DNA from: Pseudomonadota bacterium | Lineage (GTDB): Bacteria; Desulfobacterota; Desulfobacteria; Desulfobacterales; RPRI01 | NCBI GenBank assembly: GCA_018817425.1 | Contig: JAHITX010000007.1 | Location: forward strand, 62,001 to 126,000 | Length of the DNA: 64,000 bases | Reading direction: 5' to 3' | Shown here: positions 1-64,000 of the stretch, in pieces | Numbering within the stretch: position 1 is the first letter of the stretch | Layout: every line of letters begins with the position of its first letter | Notes under the pieces: model-generated | What the model was told of the DNA's origin: nothing | Seen by the model: only the letters and a program-made list of their open reading frames with translations | Databases searched by the model: none | Program-made: the position numbers and the translations under genes

Positions 1-433
1 GTCTGACTTTGAACCAACTATTATTGCGTTTTGTTGCGAGTACTGAGGATATTCTGCTGCGGACCTGGCAGGTTCGATGCGGCTGGATTATCCTGTAAAT
101 ATTAAAATCATACGGGTTCCCTGTACCGGAAAAGTGGATGTCATGCACTTGATGAGATCTATACAGATGGGCGCTGACGGCGCTTATGCTGTCGGCTGTC
201 TGGAAGGGGCATGCCATTATAAACAGGGAAATTTACGTGCCAGGGAACGGGTTATGCACGTACAGAAACTTTTGGAAGAGGTTGGACTTGAAGGGGACAG
301 AGTAAGGATGTATAATCTTTCTTCAGGCGAGGGACCTACCTTTGCAGCATATGCAAAAGAGATGACTGAACATATAAAGAAGCTTGGGCCTAACCCATTA
401 AAAAAATGGTCAACAGCCAAAAATAAGGAGTAA
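1..433 (+). CDS. mvhD: MvhD/FrhD-like hydrogenase iron-sulfur subunit, selenoprotein (5' end just outside window)
   Basis: The reading frame starting at base 2 gives S-D-F-E-P-T-I-I-A-F-C-C-E-Y, then UGA (44-46), then G-Y-S-A-A-D-L-A-G, and continues without further stops to 433. This is the N-terminal signature of the MvhD/FrhD electron-transfer subunit, where the UGA position is normally a cysteine (FCCxxCxY). UGA is therefore read as selenocysteine. Base 1 (g) could be the last base of the ATG, so only about 2 nt may be missing. Later cysteines (GCLEGACHY) fit the family's [2Fe-2S] site. The protein passes electrons between a heterodisulfide-reductase-type flavoprotein (HdrA, presumably encoded upstream of the window) and partner enzymes in the cytoplasm. 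It is followed after 3 nt by the HdrCB-like gene. Starting at the first ATG after the UGA (77) would remove the cluster motif, so that start is rejected. Confidence 0.9.
60..76 (+). promoter_or_regulatory. Putative bacterial SECIS hairpin of mvhD
   Basis: A 7-bp stem (60-66 with 70-76, one G-U pair) closes a GGC loop (UGGCA if the last pair opens). It begins 13 nt after the UGA at 44-46. Bacterial SECIS elements lie in the coding region directly after the UGA, with an apical loop read by SelB. The position matches; the loop is less canonical than in the other two cases in this window. Confidence 0.6.
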
Positions 434-436
434 ACT

Positions 437-1735
437 ATGGCGGAAGAAGCAATCAAACTTGGCGGTAAAAAGAAAAGTATGTTTATAGACAAAGTCAAGG
501 AAATTCTCCCTAAAGGGGGTAATCTTAATCTTTGTCTTACCTGTGGAGCATGTTCATCAGGATGTCCTGCGACAGGGCTTGAGGGCATGGATCCAAGGAA
601 ATTTTTGCGCATGGCGGCACTTGGCATGGATGAAGAGTTATTAAAGAGCGATTGGGCATGGATGTGTACTATGTGCATGCGTTGTATTTATGTATGTCCA
701 ATGGAAATTAATATCCCACAGCTTGTTTTCAATGTCAGGAACAGCTGGCCCAGAGAGAGTAAGCCAAAAGGAATTCTTGGTTCATGTGACATGGCCTTAA
801 GAAACGATACATGCAGCGCTATGGGTGCAACCGAAGAAGACTGGCGTTTTGTAGTTGAGGACGTTGCCGAAGAGGTAAGAGAAAGCCAGGAGGGTTTTGA
901 AAATCTTCAGGCTCCTATGGATAAGGTGGGCGCTGAGTTCTTTTTAAATCAGAATTCCAGAGAGCCGGTAACGGAACCGGACGAGATGGTTCCTTTATGG
1001 AAAATACTTCACCTGGTTGGTGCGGACTGGACTTACGGTTCAAAAGGATGGGCTGCTGAAAACTATTGCATGTTTATGGCAGAAAATGAAAGCTGGAAAC
1101 ACATTGTCGAGGTTAAAGCCAAAGCTGTGGATGATTTAAAGTGCAAGGTCTGGCTCAATACGGAGTGAGGGCACGAACTATTTGCAGTCCGGTCCGGACT
1201 GGCAAAATTCAATATTCCTTATAATTTTGAGATAAAAAGCATCATTCAGTATTATGCACAGTGGATCAGGGAAGGAAAGCTTAAGGTTAATTCTGATTGG
1301 AACAAAGAGCTTCAAGTCAAATTTACTGTTCAGGATCCATGCCAGCTTGTTAGAAAAAGCTTTGGTGACCCAGTTGCCGAGGATTTAAGGTTTGTTGTAA
1401 AATCTGTTGTAGGAGAAGAAAACTTTATTGATATGACTCCTAACAAGTCGAACAATTACTGCTGTGGTGGTGGTGGTGGTTTTCTGCAATCAGGACGTCC
1501 CGATGCCAGACGTACTTATGGTAAACTAAAGGATGAGCAAATCAAGAAGACCGGAGCCACATATTGTATAACTCCATGTCATAATTGTCATGCTCAGGTT
1601 CATGATCTATCGGAGCATTTTGAGGGCGGATATCATACGGTTCATTTATGGACCATTATATGCCTTTCTCTTGGCATTCTTGGTGAAAATGAGCGCGAAT
1701 ACTTAGGACCGGATCTTGCTGAATTAGGGTTATAG
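437..1735 (+). CDS. HdrC/HdrB (DsrK/HdrD-like) fused iron-sulfur protein, selenoprotein
   Basis: Read through the in-frame UGA at 1166-1168 this is one 432-residue protein. Residues 33-43 (C33, C36, C39, C43) and 77-87 (C77, C80, C83, C87) are two ferredoxin-type [4Fe-4S] motifs as in HdrC. The C-terminal half has a CCG domain of the HdrB/HdrD/DsrK type: C302, C342-C343-G and C381-x2-C384, the site of the non-cubane cluster in HdrB. The UGA gives residue 244 in N-T-E-U-G-H, where related DsrK/TmcB-type proteins have E-C-G-H. The 189 codons after the UGA stay in frame and hold conserved cysteines, so this is recoding and not a pseudogene. AAGGAG lies at 424-429. It sits between mvhD and metV, matching the Hdr-MvhD-MetVF complex described in Moorella, but with HdrC and HdrB fused. 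Confidence 0.9.
1181..1206 (+). promoter_or_regulatory. Putative SECIS hairpin of the hdrCB-like gene
   Basis: TTTGC (1181-1185) pairs with GCAAA (1202-1206), and AGTCC (1186-1190) pairs with GGACT (1196-1200), with a bulged G at 1201. The apical loop is GGTCC, one base different from the GGUCU loop of the E. coli fdhF SECIS. The stem starts 12 nt after the UGA at 1166-1168. It is the strongest of the three SECIS candidates. Confidence 0.85.
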
Positions 1736-1787
1736 CATTATAGTTACCGGGAATGGATTGATTCTCCGGTATTAAGAGGTAATAATA

Positions 1788-2459
1788 ATGATAGTAGCAC
1801 AAAGAAAACCATTTGATGAAATAAAAAACTTTATAAAGGATTATAAAAAGGTTCTTAACGTTGGTTGCGGAACCTGCGTGGCCGTATGTCTTGCAGGCGG
1901 TGAAAAAGAAGTTTCCGTTCTTAATGCAGAGCTTGATATGGCACGAAAGCTTGAAGATAATCCGATAGAGATAGACGGATTTACGGTTGAAAGACAGTGT
2001 GACAGAGAATATCTTGAAGCTCTTGATTCCAAGGTAAAAGATTATGAAGCTCTTGTTTCAATGGCATGCGGAGCAGGAATTCAATTTCTTGCCGAAAGAT
2101 ATCCTGATAAACCGGTTTTTCCCGCTGTTGATACTACTTTTATAGGCGTAAACCAGGATGTCGGTTGGTATGAGGAAAGATGCCGTTCATGCAGCAGCTG
2201 TGTCTTAGGCCTTACAGGCGGTATATGCCCTGTTACCATGTGCGCAAAAGGCCTTTACAATGGTCCGTGCGGCGGGACAAATCAGGGAAGCTGCGAGATA
2301 GACAAGAACCAACCATGTGCTTGGTATATGATATATGAGAGGCTTAGTGCACAAAATCGTCTTGATTGTATTCTGGAGATAACTCCTCCTTCAAATTGGC
2401 AGAATCAGATACCAAGAACTGTGATTCAACCCGGGTACAAAAAACCGGAAAATTTATAA
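1788..2459 (+). CDS. metV: MetV-like methylenetetrahydrofolate reductase partner
   Basis: 223 residues matching the MetV family (methylene-tetrahydrofolate reductase C-terminal/zinc-finger type). It has an N-terminal VGCGTCVAVCLAGG motif and a cysteine-rich C-terminus (ERCRSCSSC, CPVTMCAKG, GPCGG, C-A-W). In Moorella MetV forms a stable complex with MetF and is thought to connect it to HdrABC-MvhD. Here it lies between the HdrCB-like gene and metF in one transcription unit (52 nt after the former, 25 nt before metF), supporting the same role in reduction of methylene-THF to methyl-THF. An AGAGGT ribosome-binding site precedes the ATG. Metal-binding residues are seen; the complex is inferred from context. 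Confidence 0.85.
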   Translation: MIVAQRKPFDEIKNFIKDYKKVLNVGCGTCVAVCLAGGEKEVSVLNAELDMARKLEDNPIEIDGFTVERQCDREYLEALDSKVKDYEALVSMACGAGIQFLAERYPDKPVFPAVDTTFIGVNQDVGWYEERCRSCSSCVLGLTGGICPVTMCAKGLYNGPCGGTNQGSCEIDKNQPCAWYMIYERLSAQNRLDCILEITPPSNWQNQIPRTVIQPGYKKPENL

Positions 2460-2484
2460 AATAAATATATAGGACAACATAAAA

Positions 2485-3408
2485 ATGAAATCAGGCAGCA
2501 ATTTGGAAAAAGTCTTGGAGGCGGGGCATTTTGCATTTACAGGTGAGCTTGGTCCGCCCCGCGGAACTGATGCCGATGAAGTAAGACATAAAGCGTCACA
2601 CTTAAAAGGTATGGTTGATTCAGTTAATATCACAGACAACCAGACAGCCGTTGTGCGTATGGCTAGTTGGGCTGCTTCCATAATCGCAATTCAGGAAGGG
2701 CTTGAGCCTAATTACCAGATGGTATGCCGTGACCGTAACCGACTTGCCATGCAAAGCGATATTCTTGGAGCATATGCCCTTGGAATTAGAAACATGCTTT
2801 GCCTGTCCGGCGATCATCAGAAATTTGGTGACCACCCCCAGTCTAAAGGTGTTTTCGATATCGATTCAATGCAACTTATAGGCATGGTAAAAGGAATGCG
2901 TGATGACGCAAAAATGTTAGGTGGTACGGAAATGGAACATCCACCTAAAATGTTTATCGGCGCAGCATCAAATCCCTTTGCCGACCCATTTGAATGGAGA
3001 GTGCATCGCCTTGCCAAAAAGATAAAATCCGGTGTTGATTTTATCCAGACACAATGCATATACAACATGGAAAAATTCAGAGCCTTCATGAAACAGGCAA
3101 ATGATATGGGACTTACCGAAAAAGTCTATATTCTTGCCGGAGTCACTCCCATGAAAGGTGTCGGTATGGCAAAGTATATGAAAAATAATGTGCCGGGCAT
3201 GGATGTACCTGACGAACTTATTAAAAGGCTTCAGGGTGTTGACAAGAAGATGCAGGCTGATGAAGGCATAAAGATAGCATGTGAGCAGATAGAAGAGTTT
3301 AAAGAGATGAAAGGAGTTGCAGGAGTTCATCTTATGGCAATCGAATGGGAGCACAAAGTTCCTGAAATTGCCGAACGAGCGAAAGTTCTTCCAAGACCGG
3401 TATTTTAA
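2485..3408 (+). CDS. metF: 5,10-methylenetetrahydrofolate reductase
   Basis: 307 residues with the MetF (beta/alpha)8 flavoprotein pattern: an early F-T-G-E-L-G-P-P-R-G strand, then S-V-N-I-T-D-N, L-C-L-S-G-D-H, and I-Q-T-Q-C-I-Y near the end of the barrel. Length is typical. It carries the methyl-branch step CH2-THF to CH3-THF of the Wood-Ljungdahl pathway in the cytoplasm. It is the last gene of the mvhD-hdrCB-metV-metF unit and is followed 15 nt later by a perfect 12-bp terminator. No NADH-binding partner is adjacent, so electrons probably come through the Hdr/MvhD proteins (inference from the Moorella system). Confidence 0.93.
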   Translation: MKSGSNLEKVLEAGHFAFTGELGPPRGTDADEVRHKASHLKGMVDSVNITDNQTAVVRMASWAASIIAIQEGLEPNYQMVCRDRNRLAMQSDILGAYALGIRNMLCLSGDHQKFGDHPQSKGVFDIDSMQLIGMVKGMRDDAKMLGGTEMEHPPKMFIGAASNPFADPFEWRVHRLAKKIKSGVDFIQTQCIYNMEKFRAFMKQANDMGLTEKVYILAGVTPMKGVGMAKYMKNNVPGMDVPDELIKRLQGVDKKMQADEGIKIACEQIEEFKEMKGVAGVHLMAIEWEHKVPEIAERAKVLPRPVF

Positions 3409-3423
3409 GTTAAACAAAAATTT

Positions 3424-3462
3424 ATCCTGTTAGAGAATTAAATCCTCTAACAGGATTTTTTT
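3424..3462 (+). terminator. Rho-independent terminator of the mvhD-metF unit
   Basis: A perfect 12-bp stem (3424-3435 with 3445-3456) with a 9-nt loop is followed by a run of seven T. It sits 15 nt after metF and 26 nt before the stop of the convergent fdhA. Confidence 0.93.
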
Positions 3463-3488
3463 AATGACTTTCGTATAACCACATATGA

Positions 3489-6400
3489 TTATATTTTCTC
3501 AACTGACACTGCGCAGGCTTTGTACTCCGCAGTAAAACTTACAGGATCAAATGCAGCATTAGTAAGCCAGTTTGCATTTGTCTCCCTGAAGTGAAAGGCC
3601 ATCCATACCATACCGGCAGGTACCTGATCCGTTACTTTTGCTTTTACTATTACCTCGCCTCTTCTGGATTTAACTTTGACCTTCTCACCTGTTTTAACAC
3701 CAAGTTTTTCGGCATCCGCAAAAGAAATATCCGCGGTTTCTTCTCCCAAAAGTTCATTAAGCCCTTTGGTATGGCCGGTTTGTGTGCGGGTGTGATAATG
3801 ATAAAGACGTCTGCCCGTACTTAACACAAAAGGATATTGCTGATCGCAAACCTCGGCAGGAGGCGTCCAGTCAACAGGAATCAAATTTCCAAGCCCGCAG
3901 GTAAAACATCCGTCTTTATGCAAAGTTGCAGTTCCCATATGATCTAATGTTGGAGCAGGCCACTGAAGACCATTTTCTTCTATACGCGAGTATTTTATTC
4001 CGCCAAACTGCGGTGCTAAAACAGAAACCTCATTGTCCCATATCTCCTGCGCACTGCTTGATTCCCAGTTTTGCCCCATCCTTTTTGCAATCTCTTTGAA
4101 TATCCACCAGTTCGGCTTGGACTCTCCGGGAGGCTCTTTAACTGTACGAACACGACTTACTCTTCGTTCGCTGTTTGTAAATGTGCCGTCATTTTCGCTC
4201 CAGGCAGCAGCCGGTAAAATCACATGGGCAAACCGGGTTGTTTCATTATGGAAGATATCCTGTACTACCATAAATTCGGCTGATTCCAGGCAATGTTCCA
4301 CATGATGAATATCAGGTTCCGTGTTGGCAAGATTTTCCCCGAAAACATAGAAGAATTTTATTTTACCATTAACAAGACCATCCATCATATGCGGCATCAT
4401 CATGCCGTTTTTGCCGGGAAGATTTTTCACTTTCCATGCTTCTTCAAATTTGGCCCTTGCCTCCGGGCTTTCAACTTTCTGGTATCCATGGAACACATTC
4501 GGTAAAGCGCCCATATCGCATGCGCCCTGAACATTATTCTGGCCTCTTAAAGGATTTACTCCTCCGCATTCGAAACCAACATTTCCTAAAAGCATCTGAA
4601 GATTTGCACAGCTTAAGACATTGTTCACACCACAAGTGTGTTCGGTAATTCCAAGAGTGTACATAAGCATTGCAGGCTTTGCAGAAGAAATACTTCTTGC
4701 AAACTTCCTGATAACATCGGCATCAATTCCGGATATCTCCGCCGCCCTTTCAGGCGGGTATTCCATCACTTTTTCTTTAAGTTCTTCAAATCCCAAACAA
4801 CATGATTTGACATATTCCTTGTCATATAAATCTTCGGTTATCAGCACATGCATAATACCGTTTATTAAAGCAATGTCACTTCCGACTTTCAGCGGTAAAT
4901 GCATTTTCGCCAGCTTCGCCAGATCGGTACGCCGCGGATCAACAACATATAATTGTGCACCTTTTTGTACCGCTCTTTTGACCCCAGCAGCAGCAACCGG
5001 ATGGGCTTCGGTCATGTTTGAGCCGATCACAAATATCATTTTAGCTTTATCAAAATCGGAAAAAGAATTTGTCATTGCACCTGAACCAAAAGCAATCGCC
5101 AGACCGGCGACGGTAGGAGCATGTCACGTTCGCGCGCAGTGATCGATATTGTTCGTACCGATCGCCGCGCGAAAGAGTTTTTGCATCTGATAAGAATCTT
5201 CATTGATGCTCCGGGCGCAACTTACACCTGCAACTGCATCAGGCCCGTGTTTTTCGATTGTCTCTTTTAATTTGCTTACTATAAGATCAAATGCTTCATC
5301 CCATGTGGCTTCCTTATATTGGCGATCACCCTGCCTTATAAGAGGTACTTTAAGCCTTTCATCGGAATATATGAAATTAAATCCGAACCTACCTTTTACA
5401 CACAAATGGCCGTAATTGGGTGGCGCATCCGCACCATTTATCTTTACAACCCTGTCGCCAATCTTTTCCAGATTAAGCTGGCATCCCACTCCGCAGTAAG
5501 GACAGGTAGTCCTCACAGTTTCCAGCTTCCAGGGGCCGGAAAGTCCCTCATGCTTTTCTGATAATGCTCCGGTCGGACAGTTTGCCAGGCAGTAGCCGCA
5601 GGAAACGCAGCGATCATTTATACTCGGAATAAAAACAGGCGGGCCACCATCATTTCTGCTCTCATCCTGTATCAGATCGAAAGCATACTGAACCTGATAT
5701 TGTGAGCAGCCGTTCAAACACTTGCGGCAGGTAATGCATTTGTTGGGATCTACGGTTATTAAAGGATGTTTATCTATTATTTCATATTTTCTTTTCTTCC
5801 ATGACTGCAAGTTATCCTGATCTACCCCGTATATCGTAGCATATTCTCTTAACCTGCATTCAAATGCATCCTGGCAGCCGCAGGAAAGACATCTTGAAGC
5901 TTCTTCTTTTGCTTGCTCTTCAGAAAACACCAGTTCAGCCTCTTCAAAGCTCTTAACTCTTTGAGTAACCGGAAGAATCGGTGTTTCATTACGCGGGCGG
6001 CTTCTAATACCTTCAAAATTGGCCTGGTCAACTACTTTTAATTTCCCTTTTGTTATATTAAAAGGTTTTGCGTCCTTTATAACAGCCCCATCAGTCAGAT
6101 AGCTATGAATAGACAAGGCGGCCTCACGTCCGTCAGCACTTGCCTGAATAACCGTTCTTGGGCCTCTTAAAAGATCTCCGCCTAAAAACAGATACGGAAT
6201 ACATGACTGAAGGGTGTTTGTATCCGTTTCAGGAATCCCTTTTCTCGTAAAAGCGGCTTCTTTAAGTTCGGTATCTTCTTTTAAGAATTGCACATCCGAA
6301 AATTGTCCGATGGATATAATAGCCTGATCGGCTTCAAGAATTGTTTCAGAACCTTCAATAGGAACAGGTCTGGGACGTCCACTGCTGTCTGCGGCTTTTA

Positions 6401-7613
6401 ATTCATTTTTAAGATATTCAACACCGGAAAAAGCCCCGTCTTTGGAAATAATTCTTGTCGGAGTAGCCAGTATATGTATCTTTACGCCTTCTTCTTCAGC
6501 ATCATGAATTTCCTGCGGGTTAGCCGGCATTTCTGCTTTTGTCCGCCGATAAAGCATTATAACTTCTTCTGCTCCCATGCGAAGGCAGCTTCGGGCAGCA
6601 TCCATACCTGTATTCCCATTGCCGATTACTACCACCTTTTTACCAACTGGCGGCGGATCACCGGAAGCGGTTCGAATCAGAAATTCTATGGCGGACATGA
6701 CTCCCCGCATCTCTTCTCCGGGAATTCCAAGTTTATAAGAATTCCATGCTCCTATGGCTAAAAATATCGCATCATAACCTTCGCTTTTAAGCGATGCCAG
6801 GGTAAAATCTTTTCCGAATTTCCTGTTTGTATTAACCGCTACGCCAAGATCCAAAATTTCCTGTATTTCCTGATCAAGCACAGCCTTTGGAAGACGATAT
6901 TCAGGAATACCGTATCTCAGCATACCGCCAAGCTTGGGCATGGCATCATATATGGTAGCAGCGTGGCCTTTAAGGCGCAGATAATAAGCTGCGGCAAGGC
7001 CTGCCGGTCCGCCTCCTATTATGGCTACCTTTTTACCTGTATCGGGAGGTGGTGCAGGTGTTACCCTGATTCCGCGCTCGGCAGCATAATCGGCCGCATA
7101 CCTTTTAAGATCCTTTATGTTGATAGCTTTTTCAACACGATTGCGGCGGCATTCTAACTCACAAGGATGCGGACACACTCTTCCGAGTGTTGCTGCAAAA
7201 GGAGTCTTTTCTTTTACCAGCCGAAGAGCTTCTATAGGATCGCCTCTTTCAATATGAGCAACATAACCCTGGATATCCAGATGTCCGGGACAAGTCATAT
7301 GACATGGCGCCACACAATCTCCGTAATGCTGCTCCAGCATTAACGTTAAAAGTCCTTTGCGTGTTTCTAAAACAAGAGGAGAATCCGTATGAACCACCAT
7401 TGCTTCTTTAACCATTGTAGAACAGGAAGCAATAAGTTTGTTTTCGCCTTCCACTTCAACAACACAGATCCGGCAGGCTTCTTCAGGTTTTAACAATGGA
7501 TTGTGACAAAGTGTTGGAATAAAAATCCCTTCCTGAACAGCTGCCTGCAATATGGTGTTCCCGGATTCCGTTTCAACAGTTTGACCATTAATAGTAAGAG
7601 ATACTTTTGACAT
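3489..7613 (-). CDS. fdhA: NuoG/GltD/FdhA fusion: selenocysteine formate dehydrogenase with flavin oxidoreductase domain
   Basis: One 1374-residue frame interrupted only by UGA at 5126-5124 (residue 830) in D-H-C-A-R-T-U-H-A-P-T-V-A-G-L, the active-site motif of selenocysteine formate dehydrogenases. Order: residues 1-70 NuoG-like [2Fe-2S] site (C36, C47, C50, C64); 100-160 cysteine-rich GltD-type entry domain; 195-500 GltD-like FAD domain (GGGPAG near 200) and NAD(P) domain (GNGNTG); two ferredoxin-type cluster motifs near 650-720; then T-C-P-Y-C-G-V-G-C, the [4Fe-4S] site of the molybdopterin (Mo or W) domain. It should oxidise formate, or reduce CO2, in the cytoplasm: no signal peptide is present. 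The built-in flavin domain would link it to NAD(P)H. It converges on the metVF unit. GGAG lies just before the ATG. Confidence 0.95.
5095..5111 (-). promoter_or_regulatory. SECIS hairpin of fdhA
   Basis: On the minus strand GUCGCC pairs with GGCGAU (6 bp, one G-U) around the loop GGUCU, identical to the apical loop of the E. coli fdhF SECIS. It starts 12 nt after the UGA at 5126-5124. Confidence 0.85.
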
Positions 7614-8032
7614 ATATCACTCCGCTATATGCATTTATGTTATTGTTTGGAGCTTTCCATAATTAAGAAACTGGAAATACCCCTGCTTTTCTATATGAAA
7701 ATTTCATTATTAAACGGAAACATATGACAAGAATGGCATAAATAAGTCAAGAAAAAATATAGTTTTTTTTAATATTCATGAAACCATCCACAATGTATAT
7801 CCATTTTCCCTCAGGACGATTAAAGCATTAAAACAGCAAACATTACAAACAGCTATCAGATATCATATTTACAGTATCAATATATTCAATCCATATGGTA
7901 CTTAGAATCAATATTATATATTTGACCGCTTATAAGCTCGCCTTTATCTTAAGCAGAAATTTTATAGGAATAAACCTCATAATCTTACCGCTATTTTAAA
8001 CAATCTAGTATTTAACAATCCAGGGAGAAAAA
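7614..8032. other. Divergent intergenic region between fdhA and the transglutaminase gene
   Basis: 419 bp of AT-rich DNA that must hold the promoters of the two divergent genes. No convincing ORF is visible. Only the promoter listed at 7922-7950 could be proposed. Confidence 0.6.
7922..7950 (+). promoter_or_regulatory. Possible sigma-70 promoter for the transglutaminase-like gene
   Basis: TTGACC (7922-7927) and TATCTT (7945-7950) are separated by 17 bp, about 80 nt before the start codon. Assigned by eye only. Confidence 0.35.
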
Positions 8033-9043
8033 ATGAAAAAATTTTGTGCCGTATTATTGTTTGTTTTTTTATTGATTACATTACCGGCTTTTGCAGGTAT
8101 TCCTTCGGGAAATCTCACCTTTACAATAACTCCTTCTATTACGGATGGAAACAAGGATGTAAAACTGTGGGCGCCATACCCAATGAGTGACGAATTTCAA
8201 ACTATCACCAACATGAAAATTGCAGGAAATTATCAGGAATCCGCTATCTATCGCGATCCTGTTTCCGAAGCTGTATATTTATATGCCGCCTGGACTAAAC
8301 CTGTAGACAAACCCTTGTGTGTTATGAGTTTTCACATCAGCCAAAAAGACCGGAAAAATGCCAACCTGAAAGATTCCGGCAAAAAATATCCTGAACTTGT
8401 TTTAAAATATCTTGAATCTACAGATGAAATTCCGGCCAATGACCCTGAGATGAAAAAAATTGCTCAAAAAACTATTAAAGGCAAAAAAGGCACCCTTGAA
8501 AAAGCAAAAGCTATTTACGACTGGGTTGTACAAAACACCTTCAGAGATCCTGATGTAAAAGGCTGCGGCCTTGGATTACCCCACAGAACCATTGAACAAT
8601 GTAAAGGCGGGGGAAAATGTGCTGATATAAGCGCTGTTTTTGTAACTTTAGCCCGTGCAGCCGGTATTCCGGCAAGAGATGTTTACGGCCTTCGCCTGGC
8701 TTTACCCAAAGATGGAGATGTTACAAGCAGCTTTCATTGCTGGGCTGAATTTTATCTTCCCGGCACAGGCTGGGTAATGGTTGACCCTGCAGATGTAAGA
8801 AAAATGATACTGGTACACAAACTTGAACTCAATGATGCTATGGATTGGTACAAGTTTTTCTGGGGCGGAGATGATCTTTTCAGACTAGTTCTTGAAAATA
8901 ATTCAAGAGGCGTTTCGCTTTACAAAGCAGAGCAGAAAATCAGCTATTTCATGTATCCGGCAGCCCAGGTAGACGGCAAAATGCTTAATTATTTTGATGC
9001 CGCAGGATTCAGTTATAAAGTGGAATATATTGGCGACAAATAA
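8033..9043 (+). CDS. Exported transglutaminase-like (cysteine protease fold) protein
   Basis: 336 residues starting with a signal peptide (M-K-K, hydrophobic core, cut near P-A-F-A-G). The central part has the transglutaminase core in order: G-G-K-C-A-D-I-S with the nucleophilic Cys, F-H-C-W-A-E-F with the His, and G-W-V-M-V-D-P-A-D with the Asp. A-R-A-A-G-I-P-A-R is also typical. It should act in the periplasm on peptides or protein side chains; the substrate is unknown. AGGGAG precedes the ATG. It stands 69 nt upstream of the ferredoxin/molybdoenzyme pair on the same strand, so it may be co-transcribed and could help process or mature the exported complex (inference only). Confidence 0.85.
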   Translation: MKKFCAVLLFVFLLITLPAFAGIPSGNLTFTITPSITDGNKDVKLWAPYPMSDEFQTITNMKIAGNYQESAIYRDPVSEAVYLYAAWTKPVDKPLCVMSFHISQKDRKNANLKDSGKKYPELVLKYLESTDEIPANDPEMKKIAQKTIKGKKGTLEKAKAIYDWVVQNTFRDPDVKGCGLGLPHRTIEQCKGGGKCADISAVFVTLARAAGIPARDVYGLRLALPKDGDVTSSFHCWAEFYLPGTGWVMVDPADVRKMILVHKLELNDAMDWYKFFWGGDDLFRLVLENNSRGVSLYKAEQKISYFMYPAAQVDGKMLNYFDAAGFSYKVEYIGDK

Positions 9044-9112
9044 CAAACGCGTTTATCATGTGCCAACCCTGTGATATCAACGAATTCTACCTTATATTGA
9101 GAGTACTTTATC

Positions 9113-9775
9113 ATGGAAAACAGAAGAGCATTTATAAAAAACGGCCTTATGGTTTGCCTGGGAGCAAGTGGTGTCTTGTTTGGAACAAAAGCCTACTCCT
9201 TTCCATCTGCCGCAGGAGCCAGATGGGGCATGATCATAGACAGTACACGCTGCACCGGCTGCCAGTCATGCATGGTAGCCTGCAAGCTTCAGAATAATAC
9301 AGCACAAAATGAATTTAACACAAAGATTAAGGATACGGAAACAGGAATCTGGCCTGATGCACGGATAAGCTTCAAAACCACATTGTGTGTTCACTGCAGC
9401 GACCCGCCATGCGTCAAAGCCTGCAAGGCAGGCGCAGCATTTATGCATGAATCCGGTTTGGTATTAACCGATTGGAACCTGTGTGACGGAAACGGGGCAT
9501 GCATTGATGCCTGCCCTTATGATGCGCGATTTCATGACAACCGCTTTTCGGATAAGACAGACAAATGCGATTTGTGCATAAACCGGCTTGCGCAGGGATT
9601 AAGTCCGGCCTGTGTTGAAAACTGCTCTCCCGGAGCACGAATCTTCGGCAGGTTTGACAAGCCTGAAGGTGAATTTGGAAAATATCTGAAACATATTGAA
9701 AAGCAAATGTCAAAAAAATCACGCAAGACATCCGTGATCTATCATAGCATGGAAAAGGAGGGGCAAGGATCATGA
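9113..9775 (+). CDS. Tat-exported four-cluster ferredoxin subunit (TtrB/PsrB/PhsB-like)
   Basis: 220 residues. It begins M-E-N-R-R-A-F-I-K-N-G, a twin-arginine signal, followed by cysteine motifs of the DMSO-reductase-family electron-transfer subunit: C-T-G-C-Q-S-C-M-V-A-C, C-V-H-C-S-D-P-P-C, C-I-D-A-C-P and C-D-L-C-I-N-R, able to bind four [4Fe-4S] clusters. It overlaps the catalytic gene by 4 nt (ATGA), so the two are translationally coupled. The likely role is to carry electrons to or from the molybdopterin subunit at the periplasmic face of the membrane. Subunits of this kind normally dock to an NrfD/PsrC-type membrane quinol protein, which is not encoded next to it. Confidence 0.9.
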   Translation: MENRRAFIKNGLMVCLGASGVLFGTKAYSFPSAAGARWGMIIDSTRCTGCQSCMVACKLQNNTAQNEFNTKIKDTETGIWPDARISFKTTLCVHCSDPPCVKACKAGAAFMHESGLVLTDWNLCDGNGACIDACPYDARFHDNRFSDKTDKCDLCINRLAQGLSPACVENCSPGARIFGRFDKPEGEFGKYLKHIEKQMSKKSRKTSVIYHSMEKEGQGS

Positions 9776-12700
9776 GCAGTAAAAATGATGACAACACAAA
9801 AGTAATCAGCAGGCGCACTCTGATCAAAACGGGTCTGGCTGCCACAGCTGTTCTTTCCTGTGATACGGCTATTGCCGAAAGCCCCAAAACAATTGATCCC
9901 AGAGAGTTGCAGAAAACACCTGAAACACGATTATCACCAAATACAAAAACCGTTCATTCCGTTTGCCTGGCCTGTAATGCCCGCTGCGGTGTTCGCGGAG
10001 TAATTCAGGACGGCAAGCTGGTCAATATTTCCGGCAACCCTTACCATCCTTATAATATGCAGTTTGATCCCATTTCTTATGACACACAATTGGCCGATGC
10101 TTTGAAAATAAGCAGCCCGGTTTGCGGAAAGTCGCTTGATACGCCCGGATATATATACAACCCCTATAGAATATTATCCCCGCTTAAACGCTTTGGCCCA
10201 AGAGGATCGAAAAAATTCGAACCGGTTTCCTGGGATACCTTAATACGTGAAGTTTCCGATGGAGGAAGGCTTTTTGCACATTTAGGAGAAAACCGGCAGG
10301 TTCCGGGTATAAAGGATCTTCTTTCCGATGAACCCATACAAAGTGATGATCCTTCCTTAGGTCCCAAAAGAAACGGTCTGGTTTTTCTTACAGGCAGGCT
10401 TCAAAGCGGAAGAAAAGAGTTTATCGACCGTTTTGTTAAAAGCAGTGTGGGATCTAAAAACCGCATCGGCCATACGGACATATGCGGTCTGGGCTTTCGC
10501 ATGGGTAATTTTGCCTTAAGCGGTGAAAAAGAAGTGGAACTTAAAGCCGATCCAAAAAACGCCGATTACATACTTGTTTTTGGGGCCAATATATATGAAG
10601 CATTACAACCTGGAATCAATACTTACGGTGCAATAGTGGCCCGCAGACAGTCAGGAGGCAAACTCTCCTTTTCTATCGTAGATCCCAGAGCTACACGGGC
10701 ATCGGTTCACGCAAAAGACTGGCTTCCTGTAAAACCCGGAAAAGACGGGGCACTTGCCATGGGCATAATCCGTTACATGATGGAACATGACAGGGTAAAC
10801 AAATTTTATTTAAGCGCTCCTAATGAAACGGAAGTAAAGAAAAGGGGGTTTGGTGTGCTTTCAAACGCAAGTCATCTTGTAATCTGTGATCCAACCCATC
10901 CGGATGACAGCGCTTTTTTGCGCATGAAGCATATAGATCCGTCGCTTGGTGATGTTAAAGGCAATGAAAAAGTTGTGTTTGAAGAAAACAGCCGGAATAC
11001 GGCTTCAGCTCAGTACATCCGGCAGGCAAACCTTGATGCAGAAGGAGTAATAAAGGATTATTTTGGAAACAGCGTCCGCGTAAAAACCGCCTACCGTCTA
11101 TTAAAAGAAGAGGCTTTTGCACATTCTCTTTCTGAGTATGCAAAGTTTTCCGGTGTTTTAAAAACACAAATTCAAAGAGTTGCCCATGAATTTTCTTCTC
11201 ACGGCACCAGAGCTGCGGTGACCCAGTATCACGGGGCAGGAAACTATGTTAACGGCACATACGCCGCTTATGCTATTGCATCATTAAATGCCCTTGTCGG
11301 CAGTGTAAACATGAAAGGTGGTTATCTTAAAGGCGGAGGAGGTTGCGGAAGCCCGGTTAAAGGCATATACGATCTTAAATCATTTCCAAACAGTGTGAAA
11401 AACAAAGGGGTGGCTATATCCAGGGAAAAGGCGGTATATGAAAAATCCGCCGAGTATCAGAGCAAAAAAAGGGCGACAGGATCAGGCTATCCTGCCAAAC
11501 GCCCCTGGTTTGCTTTTACCAAGGGGGGGCTTTGTGTAGAAGCTTTAAGCGGAATTGATCAGCAATACCCCTACCCTGCCCGGGTTCTTTTTACTTATCT
11601 TTTTAATCCGGTTTACTCCATACCGGGAGGTTATCGCTTTAAAGAGACACTGGCCGATACGGATAAAGTACCGCTTCATATCTCTTTGGATATTGCTATA
11701 AACGAATCCAACATATATGCCGACTATATAATACCGGATTTAAGCTTTGCCGAAGGACATTACGGCTGGCTTACTCCTCATGCTCCTGGTTTGTCCTTTA
11801 CAGGTATACGAAGCCCCATGATTGAACCCATAAACCACAAAACGCCTGACGGCAGACCTATATGCACGGAAACGCTTTTAATTGATCTTGCCAAATATAT
11901 GAATCTTCCCGGTTTCGGTCAGGGAGCAATCCACGGAAAAGACGGGAAAAGCTATGATCTTAACCGGGCCGAGGATTTTTATTTAAGAGCTTTTGCAAAT
12001 ATAGCAGACAACGCAAAAATCCCAAAAGCCGATCAGTCTGAAATCTCTTATGTTGAATCGGCTTATCTGCTTGCAAAATATAAAAATATACTTCCTGAAG
12101 AACAATGGCACAGCGTGTGTCATATGCTTGCAAGAGGCGGTGTATTCAAACCCTATGATGCGGTTTTTGAGAAAGAGGTTTTCACAAAAGGTATTAGTGA
12201 AGTACATCTGTACAATGAAAATCTGGCAAAAAGCATAAACAGCCTTACTGGCAAACGATTTTCGGGCTCTCCCGGCTGGCTTAATCCCAGCAATTCCAAG
12301 GGAATGATTTTAGATGAGATGGAAAAGCAATATCCGTATTCAATCATAACTTACAAAAGCAGACTGCATACCCAATCACGATCTCTCTGGTCAAATTATG
12401 CCATGGAAATCCAGGATGAAAATAATATTGAGATAAATATTAATGACTGTAAGCAACTGGGACTCAAGGAGGGAGATAATGTAAAACTGGTTTCTGAAAG
12501 TAATCCTGAAGGCATACAAGGGAAGGTTCAGCCCACATCTCTGATACGGCCGGGCTGTATTGCAGTGTCATTTCATTTTGGTCATAGCCAGTTTGGTGGA
12601 AGTATTTTGGAAGTAAAAAAAGGAGATAAAGTTTTTCAGGGAGGCAAATCTGTTATGAAAGGAAATTTTCTGATTTCAAACCCGGAATTTACAAAAGGTT

Positions 12701-12819
12701 TGAATTTTAATGATGTTGCCCTTCTGGACAAAAATATGAATCAGACTCCTATGGTAGATCTGGTGGGAGGTATTCCTGATTTCAGCAGTACAAGGGTTAA
12801 GATCATCAGGGAGACTTAA
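9772..12819 (+). CDS. Tat-exported molybdopterin oxidoreductase, tetrathionate/arsenate/polysulfide reductase type
   Basis: 1015 residues with an N-terminal twin-arginine signal (I-S-R-R-T-L-I-K-T-G). The [4Fe-4S] motif C-L-A-C-N-A-R-C-G-V plus a later C-G-K-S marks a DMSO-reductase-superfamily catalytic subunit. G-H-T-D-I-C-G-L-G-F-R supplies a cysteine suitable as Mo/W ligand. The length (about 1000 residues) and the H-T-D-I-C-G context resemble TtrA-like tetrathionate reductases more than PhsA/PsrA (about 750). The C-terminal molybdopterin-dinucleotide domain (S-R-L-H-T-Q-S-R-S-L-W and on) is complete. It forms a two-subunit periplasmic enzyme with the preceding ferredoxin; the substrate cannot be read from sequence. 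A terminator-like hairpin follows. Confidence 0.88.
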   Translation: MSSKNDDNTKVISRRTLIKTGLAATAVLSCDTAIAESPKTIDPRELQKTPETRLSPNTKTVHSVCLACNARCGVRGVIQDGKLVNISGNPYHPYNMQFDPISYDTQLADALKISSPVCGKSLDTPGYIYNPYRILSPLKRFGPRGSKKFEPVSWDTLIREVSDGGRLFAHLGENRQVPGIKDLLSDEPIQSDDPSLGPKRNGLVFLTGRLQSGRKEFIDRFVKSSVGSKNRIGHTDICGLGFRMGNFALSGEKEVELKADPKNADYILVFGANIYEALQPGINTYGAIVARRQSGGKLSFSIVDPRATRASVHAKDWLPVKPGKDGALAMGIIRYMMEHDRVNKFYLSAPNETEVKKRGFGVLSNASHLVICDPTHPDDSAFLRMKHIDPSLGDVKGNEKVVFEENSRNTASAQYIRQANLDAEGVIKDYFGNSVRVKTAYRLLKEEAFAHSLSEYAKFSGVLKTQIQRVAHEFSSHGTRAAVTQYHGAGNYVNGTYAAYAIASLNALVGSVNMKGGYLKGGGGCGSPVKGIYDLKSFPNSVKNKGVAISREKAVYEKSAEYQSKKRATGSGYPAKRPWFAFTKGGLCVEALSGIDQQYPYPARVLFTYLFNPVYSIPGGYRFKETLADTDKVPLHISLDIAINESNIYADYIIPDLSFAEGHYGWLTPHAPGLSFTGIRSPMIEPINHKTPDGRPICTETLLIDLAKYMNLPGFGQGAIHGKDGKSYDLNRAEDFYLRAFANIADNAKIPKADQSEISYVESAYLLAKYKNILPEEQWHSVCHMLARGGVFKPYDAVFEKEVFTKGISEVHLYNENLAKSINSLTGKRFSGSPGWLNPSNSKGMILDEMEKQYPYSIITYKSRLHTQSRSLWSNYAMEIQDENNIEININDCKQLGLKEGDNVKLVSESNPEGIQGKVQPTSLIRPGCIAVSFHFGHSQFGGSILEVKKGDKVFQGGKSVMKGNFLISNPEFTKGLNFNDVALLDKNMNQTPMVDLVGGIPDFSSTRVKIIRET

Positions 12820-12829
12820 GCTCTATCGT

Positions 12830-12866
12830 GTTTTGCCCCTGCATTCCCCACAGGCAGGGGCAAAAC
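12830..12866 (+). terminator. Terminator-like hairpin after the molybdoenzyme gene
   Basis: A perfect 13-bp stem (12830-12842 with 12854-12866) with an 11-nt loop starts 10 nt after the stop codon. There is no separate T-run after it, but the stem itself ends in AAAAC, so it is called with moderate confidence. It may serve the convergent gene at 12931 as well. Confidence 0.6.
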
Positions 12867-12930
12867 ACAAGTTTATACAGTGATTTTCAATTAGCCTTAA
12901 TTTATAACAATTGCTGCAATGAACCGCCGG

Positions 12931-14667
12931 TTAAAATAATGGAAGTTTAAAACCGCCGATACCGGTATTTTTCTCAGCGCTTCCTGCCTGCATTCCGGTC
13001 AACTGGGACAACCTGTTTTCAATCTCGCTTTCCAGCCCTTCAAATCCTGCAAGACTTCCCTTTGCCTCCTGAACCGGACCTTTTACTTTATCCGATATAC
13101 CTGCACGAAGTTTGTTTTGAAATAATGCAGCTTGTTCTTTTACTGCCGAGCCTATGGCGTTTTTAAGCAATCCGTCAAGGTTTGAAGATATATTAATTTT
13201 ATAGTTATCCACAGGGCCTGTAATATCGGCTTTAATATCTATTTTTGATACTCCTTTTAAAGCGCTTGAAACGGCTTTTGCGTAGCCGGAGGACACATCA
13301 CCTGATAACATATTAACATCGTTTAGGTTAAGTTTTACTGCTGCATCAATAATACCCTTTTTTAATATTGCTTCAAGATCCATGTCCGCATTGCCTTTTT
13401 CAAAAGTAAGCGGCAATGATGAACTTTTGGAAATGCTTGCTGCTTTTATTTTATAGTTCTTAAGCTTTAAATTAAATTTATCTGAAGGAAAATCGGGTTT
13501 AATACGGTTTACTGATCCGTCAAGTTTTACTGAATTAACACCTGAAAGTTTATCTCCGGCAAAATCAAAAGTAATAGGACGACCAAGTATTTTCTGATCG
13601 GAAGAAATGTCTTTTATTTTACCGGAAAATTCTCCCATTGGAAGATTTACGGAAACATTTGAAAGGCGTATAAGAAAATCAGGCATAGTTTCTTTTTCTG
13701 CCGGTGGTTTAACTTCTTTTGTCTTTTCTTTTTTATCGCCGTCTTTTTTATTAATAAACGGCTCAAGCCTTTGCTTCCAGTAAAGCCCCCTGTCAACCCA
13801 TTGTTGAATTTCAGGGCCTATAAAATAACGGCTGATATTTGACAAGCCTGAAGCTGACAATCCATATTTTTCCGAAAGCCTGCGAATATCTTCCTGGGGA
13901 GCTTTTTCTAATGCTGAAATCTTCGACTTAAAATTTGAAAGAGTGGAGTTTAGCTCATTTTGTGATTTTTTCAGCACCTTAATTTCTTCATGTATGTCCT
14001 TATAAATAGACCGAGCTTCTCCTGTAGCACCAAGGATGCTTCCGATATCTTTTGTGTCTTTCATTTTTTTTAGAGCTTCGATGCGCTTTTTATATTCTTC
14101 TATCTTTTCCTTTCCGGCAATAGCTGCTATTTTTTTCTCCCATAAGCCTTTACTGTTTTCAATATCCGACTTTATCTCTTTCGCCAGCTCAAGCGTTTTC
14201 AGATTCTCTTTTGCAAGCACCTCATTGATATCAGGCATTTTAAGCGCAGGAAAACCTGGGGCCAACTCTTTTTCTTCTTTTTTAGCAACTTTAACCTGTT
14301 TTTTTGTAGCGCCGGATTTTGTACGCTTTGTATCAAAGCGAACATTATCTATGTTCAATTCATCTATAATAACTTTTTTGCGAAACAACCAAGTAGTGTC
14401 GACATTTGCTGAAATACGCCCAATCTCAACAGCATTTTTCATTGGCTCATAAGGATTTGTAACCTGTAGCCCGTTAAGGGTTAAACCCAATGGGAAAAGA
14501 GACAGATCAGCATTTTTTAACTCGACTTTTGCTCCCGCAGCCTCAGTACCCTTTGCTTCTACCATATATTCCACAAACAGATCGGCAAATACTGCCCACA
14601 CTAAAAAAACAAATACTATCACAACGAAAAAAGCTATAAGTATCTTGCGTCCGAATCCTTTTTTCAT
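12931..14667 (-). CDS. AsmA-like / TIGR03545-type membrane-anchored protein
   Basis: 578 residues. One N-terminal transmembrane helix (about residues 9-30) is followed by an AsmA/DUF748-like strand-rich opening (A-K-V-E-L-K-N-A-D-L-S-L-F-P-L-G-L-T-L) with a long lysine/glutamate-rich coiled-coil insertion near 130-270, then repeated beta segments. The layout matches the TIGR03545 family of uncharacterised envelope proteins. AsmA-like proteins are thought to act in lipid traffic between membranes; no role is proven for this subfamily. GGAGGGAAGGT precedes the ATG. The start lies 35 nt after the ferredoxin gene, so the two probably form one unit. Confidence 0.7.
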   Translation of the reverse strand: MKKGFGRKILIAFFVVIVFVFLVWAVFADLFVEYMVEAKGTEAAGAKVELKNADLSLFPLGLTLNGLQVTNPYEPMKNAVEIGRISANVDTTWLFRKKVIIDELNIDNVRFDTKRTKSGATKKQVKVAKKEEKELAPGFPALKMPDINEVLAKENLKTLELAKEIKSDIENSKGLWEKKIAAIAGKEKIEEYKKRIEALKKMKDTKDIGSILGATGEARSIYKDIHEEIKVLKKSQNELNSTLSNFKSKISALEKAPQEDIRRLSEKYGLSASGLSNISRYFIGPEIQQWVDRGLYWKQRLEPFINKKDGDKKEKTKEVKPPAEKETMPDFLIRLSNVSVNLPMGEFSGKIKDISSDQKILGRPITFDFAGDKLSGVNSVKLDGSVNRIKPDFPSDKFNLKLKNYKIKAASISKSSSLPLTFEKGNADMDLEAILKKGIIDAAVKLNLNDVNMLSGDVSSGYAKAVSSALKGVSKIDIKADITGPVDNYKINISSNLDGLLKNAIGSAVKEQAALFQNKLRAGISDKVKGPVQEAKGSLAGFEGLESEIENRLSQLTGMQAGSAEKNTGIGGFKLPLF

Positions 14668-14702
14668 ACCTTCCCTCCTAACTGAAAAGTTTTGAAACTG
14701 GC

Positions 14703-14939
14703 TCAGGTAACATGTTTAATAAAAACAGCACCCAAGGGGCAGGCTTCAATGCAATCCCAGCATCCCATACACATATCCTGAAATATCATGGGTTGTTCGA
14801 AAACACCATCAATCTGTTTAATCACTTTGTGTGTGCATGCCGGTACAGCGGCACAACACCCTTCGTCCGGGTTACATATTTTTGGATTGCATATAGTATA
14901 ATTAACTAAAGCAAATGATTTTTTAGGCTGCATAAACAT
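14703..14939 (-). CDS. Small ferredoxin-like iron-sulfur protein
   Basis: 78 residues. The C-terminal motif C-M-G-C-W-D-C-I-E-A-C-P is a canonical [4Fe-4S] site. The N-terminal half has further cysteines (I-C-N-P-K-I-C-N-P-D-E-G-C-C-A-A-V-P-A-C) that could hold a second, atypically spaced cluster. There is no signal peptide, so it should be cytoplasmic. It sits upstream of the AsmA-like gene; no redox partner is adjacent. Confidence 0.75.
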   Translation of the reverse strand: MFMQPKKSFALVNYTICNPKICNPDEGCCAAVPACTHKVIKQIDGVFEQPMIFQDMCMGCWDCIEACPLGAVFIKHVT

Positions 14940-15007
14940 TTATTGTATTCAAGGGGGCGTCCTTAAAGTCTCTTGTCAATTTTCTACAATTCGCACTCAT
15001 AATCAAA

Positions 15008-16138
15008 TTAAGTCATCATAAAGCTCCAAAGAATACCTGCACAGATGGCTGAACCGATTACACCGGAAGCATTGCACGCCATAGCATGCATAAGCAGATA
15101 ATTACCAGGGTCCTCTTTTTGAGCCACCATATGTACTTCACGTGCCGATCCCGGCACAGCAGAAACGCCTGCGGCACCCAACAAAGGATTTATCTTCTCT
15201 TTAAGAAAGATATTCATTATCTTCGCAAATAAAACACCGGAAGCAGTGGCTATGGAAAAGGCAATTAAACCAAGAATAAAAATTCCCAGTGCTTTGGGTG
15301 TGACAAAAACATCGGCTTGAGTACTTGCACCAACGGTAAAACCAAGAAAGATAGTGGCAGTGTCTATAATAGTAGAGCTTGCTGTTTTGGCCAACCGATC
15401 TACGACACCGGAAACTTTCATAAGATTACCAAAGAAAAAAGGACCGAGAAGAGGAATGGATGCCGGTGCCAAGAAGCAGCAGAGTAAAACACCAATAATA
15501 GGAAAAAAGAGCAGTTCCTTGCGAGTAACTTGTCGTTTGTTATCAGGCATGCGGATCAATCGTTCCTTTTTAGTGGTTAGCAACCGCATGATAGGTGGTT
15601 GTATTATTGGTATCATTGCCATATAAGAATATGCGGCAATGGCAATGGGGCCGATCAAATCCGGCGCCAGTTTAGCTGTCAGAAAGATAGAGGTTGGGCC
15701 GTCTGCCCCGCCTATGATTGCTACCGAGGCAGCCTCATTGGGTGTAAAGCCTAAAGCCAGTGCGCTAAGCAATGTGAAGTAAATACCCATTTGGGCGGCA
15801 GCGCCCAATAGCATCAGTTTGGGTCTTGCCAATAACGAAGAAAAATCGGTCATTGCACCAAGGCCAAGAAACACAATGGCAGGATATAATCCTGTTGTTA
15901 CACCAAAATAAAGATAGTGCAGTACACTGTTATCTTCGTAAATACCAAGGCCGAATCCTTTGAAAAAAGGAATATTGCCAACAATAATACCAAAGCCGAT
16001 GGGCAACAGTAAAAAAGGTTCATACTTCTTGGCGATAGATAGATAGCAGAATAGAATACCTACTGCTATCATAATAATATATCTATAATCGACCATTGCA
16101 AAACCGGTATTTTTCAAAAAGCCAAGAGCCAGTTCCAT
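15008..16138 (-). CDS. oadB: Na+-translocating decarboxylase beta subunit (OadB/GcdB/MmdB)
   Basis: 376 residues, multi-helix membrane protein with the family signature G-G-A-D-G-P-T-S-I-F-L-T and A-Y-S-Y-M-A-M-I-P-I-I-Q-P-P near residues 150-190, and G-V-S-A-V-P-G-S-A near the end. This subunit pumps 1-2 Na+ outward while decarboxylating the carboxybiotin made by the alpha subunit. It is preceded by a gamma-type subunit. The alpha (carboxyltransferase/biotin) subunit is not in the neighbourhood, so the substrate (oxaloacetate, methylmalonyl-CoA or glutaconyl-CoA) cannot be decided. Length is normal. Confidence 0.92.
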   Translation of the reverse strand: MELALGFLKNTGFAMVDYRYIIMIAVGILFCYLSIAKKYEPFLLLPIGFGIIVGNIPFFKGFGLGIYEDNSVLHYLYFGVTTGLYPAIVFLGLGAMTDFSSLLARPKLMLLGAAAQMGIYFTLLSALALGFTPNEAASVAIIGGADGPTSIFLTAKLAPDLIGPIAIAAYSYMAMIPIIQPPIMRLLTTKKERLIRMPDNKRQVTRKELLFFPIIGVLLCCFLAPASIPLLGPFFFGNLMKVSGVVDRLAKTASSTIIDTATIFLGFTVGASTQADVFVTPKALGIFILGLIAFSIATASGVLFAKIMNIFLKEKINPLLGAAGVSAVPGSAREVHMVAQKEDPGNYLLMHAMACNASGVIGSAICAGILWSFMMT

Positions 16139-16181
16139 TAAATCAAATATCCTCGGTATATGTAGTAAAAGAACCTGTCAT

Positions 16182-16592
16182 TTAGTTATTTTTCCAGGTA
16201 AAGATTCCATCATCCAAAGGTACAAGAAATCCTGCTTCTCTTAGCGATCGAATGGTAATATGCGGATGTGGCATTTGCTCCCTTTGTGTAAGCTGATAGA
16301 GTTTGGATAATTCGAACATGCTTCCTAAGTCTTTTGAAATAACCTTATATATTTTTGCAGTTGCCTCCAGATCTGTTTGCAAACCCATGTTTGCATCAAA
16401 CTGATTTGCAGGCAAAGACATTTTTTTTTGCTGCCCGGTCCCAAATTGTTTTTTCTCGAAGAGCATGATAACCTTGTGTAATTGAGATATTATAAAAGAT
16501 AAAATTGACAATCCGAGAATTACTATGATTGCACCGGTTATCGCCATTGCCCAACCATTATTAGCCGAAATAAGTCCAAAATCGAAATACAT
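16182..16592 (-). CDS. OadG-family decarboxylase gamma subunit-like protein
   Basis: 136 residues: one N-terminal transmembrane helix (about residues 14-38, G-W-A-M-A-I-T-G-A-I-I-V-I-L-G) typical of OadG/MmdD subunits, then a basic linker and a C-terminal cytoplasmic segment (residues 75-136) resembling a small winged-helix-like domain, longer than in standard OadG. It lies 43 nt upstream of oadB on the same strand. It would tether the carboxyltransferase to the membrane pump. Confidence 0.75.
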   Translation of the reverse strand: MYFDFGLISANNGWAMAITGAIIVILGLSILSFIISQLHKVIMLFEKKQFGTGQQKKMSLPANQFDANMGLQTDLEATAKIYKVISKDLGSMFELSKLYQLTQREQMPHPHITIRSLREAGFLVPLDDGIFTWKNN

Positions 16593-16728
16593 GGCGGATA
16601 TGCCTCCTATACCCGAAAATAGCTATGAATAAACGGCGCATCAAAATCCGGGCCGTGTAAAAGATATATTATATTGCCATAAGTGTATAGGAATTCAATA
16701 TATGCGTCAAGATTTGCTTTCCATATTC

Positions 16729-17505
16729 TTAATTTTTCAGTAGTGTATCAGGCTGAATTAATTGTGGAAGAACATCCATTGCCCGCTTTGTGCCAGCCTG
16801 AATATATTTATTAACACCGCCTGCTTTGCGAATAATAGTTATGGCATTTTCCAAGTATAAATCATGCTCTTTGCGAGTTTTCTTCAATTCGGATTTTGTT
16901 TTACCTGATAAGGCAAGCATTTGAATATAGGAATCGGGTGTGCTTCCATCCATTATGTGAGATCGGATAATTTCCCACATATTTATTAAAGAATCATGCG
17001 AGATATTTACAAGAACATCAGGAATCGAAACTTGATTTAAAGCCTGGGTTACGGAGTCAAAGTCTGTAAATTCTTTTTTACACAGCATATCATAAGCAGT
17101 AAGCATAACCGTGCCGGTTACAGGAAAATCCGCCAGGGCCGACATTTTAAGAGTTCTTACTTGTTGCCACCCGAATTCTTTCCAGATTTCATCTGCTGCC
17201 AGATGGCACAGATATCCGGCTATAAAAAGTTGTTCTTCTTTTGATAAAGTTTCCCATGGTCGCAGCAACTCTTTGTCGATACGGCTTAAGAAATTTTCAC
17301 AACTGTAATTAAAATACTTTTTGCTGTTTTCTTTTTTACGCTTTACAAAATGAGTCTGAGATTTGTCGATAATACTAAAACGGTTTACATCGACCAGCAA
17401 ACAGCCGAGCAAAAAAGCGCTGTAATTTGCGGTGCTGTGTTCGATCTGCCGTATCTGCGAAAACACGTGTTTTCCTACAAGCAAATGTGTAATTAATGAA
17501 GCCAT
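16729..17505 (-). CDS. Zinc-dependent phospholipase C-like protein
   Basis: 258 residues. The pattern T-H-L-L-V-G-K-H near the N-terminus, a conserved aspartate in G-C-L-L-V-D-V-N, and H-L-A-A-D-E around residue 107 fits the all-helical Zn-dependent phospholipase C/S1-P1 nuclease-like fold. No signal peptide is seen, so an intracellular role is likely and the substrate is unknown. It is the last gene of the hrpA-miaA-methyltransferase unit, 6 nt after the methyltransferase stop. Confidence 0.5.
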   Translation of the reverse strand: MASLITHLLVGKHVFSQIRQIEHSTANYSAFLLGCLLVDVNRFSIIDKSQTHFVKRKKENSKKYFNYSCENFLSRIDKELLRPWETLSKEEQLFIAGYLCHLAADEIWKEFGWQQVRTLKMSALADFPVTGTVMLTAYDMLCKKEFTDFDSVTQALNQVSIPDVLVNISHDSLINMWEIIRSHIMDGSTPDSYIQMLALSGKTKSELKKTRKEHDLYLENAITIIRKAGGVNKYIQAGTKRAMDVLPQLIQPDTLLKN

Positions 17506-17511
17506 TTTAAT

Positions 17512-18036
17512 TTATATCTTTTGCGCAATTATTCCGGCAACAGCTTTTTGGTTTTCCACAATTCCCTCATGATACCTAAGACACCTGAAATCGCGGAACA
17601 TATCAAGCAATTCATTATGCTTTAAAAGAAAATCGGGATTATGCGGTTTTCCGAACTGAATCTGGTCTATTATAAAAGTTTCATATACTACAAACCCGCC
17701 TGTGCATAAACCCGCCTTGATTTTAGGAATTAACGATCTTTGAAGATAGTTAAAGCAGATAATAACATCATAACTGTCTTCGGTGATATAAGTATCTTTT
17801 TCAAGATCAACAACATGTGTGCTGATATCCACCCCTGATTGCCTGGCATTTTTTTCGGCAATTTTTATAGCTTCTTCTGATATGTCTATTCCTTGAACCT
17901 TAAAACCCAGACTCGCAAGATAAATAGAATTTCTTCCTTCACCCATGGCTATGTCAAGAACACGGCCTTTAGGTAACAGGTTTATGTTTTCAACAAGAAA
18001 GCTGGATGCGTTTTTTTCTAATGATTGTTTATCCAA
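17512..18036 (-). CDS. SAM-dependent class I methyltransferase
   Basis: About 174 residues. G-R-V-L-D-I-A-M-G-E-G-R-N is motif I of class I methyltransferases and I-D-I-S-E-E-A-I the acidic loop binding SAM ribose; the TehB-like group is closest by pattern. The TTG at 18036 is preferred because AAAAAAGGAG stands 6 nt before it and the gene then overlaps the end of miaA by only 8 nt. An upstream ATG at 18087 would overlap by 59 nt and lacks such a site. The target is unknown. Confidence 0.75.
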   Translation of the reverse strand: MDKQSLEKNASSFLVENINLLPKGRVLDIAMGEGRNSIYLASLGFKVQGIDISEEAIKIAEKNARQSGVDISTHVVDLEKDTYITEDSYDVIICFNYLQRSLIPKIKAGLCTGGFVVYETFIIDQIQFGKPHNPDFLLKHNELLDMFRDFRCLRYHEGIVENQKAVAGIIAQKI

Positions 18037-18985
18037 GGCTATCTCCTTTTTTAAGGAAATTTTCTGCAAGTATTTTAATATCTCCAACCTGATCCGGTTT
18101 CATCCATATAATGTCAGGATCGGCGTTAAACCAAGTCAGCTGGCGTTTTGCAAATCTTCTGGTGTCTTGCTTCAGCGTGCGTATTGCTTCATCTAAAGTA
18201 ATGCTTCCTGAAATATAATCTATCATATGCCGGTATCCTATAGATTGCATTGATTTAAGATCTGCCGAATAATTCATATCAAGAAGCCGTCTTACTTCAT
18301 CTTCAAAACCGGCCTCAATCATTAAGTCCACTCTTTTTTCTATTCGCCTGTAAAGAGCTTCTCTTTCCATATTAAGCCCGATCTTTAAAACATTAAACCG
18401 ATTTTCAGAAAAGCCATGCTTTTTTTGATGTTCTAAAATACTTATACCTGTTGACTCAAAAACTTCCAGTGCCCTTATTATCCTGAATGTATCATTCGGG
18501 TGAATTTTATCTGCTGCTTTAGGATCAAGTTTTTTAAGTTGATTATATAAAAATTGAGTTCCGTTTTCTTTGGCCTGTTTTTTAAGATGAATCTTAAAAT
18601 CGCTGTCTGCCGCAGGTTTGATGTCAAAAAGACCGTGAACCAGAGCTTTTATGTAAAGCCCGGTTCCACCAACTATAAACGGAACCTTGTTTTCTTCTTC
18701 GAGGCTGTTTATTATTTCGATTCCCATTGAGGCGAATTTTGCAGCACTGAAATCTTCATCAGGATCTATGATATCTATCATATGGTGAAACACACGCAGG
18801 GTTTCATCTTTTGTTGGTTTTGCTGTTCCAATATCTAAATATCTATAAACCTGCATTGAATCGGCGCTTATGATTTCGCCGCCGAAAATTTCTGCTGTTT
18901 TGATGCCTGCTGCTGTTTTACCTATGCCTGTTGGGCCGCAGATTACGATAATAGAGATTTTTTTATCTGTTATGTCATTTATCAT
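18029..18985 (-). CDS. miaA: tRNA dimethylallyltransferase
   Basis: 318 residues, normal for MiaA. The P-loop G-P-T-G-I-G-K-T is near residue 18, followed by the family hallmark I-S-A-D-S-M-Q-V-Y-R-Y-L-D-I-G-T-A-K-P-T and later G-G-T-G-L-Y-I-K-A-L. It adds the dimethylallyl group to A37 of tRNAs reading UNN codons. It starts 9 nt after hrpA and overlaps the following methyltransferase. Confidence 0.97.
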   Translation of the reverse strand: MINDITDKKISIIVICGPTGIGKTAAGIKTAEIFGGEIISADSMQVYRYLDIGTAKPTKDETLRVFHHMIDIIDPDEDFSAAKFASMGIEIINSLEEENKVPFIVGGTGLYIKALVHGLFDIKPAADSDFKIHLKKQAKENGTQFLYNQLKKLDPKAADKIHPNDTFRIIRALEVFESTGISILEHQKKHGFSENRFNVLKIGLNMEREALYRRIEKRVDLMIEAGFEDEVRRLLDMNYSADLKSMQSIGYRHMIDYISGSITLDEAIRTLKQDTRRFAKRQLTWFNADPDIIWMKPDQVGDIKILAENFLKKGDSLG

Positions 18986-18994
18986 ATCATTATA

Positions 18995-21900
18995 TTATAT
19001 TAGGCGCTCGATTTCTTTAAGCTTTTTATCCAGTCTTTTAGAAGAGATCGGGATTGGTGTTTTTAACTCCTGGGCAAAAAGAGATACCTTATATTCTTCA
19101 ATCAGCCAGAAGTATTCTTCCATGGCTTTTCTCTTTTCCTCCGATATAAAAGGGGAGATGTTTTTAAGAAGTTTATCAAGAGAAAGTGTATGTGTTTCAA
19201 GTTCATTTGACTTTATAATGTCTTTTTCAGGATCAATCATAGCTCTTTGTGCCCTTATTGATGTGGCTTTAAGATACCTGGAAAGATGCAAAAGCCGCTC
19301 TGGCTCATATAATTGGATGAAATTATTCGGCACCAGCCGGACAACTTCATTTTCAAGTCTGTCTATCATTAAAAAAGCTTCCTTGTTATTATTAAGACGA
19401 CATCTTTTGCATAGATCCTGTAAAATTGATCTGGTCTCATGAAATGCTTCTATTACCGGAGAAATTTGTTTAATTTTTTCCTGGCCATAAGAAAATATAT
19501 TCTTAAGAACATACTGTGAATGGGTGTTGAAAATATCTCCGGTTCGTATTTCTTTATCAAAAAGATCATTTATTATGCCATTAAAAAGCATTTTATCAAA
19601 ACTTTTTACTCCCCCGAAAAAAACTGTATATTTATGAAGTTCAGAAGGAATAGAGATCTGTTTTTTTACATGCTTTATATCTTTGTCAAAAGTTATTAAA
19701 AAAAGAGCGATAGTTCCTTGTTTATGTGATAACTGAGCCGTTTTTTCAGATTCATAAATTCTAAGATTAACGCAACCTTCATCTATATCAAGAGCCGGAA
19801 AATAAATCCTGCTGGTGTTTTCATCTTCCTTTATTACAAGCTGCTTTGCAATGTCTCCAAAATCCCATTTTAAAATACCTGTCTTTTCATACTTTCTTTT
19901 AACTGATGCAAGCATTCTGTTATCAAGCGGCTTTGAATAATCTTTTAATAAAATATTTTTATCTTTTCCGGCAAAGATCTCTTTTCCCTTGGCATCAATT
20001 ATTGAAAAGCGCATTTTAAGATGCTCAGGCAAAGAATCGTATGACCATGCGCTTGCAGGAATATCGACTTCGAAATTACGGAAAATAAAGTTTGAAAGCT
20101 CGGTTGCAAGCGCAGCTTTTCCCCTTGGCATTTTTTCTATGATGGTATCAACTATTTTAGAAAGAGGGAGTAATTTTTTTCTGTATTCTTTTGGAAGTCC
20201 TTTTATAAGCGCAGTTATCTTTTCCTGCAATAGTCCGGGTACAAGCCAGTCTGCTTTTTCCGGTAAAACGGATGATGATGATGAAACCGGAATCTTGACG
20301 GTTATGCCGTCATCCGTTTTGCCCGGATCAAAATTATAAAGACATATAAAGGGTTTTTTGCCTAAGTTTATACTATCCGGATAAAGAGACAGATTCTCTT
20401 CATCCGGCAAATAACGCAATAAATCTTCTTTTTTCATCCGAAGATGTTTATCGTTACCAAAGCTTTTTATGTGCCTGGAAAGTGTGCGAATCTCACAGAT
20501 TCCAGGAAGCTGTTTTTTGTAAAATTCAAATATGGTTTCATTGCCTGCGAAAACATCTCTTTTTCTTAACCTGTTTTCCATATCCAGAACTTCTTCTTTT
20601 ACTTTTTTATTATGTTCCATGAAAGGCAAAAAGGTGTCGATATCTTCTTCAACAAGGGCGCATCTTATAAAAATATCCGATGCTTCTTCCGGATTTATTT
20701 TTCCGTAAGATACGGATCGTCCGGCAACGATTGCAAGTCCGTATAAACTTGCTTTTTCAATGGCCACAACTTCTCCGCGTTTTCTATCCCAGTGTGCTCC
20801 ATAATAGGAGTATTTGCACTGCTCTTTTCCGATTTCTTCTATCCAGGCGCTTTCTATGGTTGCAGCAGTTCTTGCAAAAAATCGCGATGTTTCAACCATT
20901 TCGGCAGATACTATCCAAGTGGGCGGGTTTTTGAATAATCCTGAGCCGGGAAATATCATAACGGATTTATCTCTTGTTGCACTAAAACTATTCTTTTCTT
21001 TTTTTACGGCAATATTTGATAAAAAACCGCTTAGTATCGATTTGTGGATGGCAGTATAAAGCGGGCTGAATTTGCTGTCTGATTTATTTGCACCGCTTAA
21101 AGCTTTCACACTTTCTGTTTTCCGGCTTTTCATACCGGTTTCAATAAGTATATTTGTTATCTGTGTATATATGTCGCGCCACTCTTTCATCCTTTTAAAA
21201 GATAGAAAGTTTGCTTTGCAGAATTTTCTTGCTCCGGAAGTAGTACCAGATGCTTCGTTATATTTATTCCATATGTTAAGAAGAGTTATAAAGTCTGAAA
21301 GCGGGTCTGAGAAAATCTTGTGCGCTCTGTCTGCTTCCTCTGTTTTATCGGCAGGTCTTTGCCTTGGGTCCTGAGAGCTTATGGCTGAGGCGATCACTGT
21401 CATTTCTTCAAGACATCCTCTGTTCGGTGCTTCAATAAGCATTCTGGAAAGCCTGGGGTCAACCGGAAGGGCTGCCATAAGTTTGCCGGTTGGAGTTAGG
21501 CAATAAAGCGCTTTATTGCCAGGCTCCTGTTTTATCGCTCCCAGTTCCAGAAGAATGTCATATCCATCCTTGATGCTTTTTGGCGAAGGCCTGTCTATAA
21601 AAGGAAAGGAAGATACTTCACCCAGTTTTAAAGCAATCATTCTCAATACAACTTCGGCAAGATTTGACCTTAAAATTTCGGGCAGCGTATAAAGAGAGCG
21701 GGCTTCATAATTTTCTTTAGAATAAAGACGCACACAGATGCCGTTTTCTACTCTTCCGCACCTGCCTTTTCGCTGGTCTGCGCTGCTTTTTGAAACGGAA
21801 ACTACTGGCATAGCGGTTGAGCGAGATCTTGGGGTATAATGCGGAATACGTGCAAGACCTGTATCTATCACATATTTTATGCCAGGGATAGTAATAGATG

Positions 21901-22981
21901 TTTCAGCGATATTGGTTGATATGATAATCTTTCTTGCAGATAGAGGCAAAAAAACCTTTTTTTGCTCTGAAGCCGGAAGCCTTGCAAAAAGGGGTATTAT
22001 CTCAACGGATCTGTATTTTCTTCCTTCAAGGATTTCGGTTGCTTCCCGGATATCCAGTTCTGTGGGCATAAAAATAAGTATATCGCCGTATGGATTTTCT
22101 TTTACTATTTTATCAACAGCTTCTATTGCAAGATCTGCATAGCTTTTGTCTTCATCTTTTTCAGGTTCAAAATCTACAGGAAGATAGCGTACATCAACAG
22201 GAAACATTCTGCCTGAAACTTCAATTACAGGTGCATTATCAAAAGCTTTTGAAAATTTATCGGTATCAATTGTTGCAGAAGTTATAATCAGTTTTAAGTC
22301 TTTTCTTTTTATTAAAAGAGTTTTCAGCACTCCAAGTATAAAGTCAATGTTAAGACTTCTTTCATGTGCTTCGTCAACAATTATGGTGTCATATTCATTA
22401 AGATACGGATCATTATTGGCTTCCGCCAGCAAAATGCCGTCGGTCATTATTTTTATGTATGAGTCTTTATGTGTTTTATCGTCAAAACGGATTTTGTAGC
22501 CGACGGACTTTCCGGTTTCCTCTCCGAGTTCCTGTGCAATACGTGCACAAACGGTAATAGCGGCAATTCTTCTCGGCTGAGTACAGCCAATTTTACCAAA
22601 AATCCCCCGTCCTGCGGCAAGACAGAATTTCGGTAATTGTGTGGTTTTGCCTGATCCGGTTTCACCCGAAATAATAACAACCTGGTTTTTAACAATAGAA
22701 TCTATGATTTCATCTTTTTTGGCTGTTATGGGAAGATCGGAATCAAAATCAAATTTTGGGATATTGTTTCTTCTTAATACTTGTTCATGAATGGAAGCAT
22801 CAAGCTTTTTGGTGATATCAGAAAGCAGCTTTTCAATTTTTTGCCCTGCAAAGTTTTTGGAAACAGCGTTTTTCAGTTTTGATATTTCGCGGTAAAGAAC
22901 CGGTCTGTCCACCCGCATTGCTTTTTTAACCCTGAATTCGGTTTTGTTAATTATTAAATTTGTTTGTTTCATTTGTTGCAA
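18995..22981 (-). CDS. hrpA: ATP-dependent RNA helicase HrpA
   Basis: 1328 residues, in the range of HrpA. Motif I G-E-T-G-S-G-K-T-T-Q-L-P, motif II D-E-A-H, motif III S-A-T-I-D and motif VI Q-R-K-G-R-C-G-R-V occur in order in the first 430 residues. The HA2, OB and the long DUF3418-type C-terminal region specific to HrpA follow. It is a DEAH-box RNA helicase; in E. coli HrpA resolves stalled ribosomes. First gene of the unit hrpA-miaA-methyltransferase-phospholipase-like; the promoter should lie within 22982-23170. Confidence 0.95.
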   Translation of the reverse strand: MQQMKQTNLIINKTEFRVKKAMRVDRPVLYREISKLKNAVSKNFAGQKIEKLLSDITKKLDASIHEQVLRRNNIPKFDFDSDLPITAKKDEIIDSIVKNQVVIISGETGSGKTTQLPKFCLAAGRGIFGKIGCTQPRRIAAITVCARIAQELGEETGKSVGYKIRFDDKTHKDSYIKIMTDGILLAEANNDPYLNEYDTIIVDEAHERSLNIDFILGVLKTLLIKRKDLKLIITSATIDTDKFSKAFDNAPVIEVSGRMFPVDVRYLPVDFEPEKDEDKSYADLAIEAVDKIVKENPYGDILIFMPTELDIREATEILEGRKYRSVEIIPLFARLPASEQKKVFLPLSARKIIISTNIAETSITIPGIKYVIDTGLARIPHYTPRSRSTAMPVVSVSKSSADQRKGRCGRVENGICVRLYSKENYEARSLYTLPEILRSNLAEVVLRMIALKLGEVSSFPFIDRPSPKSIKDGYDILLELGAIKQEPGNKALYCLTPTGKLMAALPVDPRLSRMLIEAPNRGCLEEMTVIASAISSQDPRQRPADKTEEADRAHKIFSDPLSDFITLLNIWNKYNEASGTTSGARKFCKANFLSFKRMKEWRDIYTQITNILIETGMKSRKTESVKALSGANKSDSKFSPLYTAIHKSILSGFLSNIAVKKEKNSFSATRDKSVMIFPGSGLFKNPPTWIVSAEMVETSRFFARTAATIESAWIEEIGKEQCKYSYYGAHWDRKRGEVVAIEKASLYGLAIVAGRSVSYGKINPEEASDIFIRCALVEEDIDTFLPFMEHNKKVKEEVLDMENRLRKRDVFAGNETIFEFYKKQLPGICEIRTLSRHIKSFGNDKHLRMKKEDLLRYLPDEENLSLYPDSINLGKKPFICLYNFDPGKTDDGITVKIPVSSSSSVLPEKADWLVPGLLQEKITALIKGLPKEYRKKLLPLSKIVDTIIEKMPRGKAALATELSNFIFRNFEVDIPASAWSYDSLPEHLKMRFSIIDAKGKEIFAGKDKNILLKDYSKPLDNRMLASVKRKYEKTGILKWDFGDIAKQLVIKEDENTSRIYFPALDIDEGCVNLRIYESEKTAQLSHKQGTIALFLITFDKDIKHVKKQISIPSELHKYTVFFGGVKSFDKMLFNGIINDLFDKEIRTGDIFNTHSQYVLKNIFSYGQEKIKQISPVIEAFHETRSILQDLCKRCRLNNNKEAFLMIDRLENEVVRLVPNNFIQLYEPERLLHLSRYLKATSIRAQRAMIDPEKDIIKSNELETHTLSLDKLLKNISPFISEEKRKAMEEYFWLIEEYKVSLFAQELKTPIPISSKRLDKKLKEIERLI

Positions 22982-23178
22982 GCTTAAATGCTCCGGCTGT
23001 GTTTTTATTGCACTGTAATATGATGTTTAGCTTTTTATCATATTTTAGCCAAAAATCCCATACAAGTTGTGTGCAATTTATTTGATATTAAAATAAACAG
23101 CTTAGCAAGTATATATTTGAAAGATGCATACAAATTGATCAAACTGCAGGATTTGAGATTTCGATGTTGTATTTGAAA

Positions 23179-23218
23179 TTGACTTTGCCTATGCAATGTA
23201 ATACTATTACCAGTAATA
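23179..23218 (+). promoter_or_regulatory. Promoter and palindromic operator of the vapBC-type operon
   Basis: TTGACT (23179-23184) and TACTAT (23202-23207) are spaced 17 bp. The -10 box is embedded in the palindrome GTAATACTATTAC (23198-23210), and another GTAATA half-site follows at 23213-23218. AbrB/MazE-type antitoxins bind such repeats to repress their own operon. Confidence 0.7.
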
Positions 23219-23239
23219 CCTATCTTTGGAGGTTGAATT

Positions 23240-23467
23240 ATGAGAGTAACTACAAAAGGTCAAGTTACAATTCCCCAGCACATTCGCGAAAAATTGGGAA
23301 TAACCCCGGCAACAGAAGTAGATTTTGTCGAGGGAGATGGCCGCATTTTTTTAGTGAAACGAAAAGGGGGAGAAACAGTAACCCGAAAATTTACAAAATT
23401 ACGTGGCGTTGCAACTGTTAAAATGACGACTGACGAAATTATGGCTTTAACGAGAGCAGATAGATGA
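23240..23467 (+). CDS. vapB: AbrB/MazE-type antitoxin (VapB)
   Basis: 75 residues. M-R-V-T-T-K-G-Q-V-T-I-P-Q-H-I-R-E-K-L-G-I is the swapped-hairpin AbrB DNA-binding domain, and the C-terminal tail (from about residue 50) should bind the toxin. TTGGAGG precedes the ATG. It overlaps the toxin gene by 4 nt (ATGA), the usual layout for a type II toxin-antitoxin pair. Confidence 0.92.
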   Translation: MRVTTKGQVTIPQHIREKLGITPATEVDFVEGDGRIFLVKRKGGETVTRKFTKLRGVATVKMTTDEIMALTRADR

Positions 23468-23880
23468 AGGGCCTTCTTGTTGATTCAAATGTGATTTTAG
23501 ATATTTTTCTTGATGATCCCGATTGGGCTGATTGGTCTGAATCTACATTGGCAAATTATAGTGCTCACTCAGCTTTTTATATTAATTCGATAGTCTATGC
23601 TGAAGTATCAGTCGGTTTTGAAAAGATAGAGGAATTGGAGTCTGCTCTCCATAAAGGCGGATTTCAGATGTTGGAAATTCCGAAAGAAGCTTTATTTCTT
23701 GCGGGTAAAGCTTATCTCAAATACAGGGCGGTGAAAGGATTCAAGAAATCACCTTTACCGGATTTTTATATAGGTGCACAGGCAGCTGTGCTTTCCCTGG
23801 ATCTGATTACACGGGATATAAATCGATACCGAACATATTTTCCAACGGTCAGATTGATTTGCCCGGAGTCAATTTTATGA
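23464..23880 (+). CDS. vapC: PIN-domain toxin (VapC)
   Basis: 138 residues. Acidic residues of the PIN nuclease site are visible: L-V-D-S-N-V-I-L-D near the N-terminus, Y-A-E in the middle, L-P-D-F-Y-I-G-A and L-I-T-R-D at the C-terminal side. Such toxins cleave tRNA or rRNA unless bound by the antitoxin. It shares the operon with the preceding antitoxin. Confidence 0.92.
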   Translation: MKGLLVDSNVILDIFLDDPDWADWSESTLANYSAHSAFYINSIVYAEVSVGFEKIEELESALHKGGFQMLEIPKEALFLAGKAYLKYRAVKGFKKSPLPDFYIGAQAAVLSLDLITRDINRYRTYFPTVRLICPESIL

Positions 23881-23909
23881 AAGTGTGATTATATAAAAAG
23901 GAGAGTTAG

Positions 23910-25025
23910 TTGAAAAGCATTATTTTAAACAGAATCCTTCGAATAAAAGAAATCATATCCGAAAAAAACCTCGATACCCTCATGGTAATGGTAGGTGAAA
24001 ACCGCAGGTATTTAAGCGGATTTCAAGGCCATGACTCCCAGTTTGATGAATCTTCCGGAGTTTTGTTTATTTCAAAGGCGGGTCTTATTCTTGCCACCGA
24101 TTCCCGTTATGAAGAGCAGGCTATCAGGGAAGCGGGAAATCTTTATGAAATTGTTTGCTATAAAGAAGGGCTGGCCAAACAAATACCTGCGATTCTGAAA
24201 AAACTTGGTACGAAAAGGCTTGGATTTGAAAGTGTCAGGCTGTCATATCTTGATTACAGAAAAATATCCGAAGAGATAAAATCAAGTGGTCTTGAAGTCA
24301 AACTGGTGGAAACCGAAAATATTGTTGAGACTTTGCGTGAAATAAAAGATGAAAAAGAGATTGAGCTGATACAAAAAGCTCTGCTGATAGCAGAAACGGC
24401 TTTTGTCAGGATTCAGGATTCAATCAGGCCCGGGGTTACGGAAAAAGAGGCTGCCTGGCTTATTGAAAAAGCCATGCATGAGGCCGGAGCGGATGGCTTG
24501 TCATTTCCAACTATTGTTGCATCAGGGCCAAACAGCGCACTTCCTCATGCAATTCCTTCAGATAGGGCATTTAAGGAAAATGAACCTATTCTTTTTGACT
24601 GGGGTGCAGAACTTGAAGGTTATTTTTCCGATATTTCAAGAACTATTGTTATCGGAAAGCCGGATGACTATTTTATAAAGGCGTATAAAACCGTGCTTGA
24701 TGCCCAGCTTCTTGCAGTGAATGCAATAGCTCCAGGTGCAGATTCAAAATCTGTTGACAAAATCGCCCGAAGCCATATTGACGGCACAGAATTTAGCGGA
24801 AAATTTACACATGGCCTTGGCCATGGCACAGGTCTTTCGGTGCATGAGAGCCCACGAGTCGGATCTTTGAGTAGCACTGTTATTGAGCCTCAGATGGTGT
24901 TTACTGTCGAACCCGGAATATATATTACCGGCTGGGGTGGTATAAGACTTGAAAATATGGTAGTTGTAAGAGACAAAGGAGCAGAGGTGCTAAACAAACT
25001 AGAGGAAATAATTTCTTACAAATAA
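23910..25025 (+). CDS. M24-family Xaa-Pro aminopeptidase
   Basis: 371 residues, two domains: a creatinase-like N-terminal domain and a pita-bread catalytic domain from about residue 130. Metal ligands appear in L-F-D-W-G-A, F-S-D-I-S-R, H-G-L-G-H-G-T-G-L, V-E-P-G-I-Y and R-L-E-N (Asp, Asp, His, Glu, Glu). It removes an N-terminal residue ahead of proline. The start is TTG at 23910 with AAAGGAGAG upstream. xerD follows after 5 nt. Confidence 0.93.
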   Translation: MKSIILNRILRIKEIISEKNLDTLMVMVGENRRYLSGFQGHDSQFDESSGVLFISKAGLILATDSRYEEQAIREAGNLYEIVCYKEGLAKQIPAILKKLGTKRLGFESVRLSYLDYRKISEEIKSSGLEVKLVETENIVETLREIKDEKEIELIQKALLIAETAFVRIQDSIRPGVTEKEAAWLIEKAMHEAGADGLSFPTIVASGPNSALPHAIPSDRAFKENEPILFDWGAELEGYFSDISRTIVIGKPDDYFIKAYKTVLDAQLLAVNAIAPGADSKSVDKIARSHIDGTEFSGKFTHGLGHGTGLSVHESPRVGSLSSTVIEPQMVFTVEPGIYITGWGGIRLENMVVVRDKGAEVLNKLEEIISYK

Positions 25026-25030
25026 GGTTA

Positions 25031-25933
25031 ATGCGGATGCCTTCTATAGATTCCCTTGTTGATCAATATCTTAATTACCTTGTTGTCGAAAAAGGGCTTT
25101 CAAAGAAAACTATTGAATCTTATGGAAGTGATATAGCGGTGTATATTACTTTTTTAGGCAAACAGGGTATCAGAGATATATCGGAGGCTGACACGCCGAC
25201 AATTCTTAAGCATATTATCGCATTAAGAGATGAAGGACTTAAGGCAAGATCAAGGGCAAGACATCTTGTGACCCTAAGGGGGTTTTATAAATTTCTTGTA
25301 CGGGAAAAGTACATATCCAGTGATCCTACTAGTGTTATTGATCTTCCCAAAAGTGGCTTCTATCTTCCGAATGTTTTGACCCAGGATGAGATTAAATGTC
25401 TTTTATCTGTTCCTGATGTCAGTAAACCGGCAGGATTAAGAGATTGCGCCATGATTGAGCTTTTGTATGCCGCAGGCCTCAGGGTTTCGGAACTTATAAG
25501 TCTTAAGCTTTTTGATGTAAATATGGATGCATGCTTTGTTAGAGTGTTTGGTAAAGGTTCAAAAGAAAGAATCGTTCCTATTGGGATTTATGCAAAAGAT
25601 AAAGTAAGTGAATATATTAATACTGCAAGACCGCAACTTTTAAAAAACAGTGCGAGTCACTTTTTATTTGTAGGTAGAGGCGGAAAACCTTTGACCCGTC
25701 AGGGCTTCTGGAAAATAATCAAGCGATATTCAATTCTTGCAAAAGTAACAAAAACAATAACGCCCCATAGTATAAGGCATTCTTTCGCAACCCATCTTTT
25801 AGAAGGCGGCGCTGATTTAAGGTCGGTTCAGTTAATGCTGGGGCATGTTGATATTTCGACAACTCAGATATATACTCATGTAGTACGGGATCATTTAAGG
25901 AAAATACACAGCAAATATCATCCGAGAGGTTAA
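25031..25933 (+). CDS. xerD: Tyrosine recombinase XerD/XerC
   Basis: 300 residues. N-terminal SAM-like domain (about residues 5-90), then the catalytic domain with A-A-G-L-R-V-S-E-L (Arg), K-G-S-K-E-R (Lys), H-S-I-R-H-S-F-A-T-H (His-x2-Arg), L-G-H (His) and T-Q-I-Y-T-H-V (Tyr nucleophile). The length fits the chromosomal XerD that resolves dimers at dif. It is linked with the upstream peptidase gene and is not part of an integrated element as far as can be seen. A second ATG lies two codons in. Confidence 0.92.
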   Translation: MRMPSIDSLVDQYLNYLVVEKGLSKKTIESYGSDIAVYITFLGKQGIRDISEADTPTILKHIIALRDEGLKARSRARHLVTLRGFYKFLVREKYISSDPTSVIDLPKSGFYLPNVLTQDEIKCLLSVPDVSKPAGLRDCAMIELLYAAGLRVSELISLKLFDVNMDACFVRVFGKGSKERIVPIGIYAKDKVSEYINTARPQLLKNSASHFLFVGRGGKPLTRQGFWKIIKRYSILAKVTKTITPHSIRHSFATHLLEGGADLRSVQLMLGHVDISTTQIYTHVVRDHLRKIHSKYHPRG

Positions 25934-25964
25934 AAAAACAATTACAACTTAAGAGGATACATCA

Positions 25965-27182
25965 ATGCCTGATGGAGATATTTCCAAACTTCGTATAGAA
26001 AAAGACGAAAGAATTTCAGGGTCCGGGAAAAAGAAAAAATATTATATTTTGCTGATAGCAATATTGATATTATTTGCAATCGCGGTTCTTTATAAAAATG
26101 GGTATTTAACTCCGGCTCTTTCAGTCCGTGGTCTTAAAGTAATGAACATATATCCGTCCCAGACCTATACTCTTTTAAATGCAAGCGGGTATGTTGTAGC
26201 CCAAAGAAAAGCGGCTATTTCTTCTAAAATTACCGGACGCCTTGTATATTTGGGTGTTGAAGAAGGTGATAAGGTTAAAAAAGGAGAAATAGTAGCACGG
26301 CTTGAAAATGATGATACTATAGCTGCAAAAAACAGAGCTATTGCCAATGTAAATGCTTCCAAGGCTTTGCTTGAGCAGACAATGGCGGAACTTGATGATG
26401 CTTCTTTACATTATGGTCGTATATCAAAGCTGGCAGATATCAATGGTGTATCAAAAGCCGAGTATGATATTGCAAATGCAAGATTTAAAAGAGCGAAGGC
26501 CGCTGTATCAGCTCAAAAGGCTGCGATAAAGGCAAGTGAGGCGGCATTAAGAGAAGCCGAAGTTGCGCTTGAATACGCCAATATGCGTGCGCCGTTTGAT
26601 GCGGTGGTTCTTACAAAAAACGCAGATCTTGGTGATATTGTAACTCCAATTGGTGCTGCAGCGGATGCAAAGGCGGCTGTTGTTAATATTGCGGATATGG
26701 ATTCTCTTCAGGTTGAAGTAGATGTTTCGGAAACCAATATTAACACTGTTAAAAATGGTCAGCCCTGTGAAATTAGGCTTGATGCCATACAGGATGAACG
26801 TTTTATGGGCAAGGTTCACATGGTTGTTCCGACAGCAGACAGAACAAAGGCTTCTGTTATGGTCAAGGTGGCATTTTCCGATAAAGACACAAGAGTACTT
26901 CCTGAAATGAGTGCAAAAGTGGCCTTTCTATCTCGTGAAATCTTACCGGATGAACAAAATGCCATTATGGCTATTCCGGCAAATACTGTAATAAAAGATA
27001 AAGGCAATTCGTTTGTATTTACTGTGGTAAACAAAAAAGCGGTTAAAAAAGAAATCAGAACCGGAAAGAAACTCGAAAACATGGTGGAAGTATTAGAAGG
27101 TCTTAAGATCGGAGAATTTTTAATAACCGAACCGCTTGACAAAGTAAGGGCAGACACAAAAGTTAAAGTCCTTGAGGAGTAG
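25965..27182 (+). CDS. HlyD/MacA-type periplasmic adaptor
   Basis: 405 residues. A basic N-terminus is followed by one transmembrane helix (about 25-45), a lipoyl half-motif (G-R-L-V-Y-L-G-V-E-E-G-D-K-V-K-K-G), an alanine-rich helical hairpin (residues 120-210), and beta-barrel and membrane-proximal domains. It is the membrane-fusion protein of a tripartite exporter and starts the operon with two ATPases and two FtsX-type permeases. Confidence 0.88.
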   Translation: MPDGDISKLRIEKDERISGSGKKKKYYILLIAILILFAIAVLYKNGYLTPALSVRGLKVMNIYPSQTYTLLNASGYVVAQRKAAISSKITGRLVYLGVEEGDKVKKGEIVARLENDDTIAAKNRAIANVNASKALLEQTMAELDDASLHYGRISKLADINGVSKAEYDIANARFKRAKAAVSAQKAAIKASEAALREAEVALEYANMRAPFDAVVLTKNADLGDIVTPIGAAADAKAAVVNIADMDSLQVEVDVSETNINTVKNGQPCEIRLDAIQDERFMGKVHMVVPTADRTKASVMVKVAFSDKDTRVLPEMSAKVAFLSREILPDEQNAIMAIPANTVIKDKGNSFVFTVVNKKAVKKEIRTGKKLENMVEVLEGLKIGEFLITEPLDKVRADTKVKVLEE

Positions 27183-27191
27183 ATTTAACAG

Positions 27192-27896
27192 TTGGCGCCT
27201 ATTATAGAAATTAAAAATCTTACAAAATCATATCGGCGCGGTAATCAGTCGATAATGGTTTTAGAAAATTTAACTCTTGATATTAATGAGAATGATTTTC
27301 TTGCTTTAATGGGACCTTCAGGTTCCGGTAAAAGTACTCTTTTAAATCTGATAGCAGGACTGGATAAGCCGGACAGCGGAAGCATTATAATACAGGGCAT
27401 CGATATTTCATTGCTGGCAGAAACCGAACTTGCAAAGTGGAGAGCCGATAATGTAGGTTTTATTTTCCAGTTTTACAATCTTATTCCGGTGCTGACTGCT
27501 TTTGAAAATGTTGAGTTGCCTCTGATTCTAACCAGACTTTCCAAAAAAGAGAGAAAAGAGCATGTACATACGGCTTTAAAGCTGGTTGGGCTTGAAGACA
27601 GGATGGATCATTATCCGGGTCAGTTATCAGGTGGACAGCAGCAGCGGGTTGCTATAGCAAGAGCGGTTGTTACCGATCCGGCTATTCTTGTAGCAGATGA
27701 ACCAACCGGTGATCTGGATAGAGTGTCTGCCCAGGAGGTACTCAATCTTATGGAAAATTTGAGCAATTCAATTGGAAAGACTATTGTAATGGTAACACAT
27801 GATCCAAGAGCTGCGAAAAAAGCCGGCAGCATAATGTATCTTGATAAAGGTATTCTTGCAGATGCTCCTCAAACTTCTTTTCAGGAATGCGTTTAG
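27192..27896 (+). CDS. ABC transporter ATPase (MacB/LolD type)
   Basis: 234 residues. Walker A G-P-S-G-S-G-K-S-T, Q-loop F-Q-F-Y-N-L, signature L-S-G-G-Q-Q-Q-R-V-A-I-A-R-A, Walker B I-L-V-A-D-E-P-T and H-loop M-V-T-H-D are complete. The start is TTG at 27192, 9 nt after the adaptor stop. It pairs with the first permease, whose start lies inside its 3' end. Confidence 0.93.
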   Translation: MAPIIEIKNLTKSYRRGNQSIMVLENLTLDINENDFLALMGPSGSGKSTLLNLIAGLDKPDSGSIIIQGIDISLLAETELAKWRADNVGFIFQFYNLIPVLTAFENVELPLILTRLSKKERKEHVHTALKLVGLEDRMDHYPGQLSGGQQQRVAIARAVVTDPAILVADEPTGDLDRVSAQEVLNLMENLSNSIGKTIVMVTHDPRAAKKAGSIMYLDKGILADAPQTSFQECV

Positions 27897-29016
27897 ACAC
27901 AAACTCAGAACCTTTCTTACAATCTGCGGCATTTGTGTTGCGATTCTTGCCTTCGGTTTGCTAAGAACTGTTATCAGCGCCTGGTATGCAGGAGTTGATG
28001 CATCTTCGGCTACCCGTCTTGTAACCCGTAATTCTATTTCTTTAATTTTCCCTCTGCCTATTTCCTACAAAGAGAAAATACGTAATGTGGATGGAGTAAA
28101 ACTAGTAGCTGCCGGAAGCTGGTTTGGAGCTTATTATATAAATGAAAAGAATTTTTTCGCAAACTTCACTGTTGAATCAAAGAACTATTTAGATCTTTAC
28201 CCCGAATTTGTGATACCTCCAGACCAGAAAAGCTCATATTTGCGAGAAAGAAAAGGTTGTGTTGTTGGTGAAAAACTTGCCAAAAGATTCGGCTGGAAAC
28301 TTGGAGATACCGTAGTATTAAAAGGAACAATTTATCCGGGAAACTGGGAATTTGTTGTAAAGGCCATATATAAGGGAAGCCATAAAAATATAGATGAAAG
28401 CCAGTTTTTCTTTCACTGGGAATATTTGAATGAAACCGTTAAAAAATTTGTGCCACGAAGAGCTGACCAGGTTGGCTTTTATATGATAGGAGTAAGATCT
28501 CCTGATATAGCAGCAACAACCGCGCGGGCGATAGATAAAATGTTTAAAAATTCCTATGCTGAAACACTGACGGAAACGGAAAAGGCCTTTCAGATGAGTT
28601 TTGTGTCTCTTACCCAGACAATTCTTACTGTAATAGAGCTTGTTACCATGGTTGTTATCGTAATTATAATGGTTGTTGTCGCAAATACTATGGCTATGTC
28701 CGTGCGTGAACGCATGAATGAATATGCGGTTTTGAAAACTCTTGGCTTCGGGGGTTTTTATATCACAGGGCTTATTTTAGGAGAATCATTGCTTATAACA
28801 TCTCTTGGAGGTCTTATGGGCATTATCGTGACATTTCCTGCGGCTGATGCCTTTGTAGGTGCTGTGGGAGATTTTTTTCCTATTTTCAATATTTCAAAAG
28901 AAACTATTTATCTTGATATTATTGCAAGTATTATTGTGGGAATTGTAGCTGCGGTTTTTCCGATCAAACAGGCGGTAACTGTTCCCATTGCAAGCGGGTT
29001 AGGAAGAATAGGATAA
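27862..29016 (+). CDS. ABC transporter permease, FtsX/MacB type (first)
   Basis: About 384 residues with an N-terminal helix (R-T-F-L-T-I-C-G-I-C-V), a periplasmic MacB-like core domain to about residue 260, and three C-terminal FtsX helices (V-V-I-V-I-I-M-V-V-V-A-N, then two more). The ATG at 27862 is chosen; a TTG seven codons upstream at 27841 is possible. Either start overlaps the ATPase gene (35 or 56 nt), indicating coupling. Confidence 0.88.
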   Translation: MLLKLLFRNAFRHKLRTFLTICGICVAILAFGLLRTVISAWYAGVDASSATRLVTRNSISLIFPLPISYKEKIRNVDGVKLVAAGSWFGAYYINEKNFFANFTVESKNYLDLYPEFVIPPDQKSSYLRERKGCVVGEKLAKRFGWKLGDTVVLKGTIYPGNWEFVVKAIYKGSHKNIDESQFFFHWEYLNETVKKFVPRRADQVGFYMIGVRSPDIAATTARAIDKMFKNSYAETLTETEKAFQMSFVSLTQTILTVIELVTMVVIVIIMVVVANTMAMSVRERMNEYAVLKTLGFGGFYITGLILGESLLITSLGGLMGIIVTFPAADAFVGAVGDFFPIFNISKETIYLDIIASIIVGIVAAVFPIKQAVTVPIASGLGRIG

Positions 29017-29023
29017 AAAAATA

Positions 29024-30190
29024 ATGGGGCTTTTGTTTTTTTATAGTTTTAGAAACTTGCTGGCAAGAAAACTTACCACATTTCTTACGGCTGCCGGGAT
29101 GTCTCTTGTTGTTTTTGTTTTTGCTTCGATAGTAATGCTTGCCGAAGGTTTGGAAAAAACACTCGTTGATACGGGAACATATGACAATGTTGTAGTTATC
29201 CGCAGATCCGCTGTTTCCGAAGTGCAAAGCGGAATAGAAAGACAGCAGGCTTCAATTGTTGAAACCAGCCCTCAAATTGCGATAGGAAATAAAGGACGTG
29301 CTCTTCTTGCAAAAGAACTGGTTGTTCTTATTACCCTTGAGAAGAAAGAGTCCAATACCGCGGCGAATGTTACTATAAGAGGAATTTCGGAAAATTCTTT
29401 AATTTTGCGGCCACAGGTAAAACTTATCTCAGGCCGTATGCCAAGACCCGGCACTTCGGAAATAGCTGTTGGAACGAGTATAGTAAAGGGTTTTAAAGAT
29501 ATCGGGATTGGGCAACCTCTTTCTTTTGGCATGCGGTCATGGAGAGTGGTAGGTATATTTGATGCGGGCAATACGGGTTATAGTTCGGAAATATGGGGAG
29601 ATGTTGAGCAGTTTATGCCGGCTTTCAGAAGGCCAGTTTATTCATCGGTTCTCTTTAGATTAAGAAAATCTTCCGAATTTGCGACATTTAAAAATAATAT
29701 TGAAAATGATCCAAGACTCACAGTTGAAGCAAAACGCGAAACCCAGTATTATAAAGAACAATCGGAAATGATGGCCCAATTTTTAAGGGTTTTAGGAGAA
29801 ACACTTACTCTCGTGTTTTCAATCGGTGCGATAGTAGGAGCAATGATAACAATGTATTCGGCTGTTGCAAACCGAACCGGTGAAATAGGAACCCTTCGTG
29901 CTCTTGGATTTAACCGGGGAACTATTCTTCTGGCTTTTCTCATGGAGTCTTTACTTCTTGGTTTGATAGGCGGAATTGTAGGACTTATTTTAGGTTCTTT
30001 TATGCAGTTTATAACTGTTTCAACAACTAATTTTCAGACATTTTCAGAACTTTCATTTAATTTTACGATTACATTTGAAATTATATATAAGTCGCTTTTA
30101 TTTTCTATTATAATGGGATTTGTCGGTGGAATACTTCCGGCATTCAGAGCATCGAGAATGAATGTTGTAGAAGCTTTGAAGGAAAATTAA
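29024..30190 (+). CDS. ABC transporter permease, FtsX/MacB type (second)
   Basis: 388 residues with the same layout as the preceding permease: an N-terminal helix (T-T-F-L-T-A-A-G-M-S-L-V-V-F-V), an extracytoplasmic core domain, and three C-terminal helices with E-I-G-T-L-R-A-L-G-F. The two permeases probably form a heterodimer. Gap to the previous gene 7 nt. Confidence 0.88.
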   Translation: MGLLFFYSFRNLLARKLTTFLTAAGMSLVVFVFASIVMLAEGLEKTLVDTGTYDNVVVIRRSAVSEVQSGIERQQASIVETSPQIAIGNKGRALLAKELVVLITLEKKESNTAANVTIRGISENSLILRPQVKLISGRMPRPGTSEIAVGTSIVKGFKDIGIGQPLSFGMRSWRVVGIFDAGNTGYSSEIWGDVEQFMPAFRRPVYSSVLFRLRKSSEFATFKNNIENDPRLTVEAKRETQYYKEQSEMMAQFLRVLGETLTLVFSIGAIVGAMITMYSAVANRTGEIGTLRALGFNRGTILLAFLMESLLLGLIGGIVGLILGSFMQFITVSTTNFQTFSELSFNFTITFEIIYKSLLFSIIMGFVGGILPAFRASRMNVVEALKEN

Positions 30191-30193
30191 TTT

Positions 30194-30838
30194 ATGAAAG
30201 CATTTGATACAGGAAGAAGGCAGGTTAATGTGTTAAAAGATATCAGCTTTCATGTTGAAAAAGGTGAGATTATCGCATTAAAGGGAAAATCAGGATCAGG
30301 TAAAACCACTCTTTTAAATTGTTGTTGCGGTCTGGAAAGCCCTGACAGCGGTAAAGTTGTATGTTCCGGCATTGATTTAAAAGCACTAACTGCTAAGCAG
30401 TTGTCAAAATTATTACGAACAAAAACCGGATTTGTTTTTCAGCAGGGAAATCTTCTTTCTTATCTAACCGTATCTGAAAACATCTCTTTTCCACTTCATT
30501 TAAATAATGAAACATCTGCCAGGATTAAATTAAGAGTTTCGGAACTATTATCTATTATAGGGATGAAAGATGCGCAAAATGCTTTGCCTTCCGAGCTTTC
30601 CGGCGGAGAGACCTTAAGGGTTGCTGTAGCAAGAGCACTTTCCCATAAACCTGAAATGCTTTTTGCAGATGAACCTACTGCAAGTCTTGATACTGCCACA
30701 GGAAAATCAGTTTTATCTCTGATACGGGATCTTAGCCGTATGCAGAAAAGCACGGTAGTATTTTCAACACATGATCCTGAATTATTATCAATGGCCGATC
30801 TGGTTTTTGAACTAAAAGACGGTGAGTTAAGTTATTGA
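30194..30838 (+). CDS. ABC transporter ATPase, second, short N-terminus
   Basis: 214 residues with Walker A G-K-S-G-S-G-K-T-T, Q-loop F-Q-Q-G-N, signature L-S-G-G-E-T-L-R-V-A-V-A-R-A, Walker B M-L-F-A-D-E-P-T and H-loop S-T-H-D. The permease stop TAA (30188-30190) is in the same frame two codons upstream, so the start cannot be moved back. The usual first beta strand and much of the A-loop region are missing (about 10 residues). The motifs are otherwise intact, so it may still work, perhaps in a heterodimer with the first ATPase. Confidence 0.88.
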   Translation: MKAFDTGRRQVNVLKDISFHVEKGEIIALKGKSGSGKTTLLNCCCGLESPDSGKVVCSGIDLKALTAKQLSKLLRTKTGFVFQQGNLLSYLTVSENISFPLHLNNETSARIKLRVSELLSIIGMKDAQNALPSELSGGETLRVAVARALSHKPEMLFADEPTASLDTATGKSVLSLIRDLSRMQKSTVVFSTHDPELLSMADLVFELKDGELSY

Positions 30839-30888
30839 AAAAGCTGATTTGCAGCGGCGTATAATTATATTTTTAAAGGATCAACATA

Positions 30889-31107
30889 ATGAAAAAAATA
30901 TGTCTCATACTTATTCTTGCTATTACGGGATGTGCATATATGGGAATACATGGAAAATCCATTCAAAATTTTCCTGATATACACGAGGGTGTCATTGGCG
31001 ACAGCCAATGTTTGTCCTGCCATCATCCAGATAATGCCAATGAAGCTCCGGCAAGTCCTCATCCTAAATTTACAGGATGCCTGAAATGCCATAATGATAA
31101 ACTGTAA
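30889..31107 (+). CDS. Small diheme c-type cytochrome lipoprotein
   Basis: 72 residues. The lipobox I-T-G-C (Cys at about residue 15) follows a short hydrophobic signal. Two heme attachment motifs, C-L-S-C-H and C-L-K-C-H, lie in the remaining 57 residues along with two more histidines (H-H-P, P-H-P) as possible distal ligands. It should be anchored on the periplasmic side. AAAGGA precedes the ATG. It is 50 nt after the ABC operon and on the same strand, so the two may be co-transcribed. Confidence 0.85.
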   Translation: MKKICLILILAITGCAYMGIHGKSIQNFPDIHEGVIGDSQCLSCHHPDNANEAPASPHPKFTGCLKCHNDKL

Positions 31108-31237
31108 ATGCTAAGCTTTGGAGAGAGCCTGTTATTTATATAAAAAGTATATTCATTGAATCTTCATAATGTTTGTTTTTATAATAGATGATAATTGTGA
31201 AATGGATATATAATCGATACGAGGCATAATTAAAAAC

Positions 31238-32275
31238 ATGAAAAATAAAAAACAAACACGAAAAAGATTAGGCGCTTTAAGTATTGTTGCAATGGTAACT
31301 TTTTTTATAATTGCAGGATTTTTTGCTTTTGAACTCTATGTCATATCTGCCCGGCAAGGTTCAGATGCACCACTTCCTTCCAACTTCGGCAATTTTATTA
31401 AAAATCGGGAGAGTTTGGAAAACCAACCTGACAAAAAGTCTTTTTCATTTGCGGTGATAGGAGATACAAGAAGTGTTGGTACCTTTGAACGACTGGCGGA
31501 AAAGCTGCGGGTTCTTCCAATAGATTTTGCAGTTTTACTGGGTGACTGTGCTGACAATGCAACAGAAGATGATCACCGGTATTTCCGGGCGGAATGTGCG
31601 GAGGAATTTTCTATGCCTTTTCCCGTTTTTTACGTGCCGGGAAATCACGATGTTAATGAGAAAAGCTTTCCGATTATGCGTTTTGAGCATGACTACGGGC
31701 CCAGTATTTTTAGCTTTGAATACCAGCACTGTCTTTTTATTTTTCTTCGCATTCTTGGAGAAACCTATCCCAGTCAGGAAAGTATAGATTTTCTTAATAA
31801 AATGCCGGAAGAACATATTTTAAAATTTAAGAAACGATTTGTTTTTATGCATATCCCTCCTCCGGTCAGCAGCGTCTTTTCTTCTAAAATGTTTGATAAA
31901 AGTGATGAATTGATCTCACTTTTTAAAAAAAAGAGAATTGATTATGTATTGGCGGGTGACTACCACGGCTATGCGCGAATAAATACCGGGCAAACAAATT
32001 ATATCATAACCGGTGGCGGTGGAGCACATCTGCATGAGGATAAACATAAGCAATTTAATCATGCCATTGTAATCACTATTGACAAGGATGAGGAGTCTGA
32101 GTGGATTCTTCCTGTGAATGCATCAGTTGATATTGAAGACAAGATAGAAAAATATGCCATAGAACGGGTCTGGCCTTATTTTTCAGGAAATATGTTGTTT
32201 ACATATACGTTGAATGTATTTGCTTTGCTTGTTATGAGCTTAGCTGTATGGTTAATTATCAGATACAGGAAATAA
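31238..32275 (+). CDS. Membrane-anchored calcineurin-like metallophosphoesterase
   Basis: 345 residues with an N-terminal (about 15-37) and a C-terminal (about 320-342) transmembrane helix enclosing a phosphoesterase domain. Metal motifs: A-V-I-G-D-T-R, L-L-G-D-C-A-D, P-G-N-H-D-V-N, M-H-I-P and A-G-D-Y-H-G-Y. With both ends in the membrane, the catalytic domain should face the periplasm (inference from the charges at the N-terminus). Substrate unknown. It lies 120 nt upstream of the giant transporter gene. Confidence 0.85.
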   Translation: MKNKKQTRKRLGALSIVAMVTFFIIAGFFAFELYVISARQGSDAPLPSNFGNFIKNRESLENQPDKKSFSFAVIGDTRSVGTFERLAEKLRVLPIDFAVLLGDCADNATEDDHRYFRAECAEEFSMPFPVFYVPGNHDVNEKSFPIMRFEHDYGPSIFSFEYQHCLFIFLRILGETYPSQESIDFLNKMPEEHILKFKKRFVFMHIPPPVSSVFSSKMFDKSDELISLFKKKRIDYVLAGDYHGYARINTGQTNYIITGGGGAHLHEDKHKQFNHAIVITIDKDEESEWILPVNASVDIEDKIEKYAIERVWPYFSGNMLFTYTLNVFALLVMSLAVWLIIRYRK

Positions 32276-32395
32276 CCGAATAGACTAAGATCAATAATAT
32301 CTAAGAGTTGTTTGGCATGATAGTGAAATTTATTAAAGTATGTTATGTTACCCATATAATTAACCAAAAAATTATCAGAAATGAGTAAGTAAAAT

Positions 32396-35300
32396 ATGGC
32401 ACAGGATAAAAAACTCGGAACTTTCGGTGGAGTATTCACGCCTTCAATCTTAACTATTCTTGGCGTTATAATGTATATGCGCCTGCCCTGGATTGTAGGA
32501 CAGGCCGGATTTGTTCTTACGCTTGGCATTATACTGGTGGCACATATTGTTTCCATATGCACAGGTCTCAGTGTTTCATCCATAGCAACCGATAAAAAAG
32601 TAAAGGCCGGCGGAACCTACTATATAATTTCCCGAAGTATAGGTCTCTCTATCGGCGGAACGCTTGGTATTGCACTTTTTTTTGGAATGTCATTAAGCAT
32701 TAGTTTGTATTTAATAGGCTTTTCCGAAAGTTTTTTAGGGTTTTGGGGTCTGCCGATTACAAAAGATACAATCCGGTTTACCGGAACTATAGCTATTATC
32801 CTTGTAGGCACTTTGGTTATGATCAGTACTTCTCTGGCAATAAAAACGCAATATATTATTATGACTACGATTGTCTTGTCCCTTCTTACCATTCTTTTCG
32901 GAAAAGGCGATTTTGCACCGGCAAAACCTCTTATTAATCCAGTGACAACTTCTGTTCCACTTATCATGCTGTTTGCTATTTATTTCCCGGCTGTAACAGG
33001 CTTTGAGGCTGGGGTATCAATGTCAGGAGACCTTAAAGATCCAAAAAAATCTATTCCCATTGGAACAATAAGCGCCATTGCCTTAGGTTTGCTTGTTTAT
33101 ATTGGTCTTGCAGCATTTTTTTCTTTCCGGATTAATTCCGACCAGTTGGTGAACAATCCGAATATTTTACTTGAATTATCATTTTATTCACCTCTGCTTG
33201 TAGCCGGCATTTGGGGAGCAACATTATCTTCTGCTATAGGCAGTATATTAGGAGCGCCCCGTATTCTACAGGCAACATCATCAGACGGAATTACACCCCG
33301 TATTTTTGCCAAAGGCTACGGTAAGACAAATGAACCGCGAAATGCCCTTATACTGTCTTTTATAATAGCGGAAGCAGGCATTCTTATAGGGGAGTTGAAT
33401 CTGATAGCAAGAGTAGTGTCAATGTTTTTTATCACCACATACGGCTTTTTAAATTTAAGCTGTGCCATAGAAAAATGGGCAAGTACGGATTTTCTGCCTT
33501 CCTTTAAAATCCCGGCCTGGGTAAGCATTATCGGAGCAGTAGTATGTTTTATCTTAATGCTTGAACTGGATTTTATAGCTCTGATAGGTGCGGTTATTAT
33601 TATGAGTTCCATATTTCTTTTTCTTAAGAAAAAAGAACTGACACTGGATTCAGGCGATACATGGGAAGGTGTCTGGTCTTCCATATTAAGATACGGACTA
33701 AACCATCTTGATCGTACTGTTAAACAACAGAGAAACTGGCGCCCTAATATTGTTCTTTTCAGCGGTGGGACAGTAGCTCGCCCCCATTTGCTGGAATTTG
33801 GCCGCTGGCTTGTACATAAGCGCGGAATTATTTCTAATTTTAATTTGGTCGAAAACAAGAATGTCAGTCATATTATCCCCAAAGTTCAGCAAACGCTTAA
33901 TGAAAATGATTTCGAATTTTCCGGTATCTTTACAAGGCATATGGAAGTAAACGATATTTATGAAGGAATGGAAACCATAACTAAAGTATATGGCTTTTCC
34001 GGTATCGAGCCTAATTCGGTTATGCTCGGCTGGGCGCGAACTAGTAAGCAACCCGAAAAATTTGCCCAGGTGATAAAAAGTTTCAAAAATCTTGATTATA
34101 ATATTTTTCTGCTCGACTACCATTTTGAAAAAGGGTTTGGTTCTCATAAAACAATAGATCTATGGTGGGGCGGCGGCAGCAATTCGGTGTCTTTAGGGCT
34201 GACATTGATAAAGTTTTTGAAAATGACCGAAGAATGGGAAGACACAAATGCCAGAATTTTTATTATAAATGAAGATTCTACATTAAACGATATAATATAC
34301 AGAAACATAAATAATGTAATTGAAGAATACAGAATTGAAGCCGGTATAAAAATAATCAACAACAACATCGATCGAAGTTCCGTTAATGAAATTATTGCCC
34401 AAGAGTCTCAGGATTCGGATCTTGTAATACTAGGATTAACAGATGTAGAAAAGGAAAACGTTGCCCAGTACATATCGGATACGGATAATATCCTTAAAAC
34501 ATTGGGCACAGTCTTATTAATTCAAGCATCTTCCTTTTTTAAACCTATTCATACCGGGCTTGAAAGGGCGAAGGAAATTAAACAAACCAGAATTATGCCA
34601 GACAATAATATTGGTTATGATTATATTCCGCCATCGCTTGTTTTGCCTAAGAATAAAGTGCTTGCAGACAGTATGGCTGATATTAATACAAAAACAGAAG
34701 AAGCATTTGCCAGATATCAACAGGGTTCAGTAAAAATCATCCATGCTGAAAACCTTTTATTGTTAAAAGAAATCGAAAAGCTGATTGAAAGAAACATCAA
34801 TGAACTTAAAGAAGCTTTTCCCGATAAAAGTCATTTTGAAGTGCTATCTATCAAAAAAGCTTTGTCGCATACATTCAGTAACTATCTCTTTAACTCAAAC
34901 CGGATTGTTCAGAGTTTTCAGGATACTACACTGTTAGAGCAAAAAGATAGTTTGTCAGCAGGCCTTCAGGCGCTCCTTGTGGAATTACAAAAAATACATA
35001 ACGATAGCCCATCCGAATTAAATATATTTATTGAGTCTGCCCAAACTCATGAAATTGCAAACAGGACTTCAATTTGGGAAAAAATTAAGATAAAAAGTGG
35101 GGATATGGCAATCCGGCGTAAAATCCGGATGCGGTTATTTGCTAATACCTTAATAAAACAAATTGAACAGGATGTAGTTTATAAGCATCTACAGGCTTTT
35201 GGATTGCAAAACTACAACCTGATATCGGATTTACAAAAATTATTTATTTTCGTATCAGACAGTCTTATTAATATTGGGCTGGAACTTGAAAAAGATAGTA

Positions 35301-37528
35301 TAGATGAAACAATATTTGATCAGGAAATAACAAAAATAAAAGTGAAATTACAATCGGTTCTCGATAATTGTCAGAAAGACTACCGGAACTCATCGGATGA
35401 GCTGCGACAAAACCTTTATCAGATTATGCAGATGATGTCTATTGATCTGGAAAGTGCTAATGTAAACCGCATCATAAAAAAGAAAAATAAACAACTTAAT
35501 AAAATACGGTTATCTGATATACAATTGCAGGAAATTCCCGATACATGGTTTAATCATCAAAGATTAATCGTGAATTCATTGATTGAAGATTTAACCATTA
35601 AAAATTTTCAAAACCGCATAAATACTATTCTTGATCGATTCATCAATGGAATAAAATTAAGTATAGGAAATAATTTTTCAAGCAGGCTATATAAATTAGA
35701 GACAGACTTGAAATCGATTAATTCAGAAGAAAAAGAGGATATAAACTGGCCAGTTTTTTTACAGGGAATAATTAATCCGGAATCCTTATTTAATGAACTG
35801 CTTAAAGATATACAAGCAGCGGAAGAAGAATTGCCTGATACCATTGAACTAATGACGGAAGAATCATGTGAAAAAATTGAGCAGGAACAGTTCTGTGATG
35901 TCTTAATGTTAAATATCAATTTACTTCGCTATGCAGGTTTCCTGATCGAAACGGAACTTATTGATCCGCTTCGGCAACATATATCCGAGCTTTCCGGCAG
36001 TCTTAAAAAAACAAACGATATAGCTCAGGATGTAGTCAGATTTACAAATCATAATCTCTCGCTTTTATCTGATGCCAACAATGCCGATTCCAATGAAAAG
36101 GAAGTTCCCGATTTGTCAGTTATTGTAAAAAGCGGCCTTGACAGGATAAGCGCTGAAAAAAACAATATTGAAAAACTTCAGCAAAATCTCCAGGCAGAAT
36201 TTAAACGCCTGCTTGGCGCAACATTTGAAAAAATGAGTCCTTATCTAATATCAAAAACTGCCGGAGAATTAAAGCAAACTATCCGCACAAGAGAAAGCCG
36301 CAAAATATTTACACAAGCAGTAAAAATATCCGAATGGCTGAAAACACAGAGCAAAGATCTTGTGGTCAGGCTTATCTACCAAAAAAGCGAAGGGATTTTG
36401 TTTGCAAAAAAAATAAGCAGAGTTTCCGCAACTTATCAGACCGAAACAGGCCACCTGCTTGCAATGGTAAAATTGCTGACACCGGATAATGAAATAAACC
36501 GTATACTGCCTTTTTATTACAAACAATTATTTTTGGGCAACCAGATAATCGGCAAAGAATTTATAATTGATAGAAAATATGAAATGGATTGTGCAAAAAA
36601 AGCTATCGATTTATATCGCCAGGGATACAATGGAGCATTGCTTATTATAGGAGACAGGCACTCCGGCAAATCGACTCTTTGCAGATCTATAACTGGCAAG
36701 TATTTTGAACGCAACAAAATCTTTAATGTATTTCCACCTGATGGTGGAAGTATAGATCCGAATGAATTTAAAAATCGCTTAACAGACATGCTGAAACAAA
36801 ACGGTGATTATGAAAAGGCGTTCAATAATCTTGAACAAAACAGTGCTATTATCTTTCATGACATGGAACTTTGGTGGGAACGCAGCAGTAAAGGATTTGC
36901 CGTAATAGAAGAAATGATGAATCTGATATACAAATATGGTGATAAATGCTTTTTTATAGTAAATACAGGGAGGCACAGTTTTAAATTTATTAACAGGCTA
37001 AAACCGATTGAAAATGCTTTTATCAGCGCGATTGAATGCCAGCCGTTTGATTCTGAAGAGCTGCAGGAGGCGATACTGCTTCGACATCGTTCCACAGGCT
37101 TAAAATTTCAACTGGGCAGGCTAAATGAAGATTCCATTTCAAATTTTCGTCTTGCCGGATTATTTAATAAATATTTCGATATTTCAAATGGCAACGTAGG
37201 TCAGGCCATACATTACTGGATCAGTAATATTGTGAAGGTAAATCCGCTTACCATAGATATCAGAACTCCAATTGCTGCCAACAATCAGGCTCTGAAAAAA
37301 TTGAATATGGACTGGTTGATTACTCTTCAGCAATTTATGCTGCACAAACATCTTAGTGATATCCGGCTTAAACAGCTTCTTGGCGGTGACGAAGAAAAAA
37401 CAGATCTCATGGTTCAAGCCCTTAAGAGAAGCGGGATTATAAAGGAAATACGTCCGGGGGTCATGCAAATTAGTCCTTATATCCAACCTTTAATTACTAA
37501 TTGTTTAGAAGAAATGGATCTCTTATGA
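32396..37528 (+). CDS. SLC12-like cation-chloride cotransporter fused to helical and P-loop ATPase domains
   Basis: 1710 residues, no internal stop. Residues 1-425 hold about 12 transmembrane helices of the APC superfamily (G-T-F-G-G-V-F-T-P-S-I-L near the start, F-A-I-Y-F-P-A-V-T-G-F-E-A-G in helix 6). Residues 430-730 match the cytosolic domain of SLC12 transporters (N-W-R-P-N-I-V-L-F-S-G; E-P-N-S-V-M-L-G-W). Residues 740-1380 are charged and helical, with no family I recognise. Residues 1410-1710 contain a P-loop G-D-R-H-S-G-K-S-T-L at about 1420 and a Walker B-like I-I-F-H-D-M-E-L-W at about 1484, followed by an AAA/STAND-like tail. The likely role is electroneutral ion/Cl- symport with nucleotide-dependent control. 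The stop overlaps the MscS-like gene (ATGA). Confidence 0.85.
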   Translation: MAQDKKLGTFGGVFTPSILTILGVIMYMRLPWIVGQAGFVLTLGIILVAHIVSICTGLSVSSIATDKKVKAGGTYYIISRSIGLSIGGTLGIALFFGMSLSISLYLIGFSESFLGFWGLPITKDTIRFTGTIAIILVGTLVMISTSLAIKTQYIIMTTIVLSLLTILFGKGDFAPAKPLINPVTTSVPLIMLFAIYFPAVTGFEAGVSMSGDLKDPKKSIPIGTISAIALGLLVYIGLAAFFSFRINSDQLVNNPNILLELSFYSPLLVAGIWGATLSSAIGSILGAPRILQATSSDGITPRIFAKGYGKTNEPRNALILSFIIAEAGILIGELNLIARVVSMFFITTYGFLNLSCAIEKWASTDFLPSFKIPAWVSIIGAVVCFILMLELDFIALIGAVIIMSSIFLFLKKKELTLDSGDTWEGVWSSILRYGLNHLDRTVKQQRNWRPNIVLFSGGTVARPHLLEFGRWLVHKRGIISNFNLVENKNVSHIIPKVQQTLNENDFEFSGIFTRHMEVNDIYEGMETITKVYGFSGIEPNSVMLGWARTSKQPEKFAQVIKSFKNLDYNIFLLDYHFEKGFGSHKTIDLWWGGGSNSVSLGLTLIKFLKMTEEWEDTNARIFIINEDSTLNDIIYRNINNVIEEYRIEAGIKIINNNIDRSSVNEIIAQESQDSDLVILGLTDVEKENVAQYISDTDNILKTLGTVLLIQASSFFKPIHTGLERAKEIKQTRIMPDNNIGYDYIPPSLVLPKNKVLADSMADINTKTEEAFARYQQGSVKIIHAENLLLLKEIEKLIERNINELKEAFPDKSHFEVLSIKKALSHTFSNYLFNSNRIVQSFQDTTLLEQKDSLSAGLQALLVELQKIHNDSPSELNIFIESAQTHEIANRTSIWEKIKIKSGDMAIRRKIRMRLFANTLIKQIEQDVVYKHLQAFGLQNYNLISDLQKLFIFVSDSLINIGLELEKDSIDETIFDQEITKIKVKLQSVLDNCQKDYRNSSDELRQNLYQIMQMMSIDLESANVNRIIKKKNKQLNKIRLSDIQLQEIPDTWFNHQRLIVNSLIEDLTIKNFQNRINTILDRFINGIKLSIGNNFSSRLYKLETDLKSINSEEKEDINWPVFLQGIINPESLFNELLKDIQAAEEELPDTIELMTEESCEKIEQEQFCDVLMLNINLLRYAGFLIETELIDPLRQHISELSGSLKKTNDIAQDVVRFTNHNLSLLSDANNADSNEKEVPDLSVIVKSGLDRISAEKNNIEKLQQNLQAEFKRLLGATFEKMSPYLISKTAGELKQTIRTRESRKIFTQAVKISEWLKTQSKDLVVRLIYQKSEGILFAKKISRVSATYQTETGHLLAMVKLLTPDNEINRILPFYYKQLFLGNQIIGKEFIIDRKYEMDCAKKAIDLYRQGYNGALLIIGDRHSGKSTLCRSITGKYFERNKIFNVFPPDGGSIDPNEFKNRLTDMLKQNGDYEKAFNNLEQNSAIIFHDMELWWERSSKGFAVIEEMMNLIYKYGDKCFFIVNTGRHSFKFINRLKPIENAFISAIECQPFDSEELQEAILLRHRSTGLKFQLGRLNEDSISNFRLAGLFNKYFDISNGNVGQAIHYWISNIVKVNPLTIDIRTPIAANNQALKKLNMDWLITLQQFMLHKHLSDIRLKQLLGGDEEKTDLMVQALKRSGIIKEIRPGVMQISPYIQPLITNCLEEMDLL

Positions 37529-38247
37529 ATGAGTTCTTAAATATTGAGTTTTCGGGATTATCATTACTGATAGTTATTATGCTTGGGATATTACTTTCCT
37601 TTGCATTAAAAATTATAAACAAAACAATTATACCCAAGATCCAAAAGAACCGGACAAAACAATTTTTCCAGATTGCTGAAATACTGATATGGAGTGTTTT
37701 CGGATTTTGGGGTCTTCATATAACATTAAAAGACAGTGATTATTATTTCTTGGCTGTAATAAGTGTAACTGCCGTTATAGTAATCTGGCTTGGCTGGTTT
37801 ATGGCAAAAGACTTTATCGCAGGTTTTGTGCTCAAGCTGGGCGATAATTATCAGCCGGGCCAGCATATCATGCTAAATGAAATTGAGGGTGTAATTGTTA
37901 AAGCCGATTATCTGAATTTAATTTTATCATGTGAAGACGGAGCTGTTGCCAAAATTCCCTACAGCAAAATAAGTTCTGCTATCCATTATAAGATTCAGCC
38001 ACGGGACAAGACAACTTTGCACCGGTTTGATATTGAAATAAAAAAGAAAGCTTCGATAGAAGAAGCAAAAAACATGATAAAAAATGCTATTATGCTTTCA
38101 TCAGGTGCAAGTATTAAAAAAGAGCCGCAAATTAATCTTAAGGAAAACTCTGACGAAACCATATGGAAATTTGAGGTAGTAGCATATGCATTAAGCCCTG
38201 AGTTTTTTCAGGCAATTGAAAGAAATGTGAGGGATGCATTTAGTTGA
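37525..38247 (+). CDS. MscS-like small channel protein coupled to the transporter-ATPase
   Basis: About 240 residues. Three predicted helices are followed by an MscS beta domain (D-F-I-A-G-F-V-L-K-L-G-D-N-Y-Q-P-G-Q-H-I, then G-V-I-V-K-A-D-Y) and an alpha/beta tail. ATG at 37525 overlaps the preceding stop by 4 nt, so translation is coupled; the earlier in-frame start at 37501 would overlap more. MscS channels release solutes on hypo-osmotic shock. The tight coupling to a cation-chloride-type transporter suggests a volume or ion balance role. Confidence 0.8.
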   Translation: MNEFLNIEFSGLSLLIVIMLGILLSFALKIINKTIIPKIQKNRTKQFFQIAEILIWSVFGFWGLHITLKDSDYYFLAVISVTAVIVIWLGWFMAKDFIAGFVLKLGDNYQPGQHIMLNEIEGVIVKADYLNLILSCEDGAVAKIPYSKISSAIHYKIQPRDKTTLHRFDIEIKKKASIEEAKNMIKNAIMLSSGASIKKEPQINLKENSDETIWKFEVVAYALSPEFFQAIERNVRDAFS

Positions 38248-38305
38248 TACTTTTTTATAACGGACGCATTTTAATCTATCACACGTACAGTAAATTAAAA
38301 AGGGT

Positions 38306-38430
38306 ACCAGGATTCGAGGGTTCAAGTGGTTGTTTATTAATTTTACAAACGTTAAAACATAACTGATAGGATTATTCATTATATTTTAAGCCTTTCACTC
38401 GAACCCTTGCATCCTTGACCCCTTGATCCC
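38306..38430. repeat. Inverted copies of a GGATTCGAGGG-type intergenic repeat
   Basis: GGATTCGAGGGTTCAAGTG near 38309-38327 recurs in inverse orientation at about 38397-38415 with 3 mismatches in 19. Further CAAGG-type units continue to about 38430. The second copy lies inside the 3' end of the MscS gene. The two copies can form a stem between two convergent genes. Confidence 0.55.
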
Positions 38431-39315
38431 TTTTTGGCACTCACTATTATCACTATAAAACCTGGTAGTAGGATATGCCAGATCAATTTCTTTATCTTTT
38501 CCGAAAGCATCCAGAATTGCTTCCCATATCTGTTGCTCTGTTATTCTTCTTTCACGAGGTTTAACAAGATAACGAAGAGTCAGTAAAACACCGCTGTCTT
38601 TGACTGATGTGTATACTATAGGGGTAAGCTTGTCATAAAATATAAAATACTTTTTTGCAGCGTTTCGTATCTGGTCCTGTGCGCCTTTGGAAAGGTGCAT
38701 GGTTTTGTCTAAGACAATATTATTTAGTATTTCCTTCGCCTTTTTCCAATTACTTTCAAAAGTTATAAGTACAGGAATTTCATTCCAGATATGTTCAAAC
38801 CCAATTTGGTAATTAGCCAAAGGTTCTCTTAATGCTTTACTGTTTGGAATATGAATAATTCTGCCTGTGCTTTGATCGGCATCTACCCAGTTCCCGATTT
38901 CAATCAGGCTGAACTGAAAAATCCTGATATCAATCACATCGCCAGCTACACCGCCAATTTCAATACGATCTCCAACGGAAAAAGGTTTACGCCAGATTAT
39001 AAATAGCCATCCCGCAAGATTCGCAATGGTATCATGCATAGCTATTGCGATACCGGCTGTTGCTAAACCTAAAAAAGTCGTTATTGAATCTATTCCTTTT
39101 ACCCATATACGTCCTATAATCAGCACCAATAGTACGGTATATGTGTATAAGATAAAACGGCGATAATGGTATGCCCGCCTTGCATCCGTAAATTTTCTTT
39201 TTACAACAAGATTCAAGACGATTCTGCCTATGCTAAAAACAATCAGAACAACAAGAGAAATTACTATTTTCTCAAACATCTCCGGAGATACTGAGATATA
39301 TTCGTTTAATTGCAT
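38395..39315 (-). CDS. MscS-family mechanosensitive channel
   Basis: 306 residues: three transmembrane helices in the first 110 residues, then the MscS beta domain (G-L-A-T-A-G-I-A-I-A-M-H-D-T-I-A-N-L-A-G-W, K-P-F-S-V-G-D-R-I-E-I-G-G-V-A-G-D-V-I-D) and the C-terminal alpha/beta domain to about residue 290. The last 15 residues (E-C-Q-K-G-I-K-G-S-R-M-Q-G-F-E) are encoded by an intergenic-type repeat and look like a recent extension. It converges with the operon at 32396-38247. Confidence 0.92.
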   Translation of the reverse strand: MQLNEYISVSPEMFEKIVISLVVLIVFSIGRIVLNLVVKRKFTDARRAYHYRRFILYTYTVLLVLIIGRIWVKGIDSITTFLGLATAGIAIAMHDTIANLAGWLFIIWRKPFSVGDRIEIGGVAGDVIDIRIFQFSLIEIGNWVDADQSTGRIIHIPNSKALREPLANYQIGFEHIWNEIPVLITFESNWKKAKEILNNIVLDKTMHLSKGAQDQIRNAAKKYFIFYDKLTPIVYTSVKDSGVLLTLRYLVKPRERRITEQQIWEAILDAFGKDKEIDLAYPTTRFYSDNSECQKGIKGSRMQGFE

Positions 39316-39355
39316 TATTATTATCCTTTAGATTTGTTAATTTCAACCTCTCTCA

Positions 39356-39733
39356 TTGTTTTTAAGACTTCGACAGGTTGTTACAGAACTACATTTTTCA
39401 AAATTGAGAATCAATAAAATCAATAAGATACAAACTCAAAAATGGGTAAAATCAGCATTCTGTAACAGCCTGTCGATGCTGCTTTTCAATCCTTTTGAAT
39501 TTACGTCACATGAAACAGGACAGCAGTTTGTATTTCATCCTGAAAGCAAAACGTTTATATGTCCTGCCTTAAATACTCTAAACCTTCGCAAATATAATAA
39601 AAAAGAGACCAAATCGAGTATATATGCCCGAAAAGCATTTGTAATAAATAGCACCTCAAGGCATCAACGCTTATGGGTATATCAACGCTTGTGGGAATAT
39701 ATAGCTATTAATCTTATTTCCCAGCTCATCTAA
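39356..39733 (+). pseudogene. Degraded transposase fragment (IS1182/DDE-like)
   Basis: A 125-residue frame whose second half (F-I-C-P-A-L-N-T-L, later A-R-K-A-F-V-I-N-S) resembles the cysteine-poor remains of the C-P-x-G-x-x-L region of IS1182-type DDE transposases. It lacks the catalytic domains and has no good ribosome-binding site. Treated as a relic. Confidence 0.4.
39371..39475. repeat. 105-bp element with 18-bp terminal inverted repeats
   Basis: The 18 bases 39371-39388 (CGACAGGTTGTTACAGAA) match the reverse complement of 39458-39475 at 17 of 18 positions. Both ends fall at the start of the transposase relic. This could be a miniature element or two IS ends brought together by deletion. 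Confidence 0.7.
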
Positions 39734-40035
39734 TTTCATATCAAATTATATTAGAAAAATATTTCAGATTTCTATCCATCATTGGATGTGCAATGCTTAA
39801 ACCTTTCGTAAATATAGAATAATCAAGAACAACTCCTTTACCAAGTGTTAAAAAAATCAGTAATTTTAAGAGAGCGCAGCCTGCAATCTTCGCAATTGCC
39901 TGAAGCTTGCTTTTTACTGAACAAGTGATTTGTAAGGCATAAAACTTTTTTAGGACATATTCTGGCCTTGATAAGATATAAATATATAATAATAAAATAT
40001 AGATTTTTTTTAAACGTATAAAACCTCATATTTAA
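39734..40035. other. AT-rich intergenic stretch
   Basis: About 300 bp without a gene I can support. A 70-residue minus-strand frame (39838-40050) has a C-x2-C pair but no ribosome-binding site or known motif. Confidence 0.5.
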
Positions 40036-40191
40036 ATGAATTATATTCATAATCGGCTCAAAGTAAAGGAGTTTATATATATGATTGGATCATGCACGCA
40101 TCCCGGATTCGGCGTATTTGGCGGTGCAAGAGCCGGTATCCAGGTAGTTATGGAGGATCTGGGGATTGATTTTAGCAAATTAATAAGTTGA
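40036..40191 (+). pseudogene. C-terminal remnant of a CrtI/phytoene desaturase-like FAD oxidoreductase
   Basis: The frame encodes G-S-C-T-H-P-G-F-G-V-F-G-G-A-R-A-G-I, close to the conserved FAD-binding tail (G-x-S-T-H-P-G-G-G-V-x-G-A) of phytoene desaturase-type flavoproteins. Only about 51 residues from the first ATG (40036), or 36 from 40081 where AAAGGAG stands upstream, remain. The catalytic body is absent from the surrounding DNA. It is most likely a 3' gene scrap, although the ribosome-binding site leaves a translated micropeptide possible. Confidence 0.4.
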
Positions 40192-40531
40192 TAAGTATAA
40201 ATAGAAACATGATCTTATCTGTTCCTGTTTCTTAAAATACTATCTTACAATATTTAATATTATAAGACAGTATTTTACCCGCTATTATTTTCTTCGATAG
40301 ATATAACCTTTCGGAAATTAGCAGGACACATATAATTATTGATTAGCGATTTTTGTTAATAATCATGTTTATGGAGATATCTTTGTCCGGCATGCATTAG
40401 TCCTCTTTATGTTTCATGTCTTTCTAAATAGTGTATAAACTTTGATATGATCATTAAAAGGGCTATTTTACGCTGGATGAAGCTATAATATAACAACCGA
40501 AAAGATAAATGAAAAGGAGGGAAATGTTAAA
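40192..40531. other. Intergenic region upstream of the DUF1329 gene
   Basis: 340 bp, AT-rich. GTATTTTA/TAAGATA-type sequence near 40240-40275 can form a weak hairpin. No further gene seen; it should contain the promoter of the DUF1329/DUF1302 pair. Confidence 0.45.
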
Positions 40532-40546
40532 TTGGAAAGGAAACAA

Positions 40547-41854
40547 ATGAAATTTTCAAAGTGTTTTGGTTTGCCACTGTGTTTATTGTTCGTTCTGTTG
40601 CTGTGTAGTAGTGCTATTCATGTTCTTGCTATGGATTTACCTGAGGTGATTGATAAGACCAACTGTGGTCAGTATAAAAATCTATTGTTTCCTGCTATGT
40701 ATAATGCGGTTGAAAGAGGTGATTATGTTATTACGCCGGGGAATCTAAATTTTATGTTCAAACATAATGAAGATTTTCTATCTGCAAGCGCAAAGAATGA
40801 AGGTAAATTCGACATTAGTTCAGAGGGTTTTTTAATCGATAAAGCTACTGGGAAATATCCGATAAATCTATATGGATTTCCTTTTCCTAATATAGATCTA
40901 AAAGATCTCAAGGCAGGAGCAAAGATTATACAAAACTTCAATTACCAGAGATATCGTCTTATGGGATCAAGAGGTCAAATCAGGGTTATGTGGTTTGATA
41001 AATCCGGTGAAGAACGTTATGTGGGTGGATTGGATCAACGTCTTTATGTAAACGGCAGGCCACCCGCTCATCAGATAGAAAATCCCGACAACGTTAAGAC
41101 TTATGATATGCAAAGAGTTCTTGAGCCAATGAGTGTAAGCGGAACAAATACAATGGCCATAGTATATCTAGGGGAAAAGGAAGACAGCAATTATTCCTAT
41201 GTGCCTATTATTCGAAGGATACGTAAAGCTTCTTCAACATCAAGGTCAGATCCTTACATGGGTTCCGATTCATGGTGGGACGCAAATCATATGTGGTCAG
41301 GAAAAGACAGCTCTATGACATGGAAGTATGTAGGAGAAAGAACAATTCTTGTTTCTTTTACTAGTCCGGATATAGTTCCGGCACAGGAAATGCCCAATGG
41401 AAGTATGGCAAGGACATTTCCTTATACAGGTCGTCACTTCAAATATGGTTATGAAGACACAAAATGGAAAGGTGCATCATGGTCGCCTTTAAATATTACC
41501 TATGTCCCTAGAAAAGTATGGATTGTGGAACAAATGCCAAAAGATCCTTATTATAATTGGGGTTTGCACATAAATTATATTGATCAGGAAAATTTCATAA
41601 TTTGGTACAAAGAAGTATCTGATCCGGCAGGAAAGTTTACTACCTGGGCTACGTTTTTTACACACTATAGTGAATGCCCTAGCGGAATAAATAACATCGG
41701 AGATCGCGATGCTTCTCTTTATATTAATGAGAGAGAACATCATGCTACATCTACCAACTTATCGGCGGACCCTGAATCATTTGTCTTTATGCCTGCTTCA
41801 GAACTAGGGCGCAAATATTTTACAATTAGTAATTTTTTGCAATTGTCAAAATGA
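40547..41854 (+). CDS. DUF1329 family periplasmic protein
   Basis: About 435 residues. Signal peptide (M-K-F-S-K-C, hydrophobic core, cut near V-L-A-M). The mature part, rich in aromatic residues (W-W-D-A-N-H-M-W-S-G-K, P-Y-T-G-R-H-F, A-T-F-F-T-H-Y), fits DUF1329, which has a LolA/LolB-like lipoprotein-sorting fold. An alternative TTG start five codons upstream (40532) with AAGGAGGG is possible. Pairing with a DUF1302 gene is the usual arrangement for this family. Confidence 0.8.
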   Translation: MKFSKCFGLPLCLLFVLLLCSSAIHVLAMDLPEVIDKTNCGQYKNLLFPAMYNAVERGDYVITPGNLNFMFKHNEDFLSASAKNEGKFDISSEGFLIDKATGKYPINLYGFPFPNIDLKDLKAGAKIIQNFNYQRYRLMGSRGQIRVMWFDKSGEERYVGGLDQRLYVNGRPPAHQIENPDNVKTYDMQRVLEPMSVSGTNTMAIVYLGEKEDSNYSYVPIIRRIRKASSTSRSDPYMGSDSWWDANHMWSGKDSSMTWKYVGERTILVSFTSPDIVPAQEMPNGSMARTFPYTGRHFKYGYEDTKWKGASWSPLNITYVPRKVWIVEQMPKDPYYNWGLHINYIDQENFIIWYKEVSDPAGKFTTWATFFTHYSECPSGINNIGDRDASLYINEREHHATSTNLSADPESFVFMPASELGRKYFTISNFLQLSK

Positions 41855-41965
41855 AGGAACTCTAACTAATTTGAATTATATTGTTAAAGATGCTTTATGC
41901 ATACTGCTTTTTGCAGAATCGGGAAGAATTTAATTGCATTGAAGCTTAAAATAGGGAGAAAAGAA

Positions 41966-43546
41966 ATGAGGAAAAGAATTTTGTTTGAAACATGCTTATG
42001 CATGTTTGTTATTATGATAATGCTGGCAATTTTCTCTGCAAATGCTACAGCGAAAATGACTACCAGCTTTCACGGATATATAGAGTCCAATTTTGTTTTG
42101 CGTGATGCAGATGGTATTCAGTATGGTTTTTTTGATGAAGCTTATGGAGTACAACAAAGAAATACATTAAAATTTGATATTGATATTGAGCCAGATATAA
42201 ATTTTGGATCTTTTATTGTAGGAAAAGTTCACCTGACCTTCAGGGGAGCTTATGATTCGATCTTTGATCTTCGTTCAGAAGATTATGATATCACAGGTAA
42301 TATGGGGGCTTCGAGGTTTGATTACGGAGAAGATGATATCAAATATGAAAGTGATTTAAGAGAAGCATTTATCGATTTTGTCTACACAGGCGATTATGGC
42401 GGCGGCTTTTTCAGACCTGGAAGACAAATTGTTTCCTGGGGTGAGGGCAGTCTTGAAACCCTTCTCGATGTTATCAATCCACCGGATATGTCTTACAATC
42501 TTTTTTTTCAAAAGCCTGATGACGTTAAGACTCCACTCTGGATGGGACGTATAAACTACGATCTGCCGCGTTTTGCCAGTACTAGCATCAATTTTGATTT
42601 ATTATGGATTCCTGATATCAGGCCTACCCAGTTCGGACCTCTTGACAGTGAAGCCGGTAATCCGCAAGTTGGTCTGGAATCTCCTTATGTGAGTATAACA
42701 GCTTTTTCCGATTTTAAAGGAATTTTCAATATCCGCGAGGATGTGCCCACCAATAATAATGAATACGGCGCCAGGGTAAGGGCGGATATCAGCGACAGGC
42801 TTACACTTTCTCTTGTTTATTTCAGGGATGTGGTCAATGAACCTGGCATTTTGTTAGTTAATAAAGATAATACACCAACGGCAATCTTAACACACAATAA
42901 ACAGCATGTTTACGGCGGTTATTTCAGTTATCAATTGCTACTAGGCCGCTTTGAAGCGATTGTCAGAGGAGAAATTTCACGTTATACTGCTTATCCTATA
43001 AACCTTCCAAGATCTGAATACCATTTAAATCCAGAAGGAACAGGGACAATGACGTTTGAATATAGGCCGGTTACAAAGGCCTTAATTGCGATAGACAAGG
43101 ATCTCCGTTTGAAATGGCTTTCCAGAGATTTATCGCAAGCTTCATTTGAATGGTTGCATAAGACAATAAATGAGTGGGACAGCAAGTTCAGCGAGGAGCA
43201 TCTAGTTTCCCATTTTGAAGGCAACACTCTTATACCAAATACATATAGCAGCTCACGTAGATACGACCGCAGAAACGTAAGAGAGCAAGATGTCTTTATG
43301 TTTCGGATGAGGACATCCTGGTGGGCATCAAAATTGGTTCCTGCTATTTTAGTGGCATACAATCCGGGAAAGCACGGAGAAGGTGGAACCGGTATGACTA
43401 GATTTGCAATTAAGTGGAGCATTACATCCCAATTTTATACCACCTTAAGGTTACAAGCCTTTGTTGGAGACGATGATGCCAGTTACGCCTTTTCTGATGG
43501 CATATCAACTACTGAGGCATCAGTAACATTTGGATATGAATGGTAA
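41966..43546 (+). CDS. DUF1302 family outer-membrane protein
   Basis: About 526 residues. Signal peptide cut near A-N-A-T-A-K, then alternating beta segments ending in an aromatic residue (F-G-Y-E-W), as expected of an outer-membrane barrel. Y-D-L-P-x-F-A and R-P-G-R-Q-I-V-S-W-G-E-G are typical of DUF1302. ATG at 41966 is preferred because AGGGAGAAAAGAA precedes it; the longer frame from 41897 adds a segment before the signal peptide. DUF1329/DUF1302 pairs are better known from aerobic Gammaproteobacteria, often near lipid/sterol or RND genes; none is adjacent here. Confidence 0.8.
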   Translation: MRKRILFETCLCMFVIMIMLAIFSANATAKMTTSFHGYIESNFVLRDADGIQYGFFDEAYGVQQRNTLKFDIDIEPDINFGSFIVGKVHLTFRGAYDSIFDLRSEDYDITGNMGASRFDYGEDDIKYESDLREAFIDFVYTGDYGGGFFRPGRQIVSWGEGSLETLLDVINPPDMSYNLFFQKPDDVKTPLWMGRINYDLPRFASTSINFDLLWIPDIRPTQFGPLDSEAGNPQVGLESPYVSITAFSDFKGIFNIREDVPTNNNEYGARVRADISDRLTLSLVYFRDVVNEPGILLVNKDNTPTAILTHNKQHVYGGYFSYQLLLGRFEAIVRGEISRYTAYPINLPRSEYHLNPEGTGTMTFEYRPVTKALIAIDKDLRLKWLSRDLSQASFEWLHKTINEWDSKFSEEHLVSHFEGNTLIPNTYSSSRRYDRRNVREQDVFMFRMRTSWWASKLVPAILVAYNPGKHGEGGTGMTRFAIKWSITSQFYTTLRLQAFVGDDDASYAFSDGISTTEASVTFGYEW

Positions 43547-43598
43547 TTTTTAAAGCTGAGTAATCAATTTGAGATAGGATAAATTTTTGCGATCACTC

Positions 43599-43652
43599 AT
43601 AGGTTCATCCTCCGTTTTGCCCTTTAATAGTTTTGCGGGAGGATGAACCTAT
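43599..43652 (+). terminator. Long hairpin downstream of the DUF1302 gene
   Basis: A perfect 15-bp stem (43599-43613 with 43638-43652) with a 24-nt loop lies 53 nt after the stop codon. There is no T-run, so it may act as an RNA-stabilising hairpin rather than an intrinsic terminator. Confidence 0.55.
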
Positions 43653-44042
43653 ATTATAGATGAATATAACAGTTCAGCTCTTTTAACTGAGTGCCTTTTT
43701 CGCAGATAAAATTGCAAATGCTTGTTCTTATACTGATCCAGTGAAATATCTTTCTCATATTCTGAGTTTTTCTTAATGCCGTGGGATTGCCATACGTTTG
43801 AGATGGGGAATATACGCCTCATCCCCCTGAAAAAAGGGATTGAAGGATTTCTTGAAGGTATTAAACATTGGTAAAAAGCCTAATGTATTCAACGGCCTTT
43901 TTCAACAAACATTGGAGAATAACCGGTAAAGTATGCGGCTTTTTTAACGGAATCAATCCGCAGAAGTTCTTGACTAAAAATGAGTTTTTCAGGAGCGTTT
44001 CATAGCCCCCTCAATTTGTCGATAAACAGTGCTGATAGGCCA
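43653..44042. other. Intergenic region, possible gene debris
   Basis: 390 bp. Short in-frame stretches on both strands are interrupted by stops; nothing can be assigned with confidence. Confidence 0.4.
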
Positions 44043-44216
44043 CTATTCTTGCAGGTCGTCCATAGAAGGAGTCAGGTCTTGTTCAGTTTCATCGCCTTCA
44101 ACTTGATCGGTTTCAACCATCTTTTTATCCAGCTTGCTCTGTTTTTTCTCCTCTTTCTTTTTTTTCTTATCTATTTCTTTCTGATATTTCTGAAACTTGT
44201 AATTAGATCTTGCCAT
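44043..44216 (-). CDS. Small lysine-rich conserved-type protein
   Basis: 57 residues: M-A-R-S-N-Y-K-F-Q-K-Y-Q-K-E-I-D, a run of lysines and glutamates, then an acidic tail. The start at 44216 is preferred because GGAAAGGAAATGCC precedes it; the longer frame adds 20 unlikely residues. The basic-then-acidic charge split could suit RNA or ribosome binding, but no family is known to me. Confidence 0.6.
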   Translation of the reverse strand: MARSNYKFQKYQKEIDKKKKKEEKKQSKLDKKMVETDQVEGDETEQDLTPSMDDLQE

Positions 44217-44295
44217 GGCATTTCCTTTCCGGTCGCTTGCCAAATCAATAATATTATTGATGATAGTGTAAAGCATTATAGCTGTTAAGCAACCA

Positions 44296-44335
44296 TTAAA
44301 AAAAAGGCATCCCCCGATTCACAGGAGATGCCTTT
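44296..44335 (-). terminator. Rho-independent terminator of the cold-shock gene
   Basis: On the minus strand AAAGGCATC pairs with GATGCCTTT (44335-44327 with 44311-44303), 15-nt loop, followed by a T-run. It begins 18 nt after the csp stop. Confidence 0.9.
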
Positions 44336-44353
44336 AATTGTCTTAAATACAGG

Positions 44354-44554
44354 TTAGGCGATGGTTACATTTGCAGCAGCCGGACCTTTTGCTCCTTGCT
44401 CGATGTCAAAAGTCACATGCGAACCTTCACTGAGAGACTTAAAACCGGTAGCATTGATTGCGCTATGATGCACAAATACATCCGGTCCGTTTTCCTGTTC
44501 GATGAATCCAAAACCTTTTTGGTCGTTAAACCACTTAACAATTCCGTTTGTCAT
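44354..44554 (-). CDS. cspA: Cold-shock protein (CspA family)
   Basis: 66 residues, the normal size. RNP1 K-G-F-G-F-I and RNP2 V-F-V-H-H-S-A-I of the OB-fold cold-shock domain are intact; T-N-G-I-V-K-W-F-N begins the protein. GGAAAGGAGGATAATATT precedes the ATG at 44554. The upstream promoter implies an approximately 120-nt leader, which in csp genes often controls mRNA stability and translation at low temperature. Confidence 0.96.
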
Positions 44555-44679
44555 AATATTATCCTCCTTTCCAAAAATTTCAACGTTACAAGCTGAAGGA
44601 TAATAGCGTTTCAAAAACGGATAATTCCCACAGAGAGAAACCCTCTCACTAATTTGCGACAGGATTTAATTGATACTGT

Positions 44680-44708
44680 ATAATAAGCATGTTTACATAT
44701 AATAGCAA
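44680..44708 (-). promoter_or_regulatory. Promoter of the cold-shock gene
   Basis: Minus-strand TTGCTA (44708-44703) and TATTAT (44685-44680) are separated by 17 bp. Transcription would start near 44673, giving an approximately 120-nt 5' leader. Confidence 0.65.
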
Positions 44709-44876
44709 GCTAAATTATTATTATTTTTTAATATATTAATAAATCGGCTTTATTCACAGGGTTTTTCAGACTGACTATCTTTTTGTTGGAGCATCTTGCA
44801 GATAAATTATCCAATAATAGCGGGGAAATACTATTCCGATGACTTATCGAGGAAGAAGTGTGCTTCCAATACCAGG

Positions 44877-45149
44877 TTACTTATGTATGCCAGACCGAAT
44901 GCGATCTATGGCTTTCTCGATGGGCTGAGGATCAATTTGCCGCATAAGAACTCCGATATACTGAATCTGTCTACGCCGGGCACCATGGCTTTTTATTTTG
45001 CGTACCGATTTAATAGCAGCAAGAAGCTCTTCCGGTAGATCCATTTTCTCAATCTGGCTGAAAGGCAGAGCTACCAACTGTTCGCCAAGACTCTGTAATG
45101 CACGGTCTTCATTTTTTTTCTGTGTTCTGCTTTTATATTCCGTATCCAT
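44877..45149 (-). CDS. Short YjgA/DarP-like (DUF615) ribosome-associated protein
   Basis: 90 residues aligning by eye with the first half of E. coli YjgA/DarP: K-S-R-T-Q-K-K, A-L-Q-S-L-G-E-Q-L-V-A-L, L-L-A-A-I, R-R-R-Q-I-Q-Y-I-G-x-L-M-R-Q-x-D-x-x-P-I. YjgA, which takes part in 50S subunit maturation, is about 180 residues, so the C-terminal half is missing. No continuation is seen in other frames downstream. It is either a naturally short form or truncated. Confidence 0.75.
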   Translation of the reverse strand: MDTEYKSRTQKKNEDRALQSLGEQLVALPFSQIEKMDLPEELLAAIKSVRKIKSHGARRRQIQYIGVLMRQIDPQPIEKAIDRIRSGIHK

Positions 45150-45328
45150 TTTGCAGACCTGATTCTTTATGTCTATAATTTAAGTTGATTTTACACTTAA
45201 AGTCTTGCAATGTATTTTAATGCGCCAAGGAAATGTTTTATCCATACATATAACAACTAATACTGCAAAAGGTTTGAAATGAGCAAGAAATATCTCGATC
45301 ATTCTTTTCGTACCCAACTGATACCAGG

Positions 45329-46561
45329 TTGCATCCAAATTCGTATGATACGAAAGCAGTGAAAATGGTACCAGCCAATCGGATCAAATGCATCAGAAGA
45401 AAAAAGCGGCAATCAACAACGGTATATCAGTATCAAAAGAATTGCCGTTATCTTGCCCAGATAGCCGATGGCTTAAAAGAAGCCGGCGCGGAGGAACTAT
45501 CCGAACTCGGCGCCGAAGATATCAGTCCTGATTACAGCGGAGTTTATTTTAAAGCTGATAAATCAATACTTTATCGAATTAATTATCAGACAAGGCTTAT
45601 TTCACGCTGCCTCGCTCCTTTAATATCATATGCTTGTAATGATACCGATACGCTATATCAGAAAGCCAAACAGATAGATTGGGAAGATTTTATATCTTCC
45701 GGCAATACCTTTGCCGTATCAGCCAATGTATCCAATAGCGCCATTTCACATTCAAAGTACGCGGCCCTGCGCCTTAAAGATGCAATTGCAGATTATTTCA
45801 AAGAAAAAACCGGCATGCGCCCGAATGTGTCGGTAAGTAATCCGGATATCCAGCTTAACCTTAATATCAGAAACAATGAAGCAGTAATAAGATTCGATAC
45901 TTCAGGCAGTGCGCTTCACAGAAGAGGATACAGAGAAGAAACCGTTTCGGCTCCTATGCAGGAAACTGTGGCTGCCGCAATTATCCGGCTTAGTAAATGG
46001 GATGGTTCTTATCCTTTATATGATCCTATGTGCGGTTCGGGAACTCTTTTGTGTGAAGCGCTCATGCATTATAGTAAAATTCCTGCCGGTATTTTCAGGA
46101 CTCGATTCGGTTTTGAATTTTTGCCCGATTTTGACAACTCTGTCTGGAAGCAGGTAAAAAATGAGGCAGACGGTCACATCATAGAATTGCCGAAAGGACT
46201 GATTGCGGGAAGTGATGTGTCTGCGGAAGCTGTCAGCATGTCGCAAACAAACCTTATGGGGCTTCATTACGGAAAGAATGTAAGCATTGAAAGATCAGAC
46301 TTTAGAAAACTGCCATCCCTTGAGAATCATGTCATTGTTGCCAATCCACCTTACGGCATCCGAATGGGAAAAGACGAGAACCTTAAAATATTTTATAAAG
46401 ATCTTGGTGATTTTTTAAAACAAAAATGCAAAGGCTCGAATGCTTTTATTTTTTTTGGAGATAGAAAGTATATCAAAAACATCGGGCTGGAAGCATCATG
46501 GAAAAAACCGGTCAAAGCCGGCGGCCTTGACGGCAGGCTGGTTAAATACGAGCTGTACTGA
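45329..46561 (+). CDS. THUMP-domain RNA methyltransferase (RlmL-type)
   Basis: Up to 410 residues. A THUMP-like N-terminal half (A-D-G-L-K-E-A-G-A-E-E-L-S-E-L-G-A) is followed by a SAM methyltransferase with D-P-M-C-G-S-G-T-L-L-C-E-A and the catalytic N-P-P-Y-G-I-R-M-G, as in the N-terminal half of RlmL (23S rRNA m2G2445). The start is uncertain: TTG 45329 or ATG 45365, and homologues probably begin near Y-Q-K-N-C-R-Y-L-A (about residue 35). It is a stand-alone enzyme without the RlmK half. Confidence 0.85.
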   Translation: MHPNSYDTKAVKMVPANRIKCIRRKKRQSTTVYQYQKNCRYLAQIADGLKEAGAEELSELGAEDISPDYSGVYFKADKSILYRINYQTRLISRCLAPLISYACNDTDTLYQKAKQIDWEDFISSGNTFAVSANVSNSAISHSKYAALRLKDAIADYFKEKTGMRPNVSVSNPDIQLNLNIRNNEAVIRFDTSGSALHRRGYREETVSAPMQETVAAAIIRLSKWDGSYPLYDPMCGSGTLLCEALMHYSKIPAGIFRTRFGFEFLPDFDNSVWKQVKNEADGHIIELPKGLIAGSDVSAEAVSMSQTNLMGLHYGKNVSIERSDFRKLPSLENHVIVANPPYGIRMGKDENLKIFYKDLGDFLKQKCKGSNAFIFFGDRKYIKNIGLEASWKKPVKAGGLDGRLVKYELY

Positions 46562-46564
46562 TAA

Positions 46565-46599
46565 TAAAAAAGCGGGCTCCAAAAAGATTGCGAACCCGC
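46565..46599 (-). terminator. Terminator of the secreted repeat-protein gene
   Basis: Minus-strand GCGGGTTC pairs with GAGCCCGC (46599-46592 with 46579-46572, one G-U), followed by TTTTTTATT. It lies about 48 nt after the stop at 46647. Confidence 0.75.
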
Positions 46600-46646
46600 A
46601 TGTCAAATTAAAAGACAACACCCTAAATTCTTGGTGTATTATGAAA

Positions 46647-47096
46647 TCATCCCTTGCATGAGCCGTCTTTTAAACGATCCTGGTCTCTTAAACGATCCTG
46701 ACTTCTTGTACGATTTTGGGTTCTCGTGGCAGCAAACAAATTACCGGCATTGCGATCTGTGAAATCCTGGCAGGAATCATCCATTAAACGATCCTGGTCT
46801 TTGGTACGATCACCGATTCTGTCGGCAGCATAGAGTTCTCCGATATGATTATCTGTTAAATCTGTCTGACAGGAGCCGTCCTTTAAACGATCCTGGTCTT
46901 TGTCACGATCACGGGTTCTGTCGGCAGCATAAAGTTTTCCGATATAATTATCTGTTAAATCTGTCTGACAGGAGCCGTCCTTTAAACGATCCTGACCTTT
47001 GGTACGATCACGATCCTGATCCCCGGCAATAACAATACTTGCACTACAGAACAGAACAACCAATACTAAAATTGTTGACTTACGCCAAATTGACAT
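46647..47096 (-). CDS. Secreted Asp/Arg-rich protein with 33-residue tandem repeats
   Basis: 149 residues. A signal peptide (cut near V-I-A-G-D) is followed by three tandem units of 33 (the last 32) residues, D-Q-D-R-L-K-D-G-S-C-Q-T-D-L-T-D-N-x-I-G, then x-L-Y-A-A-D-R-x-R-D-R, and a partial unit at the end. Each unit has one cysteine, so disulfides or metal binding are possible. The 99-bp DNA repeat is nearly exact between units 1 and 2 (offset between 46861 and 46960), suggesting recent expansion. No family recognised. A GGAGG-type site precedes the ATG. Confidence 0.75.
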   Translation of the reverse strand: MSIWRKSTILVLVVLFCSASIVIAGDQDRDRTKGQDRLKDGSCQTDLTDNYIGKLYAADRTRDRDKDQDRLKDGSCQTDLTDNHIGELYAADRIGDRTKDQDRLMDDSCQDFTDRNAGNLFAATRTQNRTRSQDRLRDQDRLKDGSCKG

Positions 47097-47553
47097 GACT
47101 CTCCTCCTTTTTGTTAAAATTAGATTTGTTTTTTTACTTAATTTTCACTCCCGGAATAAAAATAAATGATAATACAAATTATCGTTTTAAAATGATTTAC
47201 GTCCGACGGCAAAGAAGGTCACATTTTTTTTAAGATCGACATAAAAAATATCGTTATGAAGAATATCATTGTTCTGCCAGTTTAATTCAAATTTCAGGGA
47301 TGATGTCATATTTGATTTCTATATTTACAAGTTATCTTATATATTTAAAAAAACCTTTTATAAACTCGTTTTTTTCTTTCCAATAAATAAATTTTATTCT
47401 TTACTTTATTCTAATATTTCCCTAACAATACCCAAAAAATTATAAATGTGATTTGTAGATCATTTTCTTTTTGCTTTAGCTGATCAAATTGATTTTTCAC
47501 TATACAACCTATTGTAATTAAAAATATATTATAAATATTATACGGATAATTAT
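47097..47553. other. Divergent intergenic region between the repeat-protein and PiT genes
   Basis: 457 bp, very AT-rich, containing the promoters of two divergent genes. No gene seen. Confidence 0.55.
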
Positions 47554-49806
47554 ATGGAAATCTATGTATTTGCGGTAGGCATATTGTTTGCCGTGGCAAG
47601 TATGGATCTAATTTTTGGTGTCAGCAATGATGCAGTTAATTTTCTTAATTCATCAGTTGGCTCCCGTGTGGCTCCCAGGCATATAATTATGATTGTGGCA
47701 AGTCTTGGCATACTTGCTGGTGTTACTTTTTCAGGCGGTATGATGGAGGTAGTCCGAAAAGGGATATTTCATCCCAAATACTTTATTATGCCTGAGTTAA
47801 TAACAATTTTCCTTGCTGTTATGATAACCGATATACTGCTTCTTGATATTTTCAACACATTCGGCTTACCCACATCCACAACAGTTTCCATTGTTTTCGA
47901 GCTGCTTGGAGCGGCCATTGCCGTATCTATTGTAAAGATCACACACAATGACCAGAGCTTGATGGCACTTTTGGAATATATAAATACAGCAAAGGCATTG
48001 AGCATAATATCGGGTATACTGCTTTCTGTGTTTATAGCATTTATTTGTGGAGCGTTAGCCCAGTTTGTTACACGACTGGCTTTTACCTTTGATTATGAAA
48101 AAAGGTTGCGCCGCTATGGTGGAGTATGGTGCGGTCTTGCCCTTACGATGATAATATATTTTATCTTAATCAAGGGCGCAAAAGGGGCATCTTTCATGAG
48201 TCCCGATATGGTTGTGTGGATTAAAACCCATACCTGGAATATATTGGGTTATGGTTTTATAGGTTTTGCATTACTGGCCCAATTTTTAACTTTATTTACA
48301 AAATTTAATATTCTAAAGTTCATTGTTCTTGCCGGCACTTTTGCTCTTGCCATGGCCTTTGCCGCAAATGACCTTGTCAATTTTATCGGCGTTCCTTTAG
48401 CCGGATATCATGCATTTACACTGGCCAAAGCCAGCACCGATCCCTTAACCATTCCTATGGCAGCAATGCAAAATCAAATTCATACCAATACTTTTTTTCT
48501 TCTGGGCGCCGGGGGTATTATGGTGCTTACGCTATGGTTATCCCGCAAAGCACGTTCAGTTACCAAAACCATGGTTAACTTAAGCCGGCAGGATGAAGGG
48601 CTTGAAAGATTTGATACATCCCGATTATCCCGCATTATGGTGCGAACGGTAATCTGGGTAATAAATACTTCAAACAAAATTTGCCCGGAATCTATGCGCT
48701 TATGGTGCAGTAAAAGATTTGATGCAAGCAATGTTCAGCCCGTTGCTGGATATAATGGTGCTATTCCTGAATTTGATTTACTCCGTGCAAGTGTCAACCT
48801 TGTAGTAGCAAGCGCCCTTGTCTCATTGGCAACCAGCATGAAACTTCCCCTTTCAACTACTTATGTTACGTTTATGGTCGCCATGGGCGCATCTCTGGCA
48901 GATCAGGCCTGGGGTTCTGAAAGTGCCGTCTATCGGGTTACAGGAGTTTTGACCGTTATTGGCGGATGGTTTTTTACCGCCTTTAGTGCATTTACTATAT
49001 CATTAATTTTTGCCTTTGTGCTTTCTTACACTAACAAATGGGCAGCTATTGTTCTATTATTGTCTGTGGTTGGACTTATAATCTTCAGAAATTTCAAGAT
49101 TCATGGCCACAGGGAAAAAGCGGTTGAAGAGCTGGAATTGTTGGATTTGAAGAGAGTGACCGATGCCAATTTTGCCGAGCGGACTTGTTTTGAGCATACC
49201 GGGCGTTATTTGAAAATAGTCCGGAAAAATCTGACCTTATGTTTTGACGGCATTCTTACCCAGGATCGTAAGCAATTGAAGGAATTGCGTAGTGGAACAA
49301 GCAAAATTCAGACATGGTCCAATATTATAGTGGCTAACATATTTAAGACGCTGCGGCTATTGCAGCAAGATGAAGCTAAAAACGAAAACGCCGCTAAGTA
49401 TTCCTATGTTGTCTCCGCATTGCAGGAAATTGCCGAGAGTCTGCGCGATATGATACTTAGATGCCATGTGCATACTTCAAACCAGCATTCAGGTCTCTTG
49501 CCTGAACAGAAAAAAGAACTTCAACAGGTACAAAAATTTGTTGAGTTGCTGCTTGACGATACCTCCCGTATTCTGCTTAACCGTGAAACGTTTCGCTATC
49601 GAGAAATTGCGGCTCATTATGTGGCGCTTAAACAATTTCTTGAAGATATTGACCACAAACAAGTGGAAAGAATTTGCTGTAACGAATCAAAAACCAGGCT
49701 TAGCATACTGTTTTACGGTATCAATAATGCCTGTCTGAAAATAAGCGAGCAAACGCTGCAACTGCTTAATATATTTGATGATATATTTAAACTGGATAAA
49801 GAATGA
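47554..49806 (+). CDS. pit: PiT-family inorganic phosphate transporter with C-terminal regulatory domain
   Basis: 750 residues. The duplicated PiT signature occurs as G-V-S-N-D-A-V-N-F-L (about residue 25) and A-A-N-D-L-V-N-F-I-G-V-P (about 270). About 12 helices extend to residue 520. A cytoplasmic helical tail (residues 545-750) resembles a PhoU-like bundle. PiT carriers move metal-phosphate with H+ or Na+. The tail makes it longer than E. coli PitA (499) and may replace a separate PhoU-like partner. Confidence 0.92.
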   Translation: MEIYVFAVGILFAVASMDLIFGVSNDAVNFLNSSVGSRVAPRHIIMIVASLGILAGVTFSGGMMEVVRKGIFHPKYFIMPELITIFLAVMITDILLLDIFNTFGLPTSTTVSIVFELLGAAIAVSIVKITHNDQSLMALLEYINTAKALSIISGILLSVFIAFICGALAQFVTRLAFTFDYEKRLRRYGGVWCGLALTMIIYFILIKGAKGASFMSPDMVVWIKTHTWNILGYGFIGFALLAQFLTLFTKFNILKFIVLAGTFALAMAFAANDLVNFIGVPLAGYHAFTLAKASTDPLTIPMAAMQNQIHTNTFFLLGAGGIMVLTLWLSRKARSVTKTMVNLSRQDEGLERFDTSRLSRIMVRTVIWVINTSNKICPESMRLWCSKRFDASNVQPVAGYNGAIPEFDLLRASVNLVVASALVSLATSMKLPLSTTYVTFMVAMGASLADQAWGSESAVYRVTGVLTVIGGWFFTAFSAFTISLIFAFVLSYTNKWAAIVLLLSVVGLIIFRNFKIHGHREKAVEELELLDLKRVTDANFAERTCFEHTGRYLKIVRKNLTLCFDGILTQDRKQLKELRSGTSKIQTWSNIIVANIFKTLRLLQQDEAKNENAAKYSYVVSALQEIAESLRDMILRCHVHTSNQHSGLLPEQKKELQQVQKFVELLLDDTSRILLNRETFRYREIAAHYVALKQFLEDIDHKQVERICCNESKTRLSILFYGINNACLKISEQTLQLLNIFDDIFKLDKE

Positions 49807-50129
49807 TTTAGTATGAAGCACCCCCTTCAACGGATTATTATAAAATAAATAACGTATAAACACCATAAAGAAAGCTCCACCCAGAGGTATCGAATCATTT
49901 AGCCCTGTTACAAGAAAAACTCCGCCCATTTTCTGATTAAATTATGGGCGTTGCACTCGGTATATTCAGCTGATCGGCAAAATAGTATAGTATTCTGTTA
50001 TACGGGATAAGCTGAAACTGTGACATATAGACAGAATGTGTTTGAGACCCATCCCATATTGAACTGCTTTTGTAACACCTTCAGGAAAAGGGGCGATAAA
50101 CTGTTTGCCTTCATCGTCTTCAGTGGAGC
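49807..50129. other. Intergenic stretch with possible transposon debris
   Basis: 323 bp between pit and the istA relic. Nothing definite; short frames near 50000-50130 may be the decayed continuation of the transposase. Confidence 0.4.
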
Positions 50130-50523
50130 CTTAAGCCGGACCATTATCTGGAGTTGATCCAACAAAGGCCCCAGGCCTTTTTCTCGGCACGTCCTATCCG
50201 GCAATGGCGCAGCAGTTGGCCGAACTGTCTGGAACGGCTTTTAGAACTTTTCATAAAAAAGCAGGGAGCTACAAAAGGTGTTAAAGATTTTATCTCCGTA
50301 TTAATGCTGTAACAAGGACCATGACACCAAGATAATTGAAACAGCCATAGAAAAAGCCCTTTATGCCAATACCGGATTAAGCGATGCGGTAAAACATATT
50401 TTGCTAAATGGCCAGGTTACCCATTTTGGTTCTTTGGAAAATTGGCACACATTTCCACCTCCAGATGTTTCTGTTTATCAACAGATCGGAGGTTATACAT
50501 TCGCTTTCACTCCTTTTTTTTAA
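50130..50523 (+). pseudogene. istA (IS21-type transposase) 3' fragment with frameshift
   Basis: From 50130 one frame reads L-K-P-D-H-Y-L-E-L-I-Q-Q-R-P and A-R-P-I-R-Q-W to L-M-L, then a stop. After a one-base insertion (CTGTAACAAG in place of CTGTACAAG) a second frame continues K-D-H-D-T-K-I-I-E-T-A and ends F-P-P-P-D-V-S-V-Y-Q-Q-I-G-G, the usual IstA end. The N-terminal and catalytic parts and istB are absent. Confidence 0.75.
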
Positions 50524-50725
50524 ACCATCTGCAACCAACGGTAACAAGCAAAACAGCCAGACCTATGCCGCCGCATCCTAAACAGGATGAGCAATTCCCG
50601 CCATTGCACTTAGACAAAGCCGCCAGACCGGCCAAACCGCTTGAAGCGCCGAGCACTCCGAACAGGAACGTTTCCTTGATCTTCTTCCGGGTTAAAGCTT
50701 TAAATTCATGTTTATCCGCGTTCAT
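50507..50725 (-). CDS. Small cysteine-rich membrane protein
   Basis: 72 residues. A basic N-terminus is followed by two hydrophobic segments around a cysteine cluster (S-K-C-N-G-G-N-C-S-S-C-L-G-C-G-G) and a lysine-rich end. The start at 50725 is chosen over 50767 because it follows AGGATAAACAG. The cysteines could bind metal or a cluster at the membrane. It ends inside the decayed istA tail and may be the last gene of the TonB/polyferredoxin unit. Confidence 0.55.
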   Translation of the reverse strand: MNADKHEFKALTRKKIKETFLFGVLGASSGLAGLAALSKCNGGNCSSCLGCGGIGLAVLLVTVGCRWFKKKE

Positions 50726-50908
50726 CTGTTTATCCTGTAAAATGGAGGGCGGCTGTGTAACCCACATAAGCGCTAAGTTAGTTTATTAAGTTCATCAATA
50801 AAAACGATCCTCGATATCATACCGTTTATCTTCCTTCGACATTCATTATTCCTTGTTCTAAATTCGATATTCAAATTACTTTCATATAATTGCTATAGTT
50901 TAATTGAC

Positions 50909-51787
50909 TTAACGCTTATGTGTTTGCCCCCCCGGCACGCGGCTCAACAATCCTGGCTCCACCTTTCCAAAGGTAATAGCGCCCTGAGGACAGGCCGTTA
51001 AGCAGTTCCCGCAGGGCATACACGAAAGATGGTCGATACGTGCCGTATCATTGATCTCAACGGCCCAGACTGGACATACTTCTTTGCATTTGCCGCAGCC
51101 ATTACATTTTTCGGCAGATATAAAAAATCTTTTGCCAAACCGTTGGCCAAACCGGTTTGAAAGGGCATCCAGCGCTCCAATGGGGCATAGCAAATTGCAG
51201 TATCCCCTTCCTCCTTTTGCCAGAAATCCAAGTAAAACCACTAAACCAAGATTGATGATTCCTGCCGTCCTGAAAAAGTAGGCAAGATCCGCAGGGGAAA
51301 AGGCCGCACCAAACATTCGGGGAATTGTGGCAAAATTACAGTAGTTACAGCAAAGACTGCCGATTCCAAATGCCGCCGCTAAAAAATATACGGACAAATA
51401 CCCGTACCGGAAGGCCGGTGCCGGAATCCTGGAAAAATCGATTTTAAGAAACCGTGGAACTAGGCGGCTTCCCAACTCCATAGCCCCGCCCACCGGGCAT
51501 AAGTGGCTGCACCAGTAACGCCCCCAAAATAAGGTGGATATCAGAACCCCAAACACCAGGGCAACTCCCATATAACTTCTCAGATATCCTGCAAAATAGG
51601 CACTTGCTGATATACCATTGCGCCAGACAAAAAACATACGGGGACACCATGTGCCGCAAAAATTGCTGTCTGCTGTAAATTGGAAAACAAAGGATAAGGG
51701 CGGCAAAAACAAGAAAAGAGACAGAAGCATAATCGCAAACCTATACCTTGTCATAAAACCCTTTTCAGTGCGGGTAAACGGTTTCAT
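50909..51787 (-). CDS. NapH/YccM-type membrane polyferredoxin
   Basis: About 292 residues. Four to five transmembrane helices are interrupted by C-S-H-L-C-P-V-G and C-N-L-L-C-P-I-G, then two [4Fe-4S] motifs at the C-terminus: C-N-G-C-G-K-C-K-E-V-C-P and C-M-P-C-G-N-C-L-T-A-C-P. Such proteins bring electrons across or to the membrane surface. ATG at 51787 is chosen, with AAGGAAAAGGAAAACACAG upstream; it overlaps the previous gene by 23 nt. Its place downstream of a TonB receptor suggests reduction of an imported metal or cofactor (inference). Confidence 0.85.
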   Translation of the reverse strand: MKPFTRTEKGFMTRYRFAIMLLSLFLFLPPLSFVFQFTADSNFCGTWCPRMFFVWRNGISASAYFAGYLRSYMGVALVFGVLISTLFWGRYWCSHLCPVGGAMELGSRLVPRFLKIDFSRIPAPAFRYGYLSVYFLAAAFGIGSLCCNYCNFATIPRMFGAAFSPADLAYFFRTAGIINLGLVVLLGFLAKGGRGYCNLLCPIGALDALSNRFGQRFGKRFFISAEKCNGCGKCKEVCPVWAVEINDTARIDHLSCMPCGNCLTACPQGAITFGKVEPGLLSRVPGGQTHKR

Positions 51788-52292
51788 CTGTGTTTTCCTT
51801 TTCCTTAAAGATAATTGGGACGCGCAACAGGGAATTACCGGACCCGGTATCGTAGAATGCCAATGAATATTTTTTGCCAACTGTTTTATGGTTTGGGTCC
51901 GTTAATTTGTTTTTGCCGGATACAGGTCTCATAACAAGCCAAAGGGAAATGCGATCTCCAGGTTTAAGATCATAGAAGATATTATCCTGAAATCTTGGTT
52001 TATCGCGAAAACCCATATCCACAATTGGTTCCGCCGAAAAAAGTTCATAATTCATGGGCAAACTCCCTTCCAGAACCACCCGTGCATCTCCATGATAAGG
52101 AGGCAGAATTTTTGCCGTAACAATCTGTGTATAACGCTTTTTACCGCCTGTATAGTAGGATGGGTGCCGGGCTTTTCCTCCCCGTTCGGAAATCAGCCCT
52201 ATGGCATGGCCGGAATCGCCCCACCGGTAAACGGCGGCAAAAAGTGAAAGCCCGGCAGAAAGTATAAACACCAGGGTTTTTTTGTATCGCAT
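51765..52292 (-). CDS. Periplasmic/membrane-anchored protein of unknown function in the TonB cluster
   Basis: 175 residues with an N-terminal signal or anchor (K-K-T-L-V-F-I-L-S-A-G-L-S-L-F-A). The remainder is strand-rich without recognised motif, with F-Y-D-L-K-P-G-D-R-I-S-L-W-L as a likely beta-sandwich segment. It lies between the TonB receptor (10 nt gap) and the polyferredoxin gene (overlap), so it belongs to that transport or reduction unit. Confidence 0.7.
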   Translation of the reverse strand: MRYKKTLVFILSAGLSLFAAVYRWGDSGHAIGLISERGGKARHPSYYTGGKKRYTQIVTAKILPPYHGDARVVLEGSLPMNYELFSAEPIVDMGFRDKPRFQDNIFYDLKPGDRISLWLVMRPVSGKNKLTDPNHKTVGKKYSLAFYDTGSGNSLLRVPIIFKEKENTDETVYPH

Positions 52293-52302
52293 TTGTTAAC
52301 CT

Positions 52303-54468
52303 TTAGAATTTGCAAGTTAAGCGGAGCATAAGAGTCCGGGGAGACGCCGGTGTGTAACGAATAACACCCCGTGTATCTTTTTGTACCTCAACAGCATAGA
52401 ATTCATCAAACAGATTGCGCGCATCAAGACTTATGTCGATTGATCCGATTTCATAGGCAATCATGGCGTTGGTAACGAATTCGTAGCCTTCGTATTTTTC
52501 GGAATTGGCATTATCTATATAATAGGAACCCCAATAAAGGGTTTCAATTCTGAATCGAAAACCGGACGGATGACGATAGGAGCCGGAAAAAGAGAATTGA
52601 TTTTCCGGCACAAATGGCAAGGTGTTGCCGTTTGTGTCCAGATTGATTACCGTCCCATTCACATTGATCGGTTCGGAAAATTCATCAAAGGTGTAATCCG
52701 TATAAGAATAAGCACCTCCAACTTTGAGCGCGGGTGTGACAAACCAGTAACAGGAAAATTCAAACCCTTTTTTGTTCGTTTTTCCTGAGTTCACATACTG
52801 CGTTTCACCGCCGGTTCCAATTACCTGAACAACTTCATTTTTAACCGGGGAAAAGTAAAAGGCCGTATCCAATGACCAGCGCGGGTGACGCGCCTTTAAG
52901 CCTATTTCATAATTATAGATTTTGACCGTATCCAGTTCAGGGTTCTCGCTCAACTCGCTCTCGGTTGGGGTCTGGATGCCCCTGGAAAACTGAGTATAGA
53001 TGTTCAAACCCTCAATCAGCTTATAGGAAATTCCCAACCGGGGGCTAAAATCGCTGAAGGATTTATCAATATCTTCCGGATCAGAAGCCAGAATGTAAGT
53101 TCCGGCAGAATAGTCAAAGGTTTCTGATCTGGAACCGGTAATGTCGAATTTCACCTCATCGTAACGTAAGCCCAGATCCATGATACACCGGTCGGTGGGT
53201 TGAAATGACTCCTGGGCATAAATACCGTATAGATCCGTTTTTCTGTCTTGAGTTTCAATAAGTTCGCCACGGGTATCGGAGAGTACTTCTGTAATCCGGC
53301 CCCCGAATCCGGTGGCATACTGTGCGTATTTGTAATAATCAGTTTCCTGATCATCAAACCGGCCTGTCACACCAAAGGTCAGGGTTCCGGGCCTGTCTGC
53401 AAGTTGATGGGAATGATTGGCCTGTAGGTCCATGCCGTAGGTATTAGTATCCGCATGGTTGATTCTCCCGGTCACAGGATGGCGATGATTCCATGAATTG
53501 ATAAAAAAAACCGGTTGCAGTTCAACGCTGCCTATCTGCTTGGTCCATCTTGAGTAAAAGAAAAAGATCTCCGAATACCGGCCGGAATACTGCCAAGGCC
53601 CTTCGGTCTCCCTGGCTTTACCGGTCTTTAAGTATTCTTTGAACATGTCCTGATCCAGTTTGCCCGGCAATTGAATGGATGCGTCCGTATAACCGAAATA
53701 ATTTTCAAGGGTCGATCCGTCCTCAAACATAAGGGATGCCTGTACCGAACCCTGTGTGCTCTCAAACTCATTCCATCTGCGCCAGTCGTTATCGGTTTCA
53801 CGCCTGCTGGCACTGACAGTGTAATAGAACATATCTCCTGTATTGCCGGAAAAAGACAGATGACCATTAAAGGCATTGGATTCACCAACGCCAAGTTTAG
53901 CAATCCCGCCTTCCCGCTCAAAAGGGCTTTTGGTGATGATATTGATCACACCGCCTGCCGCATTGGCTCCCCACAGGGTTGAATTCGGGCCTTTGACCAC
54001 CTCGACCTGCTTGATCAGTTGTGTGTCTATGAAATCCAGACGTGTAAAACTGTCAGGGTCGGTTATTGGCACACCATCCATAAGCACCATGATATCCCTG
54101 ACACCGTACCGGGCCTTCAGACCCGACCCACGGATAATTAGCCGGGAGTCGTACCCCTGATTCGGAGATTCTATCAGTACTCCTGGCATTCCTTCCAGAA
54201 CCTCCTTAATATTGAACATCCGGGTATTTTCTATTTCATTTTCATCGGCAATTTCCACGCTGGCAGGGATTTCCAGAGTTTGTCTTTTCAAGCGTGTAGC
54301 AGTAACACTGACTTCTTCCAGCATATGTTCCTGCGCCTTGTCTTCTTCCGAATAAACAGGGCAGGCAGTAATTAATAGGATTATAATAAATAAGAAAACG
54401 CCATTTAAAACTCTTACAGCAGTTCTGTGATCATCTGGGCAATGTAATACTTTATATCTTTTTTTCAT
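52303..54468 (-). CDS. TonB-dependent outer-membrane receptor
   Basis: 721 residues. Signal segment (cut near C-P-V-Y-S), a TonB box-like stretch (L-E-E-V-S-V-T-A-T), a plug domain ([34 protein letters not shown]), and a 22-strand-type barrel ending in L-R-L-T-C-K-F. The substrate is not evident; siderophore, cobalamin and metal chelates are the usual choices. It overlaps the DUF6485 gene by 17 nt and leads the unit 54468 to 50507. Confidence 0.92.
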
Positions 54469-54655
54469 TTACCAAACGCGCAAAGTGTTCAAAAGATCTG
54501 TCATATGTTTTTTCCGCATCAGCGGAAAAACAGCATCCGGGCAGTTGTCTGCTTTTAAGATGATATTTCAAGCATTCGCAGCAATAGCCTTTTCGTTTAC
54601 AAGGCTCATAACTACAGTTACATGTTGTGAGATTCTTATCGACTTTACATTCCAT
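54452..54655 (-). CDS. DUF6485-type cysteine-rich small protein
   Basis: 67 residues with C-N-C-S-Y-E-P-C[13 protein letters not shown] and L-P-G-C-C-F, the pattern of the uncharacterised DUF6485 family of anaerobes. The seven-plus cysteines and histidine suggest a metal or cluster site. There is no signal peptide. It overlaps the receptor start, so it may be a cytoplasmic metal handler or sensor for that unit (inference). Confidence 0.75.
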
Positions 54656-54662
54656 AATACTA

Positions 54663-55478
54663 TCACTCCTTTTTTTTTATAACTTCGTCTGCCAGCCTTT
54701 TTACTTCTTTAAGATACATCTCCATCCCTACTGCAAAAATAGTATTATGATCTGCATCCGGTATTTTAAGAAATTTCTTGTTTGGTGAAGAGCTTGCATC
54801 AAAAAGCGCCTGCCCGGCACTAAAGGGAATAATATGATCATATTCGGCATGTATGATAAGTACCGGTTTAGCAAAATTTCGCATATTATCTATATTATGA
54901 AGATCGTGTTTCTCATCGATTCCCAACCTGTGGATATCAACTCCTATAAGACTTAACAGCGGAAGGACATTGGCAAATCCGCTTTCTATTATAAGACCGT
55001 CTATCTCATTTTGATAATGTCCGGCAAGTTCAAGAGCAGAAGCACTCCCAAGAGATCTTCCCATAACAATTATCGGCCCGGAATAGTCTTTTTGCTTAAG
55101 CCACTGCATTATGTATTCGAATATCACATGACAGTCGCGCATCATGTTTGTAACTGTAGGAGTTCCTGCTGAGCGACCGTAACCCCTGTAGTCCACAGGA
55201 AGAAAGTTGAAACCTATTTTTGTATATACAGGACCTAAGTCATCATAGTCTGAAACGATTTCACCGTTTCCGTGAAAATAAAGGATCACGGGAGCAGATT
55301 TTTCAGCGCTGTGCAGTTTCGCTCCAATAGATATGCCGTTTTCAACAGGAATAAATATATCTTCCACATCTTTTGAAAATGTTAAAGAGTCTCCCCAATC
55401 CGGCCTTGGATGAAAAAGAAGCGCCAATATCTCCGGCTGGTCAAGTGAAGAATAATCGGCTTTGGAAAAATCGTTCAT
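54663..55478 (-). CDS. Alpha/beta hydrolase
   Basis: 271 residues. H-G-N-G-E oxyanion region, nucleophile elbow G-R-S-L-G (Ser), an Asp in [10 protein letters not shown] and His in D-A-D-H-N-T make a complete triad of the FrsA/YfhR-like (DUF1100/BAAT-like) hydrolases. No signal peptide. Substrate unknown. It starts 44 nt downstream of the phosphoesterase-TPR gene. Confidence 0.88.
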
Positions 55479-55521
55479 ATGTTAACCTCCATTATTTTAT
55501 TTAACTTGCTGCTCTTTTACT

Positions 55522-56823
55522 TCATATCAGTTGTGTTATTTCTTTAATTATTTTATTGATTTCATCTATGCGATGATCGTTATCAGTAAGCGGCAATGCT
55601 TTTTTATACATATCAAGAGCCTCGTGATATTTTTTTTGCTCGTTTTTCAATTGAGCGTAATGATAGTATATCTTAAAAGAACCGTTATCCACAGCCAAAG
55701 CATTTGAAAGATAAAAATCTGCAAGATCAAGCTGTTTAGCACTTAAGCAAAATTCTCCAAGCCTGAACAATACTTCTTCATCAATTGTTAAAATCGAAAG
55801 AAGTTTTGCAATCTCTGCATTGTATTCCAATGTCTGCCCGTTTGATTTGTATCCCACAGCGGCTACAATATGCGGCATAGGATGATCAGGAAGAATTTCT
55901 ATTGCTTTTTCTGCCATGCTTAATGCTCCTTGTACCCTACCCTCTTTCAAAAGCTGTTCGGCCTGCTCAACTTCATCCTGAAAGACAAGCAAACGATAAT
56001 CAATATCATCTCCGTTTACGATAACATTAAAAAAGTGACTGAATGCCCCATCTTCTAAAGTACCGGCCAGCGGAGCACCGGAGCCTCCGGCAATTATCTG
56101 GCTCAATCCGGAAACTACCGAAAAATTATATACATGCACATGCCCGGCAAATACTATATCAACATTGTACTGCTTTAGCAGACCGGCAAGTTCATCACGC
56201 TTTTCCGGATATTTGTTCAATGAATCCTCCAGATGTTTTATCTTCGGATATAAAGGCCTGTGCAGCAGTACAAAAATATGTTTACCTTCAGCCCCCTTCA
56301 AATCTTCTTTCAGCCACTCAAGTTGTTTTCCCGTAATCAGGGCCTCTTCACTCTCAAGTTCACTGCATAATATGATAAAATGACAACCCTTTACATCAAC
56401 CGAATAATAAAGCGTTCCGGTCTCCTTGTTTATATATCGTTTTACAAATGCTTTTCTGGCTTGTTTAGTATAACCTGAATGGTTTCCCATTGTAATGTAC
56501 AAAGGAATATTCTTTTCCCGTATCGGCGCAGTTACTTTCTCAAAATCCTCAAATTCTTTCTCTGCCTTTTTTTCTGAGTCAGCATCATAACCCAAAACAA
56601 GATCGCCGGTATTAAGTATCAGTACAGGATCAAGTTCAACAGCCTTGTTAACCGCCTTGTAGTATATATACGGTTGTTCCGGCCGAAACTCATTTGCCGG
56701 ACGGTTATCACCCATAACCACAAAATTTAACGCTTGTTCTTCATGCTGTTCGGTCGCAAAAACTGTTCCACAGCCAAACAAAAAAATAAACAAAACAAAA
56801 ACAGCAAGGAAGTTTTTTTTCAT
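55522..56823 (-). CDS. Exported metallophosphoesterase with C-terminal TPR repeats
   Basis: About 433 residues. A signal or lipoprotein-like peptide (F-L-F-G-C-G-T-V-F-A) is followed by a calcineurin-like domain: V-V-M-G-D-N-R, N-T-G-D-L, T-M-G-N-H, L-L-H-R-P and F-A-G-H-V-H-V. Residues 300-433 form TPR-like helices. ATG at 56823 is taken because AAAGGAAAAGAT precedes it and the signal peptide then begins M-K-K; GGAGG also permits a start seven codons upstream. The domain differs from the membrane phosphoesterase at 31238 by the TPR tail. Confidence 0.85.
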   Translation of the reverse strand: MKKNFLAVFVLFIFLFGCGTVFATEQHEEQALNFVVMGDNRPANEFRPEQPYIYYKAVNKAVELDPVLILNTGDLVLGYDADSEKKAEKEFEDFEKVTAPIREKNIPLYITMGNHSGYTKQARKAFVKRYINKETGTLYYSVDVKGCHFIILCSELESEEALITGKQLEWLKEDLKGAEGKHIFVLLHRPLYPKIKHLEDSLNKYPEKRDELAGLLKQYNVDIVFAGHVHVYNFSVVSGLSQIIAGGSGAPLAGTLEDGAFSHFFNVIVNGDDIDYRLLVFQDEVEQAEQLLKEGRVQGALSMAEKAIEILPDHPMPHIVAAVGYKSNGQTLEYNAEIAKLLSILTIDEEVLFRLGEFCLSAKQLDLADFYLSNALAVDNGSFKIYYHYAQLKNEQKKYHEALDMYKKALPLTDNDHRIDEINKIIKEITQLI

Positions 56824-56840
56824 ATCTTTTCCTTTCATAG

Positions 56841-57206
56841 TCATCCTCCGGCAAGTTTGACTTTGTAGCCAAGTGCACCTAATTCTTTTTCCAGCATATC
56901 CCTGTGATCTCCCTGAATTTCAATTACTCCGTTCTTTACACTGCCCCCGCTACCGCATTTTTGTTTAAGGGCTTTCGCAATATTTTTCAGATTTTCATCA
57001 TCTAAAGGCAAGCCGGTTATCAAGGTTACACCTTTTCCTTTTCGCCCCTTTGTTTCTCTCATTAACCTTACTATGCCATCACTTTTAGGAATGGATTGTT
57101 TTTTCCGGCAAATACAATTCGCTACAGGTTTATTGCAGGCAGGACACATTTTGCCAAACTCTGTTGAATAAACCAAAGAGGTATTTTTATTATTGTGAGC
57201 TTTCAT
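56841..57206 (-). CDS. SUI1/YciH-type translation factor-like protein
   Basis: 121 residues. An N-terminal zinc-ribbon-like motif (C-P-A-C-x-K-P-x-x-x-C-I-C) precedes the SUI1/eIF1 fold (K-G-V-T-L-I-T-G-L, L-K-Q-K-C-G-S-G-G-S-V-K, I-E-I-Q-G-D-H-R). YciH-type proteins bind the 30S subunit and affect start-codon fidelity. Its stop lies next to the start region of the phosphoesterase gene. Confidence 0.9.
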   Translation of the reverse strand: MKAHNNKNTSLVYSTEFGKMCPACNKPVANCICRKKQSIPKSDGIVRLMRETKGRKGKGVTLITGLPLDDENLKNIAKALKQKCGSGGSVKNGVIEIQGDHRDMLEKELGALGYKVKLAGG

Positions 57207-57360
57207 AGCGGATTTTATATTGTTTTTGGAAGTAATTTCAGCGAAATTTCATGCATCCATTTATCAATAAATAAATGACAAACTGCCTCGCCATTATTAA
57301 AACAGTCATTCGAACCCTATAAATATGGATATTTTCCCATATGCATATATTTTATTTTTC

Positions 57361-57504
57361 AGAGCCACTTTCAAAACGTTTCAGTTTGGTCAAGCTCAAG
57401 GCGTGAGAAAATTTCAACCACAGGAATACATATAGTATTTCGAGGATTGAAATTTTAGCCCAACGCTGAGATCGGCCAAAATGGGGCGTTTTGAAACTGG
57501 CTCT
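57361..57504. repeat. 144-bp imperfect palindromic element
   Basis: The outer arms AGAGCCACTTTCAAAACG (57361-57378) and the reverse complement of 57487-57504 match at 17 of 18 positions. Inner stretches (GGTCAAGCTCAAGGCGTGAG against CGCTGAGATCGGCC) are partly complementary, and TTTCAA/TTGAAA pairs near the centre. It has the form of a MITE or REP-like genomic repeat, in a gene-free region. Confidence 0.75.
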
Positions 57505-57683
57505 TTAATATGCACAGAATATATGCTTCCGTCAATATCTGAGTTTCCCCAAAATCCGCTATTGATTTTTACAATTAAATATTCGACCATTCCAGCTATA
57601 AAATAATGGCAATTTGAGCCATTATTGCTTTTAAAATTATTATTTAACTTTGGAATCACAGACGACTAAACAACAAAAAAAAA

Positions 57684-57900
57684 CCTAATTGATACCTCAA
57701 TCGACCTGACCGACTTTTTCAAAAACCCTGCTTCTCCAAGACAAAAACAGTATGAGTTGATTCGAGCTATTATTATTGACGGAGATTCAATAGAAGAGAC
57801 TGCAAAACGATATGGGTATAAACCCAGTACTGCCTATTCCCTGCTCAGAGATTCCAGAGCCGCACTTTATTCTTCACCACCAGTGTATAAGTCTTCACCC
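57684..57900 (+). pseudogene. N-terminal transposase fragment (helix-turn-helix part)
   Basis: The frame reads S-I-D-L-T-D-F-F-K-N-P-A-S-P-R-Q-K-Q-Y-E, then I-E-E-T-A-K-R-Y-G-Y-K-P-S-T-A-Y, the start of IS4/IS1634-type transposases with a helix-turn-helix. It is lost after about 65 residues, where it meets the 3' end of the DUF4124 gene on the other strand. Confidence 0.6.
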
Positions 57901-57952
57901 AGGCTGTCTCCTTTGAAGGGAACAGACATCGGGGAACGCTGCCCGCTCGATT

Positions 57953-58462
57953 TTACTTCCTGGGTTCTTTTTGCTCCGCTGTGTTTTGCCGTTTAGTATG
58001 CCTGTCTTCTGGAGCATTAGCATTCCGTTGATAGCCCTGTTTATGGACTTGCACATGGCCTCGTCCGATGACGGGTTTAACCGGGTAGTATACAACTGGC
58101 CTGTTTTCAATTTCTTTAATTTTATCAGAAAGCTCTGCTATTTTTTTCTCTAATTTCTCTTTTTCGGCCTTTTGCTTTTCCTCTTCAGCCCTTCTGATTT
58201 TTTCCTGATCGACCTCAAGCTTATGCTGGCGAACCAGATTCTTGGCATCTTCTACCAGAGCTGTGTACCCAGGGCGGATTCTTTCGGATTCGGTGGAACT
58301 TTTTATGGCTTTGGTTTTATCGTATTTTATACCATCATGTGGTTTTTGGTTACCGAAATGTTTGACGCCTTTATCATCTGTCCATGAGTAGACATTTTCA
58401 TCCGCAAACACCGGATAGACACACAATATAATTAAAACAAATATTATTGTTATTTTTTTCAT
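57953..58462 (-). CDS. DUF4124-domain exported protein with coiled coil
   Basis: 169 residues. Signal peptide (M-K-K-I-T-I-I-F, cut at P-V-F-A-D), then the DUF4124 motif V-Y-S-W-T-D-D-K-G-V-K-H-F-G, a charged coiled coil (residues 85-120, K/E-rich), and a basic proline-rich tail. Start at 58462 with GGAGGGGATAAA just before the ATG; the longer frame to 58633 runs into a dispersed repeat. Function unknown; DUF4124 occurs in many envelope proteins. Confidence 0.8.
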   Translation of the reverse strand: MKKITIIFVLIILCVYPVFADENVYSWTDDKGVKHFGNQKPHDGIKYDKTKAIKSSTESERIRPGYTALVEDAKNLVRQHKLEVDQEKIRRAEEEKQKAEKEKLEKKIAELSDKIKEIENRPVVYYPVKPVIGRGHVQVHKQGYQRNANAPEDRHTKRQNTAEQKEPRK

Positions 58463-58526
58463 TTTATCCCCTCCATCATTTTCAAATATATAATACATTT
58501 TTCTTTTCTGCACAAGTTCATGCGAA

Positions 58527-58657
58527 GAGACTGTGTCACAATTAGAAAAAATGCCATTCCTAACGTATGTGAGGAATCTTGAAATGCTGAATTTACATAA
58601 ACCAAGATTTCGCACTTCGCTTCGAAATGACATAAAAATGAATTACGATACAGTCTC
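58527..58657. repeat. 131-bp repeat with short terminal inverted repeats
   Basis: GAGACTGTGTC at 58527-58537 matches the reverse complement of GATACAGTCTC at 58647-58657 (one mismatch). The interior CGCACTTCGCTTCGAAATGA is typical of dispersed non-coding repeats. No good gene overlaps it. Confidence 0.5.
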
Positions 58658-58932
58658 GAAGGCAGAGCACGAAGTGACACGTAGTGAAGCATAAGCGCTA
58701 ACAATTTCATTGCTGGATACCCCAGCCGGGGCTGGCTTATCAAGTCCGGTATGACGGTTTAGGATGCTTGCACAAAACCATTATTTCCAAATGCGGTTAC
58801 CCTTGTCCTGCCCCTTTGTTCTTGTTGACTTTTACTGTAGTTACTGATAGTTAAAAAGAATCTATCATGATAGCATTACAACTTTGTGTTTTACGAAAAT
58901 ACTTTAAATTTTAAACAAACTGATATATTTTT
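58658..58932. other. Intergenic region upstream of the radical SAM gene
   Basis: 275 bp. ACCCCAGCCGGGGCTGG near 58718-58735 forms a small GC-rich hairpin. No gene seen. Confidence 0.45.
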
Positions 58933-60195
58933 ATGCCAGCCAAGTGTGCTTCAAAGCCAAATAACTTCTCCGTTTCAATAGAGTCAGGTCTGGATCAATA
59001 CTGCAAGGCTACCCATCCAATCCGTTACGGAAATTATATAAGGATTAGAACACAAGATTATGAATATATTTTTGATTTAAACGGAAAGGCAAAAATAATC
59101 AGCGGAAAGCACCATAGCAATTGGTCTCGTGAAGACTGGCTGAAACGCACAAAAGGAAATGACTGGGTATTTTATACTGCAGGTATGGGCTATAGCAATG
59201 CTTATGCATATGAAGGCGAATACTATACAGTATGCCCCGATTATAATTCCAACTCGATTTTCGGCTACAGGCCATTTGAAAGCCAATATGTCATAGATGC
59301 CCTTGACTCCCTCCAATTCTTTGTACGAAATTTAAAGGATATTATCGATGAACCGGCTTATTCGGAAAATATATTACTACTTAATAAAATAATTAATAAT
59401 AATTCCGGCTTGCCCGAACCCGATATTCACAGTATCATTAAAAGCCCTATATCTGTGCTTCCGCCTGACACCAGGCATTCGGATTACGATGTGATCCCTG
59501 TTATTATCGCAGACGGATGCATATACAACTGTGATTTTTGCTCGGTCAAATCCAATGAAAAAATCAATATACGAAGCGAAGCGGATATCGCCCGGCAGAT
59601 AAATGAATTAAGAGCGTTTTACGGCGAAGATATTATCAACTATAATTCAGTGTTTCTCGGCAATCATGATGCTCTGGTTGCCAAGGAAAGTATTATGGCA
59701 TTTGCAATAAGCGAATCTTATAAACTCGTAAAGAACACCGTGATGCTTGATAATTATCTTTATTTGTTCGGCAGCATCTTTTCATTACTTAACGCTGATG
59801 AAAAGATTTTCAGCATACTGGATGATTCCCCGTTTCACACTTATATCAATATAGGCTTTGAATCTTTCGACCAAACAACACTCGATTTAATCGGCAAACC
59901 CGTAAAAGCTGATGATTCGAAAAAAGCTTTTTTGCGTATGATGGAAATCAACAGAAAATACAGCAGTATTGAAATTACCGGAAATTTGATCATAGGGTCA
60001 CAACTACCAGCATCTCATTTAATTTCCATGCAAGACTTTATAAATGAAAACATTTCTGACCGTCCTGCCAACGGCTGTCTTTATCTCTCTCCACTTTTAG
60101 GTGAATATAATAATAACGAGATCAAGAGAAAGTTTCACACAATAAAATATAGCATTCAAATGCCGGTATATATTTACCTTATCCAAAGATTATAG
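58933..60195 (+). CDS. Radical SAM protein of unknown specificity
   Basis: 420 residues. D-G-C-I-Y-N-C-D-F-C-S-V (C-x3-C-x2-C, near residue 195) is the radical SAM [4Fe-4S] site, and G-F-E-S-F-D-Q-T-T-L-D-L-I-G-K is typical of B12-independent radical SAM cores. The first 180 residues (tyrosine/asparagine-rich, E-D-W-L-K-R-T-K) match no domain I know and may be a substrate-binding region. No peptide precursor gene or partner is adjacent. It ends at an IS66 relic and might be slightly shortened at the C-terminus. Confidence 0.8.
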   Translation: MPAKCASKPNNFSVSIESGLDQYCKATHPIRYGNYIRIRTQDYEYIFDLNGKAKIISGKHHSNWSREDWLKRTKGNDWVFYTAGMGYSNAYAYEGEYYTVCPDYNSNSIFGYRPFESQYVIDALDSLQFFVRNLKDIIDEPAYSENILLLNKIINNNSGLPEPDIHSIIKSPISVLPPDTRHSDYDVIPVIIADGCIYNCDFCSVKSNEKINIRSEADIARQINELRAFYGEDIINYNSVFLGNHDALVAKESIMAFAISESYKLVKNTVMLDNYLYLFGSIFSLLNADEKIFSILDDSPFHTYINIGFESFDQTTLDLIGKPVKADDSKKAFLRMMEINRKYSSIEITGNLIIGSQLPASHLISMQDFINENISDRPANGCLYLSPLLGEYNNNEIKRKFHTIKYSIQMPVYIYLIQRL

Positions 60196-60318
60196 AAAAT
60201 AATACCCATACACTAGACACAGTATGCTTATGGAAGGAATCATTGCCTTCATTCCGTTTCTGCTCTGGCTGTATTTTCTAAAATGACCAGTCAGGGATAG
60301 AAACTGTGGAAACAATCG

Positions 60319-60825
60319 TAAGCGCTTAATTAACCCTAACTTCACAAACAATTCAGACTATGCCATGATGCCTCCAAAAAAAGGGGGGGCGGGAAAATCC
60401 CGGACGATTTGCTTGGCAACTACAATGGATATGTACAGACAGATGCGTATTCAGGCTATGATGCTCTTGACCGGAAAACAGGTATAATTCTTGTTGGATG
60501 CTGGTCACACGTACGCAGAAAACTTGTAGAAGTTATCGATGCCCGCCAAAAGGTTTACTTGGATAAGCTATGAGTTATGCTCTCAATCAAAGAACTGGTT
60601 GTTTTCAGGCCATCCGAGAGGGTGCCAAAGCCAGTGCAATGTTCTTCAGCCTGATAGAAACAGCAAAAGCAAACAGATTGGAGCCGTACAGTTATTTGCG
60701 ATACATATTCAAATACCTACCGCTTGCCAAAACCACTACTGACTATGAAAAGCTGCTGCCCCAGAAAATCGACCAAAAAAAACTTATCGTCTTTGCTCTA
60801 TGATTGTTGTTAATTATACGCTTAC
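60319..60825 (+). mobile_element. Internally deleted IS66-family element with both terminal repeats
   Basis: GTAAGCGCTTAATTAACC (60319-60336) and the reverse complement of 60808-60825 (GTAAGCGTATAATTAACA) agree at 15 of 18 positions and look like IS66 ends (GTAAGCG). The 507 bp between them hold only scraps of the transposase. No clear 8-bp target duplication flanks it. Confidence 0.75.
60403..60803 (+). pseudogene. IS66 transposase remnants
   Basis: From 60403: D-D-L-L-G-N-Y-N-G-Y-V-Q-T-D-A-Y-S-G-Y-D, then G-C-W-S-H-V-R-R-K, the IS66 catalytic-region signature, which stops near 60575. A second frame (60570-60803) gives G-A-K-A-S-A-M-F-F-S-L-I-E-T-A-K-A-N and L-R-Y-I-F-K-Y-L-P, the IS66 C-terminus. 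A deletion and a frame change separate them. Confidence 0.85.
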
Positions 60826-60866
60826 ACATAAAGAGCCACAATACTATATGATTACTGCCCCCTTAT

Positions 60867-62138
60867 TTAAAATTTAGAACTAGATAAAATTATTACGCTT
60901 TCTCTGAGTTCTTTTATGTCGGGACTATATTTAGTTTTACGTTTTTTTACATATCTTAGAACACCAATTTCCTTTAAATACCAGCCTGCTTTTGTAGCAA
61001 TGTCGCCAATAATTAAATCTACAGGCAATTCAAGCCCTGCATAAGCTGAATTAGAAACGACAAACCAAATCTGAGAATCTTTTGTTGCTTTAGCTTTTAA
61101 TAAATTCAAAACATTTAACATGTCTTCAAAGTAAGCCTGAATCATCAGCGGAATATATTTGCTCATGAGATTTTCTTTATTTTTATTGATGTGGATCATT
61201 GTCTTTTCATAAAGTATCCCAAAGTCATCAATCATTGGTTCCTGCCACTTTGCCTGAACATGAGAACGTACTGTTTCAAGTCTTAAGTCATACAGTTTTT
61301 GTCTGCTTTTAATAAACTTACCTAAGAACAGTTCAGGTCTGTATATGTCTGTATAGTCAAATGTATTAAGATATGGTGGTGATGTAATGCAAAGTTTAAA
61401 GTTCTTTAATTCATTTGAGGTCTTCAAGATATTTCTGCAATCACCTTTGAGAATTTTTGATTTTATGTGAATGGGGTTCTCTTGAATATCAGACTTTATG
61501 TTTGATAGATTTTGTATCAATGCCCTAAGAAATGACTCTTTATCAAACCTGTTTTTTTTCCAAGTGTCGCGATAGCGAAGGCATTTACCATCTCTTTTAG
61601 CATTACAATTTTGCATTGCTGCTGAAATTAATGCAAGTCGAATCAACTTGCGAACATTTGATCCTGTAATAGAATATGTATGTTTCCAACCACCTTCAAA
61701 AGAATTTAAGACATCATTATTAAATAGCCATTTGTCAAGTTTTTCTGTCTCAGAAAAGGTTGAAAATCCCAAAAGAGGAGAGGGTTTTCCTGTTTCAACA
61801 GACTTCAATAATTTGTTTTCCAATCTATTCAGTTGGGAAATTTCTGCGTTCTTGATTTTTGCATCTGAAAGAAATGAAGTAAAGGGGTTAACCTCAATTC
61901 CTACTGATTTGTGTCCAAGAAGCGATGCAGTTAAAGTTGTTGTGCCACTGCCATTAAACGGATCAATAATTAAATCGTCTCTTGCCACGCCCGTTTGCTC
62001 AATTGCTTTCTCAACTAAGGTAGGTGAAAAGCCCTCTTTGTAATAATACCACCTATGTCTTGGTAAATTCGTTGTATCTTCGTAATTTGAATAACCACCG
62101 TTTTTAAGAATAAAATTATCGTTTAGTTTTTCGTGCAT
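60867..62138 (-). CDS. DNA N4-cytosine/N6-adenine methyltransferase
   Basis: About 423 residues. D-P-F-N-G-S-G-T-T (SAM motif) occurs early (about residue 65) and T-S-P-P-Y-L-N-T (catalytic S/TPPY) later (about 255): an alpha- or zeta-like order (SAM site before catalytic site) of the amino-methyltransferases. G-I-E-V-N-P-F also fits. The ATG at 62138 is taken; a TTG at 62168 would overlap the preceding gene by 23 nt. It is the modification partner of the adjacent nuclease-like gene. Confidence 0.88.
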   Translation of the reverse strand: MHEKLNDNFILKNGGYSNYEDTTNLPRHRWYYYKEGFSPTLVEKAIEQTGVARDDLIIDPFNGSGTTTLTASLLGHKSVGIEVNPFTSFLSDAKIKNAEISQLNRLENKLLKSVETGKPSPLLGFSTFSETEKLDKWLFNNDVLNSFEGGWKHTYSITGSNVRKLIRLALISAAMQNCNAKRDGKCLRYRDTWKKNRFDKESFLRALIQNLSNIKSDIQENPIHIKSKILKGDCRNILKTSNELKNFKLCITSPPYLNTFDYTDIYRPELFLGKFIKSRQKLYDLRLETVRSHVQAKWQEPMIDDFGILYEKTMIHINKNKENLMSKYIPLMIQAYFEDMLNVLNLLKAKATKDSQIWFVVSNSAYAGLELPVDLIIGDIATKAGWYLKEIGVLRYVKKRKTKYSPDIKELRESVIILSSSKF

Positions 62139-62145
62139 AATATAT

Positions 62146-63231
62146 TTATGAGCACACTGGTTCTGCAAACATTCTTATTGGTTTTTCAAAACCAAGTATT
62201 GATTCATGGAATTTTTTATCCTCATTAATAACAATATCAATATCCTTATAACACATACCATCGGCAGTGTTTATTGTTGTTTTGTCAGGAGTCAAATTAT
62301 TCCTTCTGCCATCAATAACGACTAAATATGATTTCAGAATTGTCGTTGGTGCGTCTGAGGATGCAGTGTCAAAGTATTCTTTAAGTTGAGCTATTCCCTG
62401 ATTTGCTCGTGGGTCACCATGAGTATATATTTCTCCATCAGCTTCTTTTTTAACTGTTCCAATAAATTTTATTTCAATAAGAGCTGTTCTGTTTGCTTCA
62501 CGCCACTGAATTTTAATATCAACTGGTTTTGGTTTACTTAAATCTCCAACAACATTATATTCCCTTGACGATTCCATTGAAATCCCTCTTGCAAAAAAAG
62601 TGCTTAGAAATTCATGCAAAGACAATTGCATAAATTTTTCAGGAATGTTGCTCCCGCTACCCCCTCCTTTAAAGAAAAGTCTTTTGGTATCTGCCCACGA
62701 ATCAGAAAAATGTTTACAAGTAGATTTGAGAATTTTAGATTTAGAATAATGGCATAAAGCCTGAACCAAATCATTGAACTGAGTAGCGAATCTACTACCC
62801 TTGTTATAAATAGTGATATCTATTTTTGATCCATTGGCAAAAAAATATTCTTTGTTATTATTGAAGTGATAGATTAGTGTTTTGGTCTGTTTAAATAATT
62901 CATCTGGATCTTGATCTTCCCAAATAATCATTTTACTACTATCAGTAAAAACTTGAATGATTAATAAGCCACCAGTGCGATTCAAAAGTATATTCTTATC
63001 ATATAGAAGTGCCCCCTTTGATTCGTCAAAACATGGTTGGTCATTTAAATCTTTGCAAACGAAAAAATCACCTTTGAAAAAGCTAGGTTCAAAGTACCTG
63101 TAAATCTCGTTTAAAGATTTGGCAACAACTTCAAGCGCTTTACTTGCTGGGTCAACATTACCAAAAGCACGCATTACTTTAGCGATATAATGATCTGAGA
63201 GAGTTCTTATTATTTCTTCTTTATCTTGCAT
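62146..63231 (-). CDS. PD-(D/E)xK-like restriction endonuclease candidate
   Basis: 361 residues. The segment P-K-P-V-D-I-K-I-Q-W followed 15 residues later by A-L-I-E-I-K-F (near residues 230-250) is a PD-(D/E)xK nuclease core; R-A-N-Q-G-I-A-Q-L-K-E-Y-F follows as a possible fourth motif. The first 200 residues match no known domain. It lies immediately upstream of a DNA methyltransferase and downstream of two unknown small genes in one unit, as expected for a restriction-modification or related defence locus. Confidence 0.65.
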   Translation of the reverse strand: MQDKEEIIRTLSDHYIAKVMRAFGNVDPASKALEVVAKSLNEIYRYFEPSFFKGDFFVCKDLNDQPCFDESKGALLYDKNILLNRTGGLLIIQVFTDSSKMIIWEDQDPDELFKQTKTLIYHFNNNKEYFFANGSKIDITIYNKGSRFATQFNDLVQALCHYSKSKILKSTCKHFSDSWADTKRLFFKGGGSGSNIPEKFMQLSLHEFLSTFFARGISMESSREYNVVGDLSKPKPVDIKIQWREANRTALIEIKFIGTVKKEADGEIYTHGDPRANQGIAQLKEYFDTASSDAPTTILKSYLVVIDGRRNNLTPDKTTINTADGMCYKDIDIVINEDKKFHESILGFEKPIRMFAEPVCS

Positions 63232-63237
63232 TTACTG

Positions 63238-63807
63238 TTACCCTAATTCTAAAGAATTAATCAGTGTGACAGCCGGGATTATCAAATCTTGAGTTTTAAT
63301 ACCTAAAGCCTCACTAATTTCTTTAAACCGGGGATAAAAACTCGTTTGGTCAAGCCATGCCTTATTTTGTAACTCTATTTGCTTTTTCAAGTTCGGCTCA
63401 TTTAATAACGCCCTTACGGTTTGAGTATATGGGATAAGAATGGCAGTTGTGCAAGCTGCATTTAATAATTCTTCTCTTTTTGTGAAATTTAATAGATTTT
63501 TGAATTTGTTAAATTCATCCGTTCCCCTTCCAGAAATTGTGTAGTATTCACCTTTATTTTCAAATAGCCCATTTTGAAGGTGACGCATAATAGCGGTATT
63601 AATTGAATCAGAAAAAGGGAAACCGTTTTCGGCGGTATATCTATGCGGCCATGTTGCTATAGAATTACCAGAGTAACAATATAGGAATGATGAAAAATAA
63701 GAGAATAACTGTATCTCTTCAAGCTTAAAACCATCTAAAAAATTATCAAGTTTGTGAGCTAAAGATAAACTGTCAAAAAATGCTTCCGGTGTTACTTGGT
63801 CGGTCAT
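63238..63807 (-). CDS. Hypothetical protein of the restriction-modification-like island
   Basis: 189 residues, mainly helical and soluble, no recognised motif. A winged-helix-like central portion (H-L-Q-N-G-L-F-E-N-K-G-E-Y-Y-T-I-S-G-R-G) is suggestive of DNA binding. It starts 3 nt after the 60-residue gene and ends 6 nt before the nuclease-like gene. A role as a specificity or control subunit is possible, not shown. Confidence 0.6.
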   Translation of the reverse strand: MTDQVTPEAFFDSLSLAHKLDNFLDGFKLEEIQLFSYFSSFLYCYSGNSIATWPHRYTAENGFPFSDSINTAIMRHLQNGLFENKGEYYTISGRGTDEFNKFKNLLNFTKREELLNAACTTAILIPYTQTVRALLNEPNLKKQIELQNKAWLDQTSFYPRFKEISEALGIKTQDLIIPAVTLINSLELG

Positions 63808-63810
63808 AAT

Positions 63811-63993
63811 TTATTTCTTTTTGTTTAAGGCAATTTCTATATTAGCGTATACTTTTTTAAATAAATGTTCACCTTCTTTTTGAATTTCCGAAGGGTCTGT
63901 CCATTCCAGCATTTGTCTGAATGTCATTTTATTTTTTCCACACTTTTCTGCAAGTGACAATAATAGTTGAGATGCATTTATGTTAGCAGTCAT
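63811..63993 (-). CDS. Small hypothetical protein, first gene of the defence-like island
   Basis: 60 residues: M-T-A-N-I-N-A-S-Q-L-L-L-S-L-A-E-K-C-G, helical, lysine-rich at the end. Spacing of 3 nt to the next gene supports translation as part of the unit. It could be a control protein, but no HTH is clear. More upstream genes could lie beyond the window edge. Confidence 0.5.
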   Translation of the reverse strand: MTANINASQLLLSLAEKCGKNKMTFRQMLEWTDPSEIQKEGEHLFKKVYANIEIALNKKK

Positions 63994-64000
63994 TAATAAA

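Follow-up and report, generated by a model that had tools for sequence, protein, structure and literature searches.

A predicted two-gene ion-homeostasis unit pairing an SLC12-type transporter, fused to an AAA+ module, with an MscS-family channel

Background

MscS channels are usually viewed as passive, tension-opened valves, with the exception of MscK, which also needs K+. We know of no MscS-family channel that has been described with a dedicated AAA+ partner. Control of a membrane ion path by a cytosolic nucleotide-binding assembly is familiar from the Ktr and Trk K+ transporters, in which RCK rings act in this way. Human members of the SLC12 family, the salt cotransporters of kidney and neuron, are the targets of major diuretics. 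The roles of the side chains that coordinate K+, Na+ and Cl- in human NKCC1 have been described (PMC10043231), and MscK gating depends jointly on tension and external K+ (PMC9653487). No description of an AAA+/MscS system was found in openly licensed PMC papers.

The locus characterized here combines an SLC12-type transporter, an AAA+ module and an MscS-family channel in two overlapping genes. The components belong to known domain families; their arrangement appears to be new, and the function proposed below is a prediction from sequence.

Results and discussion

Organization of the locus

The window (the whole stretch of DNA analyzed, 64,000 nucleotides) contains a single intact ORF at 32396-37528 (+) that encodes 1710 aa without an internal stop. 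Its TGA stop codon (37526-37528) overlaps the ATG at 37525 of an MscS-like gene, forming an ATGA junction (Table 1). The initial annotation had read this 1710-codon frame as an SLC12-type transporter with a P-loop tail, translationally coupled to an MscS-like channel, and each part was borne out: the transporter by matches to AA_permease and TIGR00930, the tail by its Walker A motif and an AAA+ plus winged-helix model, and the coupled channel by the overlap and a PF00924 score over the cut-off.

Table 1. Positions of the parts of the fusion gene and its partner in the window
Feature	Position	Strand	Residues	Basis
SLC12 transmembrane domain	32396..33655	+	1-420	Pfam AA_permease, TIGR00930, phmmer to NKCC1
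SLC12 cytosolic C-terminal domain	33656..34495	+	421-700	TIGR00930, phmmer to KCC1/KCC4
Long-helix domain	34586..36451	+	731-1352	AF2 model, profile-profile alignment
AAA+ domain	36503..37300	+	1370-1635	AF2 model, match to ORC2 1w5t
Walker A GDRHSGKS	36650-36673	+	1419-1426	
Walker B region AIIFHDMELWWER	36845-36883	+	1484-1496	
Winged-helix domain	37301..37525	+	1636-1710	ORC/Cdc6 structural alignment, HTH hits in relatives
MscS-family channel gene, 240 aa	37525..38247	+		PF00924; family profile vs E. coli MscS 2vv5

A metallophosphoesterase gene (31238-32275, +) lies 120 nt upstream of the fusion gene, but is placed outside the unit because it is not conserved at this position in L029, the closest relative. 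A second, more typical MscS-family gene (38395-39315, -; 306 aa; PF00924 E 1.7e-14) is convergent with the fusion/channel pair, tail to tail, and is missing there in L029. Further downstream, a DUF1329/LolA-like gene adjoins a DUF1302 gene at 40532-43546 (+), perhaps with an outer-membrane lipid or export function. Two MacB/FtsX-type permeases and an ABC ATPase stand in series at 27841-30838 (+). An Rfam search of the window returned no matches.

The SLC12 domain and its ion sites

AA_permease covers residues 13-414 (E 2e-45), and the K-Cl cotransporter model TIGR00930 covers residues 3-688 (E 1.6e-107), with a score of 361 bits against the model's own cut-off of 953. When the SLC12 part was searched with phmmer, the match to NKCC1 (7d10) had an E-value of 3.4e-75 and those to solved NKCC1 and KCC chains lay at about 1e-75; the alignment to KCC1 and KCC4 extends to residue ~700. 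The fusion therefore has both parts that define SLC12 membership, the APC-fold transmembrane domain and the CCC C-terminal domain.

The ion sites are largely those of NKCC1. Seven NKCC-type K+, Na+ and Cl- residues are kept (NKCC1/window: Y383/Y105, P496/P198, T499/T201, A610/A275, S613/S278, S614/S279 and Y686/Y349) and recur in 27-28 of the 28 fused relatives, while N298 of NKCC1, which is Thr in the window, is the sole exception among the ion-site side chains checked. As the two TM8 serines mark Na+-dependent members, the protein is predicted to transport in the manner of NKCC and not of KCC. At the second Cl- site, the fusions have Glu (E204; window 33005-33007) in place of NKCC1 L502, and the surrounding motif is GFEAG, compared with GILAG in NKCC1 and mostly GFTQG in stand-alone SLC12 proteins from bacteria of the same order. 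This conserved Glu sits beside the second Cl- site.

The helical arm and the AAA+/winged-helix module

The SLC12 part is followed by ~620 aa (residues ~731-1352) of long helices without transmembrane segments. An AF2 model of this arm alone (pLDDT 80.8, pTM 0.72) consists of two repeats of long antiparallel helices and a short beta pair. No trustworthy match to the arm model was found among solved structures: at Z 11.0 for a designed helical bundle and Z 9.7 (rmsd 5.7) for a bacterial dynamin, the best hits score too low to be relied on for helical models and were rejected.

An AF2 model of residues 690-1710 (pLDDT 79, pTM 0.50) leads from the long helices into an AAA+ domain and a winged helix (1370-1710). 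Its best solved match is archaeal ORC2 1w5t (Z 16.3, 325 residues, rmsd 5.5), with Cdc6, NSF-D2, TnsC and other AAA+ chains scoring close behind. The ORC/Cdc6 alignment reaches residue 1020 of the tail model, taking in the winged helix, and relatives give weak HTH-family hits at this position. Neither Pfam nor NCBIfam contains a model for the module, which generic AAA models match weakly; nSTAND hits in some relatives are sub-threshold, and an ORC-like fold is the best fit. The initial annotation had named a tail that was not an NTPase as the outcome that would count against it; structure prediction gave an AAA+ module.

In the SLC12 class (29 sequences from several searches, two of them with the N-terminus cut), the Walker A pattern GxxxxGK[ST] retains its Lys in 27/29 and its Ser/Thr in 26/29. 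The Walker B Asp is present in 23/29, in the pattern D, L/M, E, with Glu at +2 in 26/29. The canonical hhhhDE, in which the catalytic Glu directly follows the Asp, is absent (+1 Glu in 0/29), and for this reason we describe the module as an AAA+ fold and not as a proven ATPase. Among the related proteins described below, the exchanger and soluble classes have a degenerate Walker B, and the Walker A Ser/Thr is replaced by Arg in 11 of 20 exchanger fusions. The module in the window probably binds ATP, judging from these motifs, and its capacity for hydrolysis is doubtful. A pure ATP-driven motor is unlikely given the atypical (SLC12 class) or degenerate (exchanger and soluble classes) Walker B motifs, which favour an ATP-binding switch.

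Relatives and family classes

A scan of 84,980 species genomes identified 15 full-length or near-full relatives, whose best segments share 35-80% identity; their records carry the labels Proteobacteria, Desulfobacteraceae, Bacteroidales, Neomarinimicrobiota and Delongbacteria. Full-length homologues thus occur in several phyla (30-80% identity), and relatives at 80%, 58% and 30-49% identity rule out a fusion confined to one genome or an assembly artefact. Two sequences, L031 and L041, are frameshifted, perhaps through errors in assembly.

Weak hits to the ATPase domain revealed a wider family, as they included proteins with the whole 350-residue AAA+/winged-helix domain, nothing of SLC12 and an abutting MscS gene. 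A phylum search with the tail only was nearly empty and a domain profile was needed to detect these members; a profile built from 23 AAA+/winged-helix domains found them in 84 of 237 genomes of one phylum and in 51 of 247 genomes of the phylum of Bacteroidales G450. From these two phylum searches 60 and 36 loci were sampled, to which 4 of the window's own order were added, and the resulting 100 loci were assigned to classes by profile and hydropathy. The family extends beyond the cut-offs used, since L053 and L054 (frames of about 430-450 aa in the window's own phylum, E ~1e-8) have an MscS-like frame nearby. ExeA-type P-loop hits (L047-L049) lack MscS and were set aside as seemingly unrelated.

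In 21 of the 100 loci, an N-terminal CPA2 Na+/H+ exchanger replaces the SLC12 part (PF00999 E 3e-17 and 5e-21 for two such fusions). A second exchanger-like gene lies tightly upstream in 15 of these 21 loci, and one such gene matches PF00999 with an E-value of 1.3e-7. A sister system of this kind, L085:5714-11613 (-), consists of an exchanger-like gene followed by a 1519-aa CPA2 exchanger-helical-AAA+ fusion and, unlike most, has no MscS gene. The remaining classes are soluble or short forms, a coil/TM class and one other polytopic form. Coil/TM proteins such as L046, L086 and L127 have a signal peptide, a long coiled coil and about five transmembrane segments before the AAA+ domain and are accompanied by a separate MscS gene. 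This layout resembles MscK divided into two proteins, with the ATPase as an addition; searched by sequence against the PDB, the coil/TM part matched nothing, the suspected MscK included. The polytopic form, L152:4489-8541 (+), is an AAA+ protein that begins with a polytopic part of ~11 transmembrane helices, has an MscS gene behind it and possibly represents a further transporter class.

Profile-profile comparison determined that the SLC12-class arm is homologous to and collinear with the exchanger-class arm (546 columns, E 1.6e-18), so a common tail has been placed on two unrelated transporter folds. A match over 454 columns links the exchanger-class arm to the soluble class as well. No match to the arm was obtained with the coil/TM class, which doubled as a negative control, and kinship between the two was dropped.

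The MscS partner and its pairing with the AAA+ module

The 240-aa product scores 25.0 bits with PF00924, and its family profile matches residues 32-241 of E. coli MscS 2vv5 (E 1.3e-9). As the profile alignment spans TM1 through the alpha/beta domain, with the three-TM core, the beta-domain and the alpha/beta domain all present, the sequence identifies this protein as a true MscS-family member.

An MscS gene lies directly downstream, mostly with a 1-4 nt overlap, in 28 of 29 SLC12-class loci. The one locus without it, L035, is an additional copy; the same genome also carries L032, which has MscS. In the wider family, an MscS gene is present in 99 of the 100 sampled loci and immediately adjacent in 98. 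By class, it adjoins the ATPase gene in 12/12 SLC12 loci, 20/21 Na+/H+ exchanger loci (with one more at 2 kb), 36/36 soluble or short forms, 29/30 coil/TM loci and the single other polytopic locus (1/1). MscS is not adjacent in the family loci L035, L085 and L167, and L129 has it at a distance of 2 kb. The link is independent of gene order: the order is reversed with the pair kept in L045, L081 and L225-L228, and MscS stands first in some soluble forms. Since genomes carry just 3-11 MscS genes, 98 immediate neighbours in 100 loci rule out chance adjacency.

Such pairs also occur on a plasmid: pLA3 of Novosphingobium pentaromativorans carries an AAA family ATPase gene followed, 2 nt apart, by one for a mechanosensitive ion channel family protein, and the two are annotated only by these names. 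A plasmid search with the window ATPase gave no matches.

The two proteins also appear to have been inherited together. Across 111 pairs, the ATPase and MscS trees correlate with r 0.74 (0.80 within the SLC12 class), a value reached in 0/999 permutations, and the SLC12 class forms one clade in both trees (support 0.998 for the ATPase and 0.946 for MscS). Shared vertical descent may explain part of this agreement. Stand-alone SLC12 proteins of the window's order served as a control: 0/15 have the ATPase and 2/15 have an MscS-like frame nearby, from which it follows that the channel accompanies the ATPase and not the transporter. These proteins, together with the transporter-less members, rule out that MscS is tied to SLC12.

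Had the parts always been separate in homologues, the initial annotation would have been contradicted; they were found linked in 28/29 SLC12-class and 99/100 wider-family loci, and the two-gene pair, sought elsewhere, is present in several phyla. The architecture seen by that annotation is real and the gating of ion flow that it suggested is a prediction, but its transporter-centred view was too restricted. What is conserved is the pairing of AAA+ and MscS; at least three different N-terminal parts can take the same place, the SLC12 transporter among them.

Proposed function

Based on the adjacency of MscS to the ATPase in 98/100 loci and the small number of MscS genes per genome, the AAA+ module and the MscS channel are almost certainly functional partners. 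It is also likely that the unit serves ion or osmotic homeostasis. We propose a two-gene ion-homeostasis unit in which the transporter-fused AAA+ module works on its partner channel, a reading to which we give an even chance. It is the best explanation of correlated trees, persisting order-reversed pairs and one arm shared by SLC12 and exchanger proteins, and of the facts that the identified attached transporters handle monovalent ions and that the NKCC1 ion-site residues are intact.

In the proposed unit, an NKCC-like Na+/K+/Cl- symporter domain would be joined by the long helical arm to a cytosolic ORC/Cdc6-like AAA+/winged-helix domain. The AAA+ part would bind nucleotide and contact the near-obligate MscS partner encoded by the overlapping gene, and ion binding or turnover by the transporter, together with the nucleotide state, would decide whether the channel can open. 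One complex could thus coordinate salt uptake with the release of salt or osmolytes. Other bacteria have, in place of the transporter, a CPA2 Na+/H+ exchanger (frequently alongside another exchanger-like subunit), a periplasmic coil/TM part or nothing. We infer a physical complex, nucleotide-dependent gating and the direction of transport; that the AAA+ part directly controls channel opening seems to us about as probable as its opposite, and it is rather unlikely that ATP is hydrolyzed and not simply bound. More broadly, and somewhat tentatively, the family may represent widespread nucleotide-controlled mechanosensitive channels, each an ORC/Cdc6-like AAA+ assembly docked on MscS with interchangeable inputs. 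With similar reserve, SLC12 and CPA2 transporters might feed into such an assembly through the one shared arm, and periplasmic sensors through other N-terminal parts.

Three other explanations were considered. In the first, regulation by the AAA+ tail is limited to its own fused transporter or exchanger, and MscS is an independent, co-expressed safety valve against the turgor caused by salt uptake. Overlapping genes do allow co-expression without contact, and the transporter's ion sites are intact, but MscS is equally tied to members that have no recognised transporter (soluble 36/36, coil/TM 29/30) and stand-alone SLC12 transporters lack such a pairing, making this explanation improbable.

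An ORC/Cdc6-like AAA+ and winged-helix fold, with weak HTH-family hits in relatives, would also suit a membrane-tethered transcription regulator that binds DNA through the winged helix and reads the ion or turgor state with MscS as part of the sensor. Mean net charge of the winged helix is close to +1 in the SLC12 class, falls to around 0 for exchanger and coil/TM proteins, and is accompanied by no conserved basic recognition helix. As winged helices often mediate protein contacts and this one has no consistent positive charge, DNA binding was given low weight and such a regulator is very unlikely.

Equally remote is an anti-phage or suicide system, with the AAA+ part as the invader sensor and channel opening as the means of depolarizing the cell. 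Layouts of a P-loop sensor and a membrane effector are known from prokaryotic immunity, but PADLOC gave no full-length match to a defence protein, only weak hits (E 2e-5 or worse) that cover no more than portions of the P-loop or HTH region. The module is joined to ion transporters whose ion sites are intact, and not to invader sensors, and an unsystematic look at the flanks noticed no defence genes.

The preferred reading, a unit in which the AAA+ module works on the MscS channel, would mean that many bacteria control turgor release by nucleotide and tie it directly to salt transport. The pairing of AAA+ and MscS on unrelated transporters points to an undescribed control of cell salt and pressure. 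It would also give SLC12 proteins a bacterial setting where a single polypeptide may contain both the transporter and its regulation, and would make the coordination of ion uptake and release inside one complex testable.

Comparison with known systems

The fusion shares its transmembrane and C-terminal domains and the NKCC1 ion-site residues with SLC12 cotransporters such as NKCC1 and the Methanosarcina CCC, but differs from them in ~1000 additional residues (helical arm, AAA+ and winged helix), a coupled channel and a Glu at the NKCC1 L502 position. Its partner has the three-TM core and the beta and alpha/beta domains of MscS, YnaI, MscK and MscM; in contrast to these channels, the proposed regulator is a separate protein. 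With ORC/Cdc6, TnsC and related initiator-type ATPases, the family has in common an AAA+ fold and a C-terminal winged helix, while its fusion to membrane transporters, pairing with a channel, atypical Walker B and lack of consistent DNA-binding charge set it apart. The exchanger class has the same N-terminal part as CPA2 Na+(K+)/H+ exchangers such as Kef, to which it adds the helical and AAA+ tail, a downstream MscS gene and, frequently, another exchanger-like gene on the upstream side. The proposed unit resembles Ktr and Trk in having a cytosolic nucleotide-binding assembly control a membrane ion path; RCK domains are Rossmann folds and not AAA+, and Ktr and Trk have no MscS channel, which here stands beside the AAA+ module in nearly every locus.

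Follow-up and report, generated by a model that had tools for sequence, protein, structure and literature searches.

Four conserved genes joining a TonB-dependent receptor to a membrane iron-sulphur protein: a candidate module for copper acquisition

Four adjacent minus-strand genes, encoding a TonB-dependent outer-membrane receptor, an Ig-like protein, a membrane 4Fe-4S protein and a small cysteine hairpin, are found in fixed order across phyla (Desulfobacterota, Nitrospirota, Acidobacteriota, Schekmanbacteria and others), and it is reasonably likely that they constitute a module for copper acquisition. Copper is suggested by the genomic context, and reduction by the class of the iron-sulphur protein. 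Bacterial copper import is poorly known, most of all beyond the Proteobacteria. The initial annotation of the window (the whole 64,000-nucleotide stretch analysed) had proposed that a metal complex is imported and then reduced. This fits, and a conserved neighbourhood exists, but a unit of five genes, a scarcity of TonB receptors and control by a riboswitch or Fur are not supported.

Layout of the locus and conservation of the gene order

Five closely spaced minus-strand genes had been described, and all five open reading frames were confirmed in place. The features are as follows.

54452-54655, minus strand: DUF6485 gene (Pfam DUF6485, 47 bits; cut-off 24)
52303..54468, minus strand: TonB-dependent outer-membrane receptor, 721 residues (Pfam Plug and TonB barrel)
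53479..53493, minus strand: receptor motif W326-x-H328-x-H330, invariant among module receptors
51765..52292, minus strand: gene of a 175-residue protein (no Pfam family; AlphaFold2 model)
50909-51880, minus strand: open reading frame of the membrane 4Fe-4S protein, with a likely ATG at 51787 (50909..51787; Pfam Fer4_5 and ferredoxin)
51638..51664, minus strand: motif NFCGTWCPR (C44, C48), both cysteines invariant in 24 of 24 sequences
51338..51352, minus strand: motif CCxxC (C146, C147, C150), with C147 and C150 invariant and C146 at least 90% conserved
50990..51106, minus strand: eight-cysteine ferredoxin domain (Fer4 families), all eight cysteines invariant
50507..50767, minus strand: small membrane hairpin, 86 residues, likely ATG at 50725 (invariant cysteines, two hydrophobic segments)

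The DUF6485 gene overlaps the start of the receptor gene by 17 nt, and the gene of the 175-residue protein follows the receptor gene after 10 nt and overlaps the iron-sulphur gene by 23 nt; 141 nt separate the latter from the hairpin gene. Transposase pieces, presumably IS66-like, were suspected at 49800-50320 and dropped, as Pfam gave no support.

Only four of the five genes belong together. DUF6485 is rejected as a member, and regarded as an unrelated neighbour, because it is carried without the module in two of nine other genomes of the genus, because DNA similarity to the window stops at its stop codon, and because a tblastn search of the 28 other module loci (L007-L034, of which 25 are distinct) does not find it at any of them. 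The same tblastn search recovers both sister-genome copies.

The gene order was assessed in 25 public contigs retrieved through the iron-sulphur protein alone. The family of the 175-residue protein adjoins the iron-sulphur protein in all 25, and the hairpin does so in 24, the remaining contig stopping inside the iron-sulphur gene. A related receptor is present in 21 (adjacent in 20, and 2.4 kb off in one), and contig edges explain two of the four contigs without it. Therefore, the gene order is conserved far beyond chance, and the same neighbourhood, sought elsewhere as the initial annotation had suggested, is indeed found. Three loci (L010, L014 and L021) are on the same contigs as L009, L007 and L008, respectively, and were dropped from the per-locus counts of YHS domains, neighbours and upstream open reading frames (uORFs). 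Plasmid and viral collections contained no relatives.

The four proteins

Both receptor domains score above their Pfam cut-offs (TonB barrel, 155 bits; plug, 83 bits). The N-terminus is signal-like, the sequence EEVSVTATR is one which we take to be TonB-box-like, and the protein shares 62% identity with its counterparts in L007 and L008. Residues W326, H328, H330, H354 and M127 are identical in all 19 module receptors compared (full-length ones only), and, judged from the sequence, W326-x-H328-x-H330 is a candidate metal-chelate site. The window's receptor contains five cysteines. The receptors of L008, L015 and L020 have none, and therefore a CxxxM...HxM copper site cannot be a trait of the module-receptor family.

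The solved structures nearest the receptor are those of PqqU/YncD (E 1e-38), the copper importer CrtA (9rvq) being a weaker match (E 1.2e-13), which counts against copper. The similarity to PqqU would favour import of PQQ or another organic redox cofactor, used by the other module proteins. Such a role is very improbable, however, considering that the receptor reaches 173.3 bits with the PqqU model NF041535, whose cut-off is 1200, and that a metal-type YHS domain, a cysteine hairpin and NosL are ill-suited to a quinone cofactor.

The AlphaFold2 model of the 175-residue protein (mean pLDDT 86) consists of one N-terminal transmembrane helix and an Ig-like beta-sandwich, and the protein is predicted to be exported and membrane-anchored. 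Pfam finds no family in it at E ≤ 1, a PDB sequence search with its family gave no match, and a first genome scan with the protein as single query led nowhere. Fold searches of the model (Foldseek E no better than 1.1e-3, Z at most 8.4) returned mixed beta-sandwich proteins, including laccases and integrins, from which no function was read. Residues D26, S27, H29, G38, G39 and H43 are conserved across 26 homologues. Many relatives carry, in addition, a metal-type YHS domain and a tail rich in histidine; the YHS pattern, counted by eye, is present in 12 of 26 copies, and Pfam PF04945 confirms it in one copy, the L008 homologue (44.3 bits; cut-off 30.3), and does not find it in the window's protein.

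Pfam matches (Fer4_5, 62.5 bits, and a 4Fe-4S dicluster), hydropathy and positive-inside charges mark the iron-sulphur protein as a NapH/CcoG-type 4Fe-4S protein with four membrane helices, scoring 58.3 bits in the NapH/MauN model of NCBIfam (TIGR02163; cut-off 213). In 24 aligned homologues, 16 of its 17 cysteines are invariant, C146 being conserved in at least 90%; two partial proteins (L029 and L033) were left out of the alignment and tree. Judging from the charges, the NFCGTWCPR and CCxxC motifs appear to face the periplasm, while the eight-cysteine ferredoxin domain is presumably cytoplasmic. C146 and C147 are placed at the extreme end of a predicted helix, and the structure model (pLDDT 60) is too poor to show the cysteines close together. 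FixG_C is not among the 17 Pfam families found at E ≤ 1 in this protein, nor is it found in the 175-residue protein.

In the 86-residue protein, C54-x4-C59-x2-C62-x2-C65 lies between two hydrophobic segments, and the four cysteines are invariant in all 15 sequences (of 25) taken into the alignment. Its sole Pfam match is at chance level (E 0.22).

Neighbouring genes, upstream frames and the likely metal

Elsewhere the module usually runs on into its own ExbB-ExbD-TonB genes and often into NosL, a copper chaperone; the module itself contains no inner-membrane permease. The recurrent families among 113 neighbouring proteins are TonB_C (15), ExbB (11), ExbD (10), NosL (6) and FtrD-like (4). The selection rule gave 131 proteins, of which 20 were left out, and two NosL genes of L007 missed by the gene caller were added by hand to the four found by the rule. 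In 25 module genomes, nine of the 44 NosL matches fall within the fetched flanks (0.31 Mb of 86.8 Mb), where 0.16 is expected. NosL is found in 21 of 26 module genomes, the other five having no match; for the class to which the window's genome belongs, the figure is 51 of 291.

A small cysteine-containing uORF ending near Pro-Pro heads the module in 12 of 16 testable loci and is absent from the other four. In all 12, a cysteine precedes the last Pro-Pro by 49-52 residues (2.6 expected by shuffling, the range having been chosen afterwards), which agrees with the CruR spacing of about 48-51 residues between Cys and the C-terminal Pro-Pro. In CruR itself, the CxxC stands at 90-93 and the RAPP at 139-142 (PMC9426467). 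Exact RAPP is present in one uORF only (L019), and DUF2946 has no Pfam match at E ≤ 10 in 10 upstream frames, nine of them from the set of 12. As a control, no CruR-like uORF is found at 19 other receptors of the window's genome, a single genome of lower GC; 20 of its 22 other receptor matches were taken, two with internal stops being left out, and one of the 20 was short of upstream sequence. The control required Pro-Pro in the last 13 residues, a rule that would exclude L019 and leave 11 of 16, and a rerun with the last 15 again gave none of 19. By analogy with CruR, the uORFs may encode copper-sensing arrest peptides.

The likely metal is narrowed to copper because of NosL, the YHS domain and the CruR-like uORFs. 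Iron, however, is the usual ligand of TonB-dependent receptors, and it was considered whether a ferric chelate (a siderophore or citrate complex) is what the module takes in and reduces, with the iron-sulphur protein as ferric-chelate reductase. The best NCBIfam model of the receptor, TIGR01783 (TonB siderophore receptor), is consistent with this, although its score of 201.5 bits is below the cut-off of 223.5, and the FtrD-like proteins (4/113 neighbours), named for an iron system, could point to iron. In contrast, there is no Fur-type site with up to three mismatches, the 25 neighbour families listed of 119 contain no iron permease or siderophore gene, and the NosL enrichment and the CruR-like frames favour copper. 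A ferric substrate is therefore rather unlikely. Nor did Rfam give a match for a riboswitch; a promoter scan found 25 sites, with 17 expected by shuffling.

A role with another soft metal (e.g. mercury or silver), or in protection from copper rather than its acquisition, is improbable. Small cysteine hairpins and YHS domains are known in heavy-metal systems too, and periplasmic reduction could serve sequestration. A TonB receptor beside ExbBD/TonB genes nevertheless argues for acquisition, and neither efflux proteins, mercury reductase nor a resistance regulator is recurrent among the 25 of 119 neighbour families listed.

The window's copy was probably acquired. There is a small but appreciable chance that it is a relic of transfer, partly stripped and now of little function, which would be compatible with the copper reading. 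The module is absent from all eight other genus genomes searched, its GC is 0.45-0.48 as against 0.37-0.41 in flanking genes, and the copy is of minimal form, with no uORF, YHS domain, ExbBD/TonB or NosL alongside. In a related copy from another genome (G220), the receptor is gone and the 175-residue protein has lost its N-terminus. On the other hand, the four frames are open, the invariant cysteines and histidines are retained, and the genome has a NosL-ABC cluster away from the module and other TonB receptors. Indeed, it has 23 TonB receptor matches, contrary to the earlier supposition that these are not abundant. COX1, COX2 and clade-II NosZ have no match in this genome, which, like the minimal form of the copy, counts against copper. 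A copper role of the window's copy would follow from homology.

Proposed copper route and comparison with known systems

Under the copper reading, the receptor would bind a chelated Cu(II) complex and bring it across the outer membrane using TonB energy, and the membrane-anchored Ig-like protein would take up the copper on the outer side of the inner membrane. Electrons would presumably pass from a cytoplasmic donor through the ferredoxin and the two CxxxCP sites of the iron-sulphur protein to CGTWCP and CCxxC on the periplasmic side, where these cysteines would reduce Cu(II) to Cu(I). The CxxxxCxxCxxC loop of the hairpin could then accept Cu(I) for onward transfer, with NosL as the recipient in several relatives. 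Where the upstream sequence could be tested, most relatives have a CruR-like arrest-peptide frame, which would shut the operon at sufficient copper.

It is possible, though still somewhat doubtful, that these parts form an undescribed complete copper machine of largely anaerobic phyla, with an arrest-peptide sensor, an HxH receptor with its own ExbBD/TonB, an Ig-like/YHS receiver, a periplasmic-face iron-sulphur cupric reductase and a four-cysteine Cu(I) hairpin feeding NosL. We know of no earlier route coupling outer-membrane copper uptake to iron-sulphur reduction, and the gene set is not described in the titles or abstracts listed in searches of CC0, CC BY or CC BY-SA papers in PubMed Central, subscription papers being outside this scope. 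If correct, the proposal offers a testable copper route from a fixed gene set of Nitrospirota, Desulfobacterota and Acidobacteriota, with a CruR-like regulator in many copies. The hairpin and the Ig-like/YHS protein would then each found a new protein family, the iron-sulphur protein would be a candidate for a cupric reductase of the periplasm, and copper-sensing arrest peptides would extend past DUF2946.

The nearest gene arrangement is cruR-crtA-crpH of Bordetella pertussis, where an exported Cys...Pro-Pro uORF, as in module relatives, is followed by a TonB-dependent receptor and then by a membrane protein suggested to reduce periplasmic copper (PMC9426467, PMC12914433 and PMC13038864). In contrast to that system, the module receptor is only distantly related to CrtA, the reductase role is assigned to an iron-sulphur protein rather than to the haem PepSY_TM protein described there, the uORFs are not DUF2946, and the phyla are different. 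The module also adds the Ig-like/YHS protein and the hairpin, with ExbBD/TonB alongside in many copies.

CcoG (RdxA/FixG) shares the membrane Fer4_5 core and 4Fe-4S ferredoxin with the module protein. PMC7558416 gives it two 4Fe-4S clusters and a periplasmic Ig-like domain, and reports that it reduces Cu(II) and not Fe(III); its copper reduction is described as cytoplasmic in PMC13038864. By analogy, the module iron-sulphur protein is a putative Cu(II) reductase. Unlike in CcoG, the Ig-like domain sits on an anchored protein of its own, which has no FixG_C match and whose gene overlaps the iron-sulphur gene, and the iron-sulphur protein has extra periplasm-side cysteines and is linked to an outer-membrane receptor. 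NapH/MauN ferredoxin proteins likewise have the Fer4_5 core, CxxxCP motifs and a ferredoxin domain, but the module protein is below the family cut-off, and no quinol dehydrogenase accompanies it in the module.

Among receptors, OprC and NosA are TonB-dependent and associated with copper, in the case of NosA for the benefit of NosZ (PMC7558416), but they differ in the CxxxM...HxM site, in place of which the module family has an invariant HxH. PqqU/YncD are nearest in structure; the module receptor nevertheless lies far under their family cut-off, and its neighbour families (25 listed of 119) include none related to PQQ.

A conserved four-gene module

Five minus-strand open reading frames (ORFs) run from 54655 to 50507, in agreement with the coordinates and broad descriptions of the initial annotation.

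54452-54655, minus strand: DUF6485 protein, 67 aa (Pfam)
second of the five ORFs, minus strand: TonB-dependent receptor, 721 aa (Pfam)
third ORF, minus strand: 175-aa protein, no Pfam family
fourth ORF, minus strand: Fe-S membrane protein with Fer4_5 and 4Fe-4S dicluster domain (Pfam)
last ORF, to 50507, minus strand: cysteine hairpin, 86 aa

The end of the DUF6485 gene overlaps the start of the receptor gene by 17 nt, the receptor and 175-aa genes are spaced by 10 nt, the end of the 175-aa gene overlaps the start of the Fe-S gene by 23 nt, and a 141-nt gap separates the Fe-S and hairpin genes. Behind the hairpin, positions 49800-50500 resemble broken transposase pieces by reading, without Pfam support. 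Positions 57345-57503 are 77-91% similar to three places in the sister genome G047 (locus L041), and are therefore probably a small interspersed repeat.

The proposed unit of five genes was not borne out, and is reduced to four. DUF6485 was rejected as a member because none of the other 28 loci with the module, 25 of which are distinct, carries it, and because two of nine other genomes of the genus have it without the module. The similarity of sister DNA to the window ends at the DUF6485 stop codon.

When the Fe-S alignment was used to scan the species-genome collection, 25 contigs were recovered, titled Desulfobacterota, Nitrospirota, Acidobacteriota/Thermoanaerobaculales, Schekmanbacteria and Deltaproteobacteria, together with one Marinobacterium bin and one unassigned bin; two of the Deltaproteobacteria-titled contigs are Myxococcota according to the tree tool. 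The 175-aa family adjoins the Fe-S gene in all 25 contigs, the hairpin is kept in 24, and the receptor family lies upstream in 21. The module is real and conserved and, judged from open-licence papers only, apparently undescribed. In a sample of 291 genomes of the window's class, a profile search found the 175-aa family in four, and in none of the eight other genus members sampled; a single 175-aa sequence as query gave a fifth, marginal match (E 1.5e-4). One module copy (L009 8256-9763, same contig as locus L010) has lost its receptor as well as the N-terminal part of the 175-aa protein, and its genome has no NosL match. At locus L023, a second TonB receptor (7787-9958) is sited between the hairpin and ExbB.

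The GC content of the four module genes is 0.45-0.48 versus 0.37-0.41 in surrounding genes (window mean 0.39), and the highest-GC 2-kb stretch of the window starts at 52000. In a tree of 24 Fe-S proteins, the window's copy groups with three Desulfobacterota copies (support 100/99). Acquisition of the four genes as a block by this genome is likely, if not proved.

Conserved residues of the module proteins

The solved structures nearest to the receptor are PqqU/YncD (E 1e-38); the match to 9RVQ, reported as the copper importer CrtA (PMC12914433), has an E of 1e-13. W326, H328, H330, H354, and M127 are invariant in all 19 receptors. Because the chelate site of CrtA reportedly requires an invariant His (PMC12914433), the HxH of the receptor is, by analogy, a good candidate chelate site.

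The 175-aa protein is modelled (pLDDT 86) as one transmembrane helix together with an Ig-like sandwich; fold searches gave no specific match. D-S-x-H and GG...H are conserved in its homologues, 12 of 26 of which carry, by eye, a DPVC...C...C insert, always at one place, that Pfam calls YHS in the one copy tested. The Fe-S protein has four hydrophobic segments. Its loops bearing CxxxCP and the ferredoxin domain are rich in Lys/Arg, with six and 14, against two and one in the loops bearing CGTWCP and CCxxC; the latter loops, being poor in Lys/Arg, are predicted to face the periplasm. The eight ferredoxin Cys, both CxxxCP pairs, C44, C48, C147, and C150 are invariant (24/24), as are the four Cys of the hairpin (15/15).

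Neighbouring genes and candidate copper enzymes

Beside the module, ExbB is found in 11, ExbD in 10, and TonB in 14 of the 26 loci compared. The tally of 113 neighbouring proteins includes TonB_C (15), ExbB (11), ExbD (10), NosL (6, two of them hand-added), and FtrD-like proteins (4); the remaining families shown have at most three each, except for a second TonB model.

NosL is reported as a Cu(I) binder serving nitrous oxide reductase assembly (PMC7558416). In 25 other module genomes, nine of 44 NosL matches fall in the fetched flanks versus 0.16 expected (0.31 of 86.8 Mb). NosL is carried by 21 of 26 module genomes versus 51 of 291 class genomes, two sets of different phylum make-up; within the window's class, it occurs in three of four module genomes (P 0.018, relatedness ignored). 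Two NosL genes are found in this genome, on a separate contig, where their neighbours are an ABC transporter and a membrane protein of 339 aa; the latter, by reading, is of the same kind as module neighbours in L007, L015, and L019. Membrane proteins of 331-345 aa, with no Pfam family, are found at L015 11550-12587, L007 5692-6687, and L042 6201-7220, each beside a MacB-type ABC transporter and NosL. The upstream proteins at L019 4723-5097 and L023 3261-3587 are related, share a YVCGCPMMCCNTIS...CxC motif, match no Pfam family, and are possibly another metal-binding partner.

In a search of the 26 module genomes, COX1 exceeds the cut-off in 16 and a full-length NosZ-like match occurs in three (one over the cut-off), neither being found in this genome, nor was COX2 found in it. 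L007 10978-13998 holds a COX2(CuA)-cytochrome c gene adjoining a COX2-Fer4_5 fusion ORF, at least 2.4 kb from two NosL genes, and paired matches of this kind are present in genomes G303, G306, and G309. The L007 pair is a possible separate copper electron-transfer cluster.

Upstream ORFs and proposed working

Sixteen loci have a complete module receptor and at least 300 nt upstream. In twelve, an upstream ORF (uORF) of 88-206 aa has a hydrophobic, signal-like start, cysteines, and Pro-Pro within the last 15 residues; the window, L007, L008, and L023 have none upstream of the receptor. LDVC is common to six uORFs, with 49 (one) or 51 (five) residues from Cys to the last Pro-Pro, and the L019 uORF has CxxC at 54/51 before the last Pro-Pro and an exact RAPP. 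A Cys 49-52 residues ahead of the last Pro-Pro is found in 12/12 uORFs versus 2.6 by shuffling each ORF, the range having been picked after data inspection and the uORFs being partly related. Of the other receptors in this genome, 19 were compared and none is preceded by an ORF with a Pro-Pro end. Pfam made no DUF2946 call in ten upstream ORFs scanned, nine of which belong to the set of twelve.

The Bordetella uORF CruR, before crtA, is reported to have CxxC at 90-93 and RAPP at 139-142, its arrest being relieved by copper, after which Rho terminates transcription (PMC9426467). In vitro proof of the arrest came later, in a source that also reports RAPP/RGPP uORFs in many phyla, upstream of TonB-related and copper-related genes (PMC12992588). 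In CutF, a relative, CxxxC is reported together with an end rich in proline (PMC9973294).

The module is most plausibly a system for acquiring copper, with reduction by the Fe-S protein, and we regard this reading as somewhat probable; it is weakened by the lack of copper customers found in this genome and by the fact that the window's copy is a stripped one. We infer the identity of the metal, its reduction, and the electron path. Chelated Cu(II) would be imported through the receptor and captured by the anchored Ig-like protein, electrons passing via the Fe-S protein would reduce it, and the hairpin would take over Cu(I) and hand it on to chaperones such as NosL. The module would work like the cruR-crtA-crpH operon, perhaps with proteins of other families. 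Its pairing of a periplasmic Ig-like protein and a membrane Fe-S reductase resembles CcoG, in which one chain holds both and which is reported to reduce Cu(II) and not Fe(III) (PMC7558416).
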